64,000 nt of DNA from Caballeronia sp. NK8 (lineage in GTDB: Bacteria; Pseudomonadota; Gammaproteobacteria; Burkholderiales; Burkholderiaceae): NCBI RefSeq assembly GCF_018408855.1, contig NZ_AP024324.1:248001-312000 (forward strand). The letters are read 5' to 3'. Positions 1 to 64,000 of the stretch are shown piece after piece (within the stretch, counting starts at the first letter, position 1; each line of letters starts with the position of its first letter). Below the pieces are notes generated by a model. It saw only the letters and a list, made by a program, of their open reading frames with translations, did not search any database and was not told the origin of the DNA. Both the position numbers and the translations under genes were made by a program.

Positions 1-1
1 G

Positions 2-181
2 TTGTCGTCGGTTGCGTATGCGAGCGATGCGGACTTTCGCCTGTACACGGTCAAGGATTGTTGTTACGACCCGGATCAGGTGGTGCATGACCATCTGTTT
101 TCCACCGCGTTCGATTCGCGTACCACCGTGTTGTCGCTTGCGGATGCCTTGGTGCTGCTCGCGTCGAGTGGGATGGGCTGA
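2..181 (+). CDS. Isochorismatase-family cysteine hydrolase, C-terminal part
   Basis: Only the last 59 codons lie in the window; the gene enters from the left edge. The visible tail holds the pattern ADFRLYTVKDCCYDPDQ followed by VHDHLFSTAFDSR, which matches the region after the catalytic cysteine in isochorismatase-like amidohydrolases. The catalytic Asp, Lys and Cys would lie upstream and cannot be checked. Members hydrolyse small amides or vinyl ethers; no substrate can be inferred. The reading frame is open from base 2 to a TGA at 179-181. Confidence 0.7.
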   Translation: MSSVAYASDADFRLYTVKDCCYDPDQVVHDHLFSTAFDSRTTVLSLADALVLLASSGMG

Positions 182-405
182 AGGACCACTTTCGAAAAAG
201 CGGTCCCGGCAATCTACTGAAAGATGAATCCGTCAGTTAGCATAGTAATTGCTGTGATCAATGGCGAACTCGCCATGACGCTCGCAGGACAGAGCGCAGC
301 CTCGCGCGGTTTGGTTTCACAGTTAGCGTTGTAGCGATGCAAAACACATAAAGACCATACTCAAAGGAAAGAGCACGAACGAGAGTCTCGCGAATTGGGC
401 CGTTT
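182..405. other. Gap without a convincing gene
   Basis: About 220 bases follow the hydrolase stop with no supportable reading frame, no clear promoter and no hairpin. The base composition looks lower in G+C than the operons to the right. Together with the next entry it looks like a decayed insertion zone, which is an inference. Confidence 0.4.
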
Positions 406-573
406 GTGAAACGAGCGACTCTGGCATCTCGATCGCGTCAAGCGGCTTATGTGAAGCTCGCGACCGGCGCGCAAGGCGTCTACTTTTCGTACACGAAGGG
501 CGATGGCACGCGAAGTGTGACGTATAACGCGGCGAACCTCGCGGCGCTCATCAAGCAGCGTCAGCAGCGGCTA
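406..573 (+). pseudogene. Possible phage gpW-like head-tail protein remnant
   Basis: About 56 codons read with a local pattern AAYVKLATGAQGVYFSYTKG then RSVTYNAANLAALIKQRQQRL. This resembles the core of lambda gpW-type head-tail joining proteins (a short helix, a two-strand hairpin, then a helix). The N-terminal helix is shortened, the start would be a GTG without a good ribosome site, and the frame continues into arginine-rich, non-protein-like sequence opposing the next gene. No other phage gene is near. The gpW assignment is from pattern memory and is weak. Confidence 0.3.
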
Positions 574-624
574 AAGAATGCTTGCCGCGCTCGCGCGCGA
601 TTCGCTCCATGTACCGATAGCTCT

Positions 625-1161
625 CTATCTCAAGAGGCTAACGCGATCAAAGGCAAAGACAAACTTCGGCGCAATCGCGCTGCCTCGCTCGGCCGTGCCG
701 TATCCGGTCAAGCAGCCTTTTGAATCCGGCACAAATCGCCCGGAGAAAACGACTCGCTGTCCGCGCGAAAGCTTTGCGACCGAATCGAACAGCCGCGTTC
801 CCCGCTGAATCTTCGACCCGGCGTCCTGCAACTCGCCGTTCGTGCCCAGCGTCAGATTGGGCGCAATCCTGATTTCAAACCGCGCTTCGTTGGCAAGATA
901 TGTATCGATACGTTCGACCGTACCGCTCCAATTGCGAGCCTCCTTCGGCATGTTGCACAGCGAGGTGTCGCGTGCGGGTCCAATCGACTCGTGCTGGACA
1001 TCATTCTCGGCGTCATCCCAGCGCTGTGCTTGATGATTCACGACAGCAATGAGCGCGGCCTCGTCTTTTGGTCGCATGTCGCCCGTCTTGGGGCAGGCAA
1101 GCGCGCCGATGCAAATCAGCGCGAAGCTTGCTACCGCAAGCGAGAGAGTGTTTCGGTTCAT
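625..1161 (-). CDS. Small secreted protein of unrecognised function
   Basis: 178 residues. The N-terminus (about residues 1-23) is a typical Sec signal: MNR, a hydrophobic core, then ALAC. The cysteine could be a lipidation site but the lipobox is imperfect. The mature part has the pattern WSGTVERIDTYLANEARFEI, IAPNLTLGTN, then a block ending in PKFVFAFDRVSLL. This suggests a beta-rich, perhaps OB-like, fold of a type seen in uncharacterised proteobacterial proteins. Codon use is normal for the window, unlike its surroundings. It stands alone; its 3' side faces the decayed gpW-like fragment. The cellular role is unknown. Confidence 0.65.
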   Translation of the reverse strand: MNRNTLSLAVASFALICIGALACPKTGDMRPKDEAALIAVVNHQAQRWDDAENDVQHESIGPARDTSLCNMPKEARNWSGTVERIDTYLANEARFEIRIAPNLTLGTNGELQDAGSKIQRGTRLFDSVAKLSRGQRVVFSGRFVPDSKGCLTGYGTAERGSAIAPKFVFAFDRVSLLR

Positions 1162-1594
1162 GATGCGTAACGCGAGAAAAGTCGCGAAGTATAGGTTTAT
1201 CGCGACACAACTCTGCTAGGCGCGCTCCGATATCCCTCTCAACTCGGAATGGTGGAAGGTCCGCAAATCCTCGGCTTGGACGGCGAGGCGATGGAGACGC
1301 GTTCGCGCACGTCGATGCTCGCGGGGGCGGGCTTCGCCGTATGACGCAGCGGACGTAACCGACCCGCATCTCGCGGCCTGGCTGCCTTCGTTTGGCTCTC
1401 CAGCTCCACGGCCAAACGGCGGGCGTCGGACTTGCCTACTTGCCGCCGGCGACTGCCCTCAAGCGCGCGTTGCTCGATGTGATCGATGTTTGTGCCAGTG
1501 GGATCTAGCGAAGCGCCGTGTCGATGCGCCGCGCTTCAATGCGGGCGAGCCGGAAGCCGTCACGCCGCACCGGCTTTTGCAACGCATTCGATTG
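1162..1594. other. Intergenic stretch with no supportable gene
   Basis: About 430 bases between two minus-strand genes. Several short open stretches exist on the plus strand, for example one reading VGLAYLPPATALKRALLDVIDV near 1416-1490. None has a start, ribosome site or recognisable family, and they change frame repeatedly. The best explanation is degraded coding DNA, in keeping with the gpW-like fragment nearby. No hairpin terminator was noticed after the IclR gene. Confidence 0.45.
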
Positions 1595-2455
1595 TCAAGG
1601 TTCCGCGACGCCATCGCCGCCAAACGAGAACCGGCTTCCGCATGCCTGCGACACGCGCGAACTCGCTTCGACCAGGCGCGCGATAGCCATTTCCTTGATC
1701 GACGACACTTCCACGCTCGCGCCAATCAAGGTCAGACAGGCAACGGCTTCTTCCTGCACGTCCAGAATCGGCGCGCTTATGGCGGCGAGGCCGGGGATGA
1801 GCACGGACTCCGCCTCGTCATAACCACGCCGACGAACCGTTGCCAGACGATCGAGCAGATCTGACGGCGGCTTTTCGTGATTCTTCGATACGGCCAGTTC
1901 GATCAGATGGTCTCTTATCTGAGAGGGCATGAACGCGAGCATCGCGCGCCCCGTTGCCGAGTTGGTCAACTGGAATGTCGATCCGACTGACAGCGTCGTG
2001 ATGAAGGGAACATAACTGCGTTCCCAACGGACGATGGTTGGACCGCGATCACCGAGCACATTGAGCAGTGTGGGGAGACCCGTGTCGGCGACCAGTTGCG
2101 GCATCGCTTCGCCGGCAAGCCGCAAAGGATCGAGGCGTCCGAGCGCGGACGCGCCGATGCGAATCGCAGCGGGGCCGAGATCGTAAAGTCCGGTGATTTC
2201 GTCCTGCACGGCCAGACCGCTCGCAGTGAGACTGGCGAGATAACGATGCGCAAGGCTGTTCGGCATGCCTGCCGCGCGCGCCAGTTCTCGCAACGGCGCA
2301 GCCTTCCCGGCTGTGACGAGCGCAAGCAGCATTTCCGTCGCCTTGTCCGCCGACTGGATGCGCCGTCGCCCGCCGCCACTGTCGGCGGACCCGGCAGACA
2401 ATTCGTGCCTGGACGGCGTCGAAGTCTGCGTAGCTCGTCTTTTCGTTGTGGGCAA
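1595..2455 (-). CDS. IclR-family transcriptional regulator
   Basis: 286 residues, slightly long for the family because of about 30 extra basic, Ser/Thr-rich N-terminal residues. Residues about 33-95 form the winged helix-turn-helix (RRIQSADKATEMLLALV, then LRELARAAGMPNSLAHRYLASLTASGL). The rest is the IclR effector domain, with the motif FITTLSVGSTFQLTNSATGRAML and a C-terminal GLAAISAPILD segment. IclR proteins bind small carboxylic acids and usually repress or activate a neighbouring operon. It is divergent from the aldehyde dehydrogenase operon and probably controls it through the 2456-2801 region. Confidence 0.9.
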   Translation of the reverse strand: MPTTKRRATQTSTPSRHELSAGSADSGGGRRRIQSADKATEMLLALVTAGKAAPLRELARAAGMPNSLAHRYLASLTASGLAVQDEITGLYDLGPAAIRIGASALGRLDPLRLAGEAMPQLVADTGLPTLLNVLGDRGPTIVRWERSYVPFITTLSVGSTFQLTNSATGRAMLAFMPSQIRDHLIELAVSKNHEKPPSDLLDRLATVRRRGYDEAESVLIPGLAAISAPILDVQEEAVACLTLIGASVEVSSIKEMAIARLVEASSRVSQACGSRFSFGGDGVAEP

Positions 2456-2801
2456 TGCGGTGATTTCCTTGATCCGGATCGTCGATCGACGTGGGGATTC
2501 GCGCTCAGGCGGGCTGTTAACTCTACCACTCGCACCACGCTGTCCGGTCCGGTCAATGCCGCCCGCATTCGCCCCTTTCCTCGCGGAATGGCCGTTTTCC
2601 GCATTTCTTTTTGATTCGATTCAAACCTGTCGATCAGGGGGGAACGACCGGCCCACGGGCCTGCCGATCGTTATCCTATAGACAACGGGTTATCCCTATT
2701 TGCAACGTCAAATGACCGAGCTTACCGTTCGGCCAATGGGACTTCCCGCTCTTCGCAATACGGGAAGCGTCGATTCTGAAATCTGCAGCCTGAGAGAAAT
2801 C
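2456..2801. promoter_or_regulatory. Divergent control region with a direct repeat (candidate IclR operator)
   Basis: Non-coding region between the IclR gene and the catabolic operon. It contains the repeat GTTATCCTAT at 2670-2679 and GTTATCCCTA at 2689-2698, spaced 19 bases apart, close to two helical turns. This placement upstream of the operon start suits an IclR-type site. The repeat is seen directly; its function is inferred from position. Confidence 0.45.
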
Positions 2802-4241
2802 GTGCTTGAAAAAAGAGAGTTTTATATCGATGGGCGCTGGGATGAACCCCGGACGGTGCGGGCGCTTCCCGTCGTCGATCCATCGACCGGACAGCCCTGC
2901 GCAGTCATTTCCGCCGGCGATGAAACCGACATCGATCGTGCGGTCGATGCGGCGCGCCGTGCCTTCACCGGCTGGTCGCGTACCACGCCGGTCGAGCGCC
3001 TCGCGCTGGTGGAGAAGCTCCTTGCGATCTACGAGCGTCGCGCGCCCGAGATGGCGGAGATGATCAGCCTGGAAATGGGCGCGCCCATCGACCTGGCCGC
3101 GCACGATCACGTCGGCGCTGGTGCGTTCCACATCGAAAATTTCATCGCCGCATTTCGTGACTTTCGATTCGAACGCCCGCTGGGAGCTCACGCTCCCGAT
3201 GACCGCATCCTGATGGAGCCGATCGGCGTAGCGGGCCTCATCACGCCGTGGAACTGGCCGATGAACCAGGTCGCGCTGAAGGTCGTGCCCGCGTTGCTCG
3301 CGGGCTGCACCGCGGTGCTCAAGCCCTCGGAAATCGCCCCGTTGTCGTCGCTGCTTTTCGCGGAGTACATCGACGAAGCGGGCTTCCCGGGCGGTGTCTT
3401 CAATCTCGTCAATGGCGACGGCGCGCAAGCGGGCGCACGGCTCTCATCCCATCCGGATGTGGACATGATCAGCTTCACCGGTTCGACGCGCGCGGGCATC
3501 GCCATTTCGATCGCGGCGGCGCAGACCCTCAAGCGCGTGTCGCTCGAACTCGGCGGCAAAGGCGCGAATCTTGTCTTCGCAGACGCGGATGCCGGCGCAG
3601 TGAAGCGCGGTGTGCTCCATTGCTTCAAGAACACGGGACAAAGCTGCAACGCACCCACGCGCATGCTGGTCGAGCGGTCGATTTATGCGCGCGTGGTCGA
3701 GCAAGCGCGCGAGATCGCGCAAAGCGTGGCCGTCGATGTGGCTCATCAGCCGGGCAAGCATATGGGGCCGCTCGCATCCGAGGCGCAGTTCATGAAAGTG
3801 CAGGAGATGATCGAAAAGGGTATCGACGAAGGCGCGCGACTCGTGGCAGGCGGTCCCGGACGCCCACGCGGACAGGAGGCTGGTTACTTCGTTCGTCCGA
3901 CTGTCTTCGCCGACGTGAGTAACCAGATGGCCATTGCCCGCGAGGAGATCTTCGGGCCGGTGCTCTCGATCATCCCGTTCGATAGCGAGGATGAAGCCAT
4001 CGCCATTGCCAACGACACGCCCTACGGCCTCGCCAACTACGTGCAATCCACGGACGGCGAGAAGCGCAATCGCGTCGCCGCGCGGCTGCGCTCCGGCATG
4101 GTCGAGATGAACGGCAAACCGCGTGGAGCCGGATCGCCTTTCGGCGGCATCAAGGCATCGGGCCGTGCACGTGAGGGCGGCGTGTGGGGCATCGAGGAGT
4201 TTCTCGAGGTCAAGGCCGTCTCCGGCTGGGCGCACGCCTGA
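2802..4241 (+). CDS. NAD(P)-dependent aldehyde dehydrogenase
   Basis: 479 residues from a GTG at 2802, preceded by GAGAG; the frame is open further upstream to 2700, but those residues are not family-like. It is the usual length for an aldehyde dehydrogenase. Cofactor and active-site motifs are all present: PWNWP (Asn151), LELGGKGAN with general-base Glu249, and NTGQSCNAP with catalytic Cys282, then EEIFGPVL near the C-terminus. It oxidises an aldehyde to an acid. As first gene of the operon, next to a thiamine-diphosphate enzyme that could release an aldehyde, its likely substrate is that product. The exact substrate is unknown. Confidence 0.92.
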   Translation: MLEKREFYIDGRWDEPRTVRALPVVDPSTGQPCAVISAGDETDIDRAVDAARRAFTGWSRTTPVERLALVEKLLAIYERRAPEMAEMISLEMGAPIDLAAHDHVGAGAFHIENFIAAFRDFRFERPLGAHAPDDRILMEPIGVAGLITPWNWPMNQVALKVVPALLAGCTAVLKPSEIAPLSSLLFAEYIDEAGFPGGVFNLVNGDGAQAGARLSSHPDVDMISFTGSTRAGIAISIAAAQTLKRVSLELGGKGANLVFADADAGAVKRGVLHCFKNTGQSCNAPTRMLVERSIYARVVEQAREIAQSVAVDVAHQPGKHMGPLASEAQFMKVQEMIEKGIDEGARLVAGGPGRPRGQEAGYFVRPTVFADVSNQMAIAREEIFGPVLSIIPFDSEDEAIAIANDTPYGLANYVQSTDGEKRNRVAARLRSGMVEMNGKPRGAGSPFGGIKASGRAREGGVWGIEEFLEVKAVSGWAHA

Positions 4242-4281
4242 AGACTGCCCGCATCAACACGACTCAAGCAGGAGAGAACAG

Positions 4282-5505
4282 ATGTCCAAAGCACTATCCG
4301 GTGTACGCGTGCTGGATCTGTCGCGCGTGCTCGCCGGACCCTGGGCGAGTCAGACGCTCGCGGATCTGGGAGCGGAAGTCATCAAGATCGAACGGCCCGG
4401 AAACGGCGATGACACGCGTGGCTGGGGACCGCCCTATCTGACGGACCCAGACGGTCGATCCACGGGCGAAGCCGCCTACTATCTCGCGGCCAATCGCGGT
4501 AAGAAGTCTGTGACCCTGAACATAGCGCGTGCGGAGGGTCAGGCCATCGTCCGTCAGCTCGCGGCACAGGCCGACGTATTCATCGAGAACTACAAGGTGG
4601 GCGATATGGCCCGCTATGGTCTGTCATACGAAGACCTTCGGAAACTCAACCCGCGTCTCGTCTATTGCTCGGTGACGGGTTTCGGGCAGACCGGACCGCT
4701 CGCCGGGATGGCCGGCTACGACTTCATCGTGCAGGGCATGGGCGGCCTCATGAGCATCACCGGCGAGCGCGATGAGTGTTCAGGTGGTGGCCCGCAGAAG
4801 GTCGGCGTCGCGTTTGCGGACATCATGACCGGCATGTATGCGACGGTCGCGATACTCGCGGCCATCGCCCAGCGGGCCACAACGGGTGAAGGGCAGTACA
4901 TCGACATGGCGTTACTCGATGTTCAGGTGGCGACGATGGCCAACATGAACCTGAACTACCTCGTCTCGGGGACGACGCCGCGCCGGCAAGGCAATGCACA
5001 CGCGAACATCGTGCCGTATCAGGTGTTCGACGCGAAGGACGGGCAAATGGTGATCGCCGTCGGCAACGACAGTCAGTTCGCGAAGTTCTGCGAGACGGGT
5101 GACTGCCTTCATCTCGCGGCCGACCCGAGATTCGCGACCAACGCTGCACGCGTGGCTCACCGCGATGTGCTCATTCCCATGCTCGAAAAGATGATGCTCA
5201 CGCGCACGGTGGACGAGTGGACCGTGCAGCTCAATCGGAAAAGCGTGCCCGCCGGGCCCATCAACAGCATCGCGCAGGCGTTCGAGCATCCGCAGGTGAA
5301 ACATCGGCAGATGCGGGTGGACATTGCGCATCCGTTGGCAGGCAGCGTGCCGAGCGTGGCCAGTCCTATCCGCATGTCCGCGTCACCCATGACCTACGAT
5401 ACGCCGCCGCCAACGCTCGGTCAGCACACCGACGAGGTGCTCGCATCGCTCTGCGGGATGCGTGCGGGCGATATCGAGGCGCTGCGCAGCCGCGCGATCG
5501 TATGA
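4282..5505 (+). CDS. CaiB/BaiF family (class III) CoA transferase
   Basis: 407 residues; ATG at 4282 follows AGGAGAG. The family N-terminus LSGVRVLDLSRVLAGPWASQ is clear, with GADVIKIE-like GAEVIKIERPG at about 31-40. The catalytic Asp is Asp180 in VGVAFADIMTGMYA, the residue that forms the aspartyl-CoA anhydride in formyl-CoA transferases. These enzymes move CoA between carboxylic acids. It lies 40 bases after the aldehyde dehydrogenase and probably activates an acid made or imported by the operon. The substrate pair cannot be read from sequence. Confidence 0.92.
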   Translation: MSKALSGVRVLDLSRVLAGPWASQTLADLGAEVIKIERPGNGDDTRGWGPPYLTDPDGRSTGEAAYYLAANRGKKSVTLNIARAEGQAIVRQLAAQADVFIENYKVGDMARYGLSYEDLRKLNPRLVYCSVTGFGQTGPLAGMAGYDFIVQGMGGLMSITGERDECSGGGPQKVGVAFADIMTGMYATVAILAAIAQRATTGEGQYIDMALLDVQVATMANMNLNYLVSGTTPRRQGNAHANIVPYQVFDAKDGQMVIAVGNDSQFAKFCETGDCLHLAADPRFATNAARVAHRDVLIPMLEKMMLTRTVDEWTVQLNRKSVPAGPINSIAQAFEHPQVKHRQMRVDIAHPLAGSVPSVASPIRMSASPMTYDTPPPTLGQHTDEVLASLCGMRAGDIEALRSRAIV

Positions 5506-5589
5506 AAGACCCGCAGTGCTGCAATCGCGAACCGGGCAGGCGTTCCTTGCCGGCCGGCGCGCATATCGTTGAATCGGAGAAAGTACAGC

Positions 5590-7131
5590 ATGAATGGCGC
5601 TGAGAGTCTTGTTACCACGTTGCTCGAGTCGGGCGTCGACACCTGCTTCGCCAATCCCGGAACCAGTGAGATGCACTTCGTTGCGGCACTGGATCAGATC
5701 CCGGGCATGCGTTGCGTGCTCGGCCTTCAGGAAAACATCGTGACCGGCATGGCCGATGGTTACTACCGTATCGCCGGCAAGCCGGCGAGCACGCTGCTGC
5801 ACTGCGGGCCGGGGCTCGCCAATGGCTGGGCGAATCTGCACAACGCGCGCCGGGCCAATAGCGGCATCGTCAATATCGTGGGCGATCAGGCGACCTATCA
5901 TCAGCCGTTCGATGCACCGCTCACCGCCGATACCGCTGGCCTCGCCAATGCCGTGTCGCGCTGGGTGCGCACGAGCCGGCACGCGGCCGATGTCGGCAGG
6001 GATGCGGCGACGGCGGTGGCGGCGGCGCGCACCGCGCCGGGACAGATCGCCACGCTCATTCTGCCGTCCGATACGTCGTGGGATGCAGGTGGCGTCGCCG
6101 CGCGCGCGCTGCCCGTTCCCGCCGCGCCTGCCGTCGATCCGTTCGCGGTCGAGACGGCTGCGCGCATCCTTCGGCACAACCCGAACGTACTGATCCTGCT
6201 CGGCGGACACTGCGCGATGCCGCAAGCGCAGGAGCTGGCATGGCGCATCGCGAGCGCAACGGGCGCGACACTGAAGTACGAGTATGTGAACGGACGCGTC
6301 GCGCGCGGCCGTGGCCGCTTGCCGATCGAGCGCCTGCCGTACAACACCGATCAGGCCATCAAGCTGCTGGAGCCATTCCAGCACATCATCCTGGTCAACG
6401 CGAAAGCACCGGTCGGATTCTTTGCGTACCCCGGCAAGCCTTCCATTCAATACTCGGGCACTGCGCAGATTCACACCGTGTCGCGCGTCGAGCAGGATCC
6501 TGTTTCCGCATTGCTGGCGCTCGCGCAAGCGCTGAATGCGCCCCCGGCCGCCATGCCCGATGCCGGTCCGCGACCCGAAGCGGGCCGGGGCACGCCGACG
6601 CCGGAAGGCCTCGCGCGGACGCTGGCCGCGCTCATGCCGGAGAACGCCATCGTGTCCGACGAGAGCGTTTCGTTCGGGCGCGGCTTCTACCAGTTCACCC
6701 ATGGGGCCGCGCCGCACGACTGGCTTCAACTGACTGGCGGCGCCATCGGCGACGGCCTGCCCGTGGCGACCGGCGCGGCGGTGGCGAGCAGTGGAGCGAG
6801 GCGAGTCATCAGTCTGCAGGCGGACGGCTCGGCCATGTATTCGTTGCAGTCCTTATGGACCCAAGCTCGCGAGAAGCTGCCCTGCACGACGATCCTTCTC
6901 AGCAACCGGAAATACAACATCCTGATCGGCGAATACCAGAATGTCGGCGCCATTCCGGGCCCGACCGCAATGAGCATGCTCGATCTCTCCAACCCCGAAC
7001 TCGACTGGGTAAAGCTCGCCAATGGCATGGGCGTGGAAGCGGCGCGCGCGACGACACTGGAAGCATGCGCGGACCTGATGAAGCAGAGCTTCCTGCAAAA
7101 CGGGCCTTTCCTGATCGAACTGATCATCTGA
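5590..7131 (+). CDS. Thiamine-diphosphate-dependent enzyme (acetolactate synthase / benzoylformate decarboxylase-like)
   Basis: 513 residues from ATG 5590, preceded by GGAGAAAG. The N-terminal pyrimidine-binding domain has the cofactor-activating Glu48 in LGLQENIVTGMADGYYR. The C-terminal diphosphate domain reads GGAIGDGLPVATGAAVAS, then QADGSAMYSLQSLWTQ and NRKYNI at about 400-445, a complete GDG-N type motif. The length is short for a true acetolactate synthase and suits 2-oxo-acid decarboxylases or related lyases. The retained Glu argues against glyoxylate carboligase. In this operon it would release an aldehyde for the dehydrogenase and reductase beside it. Confidence 0.85.
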   Translation: MNGAESLVTTLLESGVDTCFANPGTSEMHFVAALDQIPGMRCVLGLQENIVTGMADGYYRIAGKPASTLLHCGPGLANGWANLHNARRANSGIVNIVGDQATYHQPFDAPLTADTAGLANAVSRWVRTSRHAADVGRDAATAVAAARTAPGQIATLILPSDTSWDAGGVAARALPVPAAPAVDPFAVETAARILRHNPNVLILLGGHCAMPQAQELAWRIASATGATLKYEYVNGRVARGRGRLPIERLPYNTDQAIKLLEPFQHIILVNAKAPVGFFAYPGKPSIQYSGTAQIHTVSRVEQDPVSALLALAQALNAPPAAMPDAGPRPEAGRGTPTPEGLARTLAALMPENAIVSDESVSFGRGFYQFTHGAAPHDWLQLTGGAIGDGLPVATGAAVASSGARRVISLQADGSAMYSLQSLWTQAREKLPCTTILLSNRKYNILIGEYQNVGAIPGPTAMSMLDLSNPELDWVKLANGMGVEAARATTLEACADLMKQSFLQNGPFLIELII

Positions 7132-7151
7132 ATTCACGGAGACTCAACAAC

Positions 7152-8060
7152 GTGAGCAATACCACGCATCTCGGCTTTCTGGGCCTCGGAAACATGGGCG
7201 CCGCGATTGCCCTGCGGCTCATTCATCCAGGCTCGACGCTGCATGTGTTCGACCCGAATCCGGAAGCGGTCGGGCCGCTCGTCGAAGCTGGCGCGATCGC
7301 GCATGCCAGCCCGCGTTCGGTGGCGGATGCGGCGACCGTTGTCATGGCCTGTCTGCCGAACAGCGACGTCTGCGAACGCGCGCTGTTCGGGCAGGATGCC
7401 GTGGTTTTGGGCAAGCGCGTGCAAACCTATATCGAGATGTCCACGCTCGGACCGACCGTGATCTCGTCGAATGCGAAGCGGCTCGCTGCCTCGAACATCG
7501 CGACCATCGATGCGCCAGTCAGCGGCGGGCCCGCTGCGGCGCGCGCAGGCACCTTGTCGATCATGCTGTCCGGCAATGACGAAACCATCGCTACCGCCAT
7601 GCCGTGGCTCACACTCATCGCAAAGACAATCTGCCGGCTCGGCGAACAGCCCGGCCAGGCCCAGGCGATGAAGCTGGTGAACAACATCATGCTCGCAGCC
7701 AACATGGCCGTGGCTTCCGAGGCGCTCACGATCGGCGCGACGGCGGGACTCGACGCGGACGCCATGATCGAGGTGATCCGGTCGAGCACCGGCCACAGCG
7801 CGGCCGCGGATATTCTCGCCCGCTTCGCCATCTGCGGCGCATTCGACTTCGGTGCGTACATGTCGATCGTGGCAAAGGACGTGGAGCTTGCCATTGCCGA
7901 AGCAAAGGCGCTCGACGTGCCGGTGCCCGTGCTGAACGAAGCGCGAAGTCTGTGGCATGGCGCCATCGAACAGGGCCACGGAGGCGACGACTTCACGTCC
8001 ATCCTCAAGATCGTGGAAGTACGCGGCGGCGTGACGGTTCGTGGCGCGCCACGACGATAG
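7152..8060 (+). CDS. 3-hydroxyisobutyrate dehydrogenase-family NAD(P) oxidoreductase
   Basis: 302 residues from GTG 7152, 20 bases after the preceding stop. The Rossmann fingerprint GFLGLGNMG is at 8-16, the substrate loop APVSGGPAAARAGTLSIM at 121-138, and the catalytic lysine Lys174 in AMKLVNNIM. Relatives reduce semialdehydes such as tartronate or methylmalonate semialdehyde, or oxidise beta-hydroxy acids. The short alanine-rich C-terminal helical domain is typical. Placed after the thiamine-diphosphate enzyme, it may reduce the same aldehyde or semialdehyde intermediate; this is inference. Confidence 0.9.
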   Translation: MSNTTHLGFLGLGNMGAAIALRLIHPGSTLHVFDPNPEAVGPLVEAGAIAHASPRSVADAATVVMACLPNSDVCERALFGQDAVVLGKRVQTYIEMSTLGPTVISSNAKRLAASNIATIDAPVSGGPAAARAGTLSIMLSGNDETIATAMPWLTLIAKTICRLGEQPGQAQAMKLVNNIMLAANMAVASEALTIGATAGLDADAMIEVIRSSTGHSAAADILARFAICGAFDFGAYMSIVAKDVELAIAEAKALDVPVPVLNEARSLWHGAIEQGHGGDDFTSILKIVEVRGGVTVRGAPRR

Positions 8061-8114
8061 CTCCGCGGATAGCGTTCATTAACCCTTCAACTGCCTGAAC
8101 CCACGGAGAAAATC

Positions 8115-8528
8115 ATGAATTCCGCCGAGCTGATCGCGAAACTTGCCTATGCCACTCCGGAAACGGCACCACTGGTGCCGGGGCGTCGCGAGTTCTTCAA
8201 ATATCGCGACCTTGGTGTCACGGATGCCACGGACGGTCGCATGCGTGCGCAACTCACCATTGCCACGGGCGACATGCAGCAAACGGGCTGGCACTACCAC
8301 TTGTGCGAGTCCCAGTTCATCTTCACGTTGCGAGGATGGGTTGATCTACTGATCGAGGACGGACGGAAGATTCGCGTGAGCGCAGGCGAATCGCTGCTTA
8401 TTCCGGGTGGGCTGAAGCACAACGAGATCGCCATCTCGGAAGACTTCGAGCTTCTCGAAGTGTCCGTGCCGGCAAAGATGGGCACGGTGGCCTGCGAAGC
8501 GCCCGAGGCCTTCGCTTCCCGACGTTGA
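8115..8528 (+). CDS. Cupin-domain protein
   Basis: 137 residues, a single cupin barrel. The first cupin motif reads TGWHYHLCESQFIFTLRGWVDLL, with metal-ligand candidates His in WHYH and Glu in CESQ. The second is RVSAGESLLIPGGLKHNE, with a His near the end. It probably binds a metal and acts as an isomerase, dioxygenase or sugar-acid binding protein. It is embedded in the operon (54 bases after the reductase gene), so it likely acts on a pathway intermediate. The specific reaction is unknown. Confidence 0.85.
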   Translation: MNSAELIAKLAYATPETAPLVPGRREFFKYRDLGVTDATDGRMRAQLTIATGDMQQTGWHYHLCESQFIFTLRGWVDLLIEDGRKIRVSAGESLLIPGGLKHNEIAISEDFELLEVSVPAKMGTVACEAPEAFASRR

Positions 8529-8559
8529 ACGACATAACGAACGCAGAGAGAACTTCAAA

Positions 8560-8856
8560 ATGACCAAAGGTTATATTTTTGCCGAAGTGAATATTCGCTC
8601 GGCCAACGCCGAGTGGAGCGAATACAGCAGCAAGGTTCAGGCAACGCTCGACGCATACGGCGGCGTGTTCCTGATTCGTGGCGGCACGCAAAACGTGCTG
8701 GAAGGAACAACGGATGGCGGCACGATCGTGGTCCTCGAATTCGAAAGCCTCCAACGCGCGGAAGAATGGTATGCATCGACCGCGTATCAGGACATCCTGC
8801 CGCTGCGACTGCGTAATGCAGAGGCGCGAGTCATGTGTCTCGCCGGGGCCAGTTAA
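8560..8856 (+). CDS. DUF1330 family protein
   Basis: 98 residues with the family pattern: GYIFAEVNIRSANAEWSEYSSKV at the N-terminus, YGGVFLIRGG in the middle, and VVLEFESLQRAEEWYAS then YQDILPLR. DUF1330 proteins adopt a ferredoxin-like dimeric alpha+beta barrel and often accompany catabolic operons; no activity is established. It starts 31 bases after the cupin gene and is the last gene of the tight operon before an AT-rich gap of 160 bases. Confidence 0.9.
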   Translation: MTKGYIFAEVNIRSANAEWSEYSSKVQATLDAYGGVFLIRGGTQNVLEGTTDGGTIVVLEFESLQRAEEWYASTAYQDILPLRLRNAEARVMCLAGAS

Positions 8857-9016
8857 GTCAATCTGAATGTTGTCGGGTCATCCAGCGCGATACTCCATCC
8901 TTGTAATTTCGTATGGCTAAATAAAATTGGGAGACCAGATTTTGAAAACAGCCGAAGACTTCACTGTTAGTTTGAAAAATCAAAACCGAAAGAAATAGTC
9001 AGGACCGGAGACAGGT
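8857..9016. other. AT-rich spacer before the permease gene
   Basis: 160 bases, clearly richer in A+T than the genes on either side, with repeated TTTGAAAA-like words near 8940-8985. No terminator hairpin with a T tract was seen. It may hold a secondary promoter for the permease, whose ATG at 9017 follows GGAGACAGGT. Confidence 0.35.
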
Positions 9017-10417
9017 ATGGCCTTGGTAATTGTTCTTTGTTCGCTGACGTTTCTCATGGTCGCGGCGTATCGCGGCTACAGCGTGATTCTTTTTGCGCCG
9101 ATCGCCGCGCTCGGCGCTGTCTTCCTCACGGAACCCGCAGCCGTGGCGCCGGTGTTCTCGGGCATCTTCATGGAGAAGATGGTTGGCTTCGTGAAGCTCT
9201 ACTTTCCGGTGTTTCTGCTTGGCGCATTATTTGGAAAGTTGATCGAGATATCGGGATTTGCAGCCGCCATTGTCGCGGCCGCCATCCGGTATATCGGCCG
9301 TTCACGCGCGAATGTCGTGATCATTACGGTGTGCGCGTTGCTGACTTACGGCGGGGTGTCGGTATTCGTGGTCGTGTTTGCGGTCTATCCATTCGCTGCG
9401 GAACTCTATCGGCAGAGCAACATTCCGAAGCGGTTAATGCCTGGCGTCATCGCGTTGGGCGCGTTCTGCTTCACCATGGATGCGCTTCCCGGCACGCCGC
9501 AGATTCAAAACATCATCCCGTCGACCTTTTTCAAGACCACGGGCTGGGCCGCGCCTGCGCTTGGGATGAGCGATTCGGTATTCATGCTCGTCGTCGGACT
9601 GATCTATCTCGAATGGCGCAGAAAGAGCGTGATGGCAACGGGCGAAGGTTACGGCACGGCGCTCGTCAACGAACCGGAGCGCGTGGCGCAGAACATGTTG
9701 CCCAACCCGGTGCTGGCGATCATGCCGCTAGTCCTGGTCGGCGTCTCGAACTATTGCTTCACGAAGTGGATTCCGCTCTGGTATGGGCCTTCGTACACCG
9801 TGGCGCCGGAGGTGCTGCCAGGCGTGCACGGTCAGGTTACGACGTCGATCAAGACGGTGACAGCGATCTGGTCCGTCGAGGCTGCATTGATTCTCGGCAT
9901 CGCGCTCGTGGTCTTGACTGCGTACAGGCGGGTCGCAGCCACTTTTGCCGATGGCACGCGCGCTGCTGCAAGCGGCGCCTTGCTGGCCGCAATGAATACG
10001 GCGTCGGAATATGGCTTCGGTGCAGTGATCGCCGCATTGCCGGGTTTCCTGGTGGTAAGCGATGCGCTCAAGACCATCCCTAACCCGCTCGTCAATGCCG
10101 CCGTGTCGGTGAGCACGCTGGCCGGCATCACCGGGTCGGCCTCCGGCGGCATGAGCATCGCGCTTGCCGCGACATCCGATTTGTTGATCAGGAATGCGCA
10201 AGCCGCGCACATACCGCTGGATGTCCTGCATCGCGTCGTCGCGATGGCGAGCGGCGGCATGGACACGCTACCGCACAACGGGGCCGTCATCACGTTGCTG
10301 GCAGTGACCGGGTTGACGCATCGTCAGTCTTACCGGGAGATTTTCGCGATCACGCTCATCAAGACCATGGCCGTCGCGTTCGTCATCGGCGTCTATTACG
10401 TCACCGGGTGGGTTTGA
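9017..10417 (+). CDS. GntP-family organic acid permease
   Basis: 466 residues, almost entirely hydrophobic helices, about 12-14 predicted. The pattern VYPFAAELYRQSNIPKRLMPGVIALGAF followed by MDALPGTPQIQNIIPSTFF is characteristic of the GntP family (gluconate, hydroxybutyrate and related carriers). Near the C-terminus GGMDTLPHNGAVITLL is a second conserved family element. It is an inner-membrane proton symporter for a small carboxylate. As the last gene of the IclR-linked block it probably imports the substrate of that pathway. Confidence 0.88.
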   Translation: MALVIVLCSLTFLMVAAYRGYSVILFAPIAALGAVFLTEPAAVAPVFSGIFMEKMVGFVKLYFPVFLLGALFGKLIEISGFAAAIVAAAIRYIGRSRANVVIITVCALLTYGGVSVFVVVFAVYPFAAELYRQSNIPKRLMPGVIALGAFCFTMDALPGTPQIQNIIPSTFFKTTGWAAPALGMSDSVFMLVVGLIYLEWRRKSVMATGEGYGTALVNEPERVAQNMLPNPVLAIMPLVLVGVSNYCFTKWIPLWYGPSYTVAPEVLPGVHGQVTTSIKTVTAIWSVEAALILGIALVVLTAYRRVAATFADGTRAAASGALLAAMNTASEYGFGAVIAALPGFLVVSDALKTIPNPLVNAAVSVSTLAGITGSASGGMSIALAATSDLLIRNAQAAHIPLDVLHRVVAMASGGMDTLPHNGAVITLLAVTGLTHRQSYREIFAITLIKTMAVAFVIGVYYVTGWV

Positions 10418-10500
10418 AACCCGCGGGAGGGGTCAGCGACCGCGCGACGTCGAACAACGTGGAGGTGAACTTCAAATACCAGTTGGGACAGATTCCAGCT

Positions 10501-11526
10501 TCAGCGACGAAGCTCCTCCGCGCCTTTCCCCGTCCACCGTTTGAGCGCGCGCCGAAAGTTCGCGGCATCGCTGAATCCAAGCAGCATCGCGACGTCCTCG
10601 GTGCTCATCTTTGTCGTTTTCAGGTATTCGAGCGCGAGCGAGCGTTTGACATCGTCGACGATGGCCTGGAACGACGAGCCTTCCTCATCCAGTCGCCGCC
10701 TCAGGGTGCGCGATGTCAGATGCATCGACTTCGCGACGCTCTCCATGTCGGGAAAGGATCCGGGCGTGGCCATCAGGCTTTGGTACACCTCGCCCGAGAC
10801 GCCGCTGGATGTCTTCGCCTGTCCAATCAACCGATCGCAGGTCTCTTGCAGCAATGTCGTCGTGAGAGGGTGAGCAAGTTGCGGCTTGCGTTCAAGAATC
10901 GCGCTGTCGTAGACCAGCTCGCATTGCTCCTGATCGAAGAGGCATTCGCATCCGAGATAGTCAGCGTAAATGTCTGCATGCGAGGGCGCGGGATATGAGA
11001 AACACGCCCTCACCGGCGGGCATACGCCGCCGGCGACGTCCTGAAGATGCGTCACGTGTTGCGTGTATTGCTGCTCGATGATGAATTCGCGCAGTTCGCG
11101 CGACGGACTCGACGTGAACGCATCAGGAAACGTCCAGACCATGCGATCCGGATACTCCGTCCATTCGATAGCGACGGTCGGCGTTGCGAGCCGGTGATAC
11201 TTCACGCCGAGCTTGAAATAGTCGCGCAACGACAAACACGACATGAGCGCGTAGCCATACATCCCGTAGGCGGACAAATGCAATTTGCGTCCGACCTTGA
11301 AAGGCGTTGCCGGCTCGCAGCCGAGCGACACGGCATTCCTGCAGACAGTCGCGTACTGCCCGACGGACGTGAGGACAGACGCGTCCTGCAGTTCGACAAC
11401 CGTGACGCCCGAGCCACTCAGGCTGTCTTCAGGCGCGATGCCTTGCTCTGCCAGCACCTCGACCAGTGCGGCGATCTTGTAGGGCGCGAACATGCGTTCG
11501 TTGAGCGGAGGTCGAATGGTAGCCAT
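10501..11526 (-). CDS. AraC-family transcriptional regulator (OruR-like)
   Basis: 341 residues from ATG 11526, preceded on its strand by AACAGGACAC; the frame is open to 11619 but the extra residues look unrelated. Residues about 15-200 form the AraC N-terminal effector domain of the arabinose-binding-type described for OruR and MmsR. The C-terminal 100 residues carry two helix-turn-helix motifs, including ESVAKSMHLTSRTLRRRLDEEG and TEDVAMLLGFSDAANFRRALKRW. It is divergent from the BKACE operon and its likely activator. Confidence 0.9.
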   Translation of the reverse strand: MATIRPPLNERMFAPYKIAALVEVLAEQGIAPEDSLSGSGVTVVELQDASVLTSVGQYATVCRNAVSLGCEPATPFKVGRKLHLSAYGMYGYALMSCLSLRDYFKLGVKYHRLATPTVAIEWTEYPDRMVWTFPDAFTSSPSRELREFIIEQQYTQHVTHLQDVAGGVCPPVRACFSYPAPSHADIYADYLGCECLFDQEQCELVYDSAILERKPQLAHPLTTTLLQETCDRLIGQAKTSSGVSGEVYQSLMATPGSFPDMESVAKSMHLTSRTLRRRLDEEGSSFQAIVDDVKRSLALEYLKTTKMSTEDVAMLLGFSDAANFRRALKRWTGKGAEELRR

Positions 11527-11666
11527 GTGTCCTGTTGTCCTCTGAGGACTCTCGAGTGTCCGAAAAAGACCTTTTCTCGCGGATGCTACCTCAATAAGAT
11601 TCGAGTCACAAGGCGTCACTCCGTGTACGGGAGGCGCTGAATGGAAACGGAGACGAGGATTTTTCG
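11527..11666. promoter_or_regulatory. Divergent AraC/BKACE promoter region
   Basis: 140 bases between the regulator and the BKACE gene. It holds a 13-base palindrome GTCCTC-T-GAGGAC at 11537-11549, close to the regulator start codon. This could be part of an autoregulatory site; the role is inferred from position only. Confidence 0.35.
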
Positions 11667-12605
11667 ATGAGCGATTCGAGCCGCAAGGTCATCATTTCGT
11701 GCGCTGTCACCGGCGCCACCCACGTTCCGACGATGTCGGAGCATCTGCCGATCACCCCCGCCCAGATTCGCGATCAGGCGATCGAAGCCGCCGAAGCCGG
11801 AGCGGCGATCATTCATCTCCACGCACGCGATCCCATCGACGGCCGCCCGACGCCCAACCCCGACATCTTCCGCGAATTCGTCCCCGCCATCGCGGAGGCG
11901 ACGGACGCGGTCATCAACATCACGACGGGCGGCAGCACGCGCATGAGCCTGGAAGAGCGGCTTGCGTATCCACTGCGCGCGGCGCCCGAGATGTGTTCGC
12001 TCAACATGGGCTCGATGAATTTCTCGATCCATCCGCTTGCGGCGAAAACGTCGTCGTGGCGCTACGAATGGGAAAAGGGGTATGTCGAAGGCATGGAGGA
12101 CATGATCTTCCGCAACACCTTCAAGGACATCAAGCACATCCTCCTCGAACTCGGCGGTAAAGGCACGCGATTCGAGTTCGAGTGCTATGACCTCGGACAT
12201 CTTTACAATCTCGCGCATTTCGTCGATCAGGGCTTGATCAAGCCGCCGTTCTTCATTCAGTCGGTGTTCGGCATTCTCGGCGGCATGGGCGCGGATCCCG
12301 AGAACATGACCGTGATGCGCGCAACGGCCGACCGCCTGTTCGGACGCGAGAACTATCACTTCTCCGTGCTCGGCGCGGGCCGTCACCAGATGCCGCTCGT
12401 CACGATGAGCGCGATTCTCGGCGGCAACGTCCGCGTCGGGCTGGAAGACAGCGTGTACATCGCCAAGGGCGTCAAGGCCGAGTCGAACGCGCAGCAAGTA
12501 CGCAAGATCCGTCGCATCCTCGAAGAGCTGTCGCTCGAAATAGCGTCGCCGGACGACGCGCGCGCGATGCTCGGGCTGAAAGGGCGCGACAAGGTTACAC
12601 CGTAA
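11667..12605 (+). CDS. BKACE family beta-keto acid cleavage enzyme (3-keto-5-aminohexanoate cleavage-like)
   Basis: 312 residues. The zinc-binding HLHARD motif is at 50-55, with further family signatures TGGSTRMSLEERL, LELGGKGTRFEFECYDLGHL, GILGGMGADPENM and LGAGRHQMPLV, then VRVGLEDSVYI. BKACE enzymes are TIM-barrel zinc enzymes that condense a beta-keto acid with acetyl-CoA to give acetoacetate and a new CoA ester. The two dehydrogenases downstream could generate the beta-keto acid from a beta-hydroxy acid, as in carnitine-type pathways. The natural substrate is not readable from sequence. Confidence 0.9.
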   Translation: MSDSSRKVIISCAVTGATHVPTMSEHLPITPAQIRDQAIEAAEAGAAIIHLHARDPIDGRPTPNPDIFREFVPAIAEATDAVINITTGGSTRMSLEERLAYPLRAAPEMCSLNMGSMNFSIHPLAAKTSSWRYEWEKGYVEGMEDMIFRNTFKDIKHILLELGGKGTRFEFECYDLGHLYNLAHFVDQGLIKPPFFIQSVFGILGGMGADPENMTVMRATADRLFGRENYHFSVLGAGRHQMPLVTMSAILGGNVRVGLEDSVYIAKGVKAESNAQQVRKIRRILEELSLEIASPDDARAMLGLKGRDKVTP

Positions 12606-12652
12606 GACTCTCGATATTCGCAGACAGGGCGCAGACCCATCCCGGAGACACA

Positions 12653-13996
12653 ATGAACATCATCGACGACCTCGACAAGCTGCACCGCGCCGCTACCCGC
12701 AAAGCGATGCAGCGCCTTATTCCACTCATGTGTGCGATCTACTTCATGTCGTTCCTGGATCGCACGAACGTCGCGCTGGCGAAAGCTCAACTGGCAATCG
12801 ATGTCGGCATCAGCGCCGCCGCGTACGGGTTGGGTTCGGGCATCTTCTTCATCGGTTATGCCTTGCTGGAGGTGCCGAGCAACCTCGCCGCGCATCGCAT
12901 CGGGCCGCGTCGATGGATTGCGAGAATTGCGGTGACATGGGGCATTCTCTCCACCGCGATGATGTTCGTGCAGGGCGAGTGGTCGTTCTACGTTCTGCGC
13001 GTGCTGCTGGGCATCGCCGAGGCCGGGCTTTTCCCGGCGCTCATGTACATGGTCACGCTCTGGTTCGCACCGAACGACAAGCCGGTCGTCGTGGGCTGGA
13101 TCTACATCGCGCCGGCGCTCGCGCTGATGCTCGGCAGTCCGCTCGGCGGCGCGCTGATGCAGATGAACGGACTCGGCGGACTGCACGGCTGGCAATGGAT
13201 GTTCATGATCGAGGGCATTCCCAGCGTACTGGTCGGCATTCTGCTTTTCTTCAAGATGCCGGAACGTCCGCGCGACGCTCGCTGGCTGTCCGCCGAGGAA
13301 GCCCAGGCGCTGGAGTCGCGTGCCGCCGCTGACGCGCAAGGACATCCGGAGCTGACGTCTTCCGACTGGATGGCAGCGTTGAAGCGCCCTACGACCGTCA
13401 TGATGGGCCTGATCTACTTCCTCAACCAGGTGGCGTTCGTCGGTCTGTACTTTTTCGCGCCCTCGATGATTCAGCAGATGCACGTCAAGTCGCCGCTGCT
13501 CGTCGGCGTGCTTGCCGCGAGCGTCGGTCTTGGTTTCCTGCTGGGCGTGCTGATCCTGCCACGGATTCATCGGCGCTACGGCAATGACTGCGCGTTCCTG
13601 GGCATTCTCACGGTTGGACTCATCGCCGGCGCGTGCGCGTTCATCGCCACGTCGAGCCCCGCGGCGCGCATGGTGCTGCTTGCGGTGACGGCTTTCTTCG
13701 CCGGGGGCGTGTTGCCATCGTACTGGGCCATTGCGATGAAGCGCCTTCACGGCATTCAGGCCGCTGCAGGTCTCGCGTTCATCAACACGATCGGGCTGAT
13801 CGGCGGGTTCGTCGGCCCCTACCTGTTCGGCTTGGCCGAGACGGTGACGGGACGTAGCGATTCCGGCTTTTACATCATTCTCGTGGCGTCGTTGCTCGGC
13901 CTGCTGCTTGTGCCATTGTTCGCAAAGGCGATTCGCCGCGAGGCCGAAGCATCGTCCCCGCTTGGCAACGGCAGTGCTGCCGGCATGCAATCCTGA
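12653..13996 (+). CDS. MFS transporter, anion:cation symporter type
   Basis: 447 residues with 12 hydrophobic helices. The first loop has the motif [13 protein letters not shown] and then [19 protein letters not shown] [22 protein letters not shown], hallmarks of the ACS family that carries organic anions such as tartrate, phthalate or hexuronates. It follows the BKACE gene by 47 bases and shares its direction, so it probably imports the substrate of this operon. Confidence 0.9.
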
Positions 13997-14018
13997 ACGA
14001 TCGACACAGAGCGAAAAG

Positions 14019-14759
14019 ATGAGACTACAGAAAAAGGTAACGCTGATCACGGGCGCGGGGCAGGGCATTGGCGCCGCTACCGCTCGCAAGTTCGCGCAGG
14101 AAGGCGCGGCCGTTGTCGTGTGCGATGTGAACGAGAAAGCGCTCAGGGAAGTGACGCAGGCTTGCCAGAAGGCGGGTGCAGAAACGGCGGCATACTGCAT
14201 CGACATGACTGACAGGCTCGCCGTCGACGAGGTGGTCGCGGGCGCGATCAAGCGCTTCGGCCGTATCGATGTGCTCGTGAACAATGCGGGGATCACGCGC
14301 GACGCTCGTCTCCAGAAGATGACCCTGGACCAGTTCGACGCGGTGATCGACGTCAACCTGCGCGCTGTCTTCCATGCCAGCCAGGCCGTCCTGGACGGAA
14401 TGGTCGCGCAAGGCTCGGGCGTCATTCTGAATGCGAGTTCGGTCGTCGGCATCTATGGGAATTTCGGCCAGACCAACTACGCCGCGTCCAAGTTCGGTGT
14501 GATCGGTTTCACCAAGACATGGAGCCGGGAACTCGGGCCGAAGGGCATTCGCGTCAACGCTGTCGCCCCCGGGTTCATCGACACGTCGATCCTGTCGACG
14601 ATCCCCGAAGACGTTCTGCGCAAGATGCGCGAACAGGTGCCGCTGGGCCGGCTCGGTGCGCCGGAAGAGGTCGCGAATGTCTACGCGTTTCTTGCGAGCG
14701 ACGAAGCGAGTTACATCAATGGCGCCGTGATCGAAGTGTCCGGCGGCATGACGCTCTGA
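14019..14759 (+). CDS. Short-chain dehydrogenase/reductase (FabG-like)
   Basis: 246 residues from ATG 14019; the open frame before it overlaps the transporter gene. The nucleotide motif TGAGQGIG (about 11-18), NNAG, catalytic Ser in LNASSVVG and the YAASK active-site motif are all present, and the end [12 protein letters not shown] is typical. It is a classical SDR oxidoreductase using NAD(H) or NADP(H). Beside BKACE it may oxidise a beta-hydroxy acid to the beta-keto substrate. A housekeeping fatty-acid role is unlikely because acyl-carrier genes are absent. Confidence 0.88.
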
Positions 14760-14766
14760 GATCCAC

Positions 14767-15558
14767 ATGAATACTTTTGAACTGTTGAAGCCGCAGCCTG
14801 GTTTGCGGGTACTGATCACCGGCGCGGCCTCGGGCATCGGCGCCGCGATGGCTCAGGCGTTCGTCGAGGCCGACGCGCAGGTCGTCATCTGCGACGTCGA
14901 TGCCGTCGCCGTCGAAGCATTTACGTCGACGAGTGCGTCGTTGCATGGCTGCGTCGCGGACGTGAGCGACTCGAACCAGGTCGATGAGGTCGTCGCGGCA
15001 ACCGGGCGCGCGCTGGGCGGACTCGATCTGCTGATCAACAACGCCGGCATCGCCGGTCCGACCGGGGCTATCGAAGATATCGACGCGCAACAGTGGGAGC
15101 GAACGGTCACCACCAATCTGAACGGACAGTTCAACTTCCTGCGCAAGGCGGTGCCGCTCATGAAGGAGACCTCCCGCAGCGCGAGCATCATCACGATGTC
15201 TTCCGTTGCGGGGCGGCTCGGCTACGCGTTTCGCACGCCCTACGCGGCGACGAAGTGGGCGCTGGTCGGGCTGACCAAATCGCTGGCCATCGAACTGGGG
15301 CCCAGCGACATTCGAGTCAACGCCATTCTGCCGGGCATCGTGCAAGGGGAACGGATGGATCGCGTGATCGCCGCGCGGGCGGAATCACTGGGCGTGACGG
15401 CAGACGCAATGCGGGATGAATACCTGGGGAAGATCTCGTTACGTCGCATGGTGACGGTGCAGGACATATCCGCCACGGCGCTTTTTCTTGCTTCACCCGC
15501 CGCCCGCAACATCACCGGGCAGTCGATCAGCGTCGACGGGAACGTAGAGTATCTCTGA
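14767..15558 (+). CDS. Short-chain dehydrogenase/reductase
   Basis: 263 residues starting 7 bases after the previous gene. It carries GAASGIGAAMA, NNAGIAG, catalytic Ser in TMSSVAG and YAATK. The end reads SPAARNITGQSISVDGNVEYL. It is about 17 residues longer than its neighbour and clearly a distant relative rather than a recent copy. It is the last gene of the AraC-linked operon and may work on the same carbon skeleton, perhaps on a different hydroxyl group. Confidence 0.88.
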   Translation: MNTFELLKPQPGLRVLITGAASGIGAAMAQAFVEADAQVVICDVDAVAVEAFTSTSASLHGCVADVSDSNQVDEVVAATGRALGGLDLLINNAGIAGPTGAIEDIDAQQWERTVTTNLNGQFNFLRKAVPLMKETSRSASIITMSSVAGRLGYAFRTPYAATKWALVGLTKSLAIELGPSDIRVNAILPGIVQGERMDRVIAARAESLGVTADAMRDEYLGKISLRRMVTVQDISATALFLASPAARNITGQSISVDGNVEYL

Positions 15559-15610
15559 GGACTTTCTGCTGGTTGGCTTCGCCGGCGACGTGGACAGAAC
15601 CGATCTGCAT

Positions 15611-15634
15611 CGTTATATTCAATAAGATATAACG
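15611..15634. promoter_or_regulatory. Inverted repeat upstream of LysR gene (candidate operator)
   Basis: Half-sites CGTTATAT (15611-15618) and ATATAACG (15627-15634) form a perfect 8-base inverted repeat with an 8-base spacer, containing several T-N11-A frames of the LysR type. It lies 33 bases before the LysR start, so autoregulation is likely. The repeat is seen directly; binding is inferred. Confidence 0.55.
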
Positions 15635-15667
15635 TGGAGCGGCAATGGAAACGGTACAGGCGTCCAG

Positions 15668-16600
15668 ATGTTCATCCGCCAGCTGAAGTATCTCGTCACG
15701 CTCGCGACCGAGCAGCATTTTGCGAAAGCGGCCGAGTTGTGCAACGTGTCGCAGCCGGCCTTGTCATCGGCGATCCGCAGTCTCGAAACGGAACTGGGGC
15801 TCGTGATCGTCAAACGCGGACGGCGCTTCCTTGGTTTCACGGAGGAAGGCGAGCGGGTGCTCGGCTGGGCGCGCCAGACGCTCGCCGCGCTCGAGCACAT
15901 GCGCCAGGATGCGTCGGCGTCGCAGGTGCGCCTGACGGGCACGCTGCGCTTCGGCGTGATTCCGACGACCATGCCGATCATCGGCCTGTTGCTCGGCGCG
16001 TGCCGCGCGCAGCACGCAGCGATCCACTACGCCGTGCGTTCGCTGAGTTCCGATGTCATTCTCCGTCAGCTCGACGACTACGAGATCGATATCGGCTTCA
16101 CGTATCTCGACAAGCGCGTGCAGGCCGGCTTCGCGGTTCTGCCGCTGTATCTGGAGCGCTACTTTCTGTTGTCTCCAGCGGGGACGCACACGCGTGCGCG
16201 CCCGCGCGCGGCGAAGTGGTCGGAACTGGGCAACCTGCCGTTCTGTCTGCTCGGCACCGCGATGCAGAATCGCCAGGTGATCAGCGCGGCGTTCAGGCGC
16301 GCGAGCGTCCAGCCGACTGTCGTGCTGGAAACCGATTCGCTGCTCGCCCTGCATTCGAACGTGCAGCACGCGGGGTTGCACAGCATCCTTCCGCATAGTC
16401 TTCTCAGCGTGATCGACGGCAAGGAAAGCGGCGTGCGCGCGATTCCACTCGAGCCCGAACTCACGCGCGAGATCGGGCTCATCACGCGCAGTGCGCCGGC
16501 CATGCCGCCGCTCGTCGCGGCGATGTGGAGCGCGGTTGGCGAACTCGATCTCCAGCAGCGCTTCGATACGCTGCTGCCGCGCGCACAACGCGGCGCTTGA
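15668..16600 (+). CDS. LysR-family regulator linked to formate dehydrogenase
   Basis: 310 residues. The winged helix-turn-helix occupies residues about 1-60 (LKYLVTLATEQHFAKAAELC, then SQPALSSAIRSLETELGL). The effector domain runs from about 90, beginning GTLRFGVIPTTMPIIG. It lies directly before, and in the same direction as, the formate dehydrogenase gene, an arrangement common for formate-dehydrogenase-associated LysR regulators. A hairpin spans its stop codon, so read-through may be limited. Confidence 0.9.
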   Translation: MFIRQLKYLVTLATEQHFAKAAELCNVSQPALSSAIRSLETELGLVIVKRGRRFLGFTEEGERVLGWARQTLAALEHMRQDASASQVRLTGTLRFGVIPTTMPIIGLLLGACRAQHAAIHYAVRSLSSDVILRQLDDYEIDIGFTYLDKRVQAGFAVLPLYLERYFLLSPAGTHTRARPRAAKWSELGNLPFCLLGTAMQNRQVISAAFRRASVQPTVVLETDSLLALHSNVQHAGLHSILPHSLLSVIDGKESGVRAIPLEPELTREIGLITRSAPAMPPLVAAMWSAVGELDLQQRFDTLLPRAQRGA

Positions 16601-16620
16601 TAAGCCGCGCTTATCAGCGC
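16593..16620. terminator. Hairpin over the LysR stop codon
   Basis: GCGC-T-TGATAAG and CTTATCA-GCGC pair as an 11-base stem with one bulged T around a 5-base loop. The stem includes the TGA stop of the LysR gene. There is no T tract, so it is a weak or attenuating terminator, or an mRNA stabiliser, between the regulator and the formate dehydrogenase gene. Confidence 0.4.
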
Positions 16621-16733
16621 ATACGTCCAAACGATTGGACGCGACCACGTCCGTTCGCCGAGACTTGGCTCCATCGACCCAGCGCGTCATGACTTGCCGG
16701 GCCGATCTTTCAAATCAAACGGAGCGAGACGAA

Positions 16734-17936
16734 ATGGCCAAGGTGCTTTGCGTGCTTTACGACGATCCCGTCAACGGCATGCCGAAAAAATACGCCCGCG
16801 ACGGCGTGCCCGAAATCACGAGCTATCCCGGCGGCCAGACCGCGCCGACGCCCGATGCGATCGACTTCACGCCGGGCGAGTTGCTCGGCAGCGTGTCGGG
16901 TGAACTGGGCTTGCGGCGCTTTCTCGAATCGCAAGGACATACGCTGGTCGTCACGTCCGACAAGGACGGACCGGATTCCGTTTTCGAGCGCGAACTGCAC
17001 GATGCAGAAGTCGTGATCTCGCAGCCGTTCTGGCCGGCGTACCTGACGGCCGAGCGCATCGCGAAGGCGCCGAAGCTCAAGCTCGCGCTCACGGCCGGAA
17101 TCGGCTCCGATCACGTCGATCTTCAGGCCGCGATCGAGCGCGGCATCACGGTCGCCGAGGTGACGTACTGCAACAGTATCAGCGTGGCCGAGCACGTCGT
17201 CATGATGATCCTCTCGCAAGTGCGCAACTATCTGCCCTCGCACGAGTGGGTGAAGAAGGGCGGCTGGAACATCGCCGATTGCGTCGAACGCGCCTACGAC
17301 CTCGAAGGCATGCATGTGGGCACGGTGGCGGCCGGGCGTATCGGACTGGCGGTGTTGCGGCGCCTTAAACCGTTCGACGTCAAGCTGCATTACACGGACC
17401 GTCATCGTCTGTCCGCCGAAGTCGAGCGCGAGCTCAACCTGACGTGGCACGACAGCGTCGAATCGATGGTGAAGGTCTGCGACATCGTGACGATCAACTG
17501 CCCGCTTCACCCCGAAACCGAGCATCTGTTCAACGAAAAGATGATCTCGAAGATGAAGCGCGGCGCGTACATCATCAACACCGCGCGCGGCAAGATCTGC
17601 GATCGGGATGCCATCGTGCACGCGCTCGAAACCGGCCAGCTCGCAGGCTACGCAGGTGACGTCTGGTTCCCGCAGCCCGCGCCGGGCGATCATCCGTGGC
17701 GCACGATGCCGCATCAGGGCATGACGCCGCACACGTCCGGCACGACGCTGTCCGCGCAGACGCGCTACGCGGCCGGCACGCGCGAGATTCTGGAGTGCTG
17801 GTTCGGCGCGCGTCCGATCCGCGACGAATATCTGATCGTCGATGGAGGCAAGCTCGCCGGTACCGGTGCGCATTCCTATTCCGCCGGCAACGCTACCAAA
17901 GGCTCGGAAGAAGCGAGCCGGTTCAAGGTTGCCTGA
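16734..17936 (+). CDS. NAD-dependent formate dehydrogenase
   Basis: 400 residues from ATG 16734, exactly the length of the well-studied Pseudomonas sp. 101 enzyme and alike throughout: MAKVLCVLYDDPVNG, LLGSVSGELGLRRFLES, VVISQPFWPAYLT, GIGSDHVDLQAAI. The NAD site is GTVAAGRIGLAVL with specificity Asp in HYTDRHR. Catalytic Arg is in NTARGKICDRDA, Gln in WFPQPAPGDHPW and His in MTPHTSGTT. It oxidises formate to CO2 with NAD+ in the cytosol, giving reducing power. It is a single-subunit, metal-free enzyme. Confidence 0.96.
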   Translation: MAKVLCVLYDDPVNGMPKKYARDGVPEITSYPGGQTAPTPDAIDFTPGELLGSVSGELGLRRFLESQGHTLVVTSDKDGPDSVFERELHDAEVVISQPFWPAYLTAERIAKAPKLKLALTAGIGSDHVDLQAAIERGITVAEVTYCNSISVAEHVVMMILSQVRNYLPSHEWVKKGGWNIADCVERAYDLEGMHVGTVAAGRIGLAVLRRLKPFDVKLHYTDRHRLSAEVERELNLTWHDSVESMVKVCDIVTINCPLHPETEHLFNEKMISKMKRGAYIINTARGKICDRDAIVHALETGQLAGYAGDVWFPQPAPGDHPWRTMPHQGMTPHTSGTTLSAQTRYAAGTREILECWFGARPIRDEYLIVDGGKLAGTGAHSYSAGNATKGSEEASRFKVA

Positions 17937-18009
17937 TTGGGCATAGCCATCGCGCCGCGCGGCGAGACCTCACGCATCGCGGCGTATCAACCAATCTCGT
18001 CACAGCGAA

Positions 18010-18492
18010 ATGGAAAATGTATCCGGCGAAGGGATGCGAGCAACGGCTCGCATCATGGCAGGACCTGCGTTGCTCGGCTTTCTTGGGGGCACGGCTGCGA
18101 TCGGCGTGCTCGGCTTGCTCGCGAAAACCACCGGCTTGCCGCTTCTGATCGCGCCTTTCGGCGCATCGTGCGTGCTGCTTTTCGCAGTGCCCGAGAGCGC
18201 GTTTGCCCAACCGAGGAATCTGGTGTTCGGGCACCTGATTGCATCCGCGATCGGCGTAGGCATCTGCGCGTTCGCAGGCATCGGCTTATGGCAGATGGCG
18301 ATCGCGGTCGGACTCGCCATCGCGGCGATGCAACTGACGCGCACGGTGCACCCGCCAGCGGGCGCGGATCCGCTGGTCATCATGCTGACGGGCGGAGCAT
18401 CGGTGAAGTTTCTGCTGCTGCCCGTGCTCGCCGGGGTGCTTTGCCTGTTCCTGATCTCGCGCGTGTTCAACTATTGCTTCCGCGCTCGCTAA
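18010..18492 (+). CDS. HPP family membrane protein
   Basis: 160 residues with four or five hydrophobic helices. The family signature HPPAGADPLVIMLTG is near residue 115, after LLIAPFGASCVLLFAVPESAFAQPRNLVFGH. HPP proteins are small integral membrane proteins; some relatives have been linked to nitrite transport, but function is generally uncertain. It follows the formate dehydrogenase gene by 73 bases. Its stop overlaps the stop of the converging anti-sigma gene by 4 bases. Confidence 0.88.
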   Translation: MENVSGEGMRATARIMAGPALLGFLGGTAAIGVLGLLAKTTGLPLLIAPFGASCVLLFAVPESAFAQPRNLVFGHLIASAIGVGICAFAGIGLWQMAIAVGLAIAAMQLTRTVHPPAGADPLVIMLTGGASVKFLLLPVLAGVLCLFLISRVFNYCFRAR

Positions 18493-19319
18493 CTGTCGTG
18501 CGATACATCCGCGCGATCGCTGTATAGCGGAACCGTCTTCCCGCTGGCGATGCTGTTGCCGACCGCCTGCAGATCGAGCGACGGCGTTTTGGCGAGCAGC
18601 ACGTAAGCGAGCCGGTTCGCGCGCCATGTGACCGTCTTCATTTCCCCGACCTGACCCGCGCGCACCGGCGCGTCGCCCTCGTTTTCCTCGATCACGCACA
18701 GGGCGACCGGATCGCCACGCTCCGGCAGATACACCATCTGGATGAGCGGGCGGTCATGGTAATTCAGGCGCTGCACGCGCTTGAACTTGAGACCGACCTG
18801 ACGCAGATCCGGAACCGCGATCGGCATGCCGTCGCGCTGGTGGATATCGGCCAGAACCTGCTCCGTGGTGGCCTTGTCGTCCCGCAGATTGGCGACCGTG
18901 TCGCGTCCGTAGAGCACCTGATAGTCCGCCACGCTTTGCACCCACGGATCGGCGCCGCGGTTCAACGGATTGTAGCCGCCGAGATAACCGGTGAGCACGC
19001 CCGAGCAGACCGCACCCGCGACGAAGGCCGCGGCCGCCCACTGCATCGAAAAGCGGCGCGCGCCGCGTGACGTCTTGCGCTCCTGGGGCGCGCTGACGCT
19101 CACGAGCTCCTCGATGCGGCGCGTGAGGCTTTCCGGCACGGGCGGAACCGTTTGCCGGTCGTACGCGGCGCGATACGGCAGGACCGACGCCTGCAGCGCC
19201 GCTGCGCGCGCCGCCAGTTCATCGGAGTGCGCGATCGCCGCTTCGACTTCCGCGCGCTGCTCCGGCGAAAGCTCCCCGTCGACGTACGACATCAGCAGTG
19301 AATCATCGACATTCATCAT
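18489..19319 (-). CDS. Anti-sigma factor
   Basis: 276 residues. The N-terminal sigma-binding helices read DDSLLMSYVDGELSPEQRAEV. The zinc-binding HxxxCxxC motif of many anti-sigma factors is absent. One membrane helix lies at 94-113 (WAAAAFVAGAVCSGVLTGYL), followed by a periplasmic domain of about 160 residues. Its start ATG overlaps the TGA of the sigma gene, so the two are translationally coupled. It is expected to hold the ECF sigma factor at the membrane until a signal releases it. Confidence 0.88.
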   Translation of the reverse strand: MMNVDDSLLMSYVDGELSPEQRAEVEAAIAHSDELAARAAALQASVLPYRAAYDRQTVPPVPESLTRRIEELVSVSAPQERKTSRGARRFSMQWAAAAFVAGAVCSGVLTGYLGGYNPLNRGADPWVQSVADYQVLYGRDTVANLRDDKATTEQVLADIHQRDGMPIAVPDLRQVGLKFKRVQRLNYHDRPLIQMVYLPERGDPVALCVIEENEGDAPVRAGQVGEMKTVTWRANRLAYVLLAKTPSLDLQAVGNSIASGKTVPLYSDRADVSHDS

Positions 19320-19852
19320 AAGGATTCCCCTTTTCTAGTTGTTGCCGTCGAGGCCTGCACGCTGAATTTCTGACCGATCGTAAGCCGCGCGCGCGACAGC
19401 CGGCTCATGACCGTGCCGATCGGCACGTCGAGCACCACGGCCGCCTCGCGATAGCTGAGGCCTTCGATCGCCACCAGCACCATCACGACGCGCTGCGCTT
19501 CGGGCAGCGCCTCGACCGCGTCGATTACCTGGCGATGCAGCATATCGAGCTCCGGATTACGCGCCGAAGGATCGGCGAACGATTCGATCTCCTCGTCCTG
19601 CCAGTCCATGCTGCCGCGGCTGCGGATCGAACGTGCGCGCAATTCGTTCATCCACGTCGAATGCACGATCGAAAACAGCCAGCTCAGCGTCGACGTGCCC
19701 GGCTGCAACTGACTGCGCCGCTCCAGCGCCCGCACGCAGGCGCGCTGCACCAGATCCTCGGCGTCGTGCTGGTTCTGCGTGAGCCGCAGCGCGAACCGCC
19801 ATAGCCGCGGCAACAGCGTCGGCAGGACGGTCGTCAGGTCGTCGTCGTTCAT
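19316..19852 (-). CDS. ECF-type RNA polymerase sigma factor
   Basis: 178 residues from ATG 19852, which has CAGGAG 8 bases upstream; an earlier ATG at 19894 lacks this. Sigma region 2 is visible as LPRLWRFALRLTQNQHDAEDLVQRA and STLSWLFSIVHSTWMNELR. Region 4 reads EALPEAQRVVMVLVAIEGLSYREAAVVLDVPIGTVMSRLSRAR. Domains 1 and 3 are absent, as in ECF factors. It is co-transcribed with its membrane anti-sigma. The signal is unknown. Confidence 0.93.
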   Translation of the reverse strand: MNDDDLTTVLPTLLPRLWRFALRLTQNQHDAEDLVQRACVRALERRSQLQPGTSTLSWLFSIVHSTWMNELRARSIRSRGSMDWQDEEIESFADPSARNPELDMLHRQVIDAVEALPEAQRVVMVLVAIEGLSYREAAVVLDVPIGTVMSRLSRARLTIGQKFSVQASTATTRKGESL

Positions 19853-20020
19853 CGCGGCAACTCCTGTGATGGGCGCGCTCATGATTGACAACACTCCAGA
19901 AGCCGATCTATTCCGAAAATTTTTCGATTTTTTTTGCGGAATAAGCGGCGGGGGGCGGCTGTTTTCGGGTCACGGATCGCGCAACGGCGCGCACTCGAAC
20001 CACCGAATAGGAGACAGATC

Positions 20021-20257
20021 ATGGAGACCCTCCTCGACCGGGCCCGGCAGGCAGGCATGGCGGTCATGCTGGACGCGTGCATCGGACGCGAACGTTTTCA
20101 TAGCATAGCCGGTTCGACGGCAACCCTCGCACGATTTGCGCAGCTTTGCGAAGCACCGGCGGTGAGTCGTAACACGCTTGAAAGCTGGGCTGCGCTTTGC
20201 GAACGCGGCGACGTGACAGCCGTGGCGGCGGCGATCCGCCGCGCGCTCGGCGAATGA
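20021..20257 (+). CDS. Small conserved-looking hypothetical protein
   Basis: 78 residues from ATG 20021, after TAGGAGACAGATC, a good ribosome site. The sequence METLLDRARQAGMAVMLDAC then LARFAQLCEAPAVSRNTLES is helical and balanced in charge, with good codon use. It is divergent from the sigma gene, so it may be a target of it. No family was recognised. Confidence 0.55.
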   Translation: METLLDRARQAGMAVMLDACIGRERFHSIAGSTATLARFAQLCEAPAVSRNTLESWAALCERGDVTAVAAAIRRALGE

Positions 20258-20431
20258 ATCCTGACGTGACTAGTGGTTGATGCGCGACGTTTCAAACGCG
20301 TCGAAGCATCGATACAAATTAGGCATCCAAATCAATGCGGCGCATCCAAAGCCCGCAAACCAAGCTTCGCGATCCAATGGTGACGCGAATTTTGCCTGTG
20401 CCGCAAGGCGCATTTTTCTCTGGAGACTGAC
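20258..20431. promoter_or_regulatory. Upstream region of the T6SS operon
   Basis: 174 non-coding bases before hcp, AT-richer than the genes. It must hold the main T6SS promoter, but no clear sigma-70 or sigma-54 match was found. The best sigma-54-like words (TGG near 20380 and TTGC near 20393) have the wrong spacing. The ribosome site is CTGGAGACTGAC before the ATG at 20432. Confidence 0.4.
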
Positions 20432-20917
20432 ATGGCTGTAGATATGTTTCTGAAGCTGGGCGATATCAAGGGTGAATCTCTGGCGGTGGGTCACACCGAA
20501 GAGATCGAAGTGCTGAGCTGGTCCTGGGGTTGTTCGCAGATGGGCACCACGCACACCGGCACGGGCGGCGGCACCGGGACCGCGTCGGTGCAGGATCTCA
20601 CGATCAGCAAGTACGTCGACAAAAGCTCGCCCACGATCGTGCAGTCGTGCTGCCAGGGCGTGCACATGCCCGAGGCCGTGCTCACGCTGCGCAAGGCGGG
20701 CGGCAACGAGCCGGTCGAATATCTGAAGATCACGCTCAAGGAAGTGCTCATCAGCAGCCACTCGGTGGGCTCGGGCGGCGGGGATCAGATTGCCGAGAGC
20801 GTCACGCTCAACTTCGCGCAATTCAACATGGAGTATCAGCCGCAGGACAACACCGGCGCGAAGAAGGGCGGCGTGGTGACGGGCAAGTGGAACATCCCGA
20901 AGAACAAGTCGGAATGA
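20432..20917 (+). CDS. hcp: T6SS inner tube protein Hcp
   Basis: 161 residues, standard length. Hcp patterns are GDIKGESLAVGHTEEIEVLSW near the N-terminus, then a KAGGNEPVEYLKITLKEVLIS segment and ESVTLNFAQFNMEYQPQD near the end. Hcp hexamers stack into the tube that is driven out by the contracting TssBC sheath; they can also chaperone small cargo. It is the first gene of the T6SS operon, which explains how it can be made in large amounts. A second, divergent Hcp is encoded at 59049. Confidence 0.97.
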   Translation: MAVDMFLKLGDIKGESLAVGHTEEIEVLSWSWGCSQMGTTHTGTGGGTGTASVQDLTISKYVDKSSPTIVQSCCQGVHMPEAVLTLRKAGGNEPVEYLKITLKEVLISSHSVGSGGGDQIAESVTLNFAQFNMEYQPQDNTGAKKGGVVTGKWNIPKNKSE

Positions 20918-20961
20918 ACCGCCCGCTCACGAACTAACCCACGCCTCTTTCGGACCTCACC

Positions 20962-22017
20962 ATGAATCGCGCAGATATCGCAGCCTGGCTCACCGACCTC
21001 TCGCCGGATGTTCCGTGCGGCGAGGACGAAGAGTACAGCGCCGATTTCCGGTCGCTGGAAGAGGCGCTCGCCGGCAAGCCCGACGCCCAGTACGGCGGCA
21101 CTGTGATCGCCGCCACGCCGCCCGACTGGACGCTCGCCCACTCGCTCTCGATGACCTTGCTCGAACGCACGCGCGATCTGCGCGTGGCGGTGCACTACAC
21201 GCGTTCGAGCACGGTCCGCGAGGGTTTCATCGGACTGGCGCGTGGCCTTGCGCTGATCGAAGGGCTGCTCGATCGGCACTGGGGCGGCGTGCATCCGCAG
21301 CTCGATGCCAGCGACGACGACGATCCGATCGCGCGGGTCAACGCGCTCTCGGCGCTCGTCGACGACGCGGGACTGGTGGGCGATCTGCGCGACGTGCCGT
21401 TCGTCGCGCCGCGCGGCCAGCGCGGTTTCGCACTGCGCGAACTCGATGTGATGGCGGGTGAAGCGCCGCTTGTCGAAGGCGACGAGATGCCGACGCTCGC
21501 GGCCATCGATGCGGCGTTCGCGCAGGCAGGCATCGACGCAGCGCGGGCGATGGGCGTGGCGCTCGCGGCGGCGCGGGCGTCGCTCGCGCAGATCGAGAGC
21601 ACGCTGACCGCTCGCGTGGGGCCGGCGCGCGCGCTCGATTTCGGGCCGCTCGCGCGGCCGCTCGGACGCATCGGGGAGTTCGTGGCGGCGCGGGTCGAAG
21701 TGCTGGATCCGGATACGGGGGATCGGGGAAGGGTGATGGAGACCAGCAGCAGTGAAGAGGGCGCGGGTTCCGGTCCGGCGACGCATCGAGTCGTCGCGGC
21801 CGGTCCCGCAGCGCCCCGGCGCATCGCGAGCGCGCAAGACGTGAGCGACGCGCTCGATGCGATCTGTGCGTACTACGCGGAGTGCGAGCCGTCGAGCCCG
21901 TTGCCGGTGCTGCTGCGCCGCGCGCGCAGGCTGGTCGGCAAGAGCTTCATCGAAATCATCGAGGACGTCGCGCCGGACGGCGCGCATCAATTCAGGCATC
22001 TGGGCGGCGTCGTCTGA
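20962..22017 (+). CDS. tssA: T6SS cap/assembly protein TssA
   Basis: 351 residues with an ImpA N-terminal domain (about 10-130: WLTDLSPDVPCGEDEEYSADF, then RDLRVAVHYTRSS and LLDRHWGGVHPQLD). The C-terminal part includes PLPVLLRRARRLVGKSFIEIIEDVAPDG. TssA coordinates sheath-tube growth from the baseplate. The C-terminus belongs to the short subclass rather than one with a large dodecamer domain. It lies between hcp and tssB as in many Burkholderia clusters. Confidence 0.95.
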   Translation: MNRADIAAWLTDLSPDVPCGEDEEYSADFRSLEEALAGKPDAQYGGTVIAATPPDWTLAHSLSMTLLERTRDLRVAVHYTRSSTVREGFIGLARGLALIEGLLDRHWGGVHPQLDASDDDDPIARVNALSALVDDAGLVGDLRDVPFVAPRGQRGFALRELDVMAGEAPLVEGDEMPTLAAIDAAFAQAGIDAARAMGVALAAARASLAQIESTLTARVGPARALDFGPLARPLGRIGEFVAARVEVLDPDTGDRGRVMETSSSEEGAGSGPATHRVVAAGPAAPRRIASAQDVSDALDAICAYYAECEPSSPLPVLLRRARRLVGKSFIEIIEDVAPDGAHQFRHLGGVV

Positions 22018-22055
22018 GCGGCCCCGGACACAAGCAAAGCAAAGGAGCAGACATC

Positions 22056-22583
22056 GTGGCAAAGGAAAGCAGTCAGAAATTCATCGCGCGCAACCGCGCG
22101 CCGCGCGTGCAGATCGAATACGACGTCGAAATCTACGGCTCGGAGAAGAAGGTCAACCTGCCCTTCGTGATGGGCGTGCTCGCGGATCTGGCGGGACAGC
22201 CCGCCGAGCCGCTCGCGCCCGCCGCCGAACGGAAGTTTCTCGAAATCGACGTGGACAACTTCGACGAACGTCTCAAGTCGATGAAGCCGCGCGTCGCGGT
22301 GCAGGTGCCGAACACGCTGACGGGCGACGGCAACGTCGCGGTCGATCTGACCTTCGAGAGCATGGACGACTTCACGCCCGCCGCGATCGCACGCAAGGTC
22401 GAGCCGCTGCGGCAACTGCTGGAAGCGCGCACACAACTGGCGAACCTCCTGACCTACATGGACGGCAAGACCGGCGCCGAAGCGCTGATCGCCCGTCTGC
22501 TCGAAGAGCCCGCGTTGATGAAGGCGCTCGCCACCCAGCCTCGTCGGAACGACGACGCGGACAAACCCGTCACCGGAGCATGA
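22056..22583 (+). CDS. tssB: T6SS contractile sheath small subunit TssB
   Basis: 175 residues from a GTG at 22056, preceded by AAAGGAGCAGACATC. The TssB core is clear: RAPRVQIEYDVEIYGSEKKV, LPFVMGVLADLAG, KFLEIDVDNFDERLKSMKPR, then VDLTFESMDDFTP and LLEARTQLANLLTYMDG. It forms heterodimers with TssC that build the cytosolic contractile sheath. The next gene begins 4 bases after its stop, supporting coupled synthesis. Confidence 0.97.
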   Translation: MAKESSQKFIARNRAPRVQIEYDVEIYGSEKKVNLPFVMGVLADLAGQPAEPLAPAAERKFLEIDVDNFDERLKSMKPRVAVQVPNTLTGDGNVAVDLTFESMDDFTPAAIARKVEPLRQLLEARTQLANLLTYMDGKTGAEALIARLLEEPALMKALATQPRRNDDADKPVTGA

Positions 22584-22587
22584 CGCG

Positions 22588-24090
22588 ATGAACGATCTCA
22601 GCATCCAGCAACAGGGCAGCGCCGCCGTATTGGACGCGGCGCCCGGACTCGACGACTTCTCCACGCTGCTGCAAAAGGAATTCAAGCCCAAGTCCGAGCG
22701 TGCCCGCGACGCCGTGGCGAACGCGGTACGCACGCTCGCCGAGCAGGCATTGCGCGAGACCGGCGTGATTTCCGGCGATGTCCTCGCGACCATCGAGGCG
22801 CTGATCGCGCAGATCGATCAGACGCTCACCGGGCAGATCAACCTGATCCTGCACAGCGAGCCGTTCCAGCAGGTCGAGAGCGCGTGGCGCGGCCTGCATT
22901 ACCTCGTGAACAACACGGAGACCGACGAGTCGCTCAAGATCCGCGTGCTGAACATCTCCAAGGCGGATCTGCACAAGACGCTGAAGAAGTATCGCGGCGT
23001 CGCGTGGGATCAGAGCCCGCTCTTCAAGAAGCTCTACGAGGAAGAGTACGGCCAGTTCGGCGGCGAGCCGTACGGCGCGCTGGTCGCGGACTACTACTTC
23101 GATCACAGCGGTCCGGATGTGGACCTGCTCACGCAGATCGCGAAGATCGCGGCGGCGGCGCACGCGCCGTTCATCGCGGGCGCGGACCCGGCGGCGCTTC
23201 TGATGGAGTCGTGGCAGGAGCTCGCCAATCCGCGCGATCTGACCAAGATCTTCCAGACGCCCGAGCATGCCGCGTGGCGCTCGCTGCGCGATTCCGAGGA
23301 CTCGCGCTACATCGGCCTCGCGATGCCGCGCTTTCTCGCGCGCGCGCCCTACGGCGCGAAGTCCGACCCGGTCGAGGCGTTCGACTTCGAGGAAGACACC
23401 GTGGGCGCGAACAGCAGCAAGTACGCGTGGGCGAACGCATCGTATGCGATGGCGGCGAACATCACGCGCTCGTTCAAGACATCCGGCTGGTGCTCGCGCA
23501 TTCGCGGCGTCGAGTCGGGCGGGGCGGTCGAGGGTCTGCCGGTGCATGCGTTTCCGACCGACGACGGCGGCGTCGACATGAAGTGCCCGACCGAGATCGC
23601 GATCAGCGACCGGCGCGAGGCCGAACTCGCCCGGAACGGCTTCATGCCGCTCGTGCACAAGAAGAACTCGGACTTCGCGGCATTCATCGGCGCGCAGTCG
23701 CTGCACAAGCCCGCCGAATACGAAGACCCCGACGCCACCGCCAACGCGAATCTCGCCGCGCGTCTGCCTTATCTGTTCGCGTGCTGCCGCTTCGCGCACT
23801 ACCTGAAGTGCATCGTGCGCGACAAGCTCGGCTCCTTCAAGGAACGCGACGACATGGAGCGCTGGCTGCAGAACTGGATTCTCCAGTACGTCGATGGCGA
23901 CCCCACGCATTCCTCCGAAGACACCAAGGCGCGCAAGCCGCTCGCCGACGCGCAGGTCATCGTGGAGGAAGTGGCGGGCAATCCGGGCTACTACACGTCG
24001 AAGTTCTTCCTGCGCCCGCACTACCAGCTCGAAGGTCTCACGGTGTCGCTGCGGCTCGTGTCGAAACTGCCGACGGCCAAGGCCGCCTGA
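22588..24090 (+). CDS. tssC: T6SS contractile sheath large subunit TssC
   Basis: 500 residues, usual length. Conserved elements: RTLAEQALRETGVISGD, EPFQQVESAWRGLHYLVNN, LLKILNISK-like KIRVLNISKADL, FDHSGPDVDLLTQIAKIAAAAHAPF, RFLARAPYGAKSDPVEAFDFEE and FACCRFAHYLKCIVRDKLGSF. The end NPGYYTSKFFLRPHYQLEGLTVSLRLVSKLP is family-typical. It polymerises with TssB around the Hcp tube. Confidence 0.98.
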   Translation: MNDLSIQQQGSAAVLDAAPGLDDFSTLLQKEFKPKSERARDAVANAVRTLAEQALRETGVISGDVLATIEALIAQIDQTLTGQINLILHSEPFQQVESAWRGLHYLVNNTETDESLKIRVLNISKADLHKTLKKYRGVAWDQSPLFKKLYEEEYGQFGGEPYGALVADYYFDHSGPDVDLLTQIAKIAAAAHAPFIAGADPAALLMESWQELANPRDLTKIFQTPEHAAWRSLRDSEDSRYIGLAMPRFLARAPYGAKSDPVEAFDFEEDTVGANSSKYAWANASYAMAANITRSFKTSGWCSRIRGVESGGAVEGLPVHAFPTDDGGVDMKCPTEIAISDRREAELARNGFMPLVHKKNSDFAAFIGAQSLHKPAEYEDPDATANANLAARLPYLFACCRFAHYLKCIVRDKLGSFKERDDMERWLQNWILQYVDGDPTHSSEDTKARKPLADAQVIVEEVAGNPGYYTSKFFLRPHYQLEGLTVSLRLVSKLPTAKAA

Positions 24091-24130
24091 GTCGCGCACG
24101 TCCGCCCATTGCCCGCAAAAGGAGCCGCCC

Positions 24131-24688
24131 ATGTCCGAACCTTCCGCCCGCGACCGGCTGCAGCCGTCGTTGCTGGACCGCCTGACCGATTTCGAACCGC
24201 ATGCGCGTCACGAATCCCGCGAGCGTCGCGTGATCTCGGCGCGTGCACTGCGCGACAGCGTGCAGCGCGATATCGGCTGGCTTCTCAACGCGAGCGGTCT
24301 CGGCGAGAGATCGAACGCGCAGGGCGCGGCGACGCTGCCGCACGTTGCGACGTCGGTGCTCAACTACGGCCTGCCGGATCTCGCCGGCCGCGACGTCGCC
24401 GCGCTCGCCGCGGGCGCGCTGGAGCGCATCATCCGCGACGCGCTGTGGGCTTTCGAGCCGCGGCTCGCGCGGGAATCGGTGCAGGTGACGGCGATCGACG
24501 AGGCGAAGGGCGCGGGCGTCGCCAAAAGCGCGCGTGGCGCGAGAGGCGGCCACGTGATCAGCTTCGAGATCGAGGCGGACATGTGGTCGCAGCCATATCC
24601 CGAGCGGCTGTTCCTGCGCACGGAACTGGATCTCGAAGCGGGCGAAGTGCGCGTCTGCGATGCGTCGGCCGGGGAGCAGCAGACATGA
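24131..24688 (+). CDS. tssE: T6SS baseplate protein TssE (gp25-like)
   Basis: 185 residues from ATG 24131 after AGGAGCCGCCC. It has the gp25-like fold pattern: RDRLQPSLLDRLTDFEP, VQRDIGWLLNASGL, TSVLNYGLPDLAG, then EPRLARESVQV and FEIEADMWSQPYPERLFLRTELDLEAGEV. It is part of the wedge complex with TssF and TssG that nucleates the sheath. Its stop overlaps the ATG of tssF (ATGA). Confidence 0.95.
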   Translation: MSEPSARDRLQPSLLDRLTDFEPHARHESRERRVISARALRDSVQRDIGWLLNASGLGERSNAQGAATLPHVATSVLNYGLPDLAGRDVAALAAGALERIIRDALWAFEPRLARESVQVTAIDEAKGAGVAKSARGARGGHVISFEIEADMWSQPYPERLFLRTELDLEAGEVRVCDASAGEQQT

Positions 24689-26574
24689 ATCCCGCGTTCC
24701 TCAGGTATTACAGCCAGGAGCTTCAGCACGTCCGCGAGATGGGCGGAGAATTCGCCGCTGCGTTTCCGAAGATCGCCGGGCGGCTCGCGCTCGATGGCGT
24801 CGAATGCGCGGACCCGTATGTCGAGCGGTTGCTGGAGGGCTTCAGCTTTCTCGCCGCGCGCGTGCAGATGAAGCTCGACGCCGAGTTCCCGCGCTTCACG
24901 CAGCATCTGCTGGAACAGGCGTATCCGCACTATCTCGCGCCGACGCCGTCGATGACCGTCGTGCAGTTGCAGGCCGACCACGCGAACCCGCAACTCGCGG
25001 CGAGCGCCGATGGCATCGTGGTGCCGCGTCATACGGCGCTGCGCGGCATGCTCGACAAGTCCGCGTCGACGCGCTGCGAATATCGCACCGCGCATGCGCT
25101 CACGCTGTGGCCCATCGAGATCGCGCAGGCGAAGTTCTTCACGCATGCCGGATCGCTGAACGCGGCGGCGCTGCCCGCGGGTGTCAAGGCGGGACTGCGC
25201 CTGCGTGTGCGCGCGACCGGCTCGCTCGGCTTCGAGCGCCTCTCGCTCGACCGTCTCGCGCTGTATCTGCGCGGCCCGGATGGCCTGCCGGCCAGGCTGC
25301 ACGAGCGGCTGCTCGCGCATTGCGTCGGCGTCGCGGTGATGCATCCGGGCAATGGCGCGAGCGCCGCAACCACGCTCGCCGTGCTGCCCGGCACGACGCT
25401 GCAGCCGCTCGGCTTTGCCGAAGACGAGGCGCTTCTGCCGGTTGGCCGGCAATCGTTCGACGGCTATCGCCTGCTGCAGGAATATTTCGCCTTCGCGCCG
25501 CGCTTCATGTTCGTCGAACTGGCAGGCTTGCGCGCTGCGCTGCGTCTTTGCCACGGGCGGGAAGCAGAGATCGTGATCCTGCTCGATCAGGCGGATGCGT
25601 CGCTCGAACGCGGCGTCGATGCCTCGAATTTCGCGCTCGACTGCACGCCCGCCATCAACCTGTTTCGCCGCCGCACCGACCGCGTCGCGCTGTCGGACAC
25701 GGAGTTCGAGTATCACGTCGTGGTCGATCGCACGCGTCCGATGGACTACGAAATCCATCAGATCGACGAAGTCACCGGCTATGGCGCGGGCGCCGATGCG
25801 CAGAAGCAGTATCGGCCTTTCCACTGCGCGAACGATCTCGACCTGCCGGGCGAGGGCGGCGCGTTCTATCAACTGCGGCGCGAGGCGCGGCGCGCGTCGG
25901 TGCGGCAGCAGCAGAACGGCGCGCGCAGCAGCTACCTCGGCAGCGAAGCGTTCATCGCGCTGGTCGATGCGGCGAGCGCGCCCGAAAGCGGCGAAGCGCG
26001 CCAGCTCGGCATCAGCGCGTGGTGCACGAACCGCGACCTGCCGCTCTCGATGCCGGTCGGCGCGGGCTCGACCGACTTCACGCTCGACGCCGAAGCGCCC
26101 GTCACCGCCGTGCGCTGCGTCGCGGGTCCGAGCCGGCCGCTGCCTTCGTTCGCGCAAGGGCCGGCGGCGTGGCGGCTGCTCGATCATCTTTCGCTTAACT
26201 ACGCATCGCTCGTCGATACGAACGAGCAGGAAGGCGCCCGCGCGCTGCGCGAACTGCTCACGCTCTACTGCCCCGCCGATGACGCCGCCGCGCATCGTCA
26301 GGTCGAAGGGCTGCGTTCGGTGTCGTGCGCGCCGGTCGTGCGCCGTTTGCCTTCGCCGGGTCCGATCGTCTACGGGCGCGGCCTCGCGATCACGCTGCAC
26401 TTCGACGACGCCGCATTCGAAGGCGCGAGCGCATTCCTGCTCGGCGCGGTGCTCGCGCAGTTCTTCGCGCAGTACGTGTCGATCAATTCGTTCACCGAGA
26501 CCCACGTCGCGACGCTCGCGCGTGGTCCGGTCATGCGGTGGCCAGCGAGGACCGGACGATGCGCGACGCTCTGA
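24685..26574 (+). CDS. tssF: T6SS baseplate protein TssF
   Basis: 629 residues from ATG 24685 inside the stop of tssE. Opening MNPAFLRYYSQELQHVREMGGEFAA, followed by FPKIAGRLALDGVECADPYVERLLEGFSFLAARV, is diagnostic. Later parts include FEYHVVVDRTRPMDYEIHQI and FFAQYVSINSFTETHV near the end. With TssG and TssE it builds the baseplate wedge. The frame is open upstream, but the family start and the overlap fix this start. Confidence 0.97.
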   Translation: MNPAFLRYYSQELQHVREMGGEFAAAFPKIAGRLALDGVECADPYVERLLEGFSFLAARVQMKLDAEFPRFTQHLLEQAYPHYLAPTPSMTVVQLQADHANPQLAASADGIVVPRHTALRGMLDKSASTRCEYRTAHALTLWPIEIAQAKFFTHAGSLNAAALPAGVKAGLRLRVRATGSLGFERLSLDRLALYLRGPDGLPARLHERLLAHCVGVAVMHPGNGASAATTLAVLPGTTLQPLGFAEDEALLPVGRQSFDGYRLLQEYFAFAPRFMFVELAGLRAALRLCHGREAEIVILLDQADASLERGVDASNFALDCTPAINLFRRRTDRVALSDTEFEYHVVVDRTRPMDYEIHQIDEVTGYGAGADAQKQYRPFHCANDLDLPGEGGAFYQLRREARRASVRQQQNGARSSYLGSEAFIALVDAASAPESGEARQLGISAWCTNRDLPLSMPVGAGSTDFTLDAEAPVTAVRCVAGPSRPLPSFAQGPAAWRLLDHLSLNYASLVDTNEQEGARALRELLTLYCPADDAAAHRQVEGLRSVSCAPVVRRLPSPGPIVYGRGLAITLHFDDAAFEGASAFLLGAVLAQFFAQYVSINSFTETHVATLARGPVMRWPARTGRCATL

Positions 26575-27597
26575 CCATCGACGGCGTGCTCGCCCGCGAC
26601 GCCCGCCGCTTCGACTTCTTTCAGGCCCTGCGGCTGATCGAGCAGGCGCATGCGGAGCGTCCGCGCCTCGGCCGGTCGCTGTCCGCGCGCGACGACGCCG
26701 TGCGGCTCTCGCAAGACCCCGAGCTGATCTTTCATCCGACGACGCTCGGCGACTACGCGCCGGGCGAGGACGGCAAGCCCGGCCGGCTCGCGGTGAATTT
26801 TCTCGGCCTGCTCGGACCGAACGGCCCGCTGCCGACTCACCTGACCGCCTACGTGCGCGAGCGCGCGCGCAACGCGAACGATCCGACGCTCGCGCGCTTT
26901 CTCGACGTGTTCCATCACCGGATGCTGTCGCTGTTCTATCGCGCGTGGGCGGATGCGCAGCCGGTCGTGAGCGCCGACCGTCCGCGCGACGATCGCTTCG
27001 CGGGCTACGTCGGCAGCCTGTTCGGCCTCGGCGCGCCCGCACTCGCCGATCGCGACGCCGTGCCCGATTCCGCCAAGCGTCACTTCGCGGGCGTGCTTGC
27101 CGCGCCGACGCGCCATGCCGACGGGCTGCGGCTGATTCTCGCGCGCTTTTTCGGCGTGAACGTGTCGATCGAGCCGTGGCGCGGCCACTGGATCGCGCTG
27201 CCGGAGGACGCGCGCACACGTCTTTGCGGCGCGCGGCTCGGCATATCGACGGTCGTGGGCACGCGGGTCTGGGATTGCCAGCACAAGTTTCGCATCGTGA
27301 TCGGACCGCTCGGCTACGTCGACTTCATGCGCTTTCTGCCGGGCGGCGCGAGCCTCACGAAGCTCGCCGACTGGGTCCGCAACTACGTGCGCGATCCGCT
27401 CGACTGGGACGTGGCGCTGCATCTGAAGCGCGAGGAAGTGCCGCCGCTGCGGCTGCAAGGGCATTCGACGAAAGGCGCGCGCCTCGGCTGGAACACCTGG
27501 CTCACGAGCGGCGCGCCGGTTCATGACAACCATCGGGTCGTGATCGCCGGGCAGGCGCAAGCGAACCAGAAGCAAGCCAGAAGCAAGGAGACTTCTC

Positions 27598-27605
<8 letters not shown>
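26559..27605 (+). CDS. tssG: T6SS baseplate protein TssG
   Basis: 348 residues from ATG 26559, overlapping tssF by 16 bases. Family start RFDFFQALRLIEQAHAERPRLG, then VRLSQDPELIFHPTTLGDY, LAVNFLGLLGPNGPLPTHLT, FLDVFHHRMLSLFYRAWADAQP and FFGVNVSIEPWRGHWIALP. It is the TssF partner in the wedge. Its last codons overlap the start of clpV, so the whole tssE-F-G-clpV block is translationally coupled. Confidence 0.96.
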
Positions 27606-30189
<2,584 letters not shown>

Positions 30190-30199
30190 GGAGCCGGTC

Positions 30200-30589
30200 A
30201 TGCCACAACAAGTCGTCATGGGCGCGACGCTGCAATGCTCGTTCGGCGTGACGCCGTCCGCGCTCGTCGTCCTGCCCGTCAACCGCGTGCGCTGCGAAGG
30301 GTCGATTGCCGCGAACATCATGGATCACGAGCCGCTCGTGAACATCATGCCGTTCGGCATGTGCACCTCGCAGGCGAATCCCGAAGTCGCCGCGGCCACC
30401 GCCGCCGCGCTCGGCACGCCGACGCCGATGCCCTGCATGCCCGCGACCGTGTCGCCCTGGGTGCCCGGCGCGCTCACGGTGTTGCTTGGCAACCAGCCGT
30501 CGCTCGACAACGTCTCCAGGTGCCTCTGCAACTGGGGCGGCGTGGTGTCGATCGTCGATCCGGCGACGTGCGAAACGCAGATTCCCTGA
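30200..30589 (+). CDS. PAAR-like spike-tip protein, DUF4280 family
   Basis: 129 residues. The DUF4280 pattern is plain: QQVVMGATLQCSFGVTPSAL, ANIMDHEPLVNIMPFGMCTS, then PMPCMPATVSPWVPGA and DNVSRCLCNWGGVVSIVDPA. Several Cys residues are family-conserved. These proteins are PAAR-like and sharpen the VgrG spike. It has no C-terminal toxin extension and sits 15 bases before vgrG, so it is the structural tip of this system. Confidence 0.9.
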   Translation: MPQQVVMGATLQCSFGVTPSALVVLPVNRVRCEGSIAANIMDHEPLVNIMPFGMCTSQANPEVAAATAAALGTPTPMPCMPATVSPWVPGALTVLLGNQPSLDNVSRCLCNWGGVVSIVDPATCETQIP

Positions 30590-30604
30590 ACGACGAGGCC
30601 GCCG

Positions 30605-32611
30605 ATGATGCTCACCGACAACGATCGCATCGCGCAGGTGACCTGCGCGTTCGGCAAGAACGCGCTCGTGCTGTATCGCATGCGCGGACGCGAGGAACTG
30701 GGACGCCTCGCGCAATGGGATCTCGAACTGCTCGCCGACCGCTCGAATCTCGACATCGCGAAGATGCTCGGCAGCGACTTCTCGCTGTCGCTCGCGATTC
30801 CCTCGGGCGGCACGCGCGAGTACAACGGCATCGTCACGGCGTTCGAGCTGGCGCGGCCCGCGAGCACGCAGCCGAATCGTCCGGCGCTGTATCGCGCGAC
30901 GGTGCGCCCGCGCCTGTGGCTGCTCACGCGCGCGTCGCACTGCCGCTTCTTCCACCAGATGACCGCGTCCGCGATCATCGGCCGCGTGCTCGCCGACTAT
31001 CACATCGACTTCGAGAACAAGTGCTCGGCGACGTATCCGGGCCTCGAACACTGCGCGCAGTACCGCGAGACGGATTTCGATTTCGTGAGTCGGCTCGCCG
31101 AGCGCGAAGGCATTTACTACTACTTCGAGCATCGGGGCGGCAAGCATCGGCTGATTCTCACGGATTCGTCGCAGGCGCATGGCGCGACGCCGCATTGCGA
31201 TGCACTGCCGTTTCGCGCGCAGAGCAGCGCGCCGCGCGAGCACGAGTGGGTCTACGCATGGTCCACGGGCGGCGAAGTGGCGACAGGCATCGTCGAGCTC
31301 AACGATTACGACTTCGAGAAGCCGTCGCAATCGGCGCAGCAAGGTCTCGTCGCGCGCGCACATCGCGTGAAGCGCTTCGACGAGCCCGTCTACGCGATGC
31401 AGGAGCACGCGCCGGGCTACACGCGCCACGAGGACGCCGAGCGTCTCGCACGCGCGCGCGTCGAGGCGCATCAGGCGGCCAATGTCTTCGTGAGCGCGCG
31501 CACGACCGCGCGCGCCATCTGGCCTGGCGGAACCGTGCATTTGAGCGATCATCCGCTCGCGCAGCACAACGGTGAGTACCTCGTCGTTTCGGCCGAATAT
31601 GAAATCAATTCGGATGACTATATTTCCACTTTCGATGCGCGCGCCCGGCCGCCCGTGTTCGATTGCGCCTTCACGGCGTTGCCGCGCGACGCCGGATTCC
31701 GGGCCGCGCGCAGCACGCCGCGCGCGTGCGTGGCGGGGCCGCAAACGGCGGTGGTCGTCGGGCCGAAAGGCGAAGAGATCCATACCGACAAATACGGCCG
31801 CATCAAGGTGCAGTTTCATTGGGAGCAGCTCGGACCAGAGGCGTCGCGCGAGTCGCTGCAGCGCTGCTGGGTGCGCGTCGCGCAGCCCTGGGCCGGCAAG
31901 GGCTACGGGGCGTTCTTCCTGCCGCGTATCGGACAGGAAGTGCTGGTGCATTTCATCGAAGGCGATCCGGATCAGCCGCTCGTGATCGGCAGCGTCTACA
32001 ACGCGGCGCAGACGACACCTTACGAACTGCCTGCGAAGATGGCCCGCACCACGCTCAGGAGCAATTCGACGAAAGGCGGCAACGGCTTCAACGAAATGCG
32101 CTTCGACGATACGAAGGATGCCGAGCAGTTGTTCTTTCACGCCGAGCGCGATCTGGAAACCTGGGTCAAGCACGACGCGCTCACGCGCATCGGCCGCGAG
32201 CGGCATGTAATCGTCGAGCAGGACGACTACGCGCGCTGCGGCGGAAATCGCAGCGACGCGGTGCAAGGCGACCAGCGCACGGGCATCGGCGGCAAGTTTT
32301 CCCTCGAAATCGGCGGCGATACACATCACAAGAGCGGGGCGAATATTTCGGTGGGGGCGGGTGTTAACGTCGATGTGAAGGGCGGAGCGAACGTCACCAT
32401 CGAGGCCGGCGTGACGCTTACGCTCAAGGCGGGCGGCAACACCATCGTGCTCGGACCGTCCGGCATCGCGATCAGCGCGGCCGGGCCGGTGTCGATCGAC
32501 GGCGTGGTCGTGCAGATCAACTGCGGCGGGGCAGGCGCCGGCGCGGGCGCGGCGAGCGCGTCGCCCGATGCGCCCGCCGCGCCCCGCCAGGCCGACGACG
32601 GCTCCAGATGA
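30605..32611 (+). CDS. vgrG: T6SS spike protein VgrG (TssI)
   Basis: 668 residues. The gp27-like part begins DNDRIAQVTCAFGKNALVLYRMRGREELG and contains CQYRETDFDF-type QYRETDFDFVSRLAEREGIYYYFEH. The gp5-like OB fold holds IHTDKYGRIKVQFHWE and RVAQPWAGKGYGAFFLPRIGQEVLVHFIEGDPD. The end is a beta-helix of short repeats (GVNVDVKGGANVTIEAGVTL) followed by an Ala/Gly-rich tail. There is no recognisable effector domain. It forms the trimeric spike under the PAAR-like tip. Confidence 0.97.
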   Translation: MMLTDNDRIAQVTCAFGKNALVLYRMRGREELGRLAQWDLELLADRSNLDIAKMLGSDFSLSLAIPSGGTREYNGIVTAFELARPASTQPNRPALYRATVRPRLWLLTRASHCRFFHQMTASAIIGRVLADYHIDFENKCSATYPGLEHCAQYRETDFDFVSRLAEREGIYYYFEHRGGKHRLILTDSSQAHGATPHCDALPFRAQSSAPREHEWVYAWSTGGEVATGIVELNDYDFEKPSQSAQQGLVARAHRVKRFDEPVYAMQEHAPGYTRHEDAERLARARVEAHQAANVFVSARTTARAIWPGGTVHLSDHPLAQHNGEYLVVSAEYEINSDDYISTFDARARPPVFDCAFTALPRDAGFRAARSTPRACVAGPQTAVVVGPKGEEIHTDKYGRIKVQFHWEQLGPEASRESLQRCWVRVAQPWAGKGYGAFFLPRIGQEVLVHFIEGDPDQPLVIGSVYNAAQTTPYELPAKMARTTLRSNSTKGGNGFNEMRFDDTKDAEQLFFHAERDLETWVKHDALTRIGRERHVIVEQDDYARCGGNRSDAVQGDQRTGIGGKFSLEIGGDTHHKSGANISVGAGVNVDVKGGANVTIEAGVTLTLKAGGNTIVLGPSGIAISAAGPVSIDGVVVQINCGGAGAGAGAASASPDAPAAPRQADDGSR

Positions 32612-32631
32612 ACGGACACCAAGGAGACTTC

Positions 32632-33981
32632 ATGTATCTCACGCTCACGGTGGAGAGCTATCAGGGCAGCGCGCCCGATGCGCCGCTCGCGTGCCGCTTC
32701 GGCGCGGCGGGCGGCACCATCGGGCGCGGCACCGGCAACGTGCTGGTGCTGCCGGATGCGGCGAAGACCGTGTCGCGCGTGCATGCGCGGATCGACTGGA
32801 CCGAGGACGGCTGGCGGCTCGCCGATCTCGGCGGCAATCCGAGCCGGGTCAACGGGCGGCCGCTCGCGGGCGGCCAGCCCGCGCCGCTCGCCGACGGCGA
32901 CGTGCTGGAGATCGGCGGCTACCGGCTCGGCGTGCGATCGATGGCGCGCGCACCCGCTGCAGCCTTCGACGCGCCGCTCGGCGTGCATGACCGTCGCGGC
33001 TTCGATCCTCTGGATGCGGCGAGCGCGCAGCAAGAGGGCGCGGCGCAGACCTTCGCGCACGATCCGCTCGCCTGCGCGGCGGTGCTGGCGGATTCGCCGC
33101 TGCCGGGCTCGCGCTTCGATCCGCTCTACGGTGAACATGAAGCGCCTCACCGGCTCGACGGCCATGCGGCGTTCGCCGGATCGCAGAGCGATCACGTGCC
33201 GCCCGAGCAGGTCGCCTACGCGCCGCCCGTGCGCGCGATCACGCATGCGCTGGCGGGCGGCATTCCGCACGACTACGATCCGCTCGGCGACATGGCGCTG
33301 GCGCCTTGCACGAGCGCCCCGGAATTGCCGATCCCCACGACGGCCGCCGCGAACGACGCGGTAGCCGAATCGGCCTACGCGGCGTTGCTCGACGGCATGG
33401 GCGTCGATGCCGCCGCGCTCAACACACGCGATGCCGCCGAGGTCGCGCGTCTCGCGGGCGCGATGCTGCGCACGGCGGTGCGAGGCGTAGTGGACGTGCT
33501 GCTGTCGCGCTCGGTGATGAAGCGCGAAATCAGTCTCGACACGACGATGCTGGTCCAGCGCGACAACAACCCGCTCAAGTTTTTCCCCGACGGCGACGGC
33601 GCGCTCGCGCAGATGCTGCGTGGCGCGAGCGCCGGCTATCTGCCCGCGCAGAGCGCGCTTCAAGGCGCCTTCGACGATATCCGGCGTCACGAACTCGCGG
33701 TCCTCGCGGGCACGCGCGCGGCCATGCAGCACCTGCTCGGGCGCTTCGATCCGCAGGCGATCGCGGCGGCCGCCGACACCCGGCGCGGCTGGCTCGACTG
33801 GCTGCCCGCGTGCCGCAAGGCGCGTCAGTGGGAGCGTCTGGTGGCGCTGCATGCCGAACTGACGCATGCGAGCGCCGACGACCTCCAGGCGCTCTCCGGC
33901 AGCGCTTTCAACGACGCATATGAGCGGCAGGCGAACGGTTTCGCCGATGCGAAGCCGCTGGCTCCTTCAATCCTTCATTGA
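32632..33981 (+). CDS. tagH: T6SS FHA-domain protein TagH/Fha
   Basis: 449 residues from ATG 32632, with AAGGAG well placed; an earlier ATG at 32608 overlapping vgrG is possible. The N-terminal FHA domain (about 10-105) shows GRGTGNVLVLPDAAKTVSRVHARI and GNPSRVNGRPL. The C-terminal 190 residues, from about AYAALLDGMGVDAA, are the T6SS FHA C-terminal domain, including NNPLKFFPDGDGAL. FHA domains bind phosphothreonine. With the kinase and phosphatase at 40691-42929 it is a likely phosphorylation target that licenses T6SS assembly. Confidence 0.93.
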   Translation: MYLTLTVESYQGSAPDAPLACRFGAAGGTIGRGTGNVLVLPDAAKTVSRVHARIDWTEDGWRLADLGGNPSRVNGRPLAGGQPAPLADGDVLEIGGYRLGVRSMARAPAAAFDAPLGVHDRRGFDPLDAASAQQEGAAQTFAHDPLACAAVLADSPLPGSRFDPLYGEHEAPHRLDGHAAFAGSQSDHVPPEQVAYAPPVRAITHALAGGIPHDYDPLGDMALAPCTSAPELPIPTTAAANDAVAESAYAALLDGMGVDAAALNTRDAAEVARLAGAMLRTAVRGVVDVLLSRSVMKREISLDTTMLVQRDNNPLKFFPDGDGALAQMLRGASAGYLPAQSALQGAFDDIRRHELAVLAGTRAAMQHLLGRFDPQAIAAAADTRRGWLDWLPACRKARQWERLVALHAELTHASADDLQALSGSAFNDAYERQANGFADAKPLAPSILH

Positions 33982-34000
33982 AATCAAGCGCGAGGCGACG

Positions 34001-35341
34001 ATGTCAAGGAACAACAAGGTGATCTGGTCCGAAGGCATGCTGCTTCAACCGCAGCATCTGCAGCAGCATGACCGCTACATGCGCGCGCAGATCGACGCGC
34101 GTTGCGCCGCCCTGCGGCCCTATGCGTTCGGCGTTTCGGAACTGGAGATCGACGTCGGGCAACTGAAGCTCGGCCGCATTGCGCTGACCGCGTGCGCGGG
34201 CGTGCTGCCCGATGGCAGTCCGTTCCGGCTTCCCGCCGACGATGAACTCCCGCTTCCCCTCGCCGTGCCCGAGGACGCGCGCGATCTGACGGTCGTGCTC
34301 GCGTTGCCCGTCGCGCGTCATGGCGCGCCCGAGGCCGCGTATGCGGCGCAGGCCGGTCACGATGGCTTCGCGCGCCACCGTATCGCGGAAACGGAAGTGC
34401 TCGACAGCAACGAAGGCGCGACCGGCGCCGCGCTCGTGCAGGTCGGCAAGCTGCAACTGCGCCTCGCGTTCGAGGAGGACGTGGCGCACGCGCATACGTC
34501 GCTCGGGATCGCGCGCATCGTCGAGCGTCGCGCGGACAACAGCATCGTGCTCGATGCCGCCTACGCGCCGCCCTGCCTCGACTATCGCGTGTCGCGGCGG
34601 CTGTGCGGATTCGTCGACGAACTCACGGGCCTCATGCACCAGCGCGCCGATGCGCTCGCCGCGCGCCTCGCCCAGCCCGCCGCGACCGGCGCGGCGGAGA
34701 TCGCCGACTTTCTGCTGCTGCAGGTGCTCAACCGGGCGGAGCCGTTGTTCGCGGGGATCGCGTCGACGACCGGTCTGCATCCGCACGACCTTCATCAGCA
34801 CGCCTTGCAACTGGCGGGCGAGCTTGCCACGTTCAGCCAGTCCGGCAAGCGTCCGGGCGCGTTCCCAGCGTATCGCCACGAGCGGCTCGACGCGACCTTC
34901 ACGCCGATCGTCGATGCGCTGCGCGCCGCGCTCGCCGCCGTGATGGACCCGCATGCCGTGCCGATCGCGCTGGAGGAGCGCAAGTACGGACTGCGCGTGG
35001 CGATCGTGCCGGACCGCGAGCTGTTCCGCTCGGCGAGCTTCGTGCTCGCGGTGAAGGCCGATCTCGCGCCCGCCGCGCTGCTCAACGGGTTTCCGCAGCA
35101 GGCCAAGCTCGGGCCGGTCGAGCGCATCCGCGATCTCGTCAATCTGCAATTGCCGGGCGTCGCGCTGCGTGCGCTGCCGGTCGCGCCGCGCCAGTTGCCG
35201 TTCCATGCCGGCTTCACCTATTTCGAGCTGGAGCGCGGCGGCGATCTGTGGCGGCAGTTCGCGACCTCGGCGGGCGTGGCGCTGCATGTAGCGGGGGATT
35301 TTCCCGGCATCCAGTTCGAGTTCTGGGCGATCCGCCCGTGA
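34001..35341 (+). CDS. tssK: T6SS baseplate-membrane adaptor TssK
   Basis: 446 residues from ATG 34001 after GAGGCGACG. Opening KVIWSEGMLLQPQHLQQHDRYM is diagnostic, with DELTGLMHQRADALAARLAQ in the middle and GIQFEFWAIRP-type end FPGIQFEFWAIRP. TssK trimers link the baseplate wedges to TssL and TssM in the inner membrane. No tssJ lipoprotein gene lies beside it, unlike many clusters. Confidence 0.97.
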   Translation: MSRNNKVIWSEGMLLQPQHLQQHDRYMRAQIDARCAALRPYAFGVSELEIDVGQLKLGRIALTACAGVLPDGSPFRLPADDELPLPLAVPEDARDLTVVLALPVARHGAPEAAYAAQAGHDGFARHRIAETEVLDSNEGATGAALVQVGKLQLRLAFEEDVAHAHTSLGIARIVERRADNSIVLDAAYAPPCLDYRVSRRLCGFVDELTGLMHQRADALAARLAQPAATGAAEIADFLLLQVLNRAEPLFAGIASTTGLHPHDLHQHALQLAGELATFSQSGKRPGAFPAYRHERLDATFTPIVDALRAALAAVMDPHAVPIALEERKYGLRVAIVPDRELFRSASFVLAVKADLAPAALLNGFPQQAKLGPVERIRDLVNLQLPGVALRALPVAPRQLPFHAGFTYFELERGGDLWRQFATSAGVALHVAGDFPGIQFEFWAIRP

Positions 35342-35372
35342 ATCCCCGCTCCATTCGACGAAGGAACGCATC

Positions 35373-36674
35373 GTGAATGCACCCGCCTTGCCGCAAGCCG
35401 GCTTCGACCCGGACGACACCATTCTGATTCCGCAACCGGGCGCACGCCTGGCGGAGCGCGCGCGCATGGACGAAGCACCGCGCGCGCCCGTGTTGCCAGC
35501 CGCGAGCGGCCTGAACCCGCTGGTGCGCGCGGCCAATCCGCTCATCGAGCTGGCGCTGCCGCTGCGTCAGCGGGCCGCGATGGCGGACATCGAAGGGCTG
35601 CGAGGCGAACTCGTACGCATGGTGCGCGCCTTCGAGCAGGAGGCCCGCGCGGGCGGCGCCGACACTGAAAAGCTCGCGGCGGCGCGCTATTGCCTGTGCA
35701 CCTGCATCGACGAGGCGATCGCGGGCACGCCGTGGGGCAGCGGCGTCTGGGCGAGCCGCAGCCTGCTCGTGACCTTTCACAACGAGGCGTCGGGCGGCGA
35801 GCGCTTCTTTCTGATCCTGCAACGGCTCGCACAGGACCCGGCGCGCAACGTCGATGTGCTGGAGCTGCTGTACGTGATCCTGTCGCTCGGGTTCGAAGGA
35901 CGCTATCGACTGATCGACGGCGGACGCAGTCAGCTCGAATCGGTGCGCGAGCGGCTCGAACGCATCATCCGCGACCAGCGCGGCGCGTTCGAAACCGAAC
36001 TGTCGGTGCACTGGCGGCCCGCCGAGCGCGCGCGCCGGCCGCTCGTGCAGCGCATGCCGCCGTGGGTCTGCGCCGCGCTCGCGGGCGTCGTGGTGGTGGC
36101 GACGCACATCGCGCTCGCGATGAGCCTGAATCGCACGTCCGACCCCGCGTTCGAAGCGCTCGACCGCGTTCGCGTGAGCGCGCGGCCCGCCGCGCCGGCG
36201 AGCGTGATCGCGCCCGCCGCGATGCCCGCCGCCGCCGCGAGCCTCGCGAGCTTCCTCGCGCCCGAGATTCGCGAAGGCCTGGTCTCGGTGCGCGAAGCGG
36301 CGGACCGCTCGATCGTCACGATCAACGGCGACAACCTGTTCGCCTCCGGCAGCGCGTCGCTCGATCCCGCCTACGGCGCGCTGATCGGGCGCATCGCGCA
36401 GGCGCTTGCGGGCGTGCCCGGCAAGGTCGTCGTGACGGGCCATACCGACGATCAGCGGCTCGTGTCCGCGCGCTTCCCGTCGAACTGGCATCTGTCGCAG
36501 GCGCGCGCCGACAGCGTGCGCGCGATGCTCGCGTCGCTCACCGGCACGCCCGCGCGCTTTTCGGCGGAAGGGCGCGGCGACGCCGAGCCGCTCGCGTCGA
36601 ACGACACGCCCGCTGGCCGCGCGAAAAACCGCCGCGTGGAGATCACGCTGCTCGCGCCGGGCGCATCGTCGTGA
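35373..36674 (+). CDS. tssL: T6SS membrane protein TssL with C-terminal OmpA domain
   Basis: 433 residues from GTG 35373, after AAGGAACGCATC. Residues about 45-220 form the DotU/IcmH cytoplasmic domain (NPLVRAANPLIELALPLR, CTCIDEAIAGTPWGSG). A single membrane helix is at 231-251. The periplasmic part carries an OmpA-like peptidoglycan-binding domain at about 315-433 with VVTGHTDDQ, NWHLSQARADSV and NRRVEITLL. The extension anchors the complex to the cell wall, which may matter because no TssJ was found. Confidence 0.96.
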   Translation: MNAPALPQAGFDPDDTILIPQPGARLAERARMDEAPRAPVLPAASGLNPLVRAANPLIELALPLRQRAAMADIEGLRGELVRMVRAFEQEARAGGADTEKLAAARYCLCTCIDEAIAGTPWGSGVWASRSLLVTFHNEASGGERFFLILQRLAQDPARNVDVLELLYVILSLGFEGRYRLIDGGRSQLESVRERLERIIRDQRGAFETELSVHWRPAERARRPLVQRMPPWVCAALAGVVVVATHIALAMSLNRTSDPAFEALDRVRVSARPAAPASVIAPAAMPAAAASLASFLAPEIREGLVSVREAADRSIVTINGDNLFASGSASLDPAYGALIGRIAQALAGVPGKVVVTGHTDDQRLVSARFPSNWHLSQARADSVRAMLASLTGTPARFSAEGRGDAEPLASNDTPAGRAKNRRVEITLLAPGASS

Positions 36675-36708
36675 GTCATTCGTCAAGCAGATCAGCATGG
36701 AGATATCG

Positions 36709-39700
36709 ATGAAAAAGATCGCAGGAGCGCTCAGGACGCCGCAATGGCTCACGCTTGCGGGCGTGCTCGCGTTGCTCGTCGTCGTGTGGTTCGAAGGGCC
36801 GCTGTTCGCATTCGATGGCCACGCGCCGCTCGAGACGGCTCGCCACCGCTTGATCGCGATGGCCGCGCTCGTCGCCGTGTGGGGAATCGTCTGGGGCGCG
36901 CGTCTCGTCGCCGCGCGGCTCGTCAATCTGCGCTTCATGAGCGGCGTGGCGGGGCAGGGACAGGCGCCAGCGGCCGGCAGCGCGGAGCTCGCGGTGCTGC
37001 GCGAGCGCTTCGAGCAGGCGCTCGCGATCCTGCGGCAGGCGCGCATGAAAGGCGTCAACGGCCGTCAATGGGTGTATCAGTTGCCGTGGTACATGTTCAT
37101 CGGCGCGCCGGGCACCGGCAAGAGCACGGCGCTCGCGCATTCCGGCCTGCGCTTTCCGCTGCGCGAGAAGCTCGGCGAGGACGCGATCGGCGGCGTCGGC
37201 GGCACGCGTCACTGCGACTGGTGGTTTACCGACGACGCCGTGCTCGTCGACACGGCAGGCCGCTTCACGACGCAGGACAGCGACGCACACGCCGACGAAT
37301 CCGCGTGGACCGGCTTCCTGCAACTGCTGCGCAAGTACCGGCCGCGGCGGCCGCTGAACGGCGTCATCGTCACGCTCTCGGCGGCGGATCTCGTGCGTGA
37401 GGACGACGCCGCGCGCGATACGCACATCCGCACGATCCGCAGCCGCCTCACGGAGCTGAGCGAACGGCTCGGCGTGCGCTTTCCGGTGTACGTGGTCGTG
37501 ACGAAGTGCGACCTGCTTGCGGGCTTCACCGAATTCTTCGACGATCTCGGCGAAGCGGAGCGCAACCAGGTCTGGGGCATCACCTTCGCGCTCGACGAGT
37601 CGCCGGGGGCGAGCGCGGCGCTCGCCGCATTCCCCGCCGAATTCGATGCGCTCGGCACGCGGCTGCAGGCGCGCGTGCTGCATCGCATGCAGCGTGAGAC
37701 GGACGTCGCGCGGCGCGCGCGCATCTACGGCTTCGCGCAGCAGTTCGCGGGGCTGCAGCCGGCGCTCGGCCGTTTTCTCGATGGCGCGTTTCGCGGCACG
37801 CGCTTCGAGGCGTCGCCGCTCCTGCGCGGGGTCTACTTCACGAGCGGCACGCAGCACGGCCGGCCGATCGACCGCGCGATCAGCAGCATCGCGCAATCGC
37901 TCGGCTTGCGTCGCGATGCGGCGTATAACCGCGATGCGTCGGGGCGCGCGTATTTCATCAACCGGATGCTCAAGGACGTGGTGATCGCGGAAGCCGGGCT
38001 GGTGGGCGCGAACGCCCGCTTCGAGCGCTGCAGCGCGTGGCTGCGGCGCGGCGCGCTCGCGCTGGTCGGCGTGACGCTCGCACTCGCGCTCGCGTGCATG
38101 GCCGTGAGCTATCAGCGCAATCGTGCCTATGTCGCGGCGTTCGAGCGCGAGACGCAGCATGTCGGGCAACTGGCGCGCGAGGCGAACGCGGCCGCCGGTC
38201 CGCTCGCCGTGCTGCCGCTCCTGGACGCGGCGCGCGCGCTGCCCGGCGGCTATGCCGACGCCGGCAAGCCGGTGCCGTGGCTCACGCGGCTCTGGCTCTA
38301 TCAGGGCGACAAGCTCGGTCAGGCGGCGCGCGTGACGTACCGGCGTCTGCTCGATCAGACCTTGCTGCCGCTCGCGGTCGGCACCTTGACGCAGGAATTG
38401 CGCGATGGCGCAACGGGCAATGATTCGGCATCCGAAGCGCATCGGTATGAAGCGCTGCGCGCCTATCTGATGCTCGGCGACGCGCGCCATTTCGACGCCG
38501 CCGCGCTGCGCGCGCATCTGGTTCCGGCGCTCGCGGGTGACGCGGGTCCCGCGCAGCGCAGCGCGCTCGACGCGCATCTCGCCGCGCTGTTCGACAAGAC
38601 GCACTTCGATCCGTCGCTCCCGCTCGACGACGCGCTCATCAGGACGGCGCGCGCGTGGCTGGCGGAGTTGCCGCTGTCGCAGCGCGTCGGCAACCGGGTG
38701 GACGGCGAACTCGCGCAGGGCAACATCGCCGCGTTCAGCGTGAGCGCCGCGGCCGGACCCAACGCGCCGCTGCTGCTGCGGCGCACGAGCGGCGCGCCGC
38801 TCACGGCGGGCGTCGCGGGCGCGTACACGCGCGCCGGCTATGCGCAATACATGCGCCTGCGCGACGCCGCGCTCGCCAATGTCGAGAAGGACGCCTGGGT
38901 GCTCGGCCGCGACGACGTCGCGCTCACGCCCGACGGCATCGCCGCATTGCGCGCCGCACTCGACGAGCGTTACTTCGACGCGTATATCCACGCATGGGAC
39001 GGACTGCTCGACGATGTGAGCGCAGCGCCCGTCAGCGGTCTCGCCGATGGCGCGCGTATCGCGAACGAGCTGTCCGCGCCCGACTCGCCGCTCAGGAAGT
39101 TCATCGTCGCGGCGGCGCGCGAGACGACGCTCGGCGCGAACCCGACGACGCGCGTCGACGACCACTTCCAGCCGCTGCATCAGCTCGCAGGCAAGCCGGG
39201 CGACGCCACGCCGCTCGATCGCGCGCTCGCGCCGCTCAAGGATGCCGCCGTCTATCTCGATGCCGCCGACGCCGCGCGCAGAATGGGCCAGCCCGCGCCC
39301 GTCGGCGACGCGCTCGGCAAGCTGAGGCTCGCGAGCCAGACGAGCCCGGCGCCGCTCACGCCGGTCGCCGCGTCGATCGCCACGGCCGGCACGGCGCTCC
39401 TCGAAGGCGGCGAGCGCGCCCGGCTGGATGCGCAGTGGAACGCGAACGCCGGCCCGCTGTGCCGCCGCGCGCTCGATGGCCGCTATCCCTTCGTGCGTGC
39501 TTCTACGCGCGACGTCGCCGCCGACGACTTCGGCAAGCTGTTCGCGCCGGGCGGCCTCATCGACGATTTCTTCCAGAAGAACCTGGCCGCGCTGGTCGAT
39601 ACGAGCGGGCCCGTCTGGCAATGGCGCGCCGGCACGCCGCCGGCGGGCATGCCGCGCGACGCCCTCGCGCAATTCCAGCGCGCCGCGCAGATCCGCGATG

Positions 39701-40119
39701 CGTTCTTCCACGACGGCAGCCGCGACATGTCGATCCGTTTTCGCGTGAAGGCACTCTCGTTCGATCCGGCGCTGACGCAACTGAATCTCGACATCGACGG
39801 GCAGCAGCTTGCGCTCAGACAGGACGGCCTCCAGTCGATGCTGCTGCAGTGGCCGAGCGGCAAGAACACGGGCCGCGCCAGCGCGCAGTTCGATCCGGCT
39901 TTTGCGACGCAAGCCGCGCCGCTCGACGCGAGCGGTCCGTGGGCGCTCCTGCATCTGATCGACGCGGGCAGGCTCGACGCCACCGCGCAGCCGGACCGCT
40001 ACCGGCTCACGCTCGATTCCGCCGGACGCAAAGCCGTGCTGCAGCTGGACGCGACGAGCGTCGTCAATCCTTTCCGGCGCGCGCCGCTCGAACAGTTTCG
40101 CTGTCCGGAACATCTGTGA
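36709..40119 (+). CDS. tssM: T6SS membrane protein TssM (IcmF)
   Basis: 1136 residues from ATG 36709, which has GGAG 6 bases upstream; an ATG at 36697 is an alternative. Two N-terminal membrane helices lie near 10-30 and 50-65, and a third near 445-465. Between them is a GTPase-like domain with Walker A GAPGTGKS (about 132-139) and VVTKCDLLAGF. The long periplasmic region ends in the IcmF C-terminal domain (LSFDPALTQLNLDIDGQQL, SGPWALLHLIDAG). It spans the envelope with TssL and docks the baseplate. Confidence 0.97.
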   Translation: MKKIAGALRTPQWLTLAGVLALLVVVWFEGPLFAFDGHAPLETARHRLIAMAALVAVWGIVWGARLVAARLVNLRFMSGVAGQGQAPAAGSAELAVLRERFEQALAILRQARMKGVNGRQWVYQLPWYMFIGAPGTGKSTALAHSGLRFPLREKLGEDAIGGVGGTRHCDWWFTDDAVLVDTAGRFTTQDSDAHADESAWTGFLQLLRKYRPRRPLNGVIVTLSAADLVREDDAARDTHIRTIRSRLTELSERLGVRFPVYVVVTKCDLLAGFTEFFDDLGEAERNQVWGITFALDESPGASAALAAFPAEFDALGTRLQARVLHRMQRETDVARRARIYGFAQQFAGLQPALGRFLDGAFRGTRFEASPLLRGVYFTSGTQHGRPIDRAISSIAQSLGLRRDAAYNRDASGRAYFINRMLKDVVIAEAGLVGANARFERCSAWLRRGALALVGVTLALALACMAVSYQRNRAYVAAFERETQHVGQLAREANAAAGPLAVLPLLDAARALPGGYADAGKPVPWLTRLWLYQGDKLGQAARVTYRRLLDQTLLPLAVGTLTQELRDGATGNDSASEAHRYEALRAYLMLGDARHFDAAALRAHLVPALAGDAGPAQRSALDAHLAALFDKTHFDPSLPLDDALIRTARAWLAELPLSQRVGNRVDGELAQGNIAAFSVSAAAGPNAPLLLRRTSGAPLTAGVAGAYTRAGYAQYMRLRDAALANVEKDAWVLGRDDVALTPDGIAALRAALDERYFDAYIHAWDGLLDDVSAAPVSGLADGARIANELSAPDSPLRKFIVAAARETTLGANPTTRVDDHFQPLHQLAGKPGDATPLDRALAPLKDAAVYLDAADAARRMGQPAPVGDALGKLRLASQTSPAPLTPVAASIATAGTALLEGGERARLDAQWNANAGPLCRRALDGRYPFVRASTRDVAADDFGKLFAPGGLIDDFFQKNLAALVDTSGPVWQWRAGTPPAGMPRDALAQFQRAAQIRDAFFHDGSRDMSIRFRVKALSFDPALTQLNLDIDGQQLALRQDGLQSMLLQWPSGKNTGRASAQFDPAFATQAAPLDASGPWALLHLIDAGRLDATAQPDRYRLTLDSAGRKAVLQLDATSVVNPFRRAPLEQFRCPEHL

Positions 40120-40694
40120 TGGCGTCGCCGGGTGTCGCCGGATGCTTCGGCAAGCTGCGCGGCAACGGCGACTTCGTGACGCGGCGTCTGCCGCAAGGCT
40201 TCGTCGTTCCCTGGGATGCGATGTTGCAGGCGGGCCTGCTCGCGAGCCGCGCGGCGCGCGGGCGCGCCTGGCTCGACGCGTATCTGACCGCGCCGCTGTG
40301 GCGCTTCGCGCTCGGCGGCGGCGTGCTGGGTGAGGACGGCTGGGCGGGCGTGCTGATGCCGAGCGTCGACAGTGCGGGCCGGCATTTTCCCCTGACGATC
40401 GCCGCGCCCGTCGAAGCGGGCGCGTGGTCCGCCTGGCGTCCGCATTCGCACGCGTGGTTTGCGCATTGCGGCGCGCTCGCGCTCGCGACGCTCGGCAAGG
40501 GCGCGCGTCTCGCGGATTTCGATGCCGGATTGCTGGCGCTATCGCTCGGACATGACGCGAACGAAGTTTCGACGCCGTCGCATGCAGGAGCGTGGGGAAC
40601 GAGCGTCTGGTGGCACGCGCAATCGGCGCGCACGAGCGCAGGTCTGCCCGATGCCGCGTTCGTCGCGGCGCTCTTCGATGACCGTGCCGGTTAG
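40119..40694 (+). CDS. tagF: T6SS accessory protein TagF
   Basis: 191 residues. Its ATG overlaps the tssM stop (TGATG), so it is the last gene of the main operon. The pattern GCFGKLRGNGDFVTRRLPQGFV and LAPLWRFAL-like TAPLWRFALGGG, then GVLMPSVDSAGRHFPLTIAAP, is typical of the BMA_A0400-type TagF family. In Pseudomonas and Agrobacterium TagF represses T6SS after translation, through the Fha protein. It converges on the phosphatase gene, the stops overlapping by 4 bases. Confidence 0.93.
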   Translation: MASPGVAGCFGKLRGNGDFVTRRLPQGFVVPWDAMLQAGLLASRAARGRAWLDAYLTAPLWRFALGGGVLGEDGWAGVLMPSVDSAGRHFPLTIAAPVEAGAWSAWRPHSHAWFAHCGALALATLGKGARLADFDAGLLALSLGHDANEVSTPSHAGAWGTSVWWHAQSARTSAGLPDAAFVAALFDDRAG

Positions 40695-41518
40695 ACGCCG
40701 TCGAAGCAGGCGATGACCGCCGTGATGTTGTCCTTGCCGCCAGCATCGAGCGCGAGCGCCACCAGCCGCTCGCAGGCGTCGTCGATGCCCTGCGGCGTCA
40801 TCGCTCCGAGGACCGTTTCGATTTCGCCATGCGGCACCTCGCCGTGCAGCCCGTCGCTGCATAGCAGATAACGGTCGCCGGGCAGCCACGCATGCGTTTC
40901 GATGATGGGCGCGATCGACGGCAGCGGCCCGAGCGCCTGCAGCAGCACGTTGCGCGGCGGCAAATGTTCGATGACACCGCGCTCCAGCGCCTGCTGATAG
41001 AGCGTCTGGTCGCGTGAAAGTGGCGTGAGCGCACCGTCGCGATAGCGGTAGAGGCGGCTGTCGCCGACGTGAAGCGAGATCAGCCGCGCCGAGCCGGACG
41101 GCTGCCAGATGCCCGTCAACGTGGTGCCCATCGACCGGTGGGCGAGGCGCTCGCGCAGGTTCATCGCGTGAAGCGTCGCGTTGGCGTGGTCGAGCGCGTC
41201 GGCGGCGGCGCGCATCGCGCATGCCGATTCATCGTGTACGGTGGCGTCGGGATCGTAGGCGTGGGCGGCGTCGGCGTGAGCGCGCGACGTCGTATCGGCG
41301 GCGAGTCGCGTGGCGATGCAGTCGAGCGCGAGCGCGCTGGCGCGCGCGCCGAAGGCATGGCCGCCCATGCCGTCCGCGACCGCGACGAGGTTCAGCGCCG
41401 GATCGATCAGAAAGCGGTCCTGGTTCTCGCGGCGCACGCGGCCGGCATCGGTGAGGCCGGCCGCCGCGCATGCGGCAAGGCGCACCGGCGCGCGGCGGAT
41501 GAGCGTGTCGGGATTCAT
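40691..41518 (-). CDS. pppA: PP2C-type protein phosphatase of the T6SS (PppA)
   Basis: 275 residues from ATG 41518. PP2C motifs are complete: GRVRRENQDRFLID, VAVADGMGGHAFG with two metal-binding Asp positions, MGTTLTG, SLHVGDSRLYRYRDG, LLCSDGLHGEV and GGKDNITAVIACFDGV. It removes phosphate from threonines placed by the PpkA-type kinase and so would shut the T6SS off. It is the last gene of a four-gene operon, 40 bases after the kinase. Confidence 0.93.
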   Translation of the reverse strand: MNPDTLIRRAPVRLAACAAAGLTDAGRVRRENQDRFLIDPALNLVAVADGMGGHAFGARASALALDCIATRLAADTTSRAHADAAHAYDPDATVHDESACAMRAAADALDHANATLHAMNLRERLAHRSMGTTLTGIWQPSGSARLISLHVGDSRLYRYRDGALTPLSRDQTLYQQALERGVIEHLPPRNVLLQALGPLPSIAPIIETHAWLPGDRYLLCSDGLHGEVPHGEIETVLGAMTPQGIDDACERLVALALDAGGKDNITAVIACFDGV

Positions 41519-41558
41519 CGGTCGTGCTCCTTCGGATGCGGGTCGTGGTGAATGGGCG

Positions 41559-42929
41559 CTACAGTCCGACATCGCGCTGGAAACGCGCGCGGTCGTGTGG
41601 ATCGGAGATGGCCGCCGCGAGCCGTTCGTGCAGCGCGCGCAGGCTGGCCGCGCGGGCGGCCTCGCGTTTCGCGATGAGGGTGGCGATCGGACCGAGATAA
41701 ACGGCGAGCTTGAGCGCGGCGGCCCGCACCTCTTCTGCATCGAGCGATGAGGGCGCCATTGCCGCCCCATGCGCCGTGCCCGCGCTCGACCCGTCCGCGA
41801 AAGCGGCGACGAACTGCGCGCGGCCGCGCTCGGAAGGCACATGCGGCGCGAGTAGCGCGACGAGCGCCGGCAGATCCGGCGTATCCGCGCTGCGCGCCGC
41901 CGCGCGCCGCACCAGCAGACGCGCAACCGGGCCGATCTGCGCGGCGAGCCGCGCCTCGACCGTGGCGAGCGTGGCGGCGGGCCACATCGTGAGCGACGGC
42001 AACGAATCGCCGCGCCACGAGCCCGTTCCCGACGCGAGCGCAGCGGCTGACGTCACCGGCTGCGCTTCGAGAATCGTGCAGTCGTCCGAGGCCTGGTGGA
42101 GCGCCAGCGCCTGCCGCAGCGCATCGGCCGTCTGAAAGCGCGCGGCGGGACGACGGGACAGCGCGCGCATCAGCACGTCATCGATCCCGGACGGCAGCGC
42201 CGGGTTGCAGACGGACGGCATGCGCGGCGTCTCGTGCATGACCTGCCGCATCACTTCCGCCTGCGATGCGCCCGCGAACGGCCGGCATCCGGTAAGCATC
42301 TGATAGAGCACGATCGCGGCGGAGAACAGGTCCGAGCGTCCATCTACGGATTCGCCCGTGAACTGCTCCGGCGACATGTAGCAAGGCGTGCCGATCATCG
42401 CGCCCGCCAGCGTGAGCGTCGACGATTCGACATGCGCGACGCCGAAGTCCGCGACTTTCAGCCGGCCTTGCTCACTGACGAGCAGGTTCGCGGGCTTGAT
42501 GTCGCGATGCACGACACCGTGCGCGTGCGCGAAGCCGAGCGCGGCGAGCAGTTGCGCGAACCAGTCGAGCGCGCTCGCGAGTTCGAGCGGACGGCCCGCG
42601 TCGAGCAAGGGCTTCAGGGCGTGTCCGCAGACCAGCTCCATCGCGATATAGGCGGTGTCATCGGCTTCGCCGTAGTCGTACACGCCGACGATGTTCGGAT
42701 GCGTGAGCCGTCCGGCGGCCTGCGCCTCGCTGCGCAGACGCGTCATCAGACTCGCGCGCTCGCCGCTCTCCAGCAGCTCGTGGCGGACCGTCTTCAGCGC
42801 GACATGCCGCTCGATGTGCGGATCGAAGGCGCGATAGACCACGCCCATTGCGCCCGTGCCCAGCACCGCTTCGACGCGGTACTTGCCCAGTTGCGTGATG
42901 CGCGGCGGGTCCATCGCAGCGGCTTTCAT
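41559..42929 (-). CDS. Ser/Thr protein kinase of the T6SS (PpkA-like) with a duplicated C-terminal domain
   Basis: 456 residues. Hanks-type kinase domain: glycine loop GTGAMG 24-29, Lys46, HRDIKPANLL with catalytic Asp143, DFG 161-163, and GTPCYMSPEQF. There is no membrane helix, unlike canonical PpkA. After a linker, two copies of a domain of about 53 residues occur at 324-376 and 401-453 (QIGPVARLLVRRAAA and YLGPIATLIAKREAA, each ending near RAQF/RARF), resembling the uncharacterised C-terminal module DUF8082. ATG 42929 follows GAGG and lies one base from the sensor gene stop. Confidence 0.9.
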   Translation of the reverse strand: MKAAAMDPPRITQLGKYRVEAVLGTGAMGVVYRAFDPHIERHVALKTVRHELLESGERASLMTRLRSEAQAAGRLTHPNIVGVYDYGEADDTAYIAMELVCGHALKPLLDAGRPLELASALDWFAQLLAALGFAHAHGVVHRDIKPANLLVSEQGRLKVADFGVAHVESSTLTLAGAMIGTPCYMSPEQFTGESVDGRSDLFSAAIVLYQMLTGCRPFAGASQAEVMRQVMHETPRMPSVCNPALPSGIDDVLMRALSRRPAARFQTADALRQALALHQASDDCTILEAQPVTSAAALASGTGSWRGDSLPSLTMWPAATLATVEARLAAQIGPVARLLVRRAAARSADTPDLPALVALLAPHVPSERGRAQFVAAFADGSSAGTAHGAAMAPSSLDAEEVRAAALKLAVYLGPIATLIAKREAARAASLRALHERLAAAISDPHDRARFQRDVGL

Positions 42930-42930
42930 C

Positions 42931-43809
42931 TCATGCCTCGATCATCTTGAACGCTTCCACGAGACTCGTTTTCATGCGCGCGAACGACGCGGCGAGCGAA
43001 GCGATCTCGTCGCGGCCGCGCTCGCTGAAGTTCGCGCCGTCGAGTTGTCCGAGGCTGGCTTCATCGGCGGCGCGCGAGAGGGCGCGGATGCGCCGCGTGA
43101 CGAGCAGATGCACCATCACGTTCAGCGCGATCAGCAACAGCACGAACACGGCGAAGAGCGAGCCGAGAAAGGTGCGCAGCACCGCGTTGCTGCGCGCGAT
43201 GGGCAGCGCCATCGGCACCGAGACGAAATCCGCGCCGATGACGTCGTGCATCGCCCAGTTGAAGCCGTTGTCGGGACCGTATTTGTCGACGAGCGTTTTC
43301 GGGGCGCGCGAGGGCACGCTGTGGCATTCCATGCAGGCGGCGTCGTTGATGCGGTTCGGGCGCGCAATGTAGAGGTTCTGCCCGGTCGGGGTGTCGCGCA
43401 GTCCGACGACTTCCTTCAGTTCGGGCTTGTCGTGCAGATGGCGGATGACGTCCGCTTCCCAGTCCGAGGGACGGTCGCGCGGATTGGTCGGGTTCAGCAT
43501 CGTCGAGCGATAGGAGTATCCCGCGAGGCGCTTCTCCAGCGTCATCAGCGTTTCGACGGCCGAGAAGGCCGGCACCGATTGCGGCACGAAGCTGTACTTG
43601 AGCTGCGTTTGCAGAAGCGGCGTGACTTGCGTCGCGGTGTAGTTCTGCGCCGCGCTCGCCGCTTCCATGAGGACGCGCGCGTTCTGCACGGTTTCGTCGA
43701 TGGCCGCGCGACGCAGCAACTCGCGCGCGGCGAATCCGGCCGACACGAAGCCGACGACGAACACCGCCAGAAACACCAGATTGAACTTGACGGCGAGCGA
43801 CAGTCTCAT
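42931..43809 (-). CDS. Membrane sensor with haem-binding DUF3365 domain and HAMP
   Basis: 292 residues from ATG 43809, which overlaps the preceding gene (ATGA). Membrane helix 1 is at about 7-27. The periplasmic domain (30-210) matches the DUF3365/Tll0287-like type and contains a c-type haem motif, CMECH at 159-163. Helix 2 is at about 212-236, then a HAMP domain to 288. The protein stops there: no kinase, cyclase or methyl-accepting output domain. The next gene is the T6SS kinase, one base away, so signalling to that soluble kinase is the natural inference. Confidence 0.85.
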   Translation of the reverse strand: MRLSLAVKFNLVFLAVFVVGFVSAGFAARELLRRAAIDETVQNARVLMEAASAAQNYTATQVTPLLQTQLKYSFVPQSVPAFSAVETLMTLEKRLAGYSYRSTMLNPTNPRDRPSDWEADVIRHLHDKPELKEVVGLRDTPTGQNLYIARPNRINDAACMECHSVPSRAPKTLVDKYGPDNGFNWAMHDVIGADFVSVPMALPIARSNAVLRTFLGSLFAVFVLLLIALNVMVHLLVTRRIRALSRAADEASLGQLDGANFSERGRDEIASLAASFARMKTSLVEAFKMIEA

Positions 43810-44696
43810 GATTCCACCTCGGTTGACGGGTTCTGCACAGGCGAGACCGCACGCCGGCGCGGCATGGCGGGAGGCGGGCACAGCACGCGCCGCCATTCGG
43901 GAAGATTGCGCAGGTTCTGCCGCACCTGGGCGCGGAACGGCTCGCCCTGCGCGAGCGGCCGAAAGCGTGCGACGAAGCCACGCCGGATCGCCAGCGGCGC
44001 GCTCAGCCAGTCGGCGATATCGGCATATGTCGCCGCGCGGCCCTGCACGGGCGCGACGAGCTTCGCCTTCGCGGGCGCCGCCGATGAAGCGAGCGGATCG
44101 CGAAAAGGCAGCGGCATCGCGGCGATGAACGACGTCGCGGGGCGCTTGCCCACATCGAGCGGCTTGCCGGTCTCGCGTTCGGCGTAATGTTCGCCGTCGA
44201 GCTGCTGATGCGCGTCGGCATGTTCGGGCAGGGCGAGCGTCATGCTGCCCGTTTCGATGAAGAGCGAAGTCATGTCGCGGCTTGCATGCAGTACCGCCGC
44301 GCCGTCGAGCAGGCTCGCGTCGAGCGCGGGCGTATCGATCGACAAGGGCCCGGCCGTGCCCGTGCGCGGACGCGCGATCTTGATCCAGCCTGAGAGGAGC
44401 GCGAGTGCATCGCCGTGCGGCGCGGCATCGATGGCGACGCGCGTGTTGGCGCCGAGCGCGACGATCGTGCCGTCGCCGTCCTCGATTTGCGCGCCGCCGA
44501 TTGCGTCGGTGGCGAGCAGATCGCCTGGCTGCAGCGCGATGGGCGCATCGACATTGAACACGGTCGTCGCGCGGATCAGCGTGACGGTTCCTTCGGGCAG
44601 CAGCATCGCCTGGCCCGCGTGCGCGCCGTGCAGCGCGCACAGACATGCAAGGGCGACGCTCAGGCGAATGGTGTGCAGCAGGGTTCGGGCGTTCAT
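43806..44696 (-). CDS. FecR-like periplasmic protein
   Basis: 296 residues. Signal peptide at 1-27 with cleavage after AHA. The mature part begins GQAMLLPEGTVTLIRATTVFNV, then GDLLATDAIGGAQIEDGDGTIVALGANTRV, the FecR beta-domain pattern, followed by a variable C-terminal half with FVARFRPLAQGEPFRAQVRQ. FecR domains sense or transmit envelope signals. It is first gene of the operon with the haem sensor, kinase and phosphatase and may be the ligand-binding partner of the sensor. Confidence 0.8.
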   Translation of the reverse strand: MNARTLLHTIRLSVALACLCALHGAHAGQAMLLPEGTVTLIRATTVFNVDAPIALQPGDLLATDAIGGAQIEDGDGTIVALGANTRVAIDAAPHGDALALLSGWIKIARPRTGTAGPLSIDTPALDASLLDGAAVLHASRDMTSLFIETGSMTLALPEHADAHQQLDGEHYAERETGKPLDVGKRPATSFIAAMPLPFRDPLASSAAPAKAKLVAPVQGRAATYADIADWLSAPLAIRRGFVARFRPLAQGEPFRAQVRQNLRNLPEWRRVLCPPPAMPRRRAVSPVQNPSTEVES

Positions 44697-44859
44697 CGCG
44701 GCGATGCCTCGGAGCGTGAAGGTATTGCGACGAAAACAGCCGTACCCCGGCTTCTATTCCACATGAATTTTTCTTTGTCGATGGAACAGATCGGCGTCGT
44801 GCGTGGTTGCCTGAACCAGCTTCACGGCGATGCTCGATCCGTGGAAACAGGCGCCCCGA
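44697..44859. promoter_or_regulatory. Likely promoter region of the sensor-kinase operon
   Basis: 163 bases between a strong hairpin and the FecR-like gene. Since the hairpin should stop transcripts from the gene at 44914-46449, the four-gene signalling operon needs its own promoter here. No convincing -35/-10 pair was identified. The stretch 44750-44780 is its AT-richest part. Confidence 0.4.
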
Positions 44860-44897
44860 ATGAAGAACGCCTTCGCATGAGCGAAGGCGTTCTTCAT
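44860..44897 (-). terminator. Strong hairpin after the 511-residue protein gene
   Basis: A perfect 17-base stem: ATGAAGAACGCCTTCGC at 44860-44876 pairs with GCGAAGGCGTTCTTCAT at 44881-44897 around the loop ATGA. It begins 17 bases beyond the stop of the minus-strand gene ending at 44914. The T tract is poor, but stem strength and place suggest termination. Confidence 0.7.
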
Positions 44898-44913
44898 GTC
44901 TTGCGCCAAGGCG

Positions 44914-46449
44914 CTATCCGTTCAAAAAGCCGAGCACGGCCTTGCGCACCTTCAGGTCCCAGGTCTGCTCTTCCTTGTGACTCGTGGCGAGCGTGAGCAG
45001 ACCTTTGATCATCGCGTCGTCGGAACTGAATGAGAAGCCCGCATCGCCCAGATAGTCCGATCCCCAGACCTTGAGGCTGTCGACGTACTTGCAGCCGGCC
45101 GTGAATTCCGCCTGCGTGACGATGTTCTCGTCATCCTTGAACATCGCGAGGAAGTGCATCTTGTCGCCGCAGATGCCGGAGTTGAGAGCCAGCACCGAGA
45201 GCGCCGGAATCGGCACGGCGTAGCGCTTGAACCAGCCGTTGAAGGCGAGCGGCCGGGTATGCAGCGCGTCGCGTTGCATGCGCGCTTCCCAGTATCCCTT
45301 CGCCTGCTCGCAAAATCGCTTGATGCGCTTGATTTCCACGATCTTCCAGATCACCTTCGCGAGTGTTTCCATGATCGACACGACCGCATCGATGATGGTC
45401 GACGCACCCTGGCTCGCGAACTGCAGGCCGAGGCTCGCGCCGCCCTTGACGAGGTCGTATACGCCGGAACCGATGCTCAGCTTCATCGCGCGCCTGATCG
45501 CTTCCACGATGGTTCCGGGATGCCCGGTCAGCAGTTGCACGTCGCGGCCTTGCACCCACTCGCGATACTTGGTGATGCTGCTATCGACGGTATTGGCGAT
45601 GCCCTTGGCGATATCGAGGCCCGCGCCGATGAACGGCGCGAGCGTGGCGAGCAGCTTGCCGCACAGGAAATCGATGAGCTTGCGCAGCAGCGCGGGCATC
45701 GTGTCGAGCGCGAAACCGCCGGGATCGTTGCGGATGTCGGCGACCTTTTCGCGAATCATGTCCCACAGCTTTCTCGCCCCTTCCTCGACTTTGGCGCGAA
45801 TGGCCTCGTACAGCCGCTGCGCCGCGCTGCTCAACGCCGGCAACGTGAGCGTGGAATTCGTGAGCTGATTCGATTTCGTGAGAGTTGGTTCCTTGCGCCT
45901 CCTGATCTTCTGCTGCACCTGTTCGAGCGCGAGCGAGGCCGATTTTTGCACGACACTGTTGTCCAGCACCGCGGATGCGCGCGCCGCCGCGACATTGGTG
46001 TCCGGCGCGAACCCGAGGCCCACGTTGGTGATATCGAAAGCGCCTTCCAGCAGCACCTGAAACGTGTCGTCCTCCAGTTCCAGGTTGCCGAAGAGGTACA
46101 GCACGCCGAGGCGCGCGTTGATGAGCGCCGGCGTCATGAAGTCCTGCGCGCCAGCCGCGGCGTCCGTGTCGCCGTTGCCGCGCAGTTGCTGATCGAGTAG
46201 CGTGAAGTATTTCGAGCCGTTGCGCGAAGCGCTTTTCCAGGCATCGTCGGGGCCGGCCGAAAGTTGCCAGCGCTCGTACGCCTGCACCAGCGAGTGGAAT
46301 TGATGAACCGTCCGGTTGCGCTGATACATCAGGATCTGCTGATCCAGATCCTTCAGCGCCGCGCCGCGTACCTGAAGCAGCGCCGAGGTTCCTCTTAGCC
46401 ATTCATCGTGGGGAACGATGTCGGGCAACTGGGCATAAGCGTAGGGCAT
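44914..46449 (-). CDS. Unrecognised 511-residue protein at the T6SS locus (candidate cargo)
   Basis: No signal peptide. The N-terminal 180 residues look helical and soluble (HDEWLRGTSALLQVRGAAL, then FHSLVQAYERWQLSAGPDDAW). A basic linker KIRRRK at 181-186 follows. Residues 250-290 and 335-375 are long hydrophobic to amphipathic helices (TMPALLRKLIDFLCGKLLA; STIIDAVVSIMETLAKVIWK). The C-terminal part from 400 is mixed. No catalytic motif was recognised. The hydrophobic centre in a protein lacking a signal sequence recalls membrane-active T6SS cargo. It follows a 44-residue gene by 52 bases. Confidence 0.8.
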   Translation of the reverse strand: MPYAYAQLPDIVPHDEWLRGTSALLQVRGAALKDLDQQILMYQRNRTVHQFHSLVQAYERWQLSAGPDDAWKSASRNGSKYFTLLDQQLRGNGDTDAAAGAQDFMTPALINARLGVLYLFGNLELEDDTFQVLLEGAFDITNVGLGFAPDTNVAAARASAVLDNSVVQKSASLALEQVQQKIRRRKEPTLTKSNQLTNSTLTLPALSSAAQRLYEAIRAKVEEGARKLWDMIREKVADIRNDPGGFALDTMPALLRKLIDFLCGKLLATLAPFIGAGLDIAKGIANTVDSSITKYREWVQGRDVQLLTGHPGTIVEAIRRAMKLSIGSGVYDLVKGGASLGLQFASQGASTIIDAVVSIMETLAKVIWKIVEIKRIKRFCEQAKGYWEARMQRDALHTRPLAFNGWFKRYAVPIPALSVLALNSGICGDKMHFLAMFKDDENIVTQAEFTAGCKYVDSLKVWGSDYLGDAGFSFSSDDAMIKGLLTLATSHKEEQTWDLKVRKAVLGFLNG

Positions 46450-46501
46450 GGAGAGGTCTCCTCGAAAATCTGAGCGGGTGGTTGAGTGTCGGGGAGAGCG
46501 C

Positions 46502-46636
46502 CTAGCACCACGCGATATCGTTCAGCTTCACGTAGCGGGTCTCGATCAGGCGGCCGCTGCGACTGCGCACGTCCACCCGATAGATGCAGCCGAAGCTGAA
46601 GAAGTTGTGCTCAAGGACGAAGATTTCGCGGTGCAT
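46502..46636 (-). CDS. 44-residue small protein upstream of the 511-residue protein
   Basis: ATG at 46634-46636 is preceded by a perfect AGGAGG, 4 bases away, on the minus strand. The product begins MHREIFVLEHNFFSFGC and ends RYVKLNDIAWC, with no Arg-rich shadow character. The gene after it starts 52 bases downstream, so the pair is probably one transcript. Function unknown; it could be a small partner or chaperone for the larger protein. Confidence 0.65.
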   Translation of the reverse strand: MHREIFVLEHNFFSFGCIYRVDVRSRSGRLIETRYVKLNDIAWC

Positions 46637-46907
46637 GATGCCTCCTGTCGAGCCGTTCGCCGAGCGAATCGTGCCGATCATGGTCGCCGTGGGATGTCGC
46701 GACCGTCGATAGCAAAACAGCGGGGCAGGAGGTTTTGTTCCGCGTGGAAGCGGCGATTTATTTGCGGGCGGGAAAGGAATAAACGCGGGTTTGAAGTGTC
46801 CGGTCGGACCGGTTTCCTGCCGTCATGGAGCACCGCGCGGCTCCATGCGGCGCGCGGCACCGATGCACGCGCGCCGCTGCACTCGCGACGCAGGATAGCG
46901 ACGCGTC

Positions 46908-48035
46908 TTAACGAAGACTATCCAGCGCCTTCGCGAACCTCGCGACCGTGCCTTCGACGTCATGCAGCTTATCCAGGCCAAACAAGCCGATGCGGAAGGT
47001 CTTGAAGTCCTCGGGCTCGTCGCACTGGAGAGGAACGCCAGCCGCAATCTGCAAGCCCGCGTCGGCGAATTTCTTCCCGGAGCGTATGCCGTCGTCGTCT
47101 GTGTAGCTGACCACGACGCCCGGAGCCTGAAACCCTTCGGCCGCCACGCTCCTGAAACCCGCGCCAGTCAGGAGCGAGCGAATGCGCTTGCCGAGTTCGA
47201 GCTGCTCGGCTCTCACTTTGTCGAAGCCGTACGACCCGGTTTCCTTCATCACGTCACGCAGCGTCGCGAGACTGTCAGTGGGCATCGTGGCGTGATACGC
47301 GAAGCCGCCATCTTCGTAGGCCTCCATGATCTGCAGCCACTTGCGAAGATCGCACGCGAAACTGGTGCTGATGGTCGAGTCGATTCTTTCGCGCGCGAGC
47401 GGGCTGAGCATGACCAGTGCGCAACAGGGCGGCGCGCTCCATCCCTTTTGCGGCGCGCTGATCAGAACGTCGACGCCGCTCGCCTGCATATCCACCCAGA
47501 TCGCGCCGGAGGCGATGCAATCCAGTACGAACATGCCGCCGACATCGTGAACGGCATCGGATACCGCGCGCAAATAGGCGTCGGGCAACATCATTCCGGA
47601 CGCGGTTTCGACATGCGGCGCGAAGACCAGATCAGGTTTGTTCTCCTTGATCGCAGCCACCACTTCTTCGACCGGAGGCGGTGCATAGGCTGCCTGCCTC
47701 CCCGATTCGACCGGACGCGCCTTCAACACCGTCGATTCAGACGGAATGCCGCCCATGTCGAAAATCTGCGTCCAGCGGAAGCTGAACCAGCCATTGCGGA
47801 TGACCAGACACTTCTTGTTCGTCGCGAACTGCCGGGCAACGGCTTCCATGCCGAACGTCCCGCTGCCCGGGACGACCACAGCCGACTTCGCGTTGTAGAC
47901 CTGTTTCAGGGCGGCGGAAATATCGCGCAAGACGCCCTGAAAAAGCCGCGACATATGGTTGATCGATCGGTCGGTGTAGACGACTGAATATTCGAGGAGC
48001 CCCTCGCGGTCGACATCGGGAAGTAACCCTGGCAC
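46908..48035 (-). CDS. Class V aminotransferase-fold PLP enzyme
   Basis: 375 residues from GTG 48035, which has GGAGG 6 bases before it; the frame is open to an ATG at 48122 but the extra 29 residues are not family-like. It begins LLPDVDREGLLEYSVVYTDRS, with the motif VPGSGTFGMEAVAR, cofactor Asp in FVLDCIASGAIWVD and the Schiff-base Lys in SAPQKGWSAPPC. Relatives include serine-glyoxylate, alanine-glyoxylate and 2-aminoethylphosphonate transaminases. It is divergent from aceA, whose product makes glyoxylate, so a glyoxylate-consuming transaminase is plausible. Confidence 0.88.
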   Translation of the reverse strand: MPGLLPDVDREGLLEYSVVYTDRSINHMSRLFQGVLRDISAALKQVYNAKSAVVVPGSGTFGMEAVARQFATNKKCLVIRNGWFSFRWTQIFDMGGIPSESTVLKARPVESGRQAAYAPPPVEEVVAAIKENKPDLVFAPHVETASGMMLPDAYLRAVSDAVHDVGGMFVLDCIASGAIWVDMQASGVDVLISAPQKGWSAPPCCALVMLSPLARERIDSTISTSFACDLRKWLQIMEAYEDGGFAYHATMPTDSLATLRDVMKETGSYGFDKVRAEQLELGKRIRSLLTGAGFRSVAAEGFQAPGVVVSYTDDDGIRSGKKFADAGLQIAAGVPLQCDEPEDFKTFRIGLFGLDKLHDVEGTVARFAKALDSLR

Positions 48036-48219
48036 GTTCGCCTCCGATAAAAAACGAATGGACGTCGGGCCGCATCGCGACCTCGGCACGTCGAAACAGA
48101 CATCGTACGTCGCTCGGGCCATCCCTGCTGACCTGTCTTCAGCAACCGAAAGGACATTTCACATCGCGGAATTCGCGATGGATTTTTGCGCCGTCGACTT
48201 TTTGCCGCTTGAAAACGTG

Positions 48220-48234
48220 TTTTGCATTGCAAAA
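48220..48234. promoter_or_regulatory. Palindrome TTTTGC-ATT-GCAAAA
   Basis: A perfect 6-base inverted repeat with a 3-base spacer in the shared control region, 60 bases before the second palindrome. Operator-like by form and position; the binding protein is not known. Confidence 0.45.
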
Positions 48235-48279
48235 ATAGTCATCTAAGCCATTGAAAAATATACGTTAATAATGTCTTAT

Positions 48280-48293
48280 GTCTTATATAAGAC
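48280..48293. promoter_or_regulatory. Palindrome GTCTTATATAAGAC before aceA
   Basis: A perfect 14-base palindrome, preceded by an extra half-site (TGTCTTAT at 48272-48279), 113 bases before the aceA start. It looks like a dimeric repressor or activator site with an added half-site. It may overlap promoter elements, since TATAAG-like words lie inside it. Confidence 0.6.
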
Positions 48294-48405
48294 TTCACTC
48301 GCGAGCGTGAAATGGCGGTAGTATTGAGTCATGCAGTTCGCTACGACAGACGCGGCGGCCCGCCAAATCATTCAGTTAAACCCGCTTTGTTCCCAGGAGA
48401 GTCAC

Positions 48406-49986
48406 ATGGCCCAATATCAAGACGACATCAAGGCAGTTGCTGGTTTGAAAGAGACTAACGGCAGCGCCTGGAATGCCATCAATCCCGAGTACGCCGCCCG
48501 CATGCGTGCCCAGAACAAGTTCAAGACGGGCCTGGATATCGCCAAGTACACGGCGAAGATCATGCGCGCCGACATGGCCGCGTATGATGCCGACCCGTCG
48601 AAGTACACGCAGTCGCTGGGTTGCTGGCACGGCTTCATCGGTCAGCAGAAGATGATCTCCATCAAGAAGCACTTCAACAGCACCGAGCGCCGTTACCTTT
48701 ATCTGTCCGGCTGGATGGTGGCCGCGTTGCGCTCCGAGTTCGGCCCGCTGCCGGACCAGTCGATGCACGAAAAGACCTCCGTCAGCGCGCTGATCCGCGA
48801 GCTGTACACGTTCCTGCGTCAGGCCGACGCCCGTGAACTGGGCGGCCTGTTCCGCCAGCTCGACGCTGCCGATGGTTCTGCCAAGGCCGCGATCCAGGAA
48901 AAGATCGACAACCACGTCACGCATGTCGTGCCGATCATCGCCGACATCGATGCGGGCTTCGGCAACGCGGAAGCCACGTACCTGCTGGCCAAGCAGTTCA
49001 TCGAAGCGGGCGCATGCTGCATCCAGATCGAAAACCAGGTGTCCGACGAGAAGCAGTGCGGCCACCAGGATGGCAAGGTCACCGTGCCGCACGAAGACTT
49101 CCTGGCGAAGATCCGCGCGATCCGCTACGCCTTCCTGGAGCTGGGCGTGGATGACGGCATCATCGTCGCTCGTACTGACTCGCTGGGCGCGGGCCTTACC
49201 AAGCAGATCGCCGTGACCCACACGCCGGGCGACCTGGGCGACCAGTACAACGCCTTCCTCGACTGCGAAGAATTGTCGGCCGACCAACTGGGCAATGGCG
49301 ACGTCATCATCAAGCGCGACGGCAAGCTGCTGCGTCCCAAGCGCCTGCCGAGCAACCTGTTCCAGTTCCGCGCCGGCTCGGGCGAAGCGCGCTGCGTGCT
49401 GGATTGCGTCACCGCGCTGCAAAACGGCGCCGACCTGCTGTGGATCGAAACCGAAAAGCCGCATATCGCGCAGATCAACGGCATGGTGAGCGAGATTCGC
49501 AAGGTCGTCCCGAACGCGAAGCTGGTGTACAACAACAGCCCGTCGTTCAACTGGACGCTGAATTTCCGCCAGCAGGCTTACGACGCGATGAAGGCCGCGG
49601 GCAAGGATGTGTCGGCATACGACCGCGCCCAACTGATGAGCGTGGAATACGATCAGACCGAACTGGCGCAGCTCGCCGATGAAAAGATCCGTACCTTCCA
49701 GGCCGACGCGTCGCGTGAAGCAGGTATCTTCCATCATCTGATCACGCTGCCGACGTACCACACCGCCGCGTTGTCGACTGACAATCTGGCCAAGGAATAC
49801 TTCGGCGATCAGGGCATGCTGGGTTACGTGGCGGGCGTGCAGCGCAAGGAAATCCGTCAGGGCATCGCGTGCGTCAAGCACCAGAACATGTCGGGCTCGG
49901 ATATCGGCGATGACCACAAGGAGTACTTCAGCGGCGAAGCGGCGCTGAAGGCGGCGGGTAAGGACAACACGATGAATCAGTTCTGA
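48406..49986 (+). CDS. aceA: Isocitrate lyase
   Basis: 526 residues from ATG 48406. The catalytic loop reads DEKQCGH at 214-220, within the family form K-[KQ]-CGH. Other conserved blocks: GCWHGFIGQQKMISIKKHF, PIIADIDAGFGNAEATYLLAK, ARTDSLGAGL, VYNNSPSFNWTLNF. It cleaves isocitrate to glyoxylate and succinate, the first step of the glyoxylate shunt, needed for growth on acetate or fatty acids. It belongs to the longer AceA subclass of beta-proteobacteria. A strong terminator follows. Confidence 0.97.
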   Translation: MAQYQDDIKAVAGLKETNGSAWNAINPEYAARMRAQNKFKTGLDIAKYTAKIMRADMAAYDADPSKYTQSLGCWHGFIGQQKMISIKKHFNSTERRYLYLSGWMVAALRSEFGPLPDQSMHEKTSVSALIRELYTFLRQADARELGGLFRQLDAADGSAKAAIQEKIDNHVTHVVPIIADIDAGFGNAEATYLLAKQFIEAGACCIQIENQVSDEKQCGHQDGKVTVPHEDFLAKIRAIRYAFLELGVDDGIIVARTDSLGAGLTKQIAVTHTPGDLGDQYNAFLDCEELSADQLGNGDVIIKRDGKLLRPKRLPSNLFQFRAGSGEARCVLDCVTALQNGADLLWIETEKPHIAQINGMVSEIRKVVPNAKLVYNNSPSFNWTLNFRQQAYDAMKAAGKDVSAYDRAQLMSVEYDQTELAQLADEKIRTFQADASREAGIFHHLITLPTYHTAALSTDNLAKEYFGDQGMLGYVAGVQRKEIRQGIACVKHQNMSGSDIGDDHKEYFSGEAALKAAGKDNTMNQF

Positions 49987-50010
49987 TACCGGCAGCGATA
50001 CCTCGGGCAA

Positions 50011-50040
50011 ACGCCAACCTGCGGGTTGGCGTTTTTTTTT
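50011..50040 (+). terminator. Rho-independent terminator after aceA
   Basis: Stem ACGCCAACC (50011-50019), loop TGCG, stem GGTTGGCGT (50024-50032), followed directly by a run of eight further Ts. It ends the aceA transcript and separates it from the Fic gene. Confidence 0.93.
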
Positions 50041-50097
50041 GTCCGGTAAGGCAACGTCAGGCTGGTGAGTACAATCGACGAATCAGGTACGCAGGCC

Positions 50098-50850
50098 ATG
50101 GACTCGTCTCTGCAACGGATGCTGGAAGCGATCGATGCCGACAAGGCGAAACTGGACGCGATGCGTCCGCTATCGCCTCCGGCTCTGGCTTCGCTGCGTG
50201 ACAGACTGCGGCTTGAATGGACGCCCGAAGCGCATGGAGCCGGGCGCCACACTCGCGCATTGCGCGAGTCTCGGGTCGTGCTCGACAGCATGGCCATGGA
50301 CGGCAAATCGCTGCCACAGTACTGCGAAAGCATGGGCCGTCCCGACGCGATGCGTTACCTCGATGAGATCGTCGCGACGAACGAGTCCCTGTCCGCGTGG
50401 CAGATCAGGAACATCCATAACGTGGTGCTGAAAGGCCGTGCCGGTGAGGAAGCCTGCCGCTATCGCCATGTGAACGTAGCGATATCGGGCGCGCGTACGA
50501 TTCCACCGGACTTTCTGAATCTGCCGGCTGAACTGGCTTCGCTCGTCGAGTGGCATGCGAGAGCAGGGAACATGCATCCTCTCGCTCGCGCGGCGGAACT
50601 TCATACGCGGTTCGTCAAGGTCCATCCGTTCGTGGACGGAAATGGCAGAACGGGGCGCCTGCTCTTGAACGTCGAGTTGATGAAATCCGGTTATCCCCCG
50701 GCCGTCGTCCGGAGCGGGGATCGTGCGGATTATTGCGATTCGCTGGATGACGCTTGTGTGAGCAACGACTACACGGGCATTGCCCGGCTGATCGCCGTAT
50801 TGGTCCAGCGATCAATGAACGTCTATCTCGACGCGCTCGGACTGGCGTAG
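50098..50850 (+). CDS. Fic-family protein lacking the usual autoinhibitory motif
   Basis: 250 residues from ATG 50098; a GTG at 50065 would add 11. The Fic active site HPFVDGNGRTGR is intact at 176-187, with catalytic His176. Fic enzymes transfer AMP or related groups to protein hydroxyls. In class II members a motif of the form S-x-x-x-E-G lies between EWT and LRE[TS]; here that segment (residues 43-54) reads PEAHGAGRHTRA, with Gly49 where the inhibitory Glu is expected. The rest of the N-terminal domain, LRESRVVLDSMAMDGKSL, is normal. No antitoxin gene is adjacent. Confidence 0.88.
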   Translation: MDSSLQRMLEAIDADKAKLDAMRPLSPPALASLRDRLRLEWTPEAHGAGRHTRALRESRVVLDSMAMDGKSLPQYCESMGRPDAMRYLDEIVATNESLSAWQIRNIHNVVLKGRAGEEACRYRHVNVAISGARTIPPDFLNLPAELASLVEWHARAGNMHPLARAAELHTRFVKVHPFVDGNGRTGRLLLNVELMKSGYPPAVVRSGDRADYCDSLDDACVSNDYTGIARLIAVLVQRSMNVYLDALGLA

Positions 50851-51040
50851 CGATGCGCCGTGATGGCAGGCTGCACCGCGAAACCACTGGCCCTATCCAC
50901 CTTCCGCGAACTCAAAGCGTGCGGGACACGCCGACAGATATCGCGCGTCTGTTGGGCGGCGGGCGTCATGCGGCGTTCGCCACACCCGGCTCCTAAGAAC
51001 AATTCCCCTTTTAATCAATGACGTAGCGCAATACGACGAA
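50851..51040. other. Spacer without a convincing gene
   Basis: A short frame at 50853-50996 begins MRRDGRLHRETTG but lacks a ribosome site and family resemblance, so it is not called. No terminator is visible after the Fic gene. Confidence 0.4.
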
Positions 51041-51057
51041 TTGGCACGCCGCATGCA
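51041..51057 (+). promoter_or_regulatory. Sigma-54 promoter match
   Basis: TTGGCACGCCGCATGCA matches the RpoN consensus TGGCACG-N4-TTGCA in 11 of the 12 fixed positions, with the invariant GG (51043-51044) and GC (51055-51056) at the required spacing. A start of transcription near 51068 would leave about 70 bases before the ATG at 51139. A 7-base inverted repeat TTGGCTT-C-AAGCCAA at 51061-51075 lies over that point. Confidence 0.7.
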
Positions 51058-51138
51058 ATGTTGGCTTCAAGCCAATGTTGTCTTGCGTCGAACGGCGTGT
51101 ACGGCATTTGGAGGCTTCGAAACACCGGGAGTCAACAC

Positions 51139-52236
51139 ATGCCGCTCGCTCGACTGCTTCTCTGTTTGCTCCAGTGCACGTTCGCTGCCGCGGTGCTGTT
51201 GCCCGTCGTCGCGGGCGCCGCGAGTCTGCCAGCCGCGTCGCACAACCATGCACCCGGCACGCGCGACGAGGACGCGAGCGGTTCGTCGATGCCGCACGCG
51301 CTGCAAAGCGGCATCGAGCGCCTGCGCGCCGGGACGTGGTGGGAAGTCAACCGGAAGATCCGCCCGGAACTCGCGCAAGTCGGCGACCTGATGTTCCTCC
51401 TGCCGCTTGCCGACAAGAACCTCGAACCATCGTCGGATGCGATCGGCCGCGTGCAGCGCCTGCGCGAGGCGCTGCGCAGCCATCTGACGCGCGAACCCGC
51501 CGGCTGGTCCCGCCTCGTCGCGCAGGTGCGGGCGGAGCGCGCGAAGGCTGGCGATGCGTCAGCCGCTCTGCTCGCCGATGCGCTCGTCAATGAAGTCCGC
51601 TACCGCGACGGAACCGACGGCAGCTACTACGCCCCGGCGCGGTTCTTTGCCGAAAGCGGCGTGTGCAAGGATTTCGCCGTCGCCAAATATCTGCTGCTGC
51701 GCGACGCGGGTTTCGACATTGCGCGACTGCGTCTCGTGTCGCTCGCGCCGCGCTACAACAACACGCCGGACGACTGGCACGTCATCCTCGTCGTGCAGAT
51801 CGATGGCGCGAGCGAACCGCTCGCGCTCGATTCACCGAGCGCGCCGATTGCGAAGCGCACGGATGATACGGATCGCGAAGCATCGACATCGAACGGTCCG
51901 TCCGCGCTGCTCGCCGCGATCCTCGCCGGACGCAAGCCCGCCGATGCGGTGCTGCGCGCGCCGTCAGGACCGCTTGCCGCGCCGCTCAGCCAGTCAGGCC
52001 AGGCGCAGCGGCCGCTTGCGACTGTATTCAACGAACAGGGCAGCCGTTCGTTCGAACGCGCTGCGCCGGGCGCGCTCCGACGCGCGTCGGCGGCCGGGCG
52101 CAGCGCGAGCGCGATGTATGTCGATGAAATGGGCGATCCGTGGAAAGTCGACAGATCCGGGACGTTTCCGAAGTGGCGCGTCGCTGCCGATCAGGCGGAT
52201 GTGGCGGGAAGGTTGATACGCGTGGCGGCGCGTTGA
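51139..52236 (+). CDS. Transglutaminase-like cysteine protease (LapG/BTLCP family)
   Basis: 365 residues from ATG 51139. Signal peptide at about 1-28. The catalytic triad of the family is visible: Cys176 in SGVCKDFAVAKYLLLRDAGF, His214 in DDWHVILVV and Asp231 in PLALDSPS, with WWEVNRKI upstream. LapG-type enzymes work in the periplasm and cut large surface adhesins, causing biofilm dispersal. The C-terminal 120 residues are low in complexity, with Ala/Ser/Arg. Neither a LapD receptor nor an adhesin is nearby, so the substrate is unknown. Confidence 0.88.
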   Translation: MPLARLLLCLLQCTFAAAVLLPVVAGAASLPAASHNHAPGTRDEDASGSSMPHALQSGIERLRAGTWWEVNRKIRPELAQVGDLMFLLPLADKNLEPSSDAIGRVQRLREALRSHLTREPAGWSRLVAQVRAERAKAGDASAALLADALVNEVRYRDGTDGSYYAPARFFAESGVCKDFAVAKYLLLRDAGFDIARLRLVSLAPRYNNTPDDWHVILVVQIDGASEPLALDSPSAPIAKRTDDTDREASTSNGPSALLAAILAGRKPADAVLRAPSGPLAAPLSQSGQAQRPLATVFNEQGSRSFERAAPGALRRASAAGRSASAMYVDEMGDPWKVDRSGTFPKWRVAADQADVAGRLIRVAAR

Positions 52237-52268
52237 CTGAAGCATGCGAGGGGTGTTTGCCCGCCTCA

Positions 52269-52293
52269 ATTCTCTCCGCGGTGCGGAGAGAAT
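52269..52293. terminator. Bidirectional hairpin between converging genes
   Basis: ATTCTCTCCGC (52269-52279) and GCGGAGAGAAT (52283-52293) form a perfect 11-base stem with loop GGT. It lies between the stops at 52236 and 52303 and could end transcripts from both sides. No long T tract. Confidence 0.65.
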
Positions 52294-52302
52294 CGAACCA
52301 AG

Positions 52303-53223
52303 TCAACGCCCCCAGCGCAGTACGAGCGGATCGAGCCTGCGTGCGACTTTCAACAGCCCGTCGCGCACGGCGGGATGCATCGCCGCCAGCGGATGACGCA
52401 CCGCATCCGAACGAATCACGCCGCCTTCCTTCATCAAGGCCTTGCACGCGGCAAGACCGCATTGCCGGTTCTCGTAGTTGATGAGCGGAAGCCATTGCTG
52501 ATACAACTCCGCAGCCTTCTCGGTATCGCCCGCGAAATAGGCGTCGACGATCTTGCGGATGCCGTCCGGATAGCCGCCGCCCGTCATCGCACCGGTCGCG
52601 CCTGCGTCGAAGTCGGGCATCAGCGTGATGGCCTCTTCGCCATCCCACGGACCGACGATCGCGTCGCCGCCGAGTTCGATCAGTTCGCGCAGCTTCGATG
52701 CCGCCTGCGCCGTTTCGATCTTGAAGTACGACACGTGCTCGACATCGCGCGCGAGCTTCGCGAGAAACGATGCGGAAAGCGGCGTGCCCGCGACGGGCGC
52801 GTCCTGAATCATGATCGGAATGTCGATCGCATTCGATACTTCGCGATAGAACTCGTGAATGCCGCGCTCACCGACGCGAATCGTCGCGCCGTGATACGGC
52901 GGCATGATCATGACCATCGCGGCGCCCGCGTCCTGTGCCGCCCGGCTGCGCTCGGCACAGACGCGCGAGCTGAAATGCGTGGTCGTGACGATGACCGGCA
53001 CGCGGCCCGCCACATGTTCGAGCACGGTGCGTTGCACGGTGTCGCGCTCGGCATCGGACAGCGCGAACTGCTCGGAGAAGTTCGCGAGTATGCAGACGCC
53101 GTGCGAACCGGCATCGATCATGAAATCGATCGCGCGTTTCTGGCCTTCGAGATCGAGACGGCCCTGATCGTCGAAGATGGTCGGGGCGACGGGAAATACG
53201 CCGCGATAAACAGGTGCAGCCAT
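52303..53223 (-). CDS. DHDPS/KDG-aldolase family enzyme with an altered active site
   Basis: 306 residues, TIM-barrel lyase family. The Schiff-base lysine is Lys168 in SYFKIETAQAASKL. The usual catalytic Tyr in the form YNxP is replaced: the segment reads IPIMIQDAPVAG, with Gln140 at the Tyr position. The GTTGE-type loop is also changed to LANFSEQFALS. Such changes suit 2-keto-3-deoxy sugar acid aldolases or dehydratases rather than lysine biosynthesis. It is the last gene of the sugar-acid operon and would act after the RhmD-like dehydratase. Confidence 0.85.
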   Translation of the reverse strand: MAAPVYRGVFPVAPTIFDDQGRLDLEGQKRAIDFMIDAGSHGVCILANFSEQFALSDAERDTVQRTVLEHVAGRVPVIVTTTHFSSRVCAERSRAAQDAGAAMVMIMPPYHGATIRVGERGIHEFYREVSNAIDIPIMIQDAPVAGTPLSASFLAKLARDVEHVSYFKIETAQAASKLRELIELGGDAIVGPWDGEEAITLMPDFDAGATGAMTGGGYPDGIRKIVDAYFAGDTEKAAELYQQWLPLINYENRQCGLAACKALMKEGGVIRSDAVRHPLAAMHPAVRDGLLKVARRLDPLVLRWGR

Positions 53224-53247
53224 TGAAGTGTGTCTCCTTTGATGGGT

Positions 53248-54204
53248 CTAGATCCGGTACAGCGCGCTTGCGTTGTCGAAAAAGAGCGCGAGCCGCTCTT
53301 CGCGCGTGCGCAGCGCGACGATGGTCTTGAATCCCTTGAAAAGCTCATCGAGCGTGACGACGAGGCTATCGACCGGAAAGTTACTCGCGAACATGCACCG
53401 CTCGACGCCGAAGCTCTCGATCGCATCGCGCACGACGCGGCCGTTGCGCGCGACGCTCCAGCTTACACCCGCTTCGCCGATGCCCGATATCTTGAGCCAT
53501 ACGTTCGGCCATCGCGCGAGCGCATCGAGCGCGGCGCGCCATGCGGCGAGCGCTTCGTCGCTGCGATCCGCGGGCAGGCCCGTGTGATTCACGATGATCT
53601 TCATCTGCGGAAAGTCGCGCGCCAGTTCCGCCGCTTCGCCGAAATGCCACCACGGCGCCTGCAATTCGAACATCAGGCCGCTTTGCGCGAGCAACGCATA
53701 GCCGCGCCGCCAGCGCGCGCAACGCATCGAGCCCGGCACATCGAAGTCCGCGCGATGCGCCGCGCGCGCAACCGTCTTCGGCTTGTGGCGCACGCTGCGC
53801 ACGAGCGGCATCTCGCGATAGGCGTCGATCACATCGGCGACATCATCGCGATCGAGCCAGATCTGCGCGGCCATCGCGTTCGGCAGGCCGGTGCGTTCGT
53901 GCAGCGCGGTGGCCCAGCGCGCCTCGCCGAGCACGTCGCGCGGGTTCCATTCGCCCTCCATCATGACCGTCTTCACGACGCGATGATTGCCCGCCTGCGC
54001 GAAGTAATCATCGGGCAGGAAGTCCTTGCAGATCGCCGCGTAGTCGCCATAGCGAAACGGAATGCGCGGCAGATCGCGCAGCCACGGATGATCGTTGTGT
54101 GTCACATCCCAGAAGTGATGATGCGCGTCGACGATGGGCAGGTCCGCGTCGTCGCCGCTTTCCAGGAAGCGTTCACGCAAGGCTTCGATACGCGCTTGCA
54201 TCAT
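53248..54204 (-). CDS. Amidohydrolase-superfamily sugar lactonase-like protein
   Basis: 318 residues from ATG 54204; a GTG at 54219 overlapping the previous gene is possible. The metal motif DAHHHFWD is at about 26-33, with IVNHTGLPADRS and FASNFPVDSL further on, the latter holding the conserved Asp. This is the COG3618 group that includes L-fucono- and L-rhamnono-lactonases. It would hydrolyse a sugar lactone to the acid taken by the dehydratase. No sugar dehydrogenase gene is present, so the lactone may come from elsewhere. Confidence 0.87.
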   Translation of the reverse strand: MMQARIEALRERFLESGDDADLPIVDAHHHFWDVTHNDHPWLRDLPRIPFRYGDYAAICKDFLPDDYFAQAGNHRVVKTVMMEGEWNPRDVLGEARWATALHERTGLPNAMAAQIWLDRDDVADVIDAYREMPLVRSVRHKPKTVARAAHRADFDVPGSMRCARWRRGYALLAQSGLMFELQAPWWHFGEAAELARDFPQMKIIVNHTGLPADRSDEALAAWRAALDALARWPNVWLKISGIGEAGVSWSVARNGRVVRDAIESFGVERCMFASNFPVDSLVVTLDELFKGFKTIVALRTREERLALFFDNASALYRI

Positions 54205-54208
54205 GACG

Positions 54209-55210
54209 TCAGCTCGCACGGTCCTGCGCCATTCTCACGGCGATGTCGAAGGCCTTTTGCGTGGCGCCGACATCGGCGCGGCCCTGGCCGTGGATATCGA
54301 ACGCGGTGCCGTGCGCGGGCGTCGTGACCGGCACGGGCAGGCCGCCGTGCACCGTGACGCCGCGCCAGAAGCCCATCAGCTTCATCGCGATCTGGCCTTG
54401 GTCGTGGTACATCGTGACCACGCCGTCGAAGACCTTCTGATCGCGCGCGCGCACGAAGATGGTGTCGGCGGGGAAGGGTCCTTGCGCGTCATAACCCTGC
54501 GCGCGCGCCTGTTCGACGGCTGGCGCGATCACATCGATTTCCTCGCGGCCGAAGGCGCCGTTATCGCCGTTATGCGGATTGAAGCCGCATACGGCGATGC
54601 GCGGCGCGTGGATGCCTGCGCGCTTCAATCCATCGTGAATCAGTCGCACCGCGCCGATGATGCGCTCCGGCGTGAGCTTCGCGCTCACGTCCTTCAACGC
54701 GATATGCGAGGTCACGCGCGAGGTCCACAGCTCGTCGAGCACGTTGAACTCGCAGAACGCGCCGCTGTAGTCGAGCTGGCGCGCGAACCACTCCATTTCG
54801 TCGTTCGTCTCCATGCCGGCCATGTGCAGCGAGGTTTTGTTGACGGGCGCGAAGAGCATCGCCTGCGTGCGGTTCACGCGCGTCTTCGCGAGTGCCTGTT
54901 TGAAGGCTTCGAGGCTGTAGCGGCCGCCGCGTTCCGTCGCCACGGCGCGCTCGTAGAGCCCATCGTCGGGCAGGCGGAAGTCGATGAGCGAAGGCACGTC
55001 GGTATCGCGCGCGGCGGCGGCTTCATCGTCGACCACGTGATACTCGAAGCGTTGCTGCGCGATCTCCATGCCTTTGTCGAGCTCACGCCTGTCGCCGATG
55101 ATCAGCAGATCGGCGCGCGCGCGATTCTCGGGCTTCGCGATGAGACGCGCGATGAGTTCGGGACCGATGCCGGCGGGATCGCCGAGAAGAACTGCGATGC
55201 GAGGTTTCAT
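54209..55210 (-). CDS. PdxA-family dehydrogenase (PdxA2-like, catabolic)
   Basis: 333 residues from ATG 55210. Family blocks: RIAVLLGDPAGIGPEL, LFAPVNKTSLHMAG, TSHIALKDVSAKL, CGFNPHNGDNGAFGREE and TMYHDQGQIAMKL, which supply two of the three metal-ligand histidines. The first ligand motif, GHTE in biosynthetic PdxA, is changed to GMETNDEMEWFA. PdxA relatives in catabolic operons oxidise phosphorylated or aromatic diols. The kinase that accompanies PdxA2 in threonate pathways is absent. A vitamin B6 role is unlikely here. Confidence 0.87.
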   Translation of the reverse strand: MKPRIAVLLGDPAGIGPELIARLIAKPENRARADLLIIGDRRELDKGMEIAQQRFEYHVVDDEAAAARDTDVPSLIDFRLPDDGLYERAVATERGGRYSLEAFKQALAKTRVNRTQAMLFAPVNKTSLHMAGMETNDEMEWFARQLDYSGAFCEFNVLDELWTSRVTSHIALKDVSAKLTPERIIGAVRLIHDGLKRAGIHAPRIAVCGFNPHNGDNGAFGREEIDVIAPAVEQARAQGYDAQGPFPADTIFVRARDQKVFDGVVTMYHDQGQIAMKLMGFWRGVTVHGGLPVPVTTPAHGTAFDIHGQGRADVGATQKAFDIAVRMAQDRAS

Positions 55211-55235
55211 GTTCGTAGGGTCTGTGGGTCGGTGA

Positions 55236-56534
55236 TCAGCGTGTGCGGCGCAGATCGATTGCGATCGAACCGAAGATATACACCAGCGCGCACGCGCCGT
55301 AAAAGTGCAGCACCGCATCGAAGGAGCCGGTGCGCTGAAGAATGAAGCCGGTGATGAGCGGAATCGAAATGCCGCCGACGCTGCCTGCGCAGTTCATGCA
55401 CGCACCGAGCAGGCCGACGCGTCCCGGGCTTGCGAGCAGCGAAGGCAGGCTCCAGTAGAGGCTGCCCCACATCAGCAGGAACGATGCGCCACACAGCACT
55501 GCGACCGCGACCACGGGCGACGTGATCGTCGGCAGCGCGGCGAACACGGCGAGCGTCGCCGCACCCGATACGGTGATCATGCTCTTCACGACCTTGCCGC
55601 GCGAGAAATTCTTCGCGCACAGCGCGTCGCACAGAAAGCCGCCCGACAGCGAGCCGAGCGCGCCCGCGAGGAAGATGAAGAAGGTCGCCGCGCCGATCTG
55701 CGACAGGCTCAGGCCCCGCGCCTGCGTCAGGTAGCTCGGGCCCCACGTGAGCAGGCCGAAGAAGATCATCGCCCAGCTCATGCGGCCGACGCACATCGCG
55801 ATGGTCGAGCGCAGCGGCAACGGCGCATCGTCATGGACCGCGCGGGCAGCGCCGGACACGGACGGCGCGCCGTCGCGGATATGCGCGAGTTCCGCGCCAT
55901 TCACGCCGGGATGTTTCGCGGGGTCGTCGCGCAGATAGCGCCATGCAAGCCAGCCACACGCGATCGTCGCAAGCCCCGCGACGACGAACGCGGTGCGCCA
56001 CGAGCCGAACATGAGGATCAGATGCGAGATCGCGAGGCCGCCGATCGCCGCGCCGAGCGGCGAGCCCGCATCCATCAGCACCGCGCCGCGCGCGCGTTCG
56101 CCGCGCGATAGCCAGAGCGCGTTGAGCTTGCTGCCTGCGGGAAAGAGCGGGGCTTCCGCGCCGCCGAGACCCACGCGCAGCAGCAGCATCGACAGGCCGC
56201 CGGTGGCCGCGCCCATCAACGTTTGAAAGAGACCCCACAAGACCGTTGCGCCTGCAATGACCTTGCGCGGCCCCAGTTTGTCGATGAGCCAGCCGCCCGG
56301 AATCTGCAACAGCGCATATGACCAGAAGAAGCTCGAGAGCACGAGCCCCTGCATCGCGGGCGAGAGCGCGAACTCCTTCGCGATGGTGGGCATCGCGATG
56401 GAAAGCGAGATGCGGTCCACGAGGTTGATCAGCGTGATGAGAAACACCACGCCGAAGATGCGCCAGCGTACGCTCGTCGCGTGTCCGGACGCGGCGGCGT
56501 CATGCGCCGCGGGTGATTCGATCCTGCCTTCCAT
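55236..56534 (-). CDS. MFS sugar-acid transporter (anion:cation symporter type)
   Basis: 432 residues, 12 hydrophobic helices. It has LINLVDRISLSIAMPTIAKEFAL and FFWSYALLQIPGGWLIDKLGPR after the first helix, the ACS signature shared with hexuronate and galactarate carriers. It lies between the dehydratase and PdxA-like genes and surely imports the substrate acid of the operon. Confidence 0.9.
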   Translation of the reverse strand: MEGRIESPAAHDAAASGHATSVRWRIFGVVFLITLINLVDRISLSIAMPTIAKEFALSPAMQGLVLSSFFWSYALLQIPGGWLIDKLGPRKVIAGATVLWGLFQTLMGAATGGLSMLLLRVGLGGAEAPLFPAGSKLNALWLSRGERARGAVLMDAGSPLGAAIGGLAISHLILMFGSWRTAFVVAGLATIACGWLAWRYLRDDPAKHPGVNGAELAHIRDGAPSVSGAARAVHDDAPLPLRSTIAMCVGRMSWAMIFFGLLTWGPSYLTQARGLSLSQIGAATFFIFLAGALGSLSGGFLCDALCAKNFSRGKVVKSMITVSGAATLAVFAALPTITSPVVAVAVLCGASFLLMWGSLYWSLPSLLASPGRVGLLGACMNCAGSVGGISIPLITGFILQRTGSFDAVLHFYGACALVYIFGSIAIDLRRTR

Positions 56535-56581
56535 GCCTGTCTCCTGATATGGGCGGGCTGCATCGGCCCTGCATCATTGCG

Positions 56582-57757
56582 TCATTCGATGACGTCGAAA
56601 TCGCTCAGATGCTTGTCGGACAGCGTGATGCCGAGGCCCGGCGTTTCATCGGAGAGTTGCAGATAGCCGTTCTCCGGTTGCGGCTCGCCGTCGAAGATGT
56701 AATAGAAGAGCTCGTTGCCCACTTCCACATCGAACACGGGGAAGAATTCGGACATCGGGCTCGCGGTGCTCGACATCGTCAGGTGATAGTTATGCATCTG
56801 GCCCGCGTGCGGGATCACGGGCACGGACCAGGCTTCCGCCATCGCGTTGATCTTGCGCGCGGCGGTGATGCCGCCCACGCGGTTCGTGTCGTACTGAATG
56901 ACATCCACGGCGCGGCGTTCCAGCAGATCCTTGAAGCCATAGCTCGTGAACTCGTGCTCGCCTCCGGAGATCGGCACGATGTTCATCTTCTTCAACTCCT
57001 GATAGCCTTCGACGTCGTCGCCGATCACTGGCTCTTCGAGCCAGCGCGGATTGAACTCGGCAAGACGCGGCAGCATGCGGCGCGCGTATTCCAGCGTCCA
57101 GCCCATGTAGCATTCCAGCATGATGTCGACATCGTCGCCTGCGAGTTCGCGCAACAGGCGGACCTGCTCCAGATTCTTCGCCATGCCCTTCGGGCCGTCT
57201 TTCGGGCCGTAGCCGAAGCGCATCTTCATCGCGGTGAAGCCCTGGTCGAGATAGCCCTGGGCTTCCGCGAGAAAGGCGTCGCGGTCGTCGTTGTTATAGA
57301 GCTTCGACGCATAGCACCAGATCTTCTCTTTCGTGCGGCCGCCGAGCAGCTTGAAGACGGGCTTTTTCACGGCCTTGCCCATGATGTCCCACAGCGCGAT
57401 GTCCACTGCGGAGATCGCCGCCATGCCGATGCCCTTGCGACCCCATGCGAGCGTGCGCCGATACATCTTCTGCCAGATGTATTCGTGATCGAACGGATCT
57501 TCGCCGATGGCGATGGGCGCGAGATATTCATCGACGATCTGCTTCGCGACGCGCGGCGCGAGCGCGCAATTGCCGATGCCGACGGTGCCGTCGTCGCATT
57601 CGATCTCGACGACGAGCCAGCCGTGAAAACGGAATGAGCCCATCGCGTCGCCGCGTTCGTAGAGAACGTCGACGGCGTTCGTGCAGAAGTGCGATTGCGG
57701 CGGCACGACCTTGCCTTTCCATTCGAAAACGCGTGCGCGGACATGCTTGATCTTCAT
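56582..57757 (-). CDS. L-rhamnonate dehydratase-like enzyme (enolase superfamily)
   Basis: 391 residues from ATG 57757. The mandelate racemase/enolase fold is shown by the metal ligands Glu215 in MLECYMGW, Glu241 in WLEEPVIG and Glu267 in ISGGEHEF, and the catalytic His317 in [29 protein letters not shown] supplies the His-supporting Asp. This pattern is closest to the RhmD group, acting on L-rhamnonate and related acids. The first metal ligand is Glu rather than Asp as in E. coli RhmD. It makes a 2-keto-3-deoxy acid for the lyase at 52303. Confidence 0.85.
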
Positions 57758-57845
57758 CTCGGGTGTCTCCGGTTCCAGTCGGGTGGGGGCCGCTGCAACG
57801 AGGGTTTGCGCGGCTGTATCGGGTAGCGCTAGTGTGCGAAACTCT

Positions 57846-57898
57846 GCGATAACTGACCATTGAATTATTTGCATCAGGCTATTTCCTGGAGTTATCGC
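57846..57898. promoter_or_regulatory. Widely spaced inverted repeat in the LysR/dehydratase divergent region
   Basis: GCGATAACT at 57846-57854 and AGTTATCGC at 57890-57898 are perfect reverse complements with centres 44 bases apart, about four helical turns. The region separates the LysR gene (57903) from the operon (57757). Paired sites of this kind fit a LysR tetramer that bends DNA. Binding is inferred. Confidence 0.55.
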
Positions 57899-57902
57899 TC
57901 GC

Positions 57903-58826
57903 ATGATCGCGCCCGCCACGACCATACGCAAACGCCTGCGCCTGCGTCATCTGCAATTGATGACGGCGCTTTCGGAAACAGAATCGCTCAGAAGCGCCGC
58001 TGACGAACTCGCGATGACGCAGCCCGCCGCGACCAAGGCGCTGAAGGAGCTGGAGGACACCATCGGCGCGACGCTGTTCGTGCGTCATGCGCGCGGGATG
58101 GAGCCGACGATCTACGGGGAGGCGGTGATGCGCTACGCGCGCGTCGTCTTCGAGGATCTCGATGAACTGCGCGAGGAACTGGCGGCGATCGAGGCGGGCG
58201 ATATCGGCAAGGTGCGTATCGGCGCGGTGATGGCGCCGGCTCCCGATTTGCTGACGAAGGTGATCGTGCAGTTGAAGGAAGCGCATCCGCGCCTGCAGAT
58301 CAGCGTGCAGATCGATACGAGCGATGTGCTCGTGCAGGCGTTGCAGCAGGATCAGCTGGATATCGTGGTGGGGCGCATTCCTTACGGCTTTTCCGCGCTC
58401 GATCTGACGTTCGAGACCTTGTCGGAAGAGGCATTGGCGATCGTGGCGCGGCCGGATCACCCGGCGGTCGCCATGGCGGGGAGGCCGAAGCTTGCAGATC
58501 TCGCGAAGTATCCGTGGATCGTGCAGCCGCATCCGAGTCCGATGAGGCAGATCATCGATCAGACGTTTCGGGAGTCGCGCGTTGCGCCGCCGGTGAGTAC
58601 GGTCGAGACGTCTTCCATTCTCACCACGTTGTCGCTGTTGCGGGACTCGGACATGCTTGCGGTGTTGCCGAGTTCCGTCGCTGACTATTATTCGGCGCTG
58701 AATACGATTGCGTCGTTGCCCACTGCATTGCGCGGGCGACTCGCGCCTTATGGGTTGATTCTCAGGAAGAACCGGCGGATCAGTCCGGCGACGCAACTGG
58801 TCATCGATGCGATTCGACGGGCTTGA
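57903..58826 (+). CDS. LysR-family regulator of the sugar-acid operon
   Basis: 307 residues. Helix-turn-helix at about 12-70 ([42 protein letters not shown]), then the effector domain from about 95 ([16 protein letters not shown]). The N-terminus and ligand domain resemble the GalR/GbpR-like branch of LysR regulators for sugar acids and galactonate. It is divergent from the dehydratase operon and probably activates it. A terminator hairpin follows. Confidence 0.9.
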
Positions 58827-58899
58827 AGAATGGATAAGCGGTGAATAAAAAAAGGTGATAACCCGCGCACTGGCGCGCGCTTATTTCGCCGTGCACGCT

Positions 58900-58924
58900 A
58901 GCCCGCTCAACGAGCGGGCTTTTT
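58900..58924 (+). terminator. Rho-independent terminator after the LysR gene
   Basis: AGCCCGCTC (58900-58908), loop AAC, GAGCGGGCT (58912-58920), then TTTT. A clean 9-base GC-rich stem followed by a short T run, 74 bases beyond the LysR stop. Confidence 0.85.
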
Positions 58925-59048
58925 AATTGAGAATGAGAAATATCGTATGGCCGTCAAGTCGTTGCCATATCTATGCTCTGTGCGCTGCCCGCTTGTGTTG
59001 AGCGGGGGCAAGTCATCCATCGCGAGAGAAAAGAACGAAGGATAAGCA

Positions 59049-59543
59049 ATGAGCGACACGAATATCTTTGTGAAAATAGATGGCGTCACCGGTGAAGCGA
59101 GTGCCGTGGGCCATGTCGGTGAAATTGATGTGTACAGCTATGAATGGAATATGCACCAAAGTTCGCGCGGCGCTTCTCGCAATAAGCGCGCGACTATCGA
59201 ACACATCACGTTCGTGCATCGCATCAGTCTCGCATCTACTGGTTTGCTCAATATGCTCTTGCATAGCAAGGTGGCGTCGGAAGGTTTTTTGACTGTTCTT
59301 AGTCCCTTTGCGCAATCGTCAACGACTCCACTCGGAAAAATCATTCCGCCGAAGCCCACACTCAAGATTCAAATGAAAAATGTCATGGTGCATCGAATCG
59401 TGGCATACGGCACCGGCTACGGACATTATGAGCGTGTCGTGATTTCGTTTGACGAGTTCAAACGAGAATACACCCTGATGAACATGGAGGGCGCTGCATG
59501 TGGCGTTTCAACCAATCACTACGTAATACGGTGCGGCGACTGA
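59049..59543 (+). CDS. Orphan Hcp-family T6SS tube protein
   Basis: 164 residues. It shows the Hcp opening NIFVKIDGVTGEASAVGHVGEIDVYSYEW and the later KPTLKIQMKNVMVHRIVAYGTG and ERVVISFDEFKREYTLMN. It differs strongly from the Hcp at 20432, so it is not a recent copy. It ends with an extra GAACGVSTNHYVIRCGD tail. Base composition is visibly lower in G+C than flanking operons. Orphan Hcp genes often travel with cargo; the two genes after it overlap in tandem. Confidence 0.88.
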   Translation: MSDTNIFVKIDGVTGEASAVGHVGEIDVYSYEWNMHQSSRGASRNKRATIEHITFVHRISLASTGLLNMLLHSKVASEGFLTVLSPFAQSSTTPLGKIIPPKPTLKIQMKNVMVHRIVAYGTGYGHYERVVISFDEFKREYTLMNMEGAACGVSTNHYVIRCGD

Positions 59544-59956
59544 TCATGTTCAAGATTGATCGCTCGAAAATCAATTGGGATACGGTGATTATGGGTTGCG
59601 CAGTCTTCGCGCTTCAGTTGCCGTTTTTGCCATCGACGTTGGAGTTTCGACTTTACTCGGTGGTGACATGGGGCACCGTAGTCAAGCTCAATGCCGGAGG
59701 CTTTCATCCAGAAATAGAGTTCACGACGAGTGATGGAAGGCGATCATCGTTCGCAGGGAGCACAACGTATCGCACAGAAGTGGGTGATCGCGTCGAAATC
59801 AGGTATCGGACAACCCCGTATATCGAGGCCAGAGTAAATAACGAATTGAGTATATGGGGCATGCACACATTTATAACGGCATTCTCTGCGGTCTTTATCA
59901 TAGGTGGTCTTTACGGTATGCGTCCAAACAAGCACCGGTGGGGCGACGATGATTAA
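59498..59956 (+). CDS. Small membrane protein (DUF3592-like), possible immunity protein
   Basis: 152 residues. ATG 59498 lies within hcp and has GGAGG 7 bases upstream; an ATG at 59546 after the hcp stop is the alternative. Two membrane helices at about 28-48 and 120-140 flank a domain with GTVVKLNAGGFHPEIEFTTSDGRRSSF and GDRVEIRYRTTPYIEA, the DUF3592 pattern. An inner-membrane protein with a periplasmic domain between an Hcp and an unknown gene would suit an immunity role, but this is inference. Confidence 0.72.
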   Translation: MWRFNQSLRNTVRRLIMFKIDRSKINWDTVIMGCAVFALQLPFLPSTLEFRLYSVVTWGTVVKLNAGGFHPEIEFTTSDGRRSSFAGSTTYRTEVGDRVEIRYRTTPYIEARVNNELSIWGMHTFITAFSAVFIIGGLYGMRPNKHRWGDDD

Positions 59957-60503
59957 ATCGAGCCAATGGGAGTATGAAACGGCCGGTTCTGCTGCCGCAT
60001 CAATCGGTGATCTGCTGCTTTCGGGCGGGAAATTCATTTTGAAAGATCCAGCGCATAAGCTCCACGCGTTTGAATATGCCGGCTTTGGCGCGGGCGTCGG
60101 CTTGAGCACGCGCATGCCGAAAAGTCTGCGACTGCCAGATATTAGATTGCCGCGTAAAGGCACGGTAAGCGGTTCGGGTGCAACGACGGACTTTCAAGGC
60201 AGGGGCTTTGTCTACCGGTTCCGCGAGCCCGAATTAAAGCCAGAGGATTTTGCAGGAATGACGATCTATGTAGATGCGAGCGCCGGACTGCTAGTCACGG
60301 AAAACATCTCAGGCTTCATTGCAGGCATCGATCAACGAGCAATGATTCCGTGGATGTTCAACCCCGGCTTGTTTGCAAGTGCGCTTGGAGCGAGCGCGAA
60401 AGCCTTTGTTCTCTTGCGCGGGATGGGTGAGGGGTTAGTCGATGCCATAGGAGGCGGCGTTATGCTTGGCTCGATTAACTATAAAGGTCCGTACACTGAG
60501 TAG
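59949..60503 (+). CDS. Unrecognised 184-residue protein of the orphan hcp module (candidate T6SS cargo)
   Basis: ATG 59949 overlaps the stop of the previous gene by 8 bases. The sequence opens MIKSSQWEYETAGSAAASIGDLL, with HAFEYAGFGAGVGLSTRM, then VYRFREPELKPEDFAGMTIYVDA. The C-terminal half is Gly/Ala-rich and hydrophobic (FASALGASAKAFVLLRGMG, then GGGVMLGSINYKG). There is no signal peptide. I recall similar unnamed proteins beside T6SS genes in Burkholderia and Pseudomonas, without assigned function. It is small enough to ride in an Hcp lumen. Confidence 0.75.
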   Translation: MIKSSQWEYETAGSAAASIGDLLLSGGKFILKDPAHKLHAFEYAGFGAGVGLSTRMPKSLRLPDIRLPRKGTVSGSGATTDFQGRGFVYRFREPELKPEDFAGMTIYVDASAGLLVTENISGFIAGIDQRAMIPWMFNPGLFASALGASAKAFVLLRGMGEGLVDAIGGGVMLGSINYKGPYTE

Positions 60504-60516
60504 GCCCCGATCGTCC

Positions 60517-60536
60517 ACGCCCGCATTCGCGGGCGT
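60517..60536. terminator. Hairpin between converging genes
   Basis: ACGCCCGC (60517-60524) and GCGGGCGT (60529-60536) pair over the loop ATTC. It lies between the 184-residue gene and the converging MFS gene. There is no T tract, so activity is uncertain. Confidence 0.5.
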
Positions 60537-60563
60537 TCCCTGCGGTCTGGCGAAAGCCGACGT

Positions 60564-61862
60564 TCACCGCCCGACCAACTCCCCATCCAAAGCATCATCC
60601 TTCGCCGAAGCATGATCCAGCGCGATATCCGGCCGCATGAAAAACGTCATCACGATCCCCACCGCGAGCAAACCGAGCGACCCCGCAAAAGGCAACGTCC
60701 AGCTCCCGGTCCGATCGACGACGAACCCGAACACGATCGGCGAAAAGATCCCCGCGATAGCCGATCCCGCATTCACGAGCCCGCTCGCGATCCCGACGTG
60801 CTTGGGCGTGATATCCATCGGCACGGCCCAGATCGGCCCGATGGTCATCTCAAGGAAGAAGAACGACAGGCTCAACGAAGCAGCCATGACCGGCAGCGAC
60901 TTCACGACCATCACGGGCGCGAGAAACACGAGCGCACCGAGGAACGCGACGATGATCATGTTGCGCCGCGCCGAAACCACGCTGCCGGTGCGCTTCAGAA
61001 TGCGATCCGAAATCACGCCGCCCGCGGTATTGCCGACGACACCCGAAAGAAACACGCCTGCGGAAAACAGCGCCGAACTCTTCAGATCGAGACCGCGTCC
61101 ATGCATGAAGAAGGTCGGCAGCCAGGTGAAGAACAGCCAGCCGGTCCAGCCATAGCAGAAGTAGACGATCATCGTCGGCGCGATGCGCTTGAGCAGGCGG
61201 CCCCAGGGCGTCGGCTCGCGCGTCTTGTCGACGGCGACCTTGTGTTCGGGCGGCAACTCCGCTTCTTCCTCGGCCGTCATGTGACGATGCTTGCGCGGGT
61301 TATCGGCGAAGTACCACGCATAGGCGATGACCCACACGGCCGTCAGCGCGCCGACCAGCACGAACGAAGCACGCCACGAAGCGAACGCGACCAGCAACGC
61401 GATCAAGGGTGGCGTGACCGCGTTACCGAGGCGTGAGAACGAATGCGTGAGCCCTTGCACGAAGCCGCGCTTGCTCGCCGGATACCAGTTGACCAGCGCG
61501 CGGGCTTGCGCGGGCAGCGCCGCACCTTCGCCGACGCCGAGCAGCATGCGCGCGCAGAACAGCGAGACGACACCGCCCGCGAAGCCCGTCGCGACCGACG
61601 CGACGATCCAGATCGACGCGCACAGCACGAGCGTCGTCTTGGCGCCGAAGCGGTCGCTGAACCATCCGCCGATGACCTGGCAGATCGCATACGTATAGGC
61701 GAACGCGCCGAACACGAGGCCGACGTCGGTATTGGTGAGATGAAGATCGTCGCGTATCAGGCCCGCCGCAGCGGACAGGTTGACGCGATCGAGATACATG
61801 ATGAACGACATCGCGCACATCAGCGCGAGAACGGAGCGGGTGACTCTGGGGCGATGCAGCAT
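60564..61862 (-). CDS. MFS transporter, anion:cation symporter type
   Basis: 432 residues with 12 hydrophobic helices. SFIMYLDRVNLSAAAGLIRDD, then VFGAFAYTYAICQVIGGWFSDRFGAKTTL and WYPASKRGFVQGLTHSFSRLG place it in the ACS family of organic anion carriers. ATG 61862 is preceded on its strand by GAGGAGACACAAAAG. No catabolic gene accompanies it in the window, so the substrate is open. Confidence 0.9.
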   Translation of the reverse strand: MLHRPRVTRSVLALMCAMSFIMYLDRVNLSAAAGLIRDDLHLTNTDVGLVFGAFAYTYAICQVIGGWFSDRFGAKTTLVLCASIWIVASVATGFAGGVVSLFCARMLLGVGEGAALPAQARALVNWYPASKRGFVQGLTHSFSRLGNAVTPPLIALLVAFASWRASFVLVGALTAVWVIAYAWYFADNPRKHRHMTAEEEAELPPEHKVAVDKTREPTPWGRLLKRIAPTMIVYFCYGWTGWLFFTWLPTFFMHGRGLDLKSSALFSAGVFLSGVVGNTAGGVISDRILKRTGSVVSARRNMIIVAFLGALVFLAPVMVVKSLPVMAASLSLSFFFLEMTIGPIWAVPMDITPKHVGIASGLVNAGSAIAGIFSPIVFGFVVDRTGSWTLPFAGSLGLLAVGIVMTFFMRPDIALDHASAKDDALDGELVGR

Positions 61863-62144
61863 CTTTTGTGTCTCCTCTAAGGCTTGTTTCGCTCTTGTTC
61901 GAGGACGGACCTCATGTCGATCCGGCGTCCCGCAGTCTCGCGAAAACAGCGATAGCCGTCTATTGAATTCGCCTCATGAGGTGATTACCGGAGGTTATGG
62001 CTGCCGCCGCTCGTATTGGCGGACCTGCAAAGACGCTTCGCGAAAACATGATCCTTGAAATGAAAGGTTCGCGAACCTATCCTCTTTGAGCAGACAGATT
62101 CAGGCCGCAAGCGGTGCGGACGCTGTCGGTCGAAGGAGACGCGC
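61863..62144. promoter_or_regulatory. Divergent region before the secreted-protein triplet
   Basis: 282 bases between the MFS gene and the first secreted-protein gene. It contains the 10-base palindrome CCTCATGAGG at 61972-61981. The ribosome site for the plus-strand gene is GAAGGAGACGCGC. No clear promoter boxes were identified. Confidence 0.4.
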
Positions 62145-62714
62145 ATGCGTCGCTGGCTTCTTCTCATGATCCCGCTGGTCATGAGCGCAATGTCGCTTCA
62201 CGCCGATGCGGACAACGGACAGGACCGGCGGCGAAACGACGATCACCACGTCCTCAGAGTGTTCGATGCACACGGCAAGCCTGTCGGACGGCTTGCGTCG
62301 TACCACGGATACGACGGCGTCTATCTCGACATAAACGGTGCGATCGTATTCGCCGCCGTCACGTGGCTGCGCATCGATCCCAACACGATCGATTCGTCGA
62401 AATTCCAGTGGTGGACGTTCGGGCCGTTCAACTACTCGACCACCGATTGCAGTGGTTCGCCGATCATCGCGCCGGGGAGCGGTCCGCGGCCGGCCATCGC
62501 GACGAGAAACGGCGCCGACGTCACGCTGCTGATCGCAGGCGATACGGTCTCGACGCCGGCCCAGATCGTCGCGGTCTTCGACGGCACCCGATGCACCCCG
62601 CCGCCGGTCATCGGTCACGTGCCGCCTTCCACTGCGCCCGTGCCGGCATTCACGGCGGAGACGAACTATCCGCTGACGGCGCATTACCCTGAGCCGCTGA
62701 CCATCGGCTATTGA
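62145..62714 (+). CDS. Secreted protein, tandem paralog 1 of 3
   Basis: 189 residues. Signal peptide at about 1-22. It shares with the next two genes the blocks VFDAHGKPVGRL near residue 40, FQWWTFG then YSTTDCSG near 90-105, and the C-terminal NYPLTAHYPEPLTIGY. Two conserved Cys (in DCSG and in TRCT) could form a disulfide. This copy alone has a Pro-rich insert, PPPVIGHVPPSTAPVP. The family is unrecognised; a small beta-rich secreted or periplasmic protein is likely. Confidence 0.75.
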   Translation: MRRWLLLMIPLVMSAMSLHADADNGQDRRRNDDHHVLRVFDAHGKPVGRLASYHGYDGVYLDINGAIVFAAVTWLRIDPNTIDSSKFQWWTFGPFNYSTTDCSGSPIIAPGSGPRPAIATRNGADVTLLIAGDTVSTPAQIVAVFDGTRCTPPPVIGHVPPSTAPVPAFTAETNYPLTAHYPEPLTIGY

Positions 62715-62739
62715 TTGACCGCATCGACGGAGAAACGTG

Positions 62740-63297
62740 ATGTGTCGAATCCTCGTTGCCGTGCTCGCCATGTGCGCGAGCCTGAGTCTTGCAGGCGAGC
62801 GCGATCATCCGGGGCGCGATCGACCCGAAGGGCCGCGCCTGCCCATGGTGTACGACGCACAGGGAAGGGCCGTGGGGCCGCTCGAATATCTCGGCGGCGT
62901 CAATGGCGTGTATATCGCGATAGACGGCAGGCCCATCTTCGTCACGGTCGATCACAAGCTCGTTGCACCGTTGCAGTACTCGGCCTCGGAGTATCAATGG
63001 GTCGCGACGCAGCCGGTGGGCTACGCATCCACCGACTGCAGCGGCGGCGTGCTCGTCCCGTACTCGGACAGTCCCACTCCGGCGATCGCGGTCAGGGACG
63101 GGGTCGACGTAACGGTTTATGTCGCCGTCGATGGCTATTCGGGCAACGTGCACGTATGGTCGACGAGGCAGACGGATAGTTCGGGCGCGACTTCGTGCAG
63201 CGCGGCCCAGTATGACGAGGGCGATCTGTATTGGGCGGTCCGGAGCACTTATCCGCTGACGCAGCGCCATCCCGAACCCTTGCGCATCGATTATTGA
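62740..63297 (+). CDS. Secreted protein, tandem paralog 2 of 3
   Basis: 185 residues from ATG 62740 (GTG 62737 is possible), after CGGAGAAACGTG. Signal peptide at about 1-18. Shared blocks: VYDAQGRAVGPL, NGVYIAIDGRPIF, YSASEYQWVA, YASTDCSGG and the end TYPLTQRHPEPLRIDY. A second conserved Cys is in TSCSAAQ. It lies 25 bases after paralog 1 in the same direction, so the three probably form one transcript. Confidence 0.75.
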   Translation: MCRILVAVLAMCASLSLAGERDHPGRDRPEGPRLPMVYDAQGRAVGPLEYLGGVNGVYIAIDGRPIFVTVDHKLVAPLQYSASEYQWVATQPVGYASTDCSGGVLVPYSDSPTPAIAVRDGVDVTVYVAVDGYSGNVHVWSTRQTDSSGATSCSAAQYDEGDLYWAVRSTYPLTQRHPEPLRIDY

Positions 63298-63330
63298 CGC
63301 GATGCGAGCGCGTCGACCATGGAGGCCGAT

Positions 63331-63867
63331 ATGAAATGCTGGCTGACCGGAGCCCTGCTCGTGCTCTACGCCGTTGCGTCGCTCGCCGGCGATTCGTCGC
63401 ACGACGAGAGGCATCGACCGGTGAGAGTGTTCGATGCTAACGGCCGAGTGATTGGCGATCTCACGCAGTTCAGCGCCAATAACGGCGTCGCGTTCACGGT
63501 CGGCGACGCGACCACGATCGTGCCGCTCACGCGCGTCCAGGACGCGAGCTATCACTTCTCCGCGACCGACTTCGAATGGCTCGCGATATCGGAGGGCGAA
63601 TACACGTCGACCGATTGCAGCGGCGATCCGATCATCGAGTCGGCCTGGGGTCCGAGGATCGCGATTCCGTTCAGGCAAGGCAGCGAGGTCACGGTGTACT
63701 TCGCGGCCGCGGGTCCGGGGCAATCCCTGGTCGCTCGCTCCAGACTCGGTTCAAACCCGTCGACGTGCACTCAATACACGATCCCGATCACGGAAGTAGG
63801 ATACCCGGCAGCCGCGAAACTCGTGATCACGCGCGATCATCCGGAGCCGCTCAGAATCGGATATTGA
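63331..63867 (+). CDS. Secreted protein, tandem paralog 3 of 3
   Basis: 178 residues from ATG 63331, which has GGAGG 5 bases upstream; ATG 63319 is an alternative. Signal peptide at about 1-19, cleaved near SLAG. Shared blocks: VRVFDANGRVIGDL, NNGVAFTVGD, FSATDFEWLA, YTSTDCSGDP, Cys in STCTQY, and the end DHPEPLRIGY. The middle region differs most among the three copies. Confidence 0.75.
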   Translation: MKCWLTGALLVLYAVASLAGDSSHDERHRPVRVFDANGRVIGDLTQFSANNGVAFTVGDATTIVPLTRVQDASYHFSATDFEWLAISEGEYTSTDCSGDPIIESAWGPRIAIPFRQGSEVTVYFAAAGPGQSLVARSRLGSNPSTCTQYTIPITEVGYPAAAKLVITRDHPEPLRIGY

Positions 63868-63899
63868 GGACGCGATGTCCGTGCGGACTTCGCGTCCTC
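63866..63899. terminator. Bidirectional hairpin after the secreted-protein triplet
   Basis: GAGGACGCGA (63866-63875) pairs with TCGCGTCCTC (63890-63899), continuing inward, after a T-T mismatch, as GTCCG/CGGAC. It lies between the stop of paralog 3 and the converging dehydrogenase stop at 63908. No T tract. Confidence 0.65.
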
Positions 63900-63907
63900 C
63901 TTCGCCT

Positions 63908-64000
63908 TCAGGCGTTGGCGCCGCCATCGACGGTGAGCGACGCGCCGGTGATGTAGCTCGCGTTCGCGCTCGCAAGAAAGACCACGGCTTGCGCGATGTC
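63908..64000 (-). CDS. Short-chain dehydrogenase/reductase, C-terminal part
   Basis: Only the last 30 codons are in the window; the gene continues beyond the right edge. The visible end reads DIAQAVVFLASANASYITGA followed by SLTVDGGANA, the standard C-terminus of classical SDR enzymes. Cofactor and catalytic motifs lie outside, so the substrate is unknown. Confidence 0.85.
   Translation of the reverse strand, partial: DIAQAVVFLASANASYITGASLTVDGGANA

Follow-up and report, generated by a model that had tools for sequence, protein, structure and literature searches.

A haem Cache receptor paired with a soluble Ser/Thr kinase at a type VI secretion locus of Caballeronia sp. NK8: a probable split receptor kinase

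In the NosP/NahK and H-NOX/kinase pairs, the gene for the NO sensor is separate and lies beside that of the kinase, as at the locus described here; those sensors are cytoplasmic haem b proteins working with histidine kinases, unlike the present one. The threonine phosphorylation pathway of the type VI secretion system (T6SS; PpkA-Fha-PppA, with TagQRST or RtkS) is a second relative, with a Ser/Thr kinase, a PP2C phosphatase and TagF beside the cluster and an FHA protein inside it, as here. In excerpts of PMC10482370 and PMC12607579, the known pathway runs through a membrane-associated PpkA with TagQRST or RtkS, and PpkA has a transmembrane segment and a periplasmic domain in Acidovorax, where it spans the membrane, and in Pseudomonas aeruginosa, whereas kinase and receptor are here separate genes. 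T6SS, PpkA and a HAMP domain occur together in one paper (PMC10587679), and norCBD and the H2-T6SS of P. aeruginosa are the subject of another. Receptors with HAMP as their sole cytosolic part and without a recognisable effector are also known (PMC4834066). One of them, Af1503 of Archaeoglobus fulgidus, works in tight coupling with STAC, a small four-helix bundle of about 68 residues in which an LGPx(x)A motif joins helices 1 and 2; this resembles the arrangement here. STAC is described there as standing alone or in SLC5-linked signalling proteins (PMC4834066), whereas in the present module a Ser/Thr kinase or a cyclase carries two STAC-like repeats in fusion, and the sensor differs from Af1503 in being a haem Cache protein. 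STAC has been proposed as a coupling element in CbrA (PMC13022988, in excerpt).

Based on the gene order, motif conservation, sensor-output pairing, shared repeat and co-occurrence observed here, we propose, with a probability of about two in three, that the locus encodes a split receptor kinase tied into the control of the T6SS. None of the parts is new in kind. What appears to be new, as a variant, is how they are arranged: the haem receptor is separate from its Ser/Thr kinase or cyclase, and these outputs share a STAC-like plug. The locus lies in a window of 64,000 nucleotides, the whole stretch of DNA analysed, from a genome of 9.2 Mb (Table 1).

Table 1. Positions and supporting matches of the four-gene set and of neighbouring T6SS genes in the window.
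Feature	Position	Strand	Support and remarks
FecR-like protein	43806..44696	-	PF04773 24.3 bits (cut-off 24; marginal); N-terminus signal-peptide-like by eye; probably periplasmic
sCache_heme (Tll0287/DUF3365) receptor, TM-Cache-TM-HAMP, 292 aa	42931..43809	-	PF11845 8e-35; HAMP 2e-7
CMECH, c-type haem attachment motif, sensor residues 159-163	43321..43335	-	CXXCH kept in 94/95 sensors
HAMP domain, sensor residues about 236-284	42958..43104	-	Pfam; top PDB match by profile: AF1503 HAMP
Hanks-type Ser/Thr kinase, soluble, 456 aa	41559..42929	-	PF00069 2.4e-50; GTGAMG, VALK, HRDIK and DFG motifs located
STAC-like repeat 1, kinase C-terminus, IGPVA motif	41784..41978	-	
STAC-like repeat 2, kinase C-terminus, LGPIA motif	41562..41750	-	
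PP2C phosphatase, PppA-like	40691..41518	-	PF13672 (PP2C_2) 1.1e-12; Stp1/IreP model 9.6e-45, under that model's curated cut-off
TagF	40074..40694	+	PF09867 4.7e-39; 3' end overlapping that of PP2C
TagH/Fha, T6SS protein with FHA domain, candidate target of the kinase	32608..33981	+	TIGR03354 7.6e-77; PF00498 and PF20232
TssM	36697..40119	+	TIGR03348, 1128 bits

The four minus-strand genes that an earlier note had read from this DNA are all present, in the order FecR-like protein, sensor, kinase, PP2C. So are the details it gave: an ATGA overlap between the FecR-like and sensor genes, a single base between sensor stop and kinase start, the CMECH motif at its place in the sensor, a sensor without output domain (the protein stops just after HAMP) and, judged by hydropathy, a kinase without membrane helix (no segment above 1.54). 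The kinase stop is followed after 40 nt by the PP2C start (ATG counted at 41518). The four genes converge with a plus-strand T6SS cluster in which Pfam and NCBIfam profiles identify TssA, TssC, TssF, TssH, VgrG, TagH, TssK, TssL, TssM and TagF. An ORF of 511 aa without Pfam or NCBIfam match (44914-46449, minus strand) recurs near the FecR-like gene in 22 of 39 named loci, reversed in L034. Two Hanks kinases were found in the genome. The second (L204:871-3249, contig C2, not the contig of the window) shows, by eye, a single hydrophobic segment and a C-terminal domain, and looks membrane-bound; TssM matches occur in three places, one of them below the cut-off, all on contigs other than that of this kinase.

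The sensor (32.2 kDa) has two strong hydrophobic segments by hydropathy (2.77 and 2.26), combines the PF11845 profile match with a CXXCH motif, and has the Cache fold of Tll0287. Its only two cysteines lie within CMECH. The earlier note had staked its haem reading on the conservation of CXXCH, and the motif is found in 94 of the 95 sensors, the exception, L157, missing the whole middle segment. The AF1503 match of its HAMP domain counts for little, since several of the listed solved HAMP structures are AF1503. The closest characterised protein is Target 2 of P. azotoformans, described in a 2026 preprint (PMC12889525), which likewise has two transmembrane helices, a periplasmic CXXCH Cache domain, a HAMP end and no axial Cys, and is of similar size (34.5 kDa tagged); it binds c-haem covalently and holds NO. 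The words secretion, serine and operon are absent from the main text of that preprint, as is any description of the gene neighbours of Target 2. The earlier note pointed to redox, NO, CO or haem control of T6SS firing and did not know of this having been described. The haem domain itself is already known, including NO binding by this protein of the same architecture; our searches of open-licence papers turned up none that connects it with Ser/Thr kinases or the T6SS, and none joining DUF3365 with type VI secretion.

By analogy with this one relative, NO may be the signal. That the receptor instead senses the redox state of the periplasm or of the respiratory chain is the strongest of the alternatives, though we consider it clearly less than an even chance. 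Redox roles are assigned to stand-alone members of the sCache_heme family, and the P. azotoformans protein autoxidises fast, but the same protein releases NO slowly (PMC12889525) and the cysteine that serves as axial ligand in the redox type (Tll0287, P. putida) is absent here: no Cys other than those of CXXCH occurs in the columns of residues 31-210 in any of the 95 rows (that of L157 being partial).

Sensor and kinase genes are adjacent in all 39 named relatives, which belong to several genera; this recurrence rules out chance gene order. A strict hydropathy rule found no transmembrane segment in the kinases of these loci, and among all outputs listed a single frame, that of L165, shows a hydrophobic stretch, located close to the beginning. 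A same-strand ORF matching the FecR-like profile lies near the sensor in 37 of the 39, and a PP2C match in 27. Sampling was widened to 300 order-level and 369 class-level genomes, with sensor matches at E 1e-10 in 43 and 34, respectively, partial and fused proteins included. Full-length sensors in 92 loci have an adjacent kinase in 78 cases and an adjacent cyclase in seven (L117, L129, L138, L139, L140, L142, L157). The latter outputs form one protein cluster and were first read, from weak kinase-profile matches, as degenerate kinases; all seven match adenylate/guanylate cyclase, six above the Pfam cut-off and L140 below it, and the kinase profile matches them at a C-terminal repeat only.

This repeat is about 63 residues long, has an IGP[VI]A-like core and usually comes in two copies; it is present at the C-terminus of all 78 sensor-adjacent kinases, and one copy was found in the cyclases of L140, L142 and L157. 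Its profile was trained on sensor-adjacent kinases and two non-adjacent repeat-bearing kinases, with no cyclase in the training set; the cyclases were nevertheless noticed through the repeat, so that their pairing with the sensor is not independent of it. Nine other kinases lie in the same stretches. Seven are without the repeat; the two that have it, which are the non-adjacent kinases of the training set, are each separated by one gene within the same gene run. A reverse search with the repeat gave strong matches in 20 of 368 genomes besides that of the window, and all 20 carry the sensor, which occurs in 23 of the 368 (nominal Fisher 3.5e-30, a value that ignores kinship); in one of them, G723, the repeat and sensor genes are about 260 kb apart. 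The three other sensor genomes comprise two with weak matches (G483 and G623) and one with its sensors on short contigs or contig parts (G708). Outputs outside the training set (L167, L168, L244) have two repeats each. There are exceptions: two stretches contain neither kinase nor repeat (L257, L169), one has a longer, fused-type frame (L172), one kinase beside a sensor has no detectable repeat (L248:2-1489), and one repeat kinase at a contig end is accompanied by no sensor match (G728).

Among PDB entries, the most probable match of the repeat is Af1502, the STAC protein whose coupled receptor, Af1503, ends at HAMP; the repeat-bearing proteins are likewise neighbours of HAMP-ending receptors. 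An LGPx(x)A-type motif, allowing any of LIVMYF in first place, is present in 160 of 172 repeats, between helices H5-19 and H22-33 of the repeat model. STAC homology was not significant with either of two profiles searched against the PDB, nor by hhalign against the STAC regions of four SLC5-kinase frames, picked by alignment (probability 6.6, wrong register); no convincing match gave the repeat a name in Pfam or NCBIfam. Af1502 itself is reported to be undetectable by sequence-profile searches. We do not assign the repeat to STAC by sequence and call it STAC-like only.

Most likely, the repeat docks the kinase onto the HAMP end of the receptor. It is doubtful that the repeats do another job, such as kinase dimerisation or TagH binding, with the receptor acting directly on the kinase domain. 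The non-significant STAC homology, the many folds that helical bundles match and the repeat-less kinase of L248 would fit that explanation, but the repeat is common to kinases, cyclases and small proteins that are otherwise unlike, and what these have in common is a neighbouring HAMP-ending receptor. The small proteins came to light as weak repeat matches without the haem sensor: in L200:1051-3010, L201:256-2067 and L202:1483-3156, dCache receptors ending at HAMP lie beside small one-repeat proteins, of which that of L200 has, by eye only, a roadblock-like N-terminus. It may be, and we hold the odds to be even, that STAC-like repeats are a general plug through which HAMP-ending receptors control soluble outputs that can be exchanged for one another (Ser/Thr kinases, cyclases, small adaptors) in a widespread split-receptor architecture, and that in Burkholderiales this architecture lets NO or redox state in the periplasm control the firing of the T6SS. 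If so, this would answer how HAMP-only receptors signal. About 90 loci point to one common docking module carried by different outputs, a proposition that is directly testable.

In 33 of the 39 named loci, the module has genes of at least two T6SS families in its vicinity. A 34th (L048) has vgrG and part of tagH on a contig of 6.5 kb; the remaining five (L040, L043, L044, L046, L052) have no T6SS genes near the module. In the wider stretches, seven of 53 are linked to T6SS genes (L113, L120, L122, L160-L163); most lineages examined beyond the close relatives carry the module elsewhere. A plasmid of Skermanella, a distant alphaproteobacterium, has the order tagF, sensor, kinase, tssH. In a quick sensor tree, most T6SS loci fall into a single clade in which FecR is largely present, and the T6SS label requires six changes; Skermanella stands outside this clade, on a long branch whose position is uncertain. 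We chose 20 genomes from loci that have no T6SS genes close by, and 13 of them gave no TssM match; three Rugamonas loci carry the module away from T6SS genes in genomes that hold TssM. A T6SS-only module is excluded by these cases, and no common pathway emerged among the neighbour genes of ten non-T6SS loci scanned. Since the module occurs in genomes without TssM match and at loci without T6SS genes, and is T6SS-linked in Skermanella, it probably predates its link to the T6SS; this link probably arose at least twice or moved between loci.

The earlier note had suggested that the sensor and the kinase complete each other, and had proposed to look for the co-occurrence of their genes with the FecR-like gene in other T6SS loci. 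The suggestion has gained strong comparative support, and the shared C-terminal repeat suggests how it could work; the co-occurrence is seen, but the module also lies at loci away from T6SS genes and is not T6SS-specific. At T6SS loci the kinase has the surroundings of PpkA of the Pseudomonas/Acidovorax type, with PP2C and TagF beside it and Fha/TagH in the cluster. By hydropathy, it lacks the transmembrane helix and periplasmic C-terminus, and we do not file it as canonical PpkA. That sensor and kinase do form a pair but merely happen to reside at the T6SS locus, with substrates elsewhere and the T6SS served by another kinase or by none, is unlikely, slightly more so than another job for the repeats: the genomes without TssM match, the Rugamonas loci and the second Hanks kinase of the window's own genome speak for it, but the frequency of linkage among the named loci, its recurrence in Skermanella, and the presence of TagF, TagH and (in 27 of 39) PP2C, which is the known threonine-phosphorylation set, speak against it.

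In the split receptor kinase that we propose, the sensor would be a dimeric inner-membrane receptor whose periplasmic Cache domain carries a covalent c-type haem, haem loading and dimer state being transferred from the biochemistry of its relative. Binding of a gas, most likely NO, or a redox change of the haem would move the terminal HAMP domain, and this movement would alter the state of two docked C-terminal STAC-like repeats, putative four-helix bundles, and so switch the soluble kinase. In T6SS loci, the kinase would replace membrane-bound PpkA and phosphorylate TagH/Fha or another T6SS part; PP2C, which would reverse the phosphorylation, and TagF may act as brakes, and the FecR-like protein may be a periplasmic helper. 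We infer docking, ligand, substrate and sign of response alike. The threonine phosphorylation switch of the T6SS may thus get a chemical, haem-based input instead of envelope-damage sensing, and the recently described NO-binding Cache receptors gain a plausible partner.

Other genes were seen around the sensor. A short gene family occurs in nine loci (L138:10442-10915, with relatives in L117, L139, L141, L145, L146, L147, L151 and L165); three members scanned gave no Pfam match, and in the four loci inspected (L117, L138, L141, L151) the gene lies upstream of the sensor, in the place held by the FecR-like gene in the window. The 20 kb stretch of L143 contains, besides its sensor, one further match to the sensor, which is partial. 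In Rhodovulum (L167:7858-8853), the gene preceding the sensor encodes a peptidoglycan-binding protein, another neighbour of periplasmic type.
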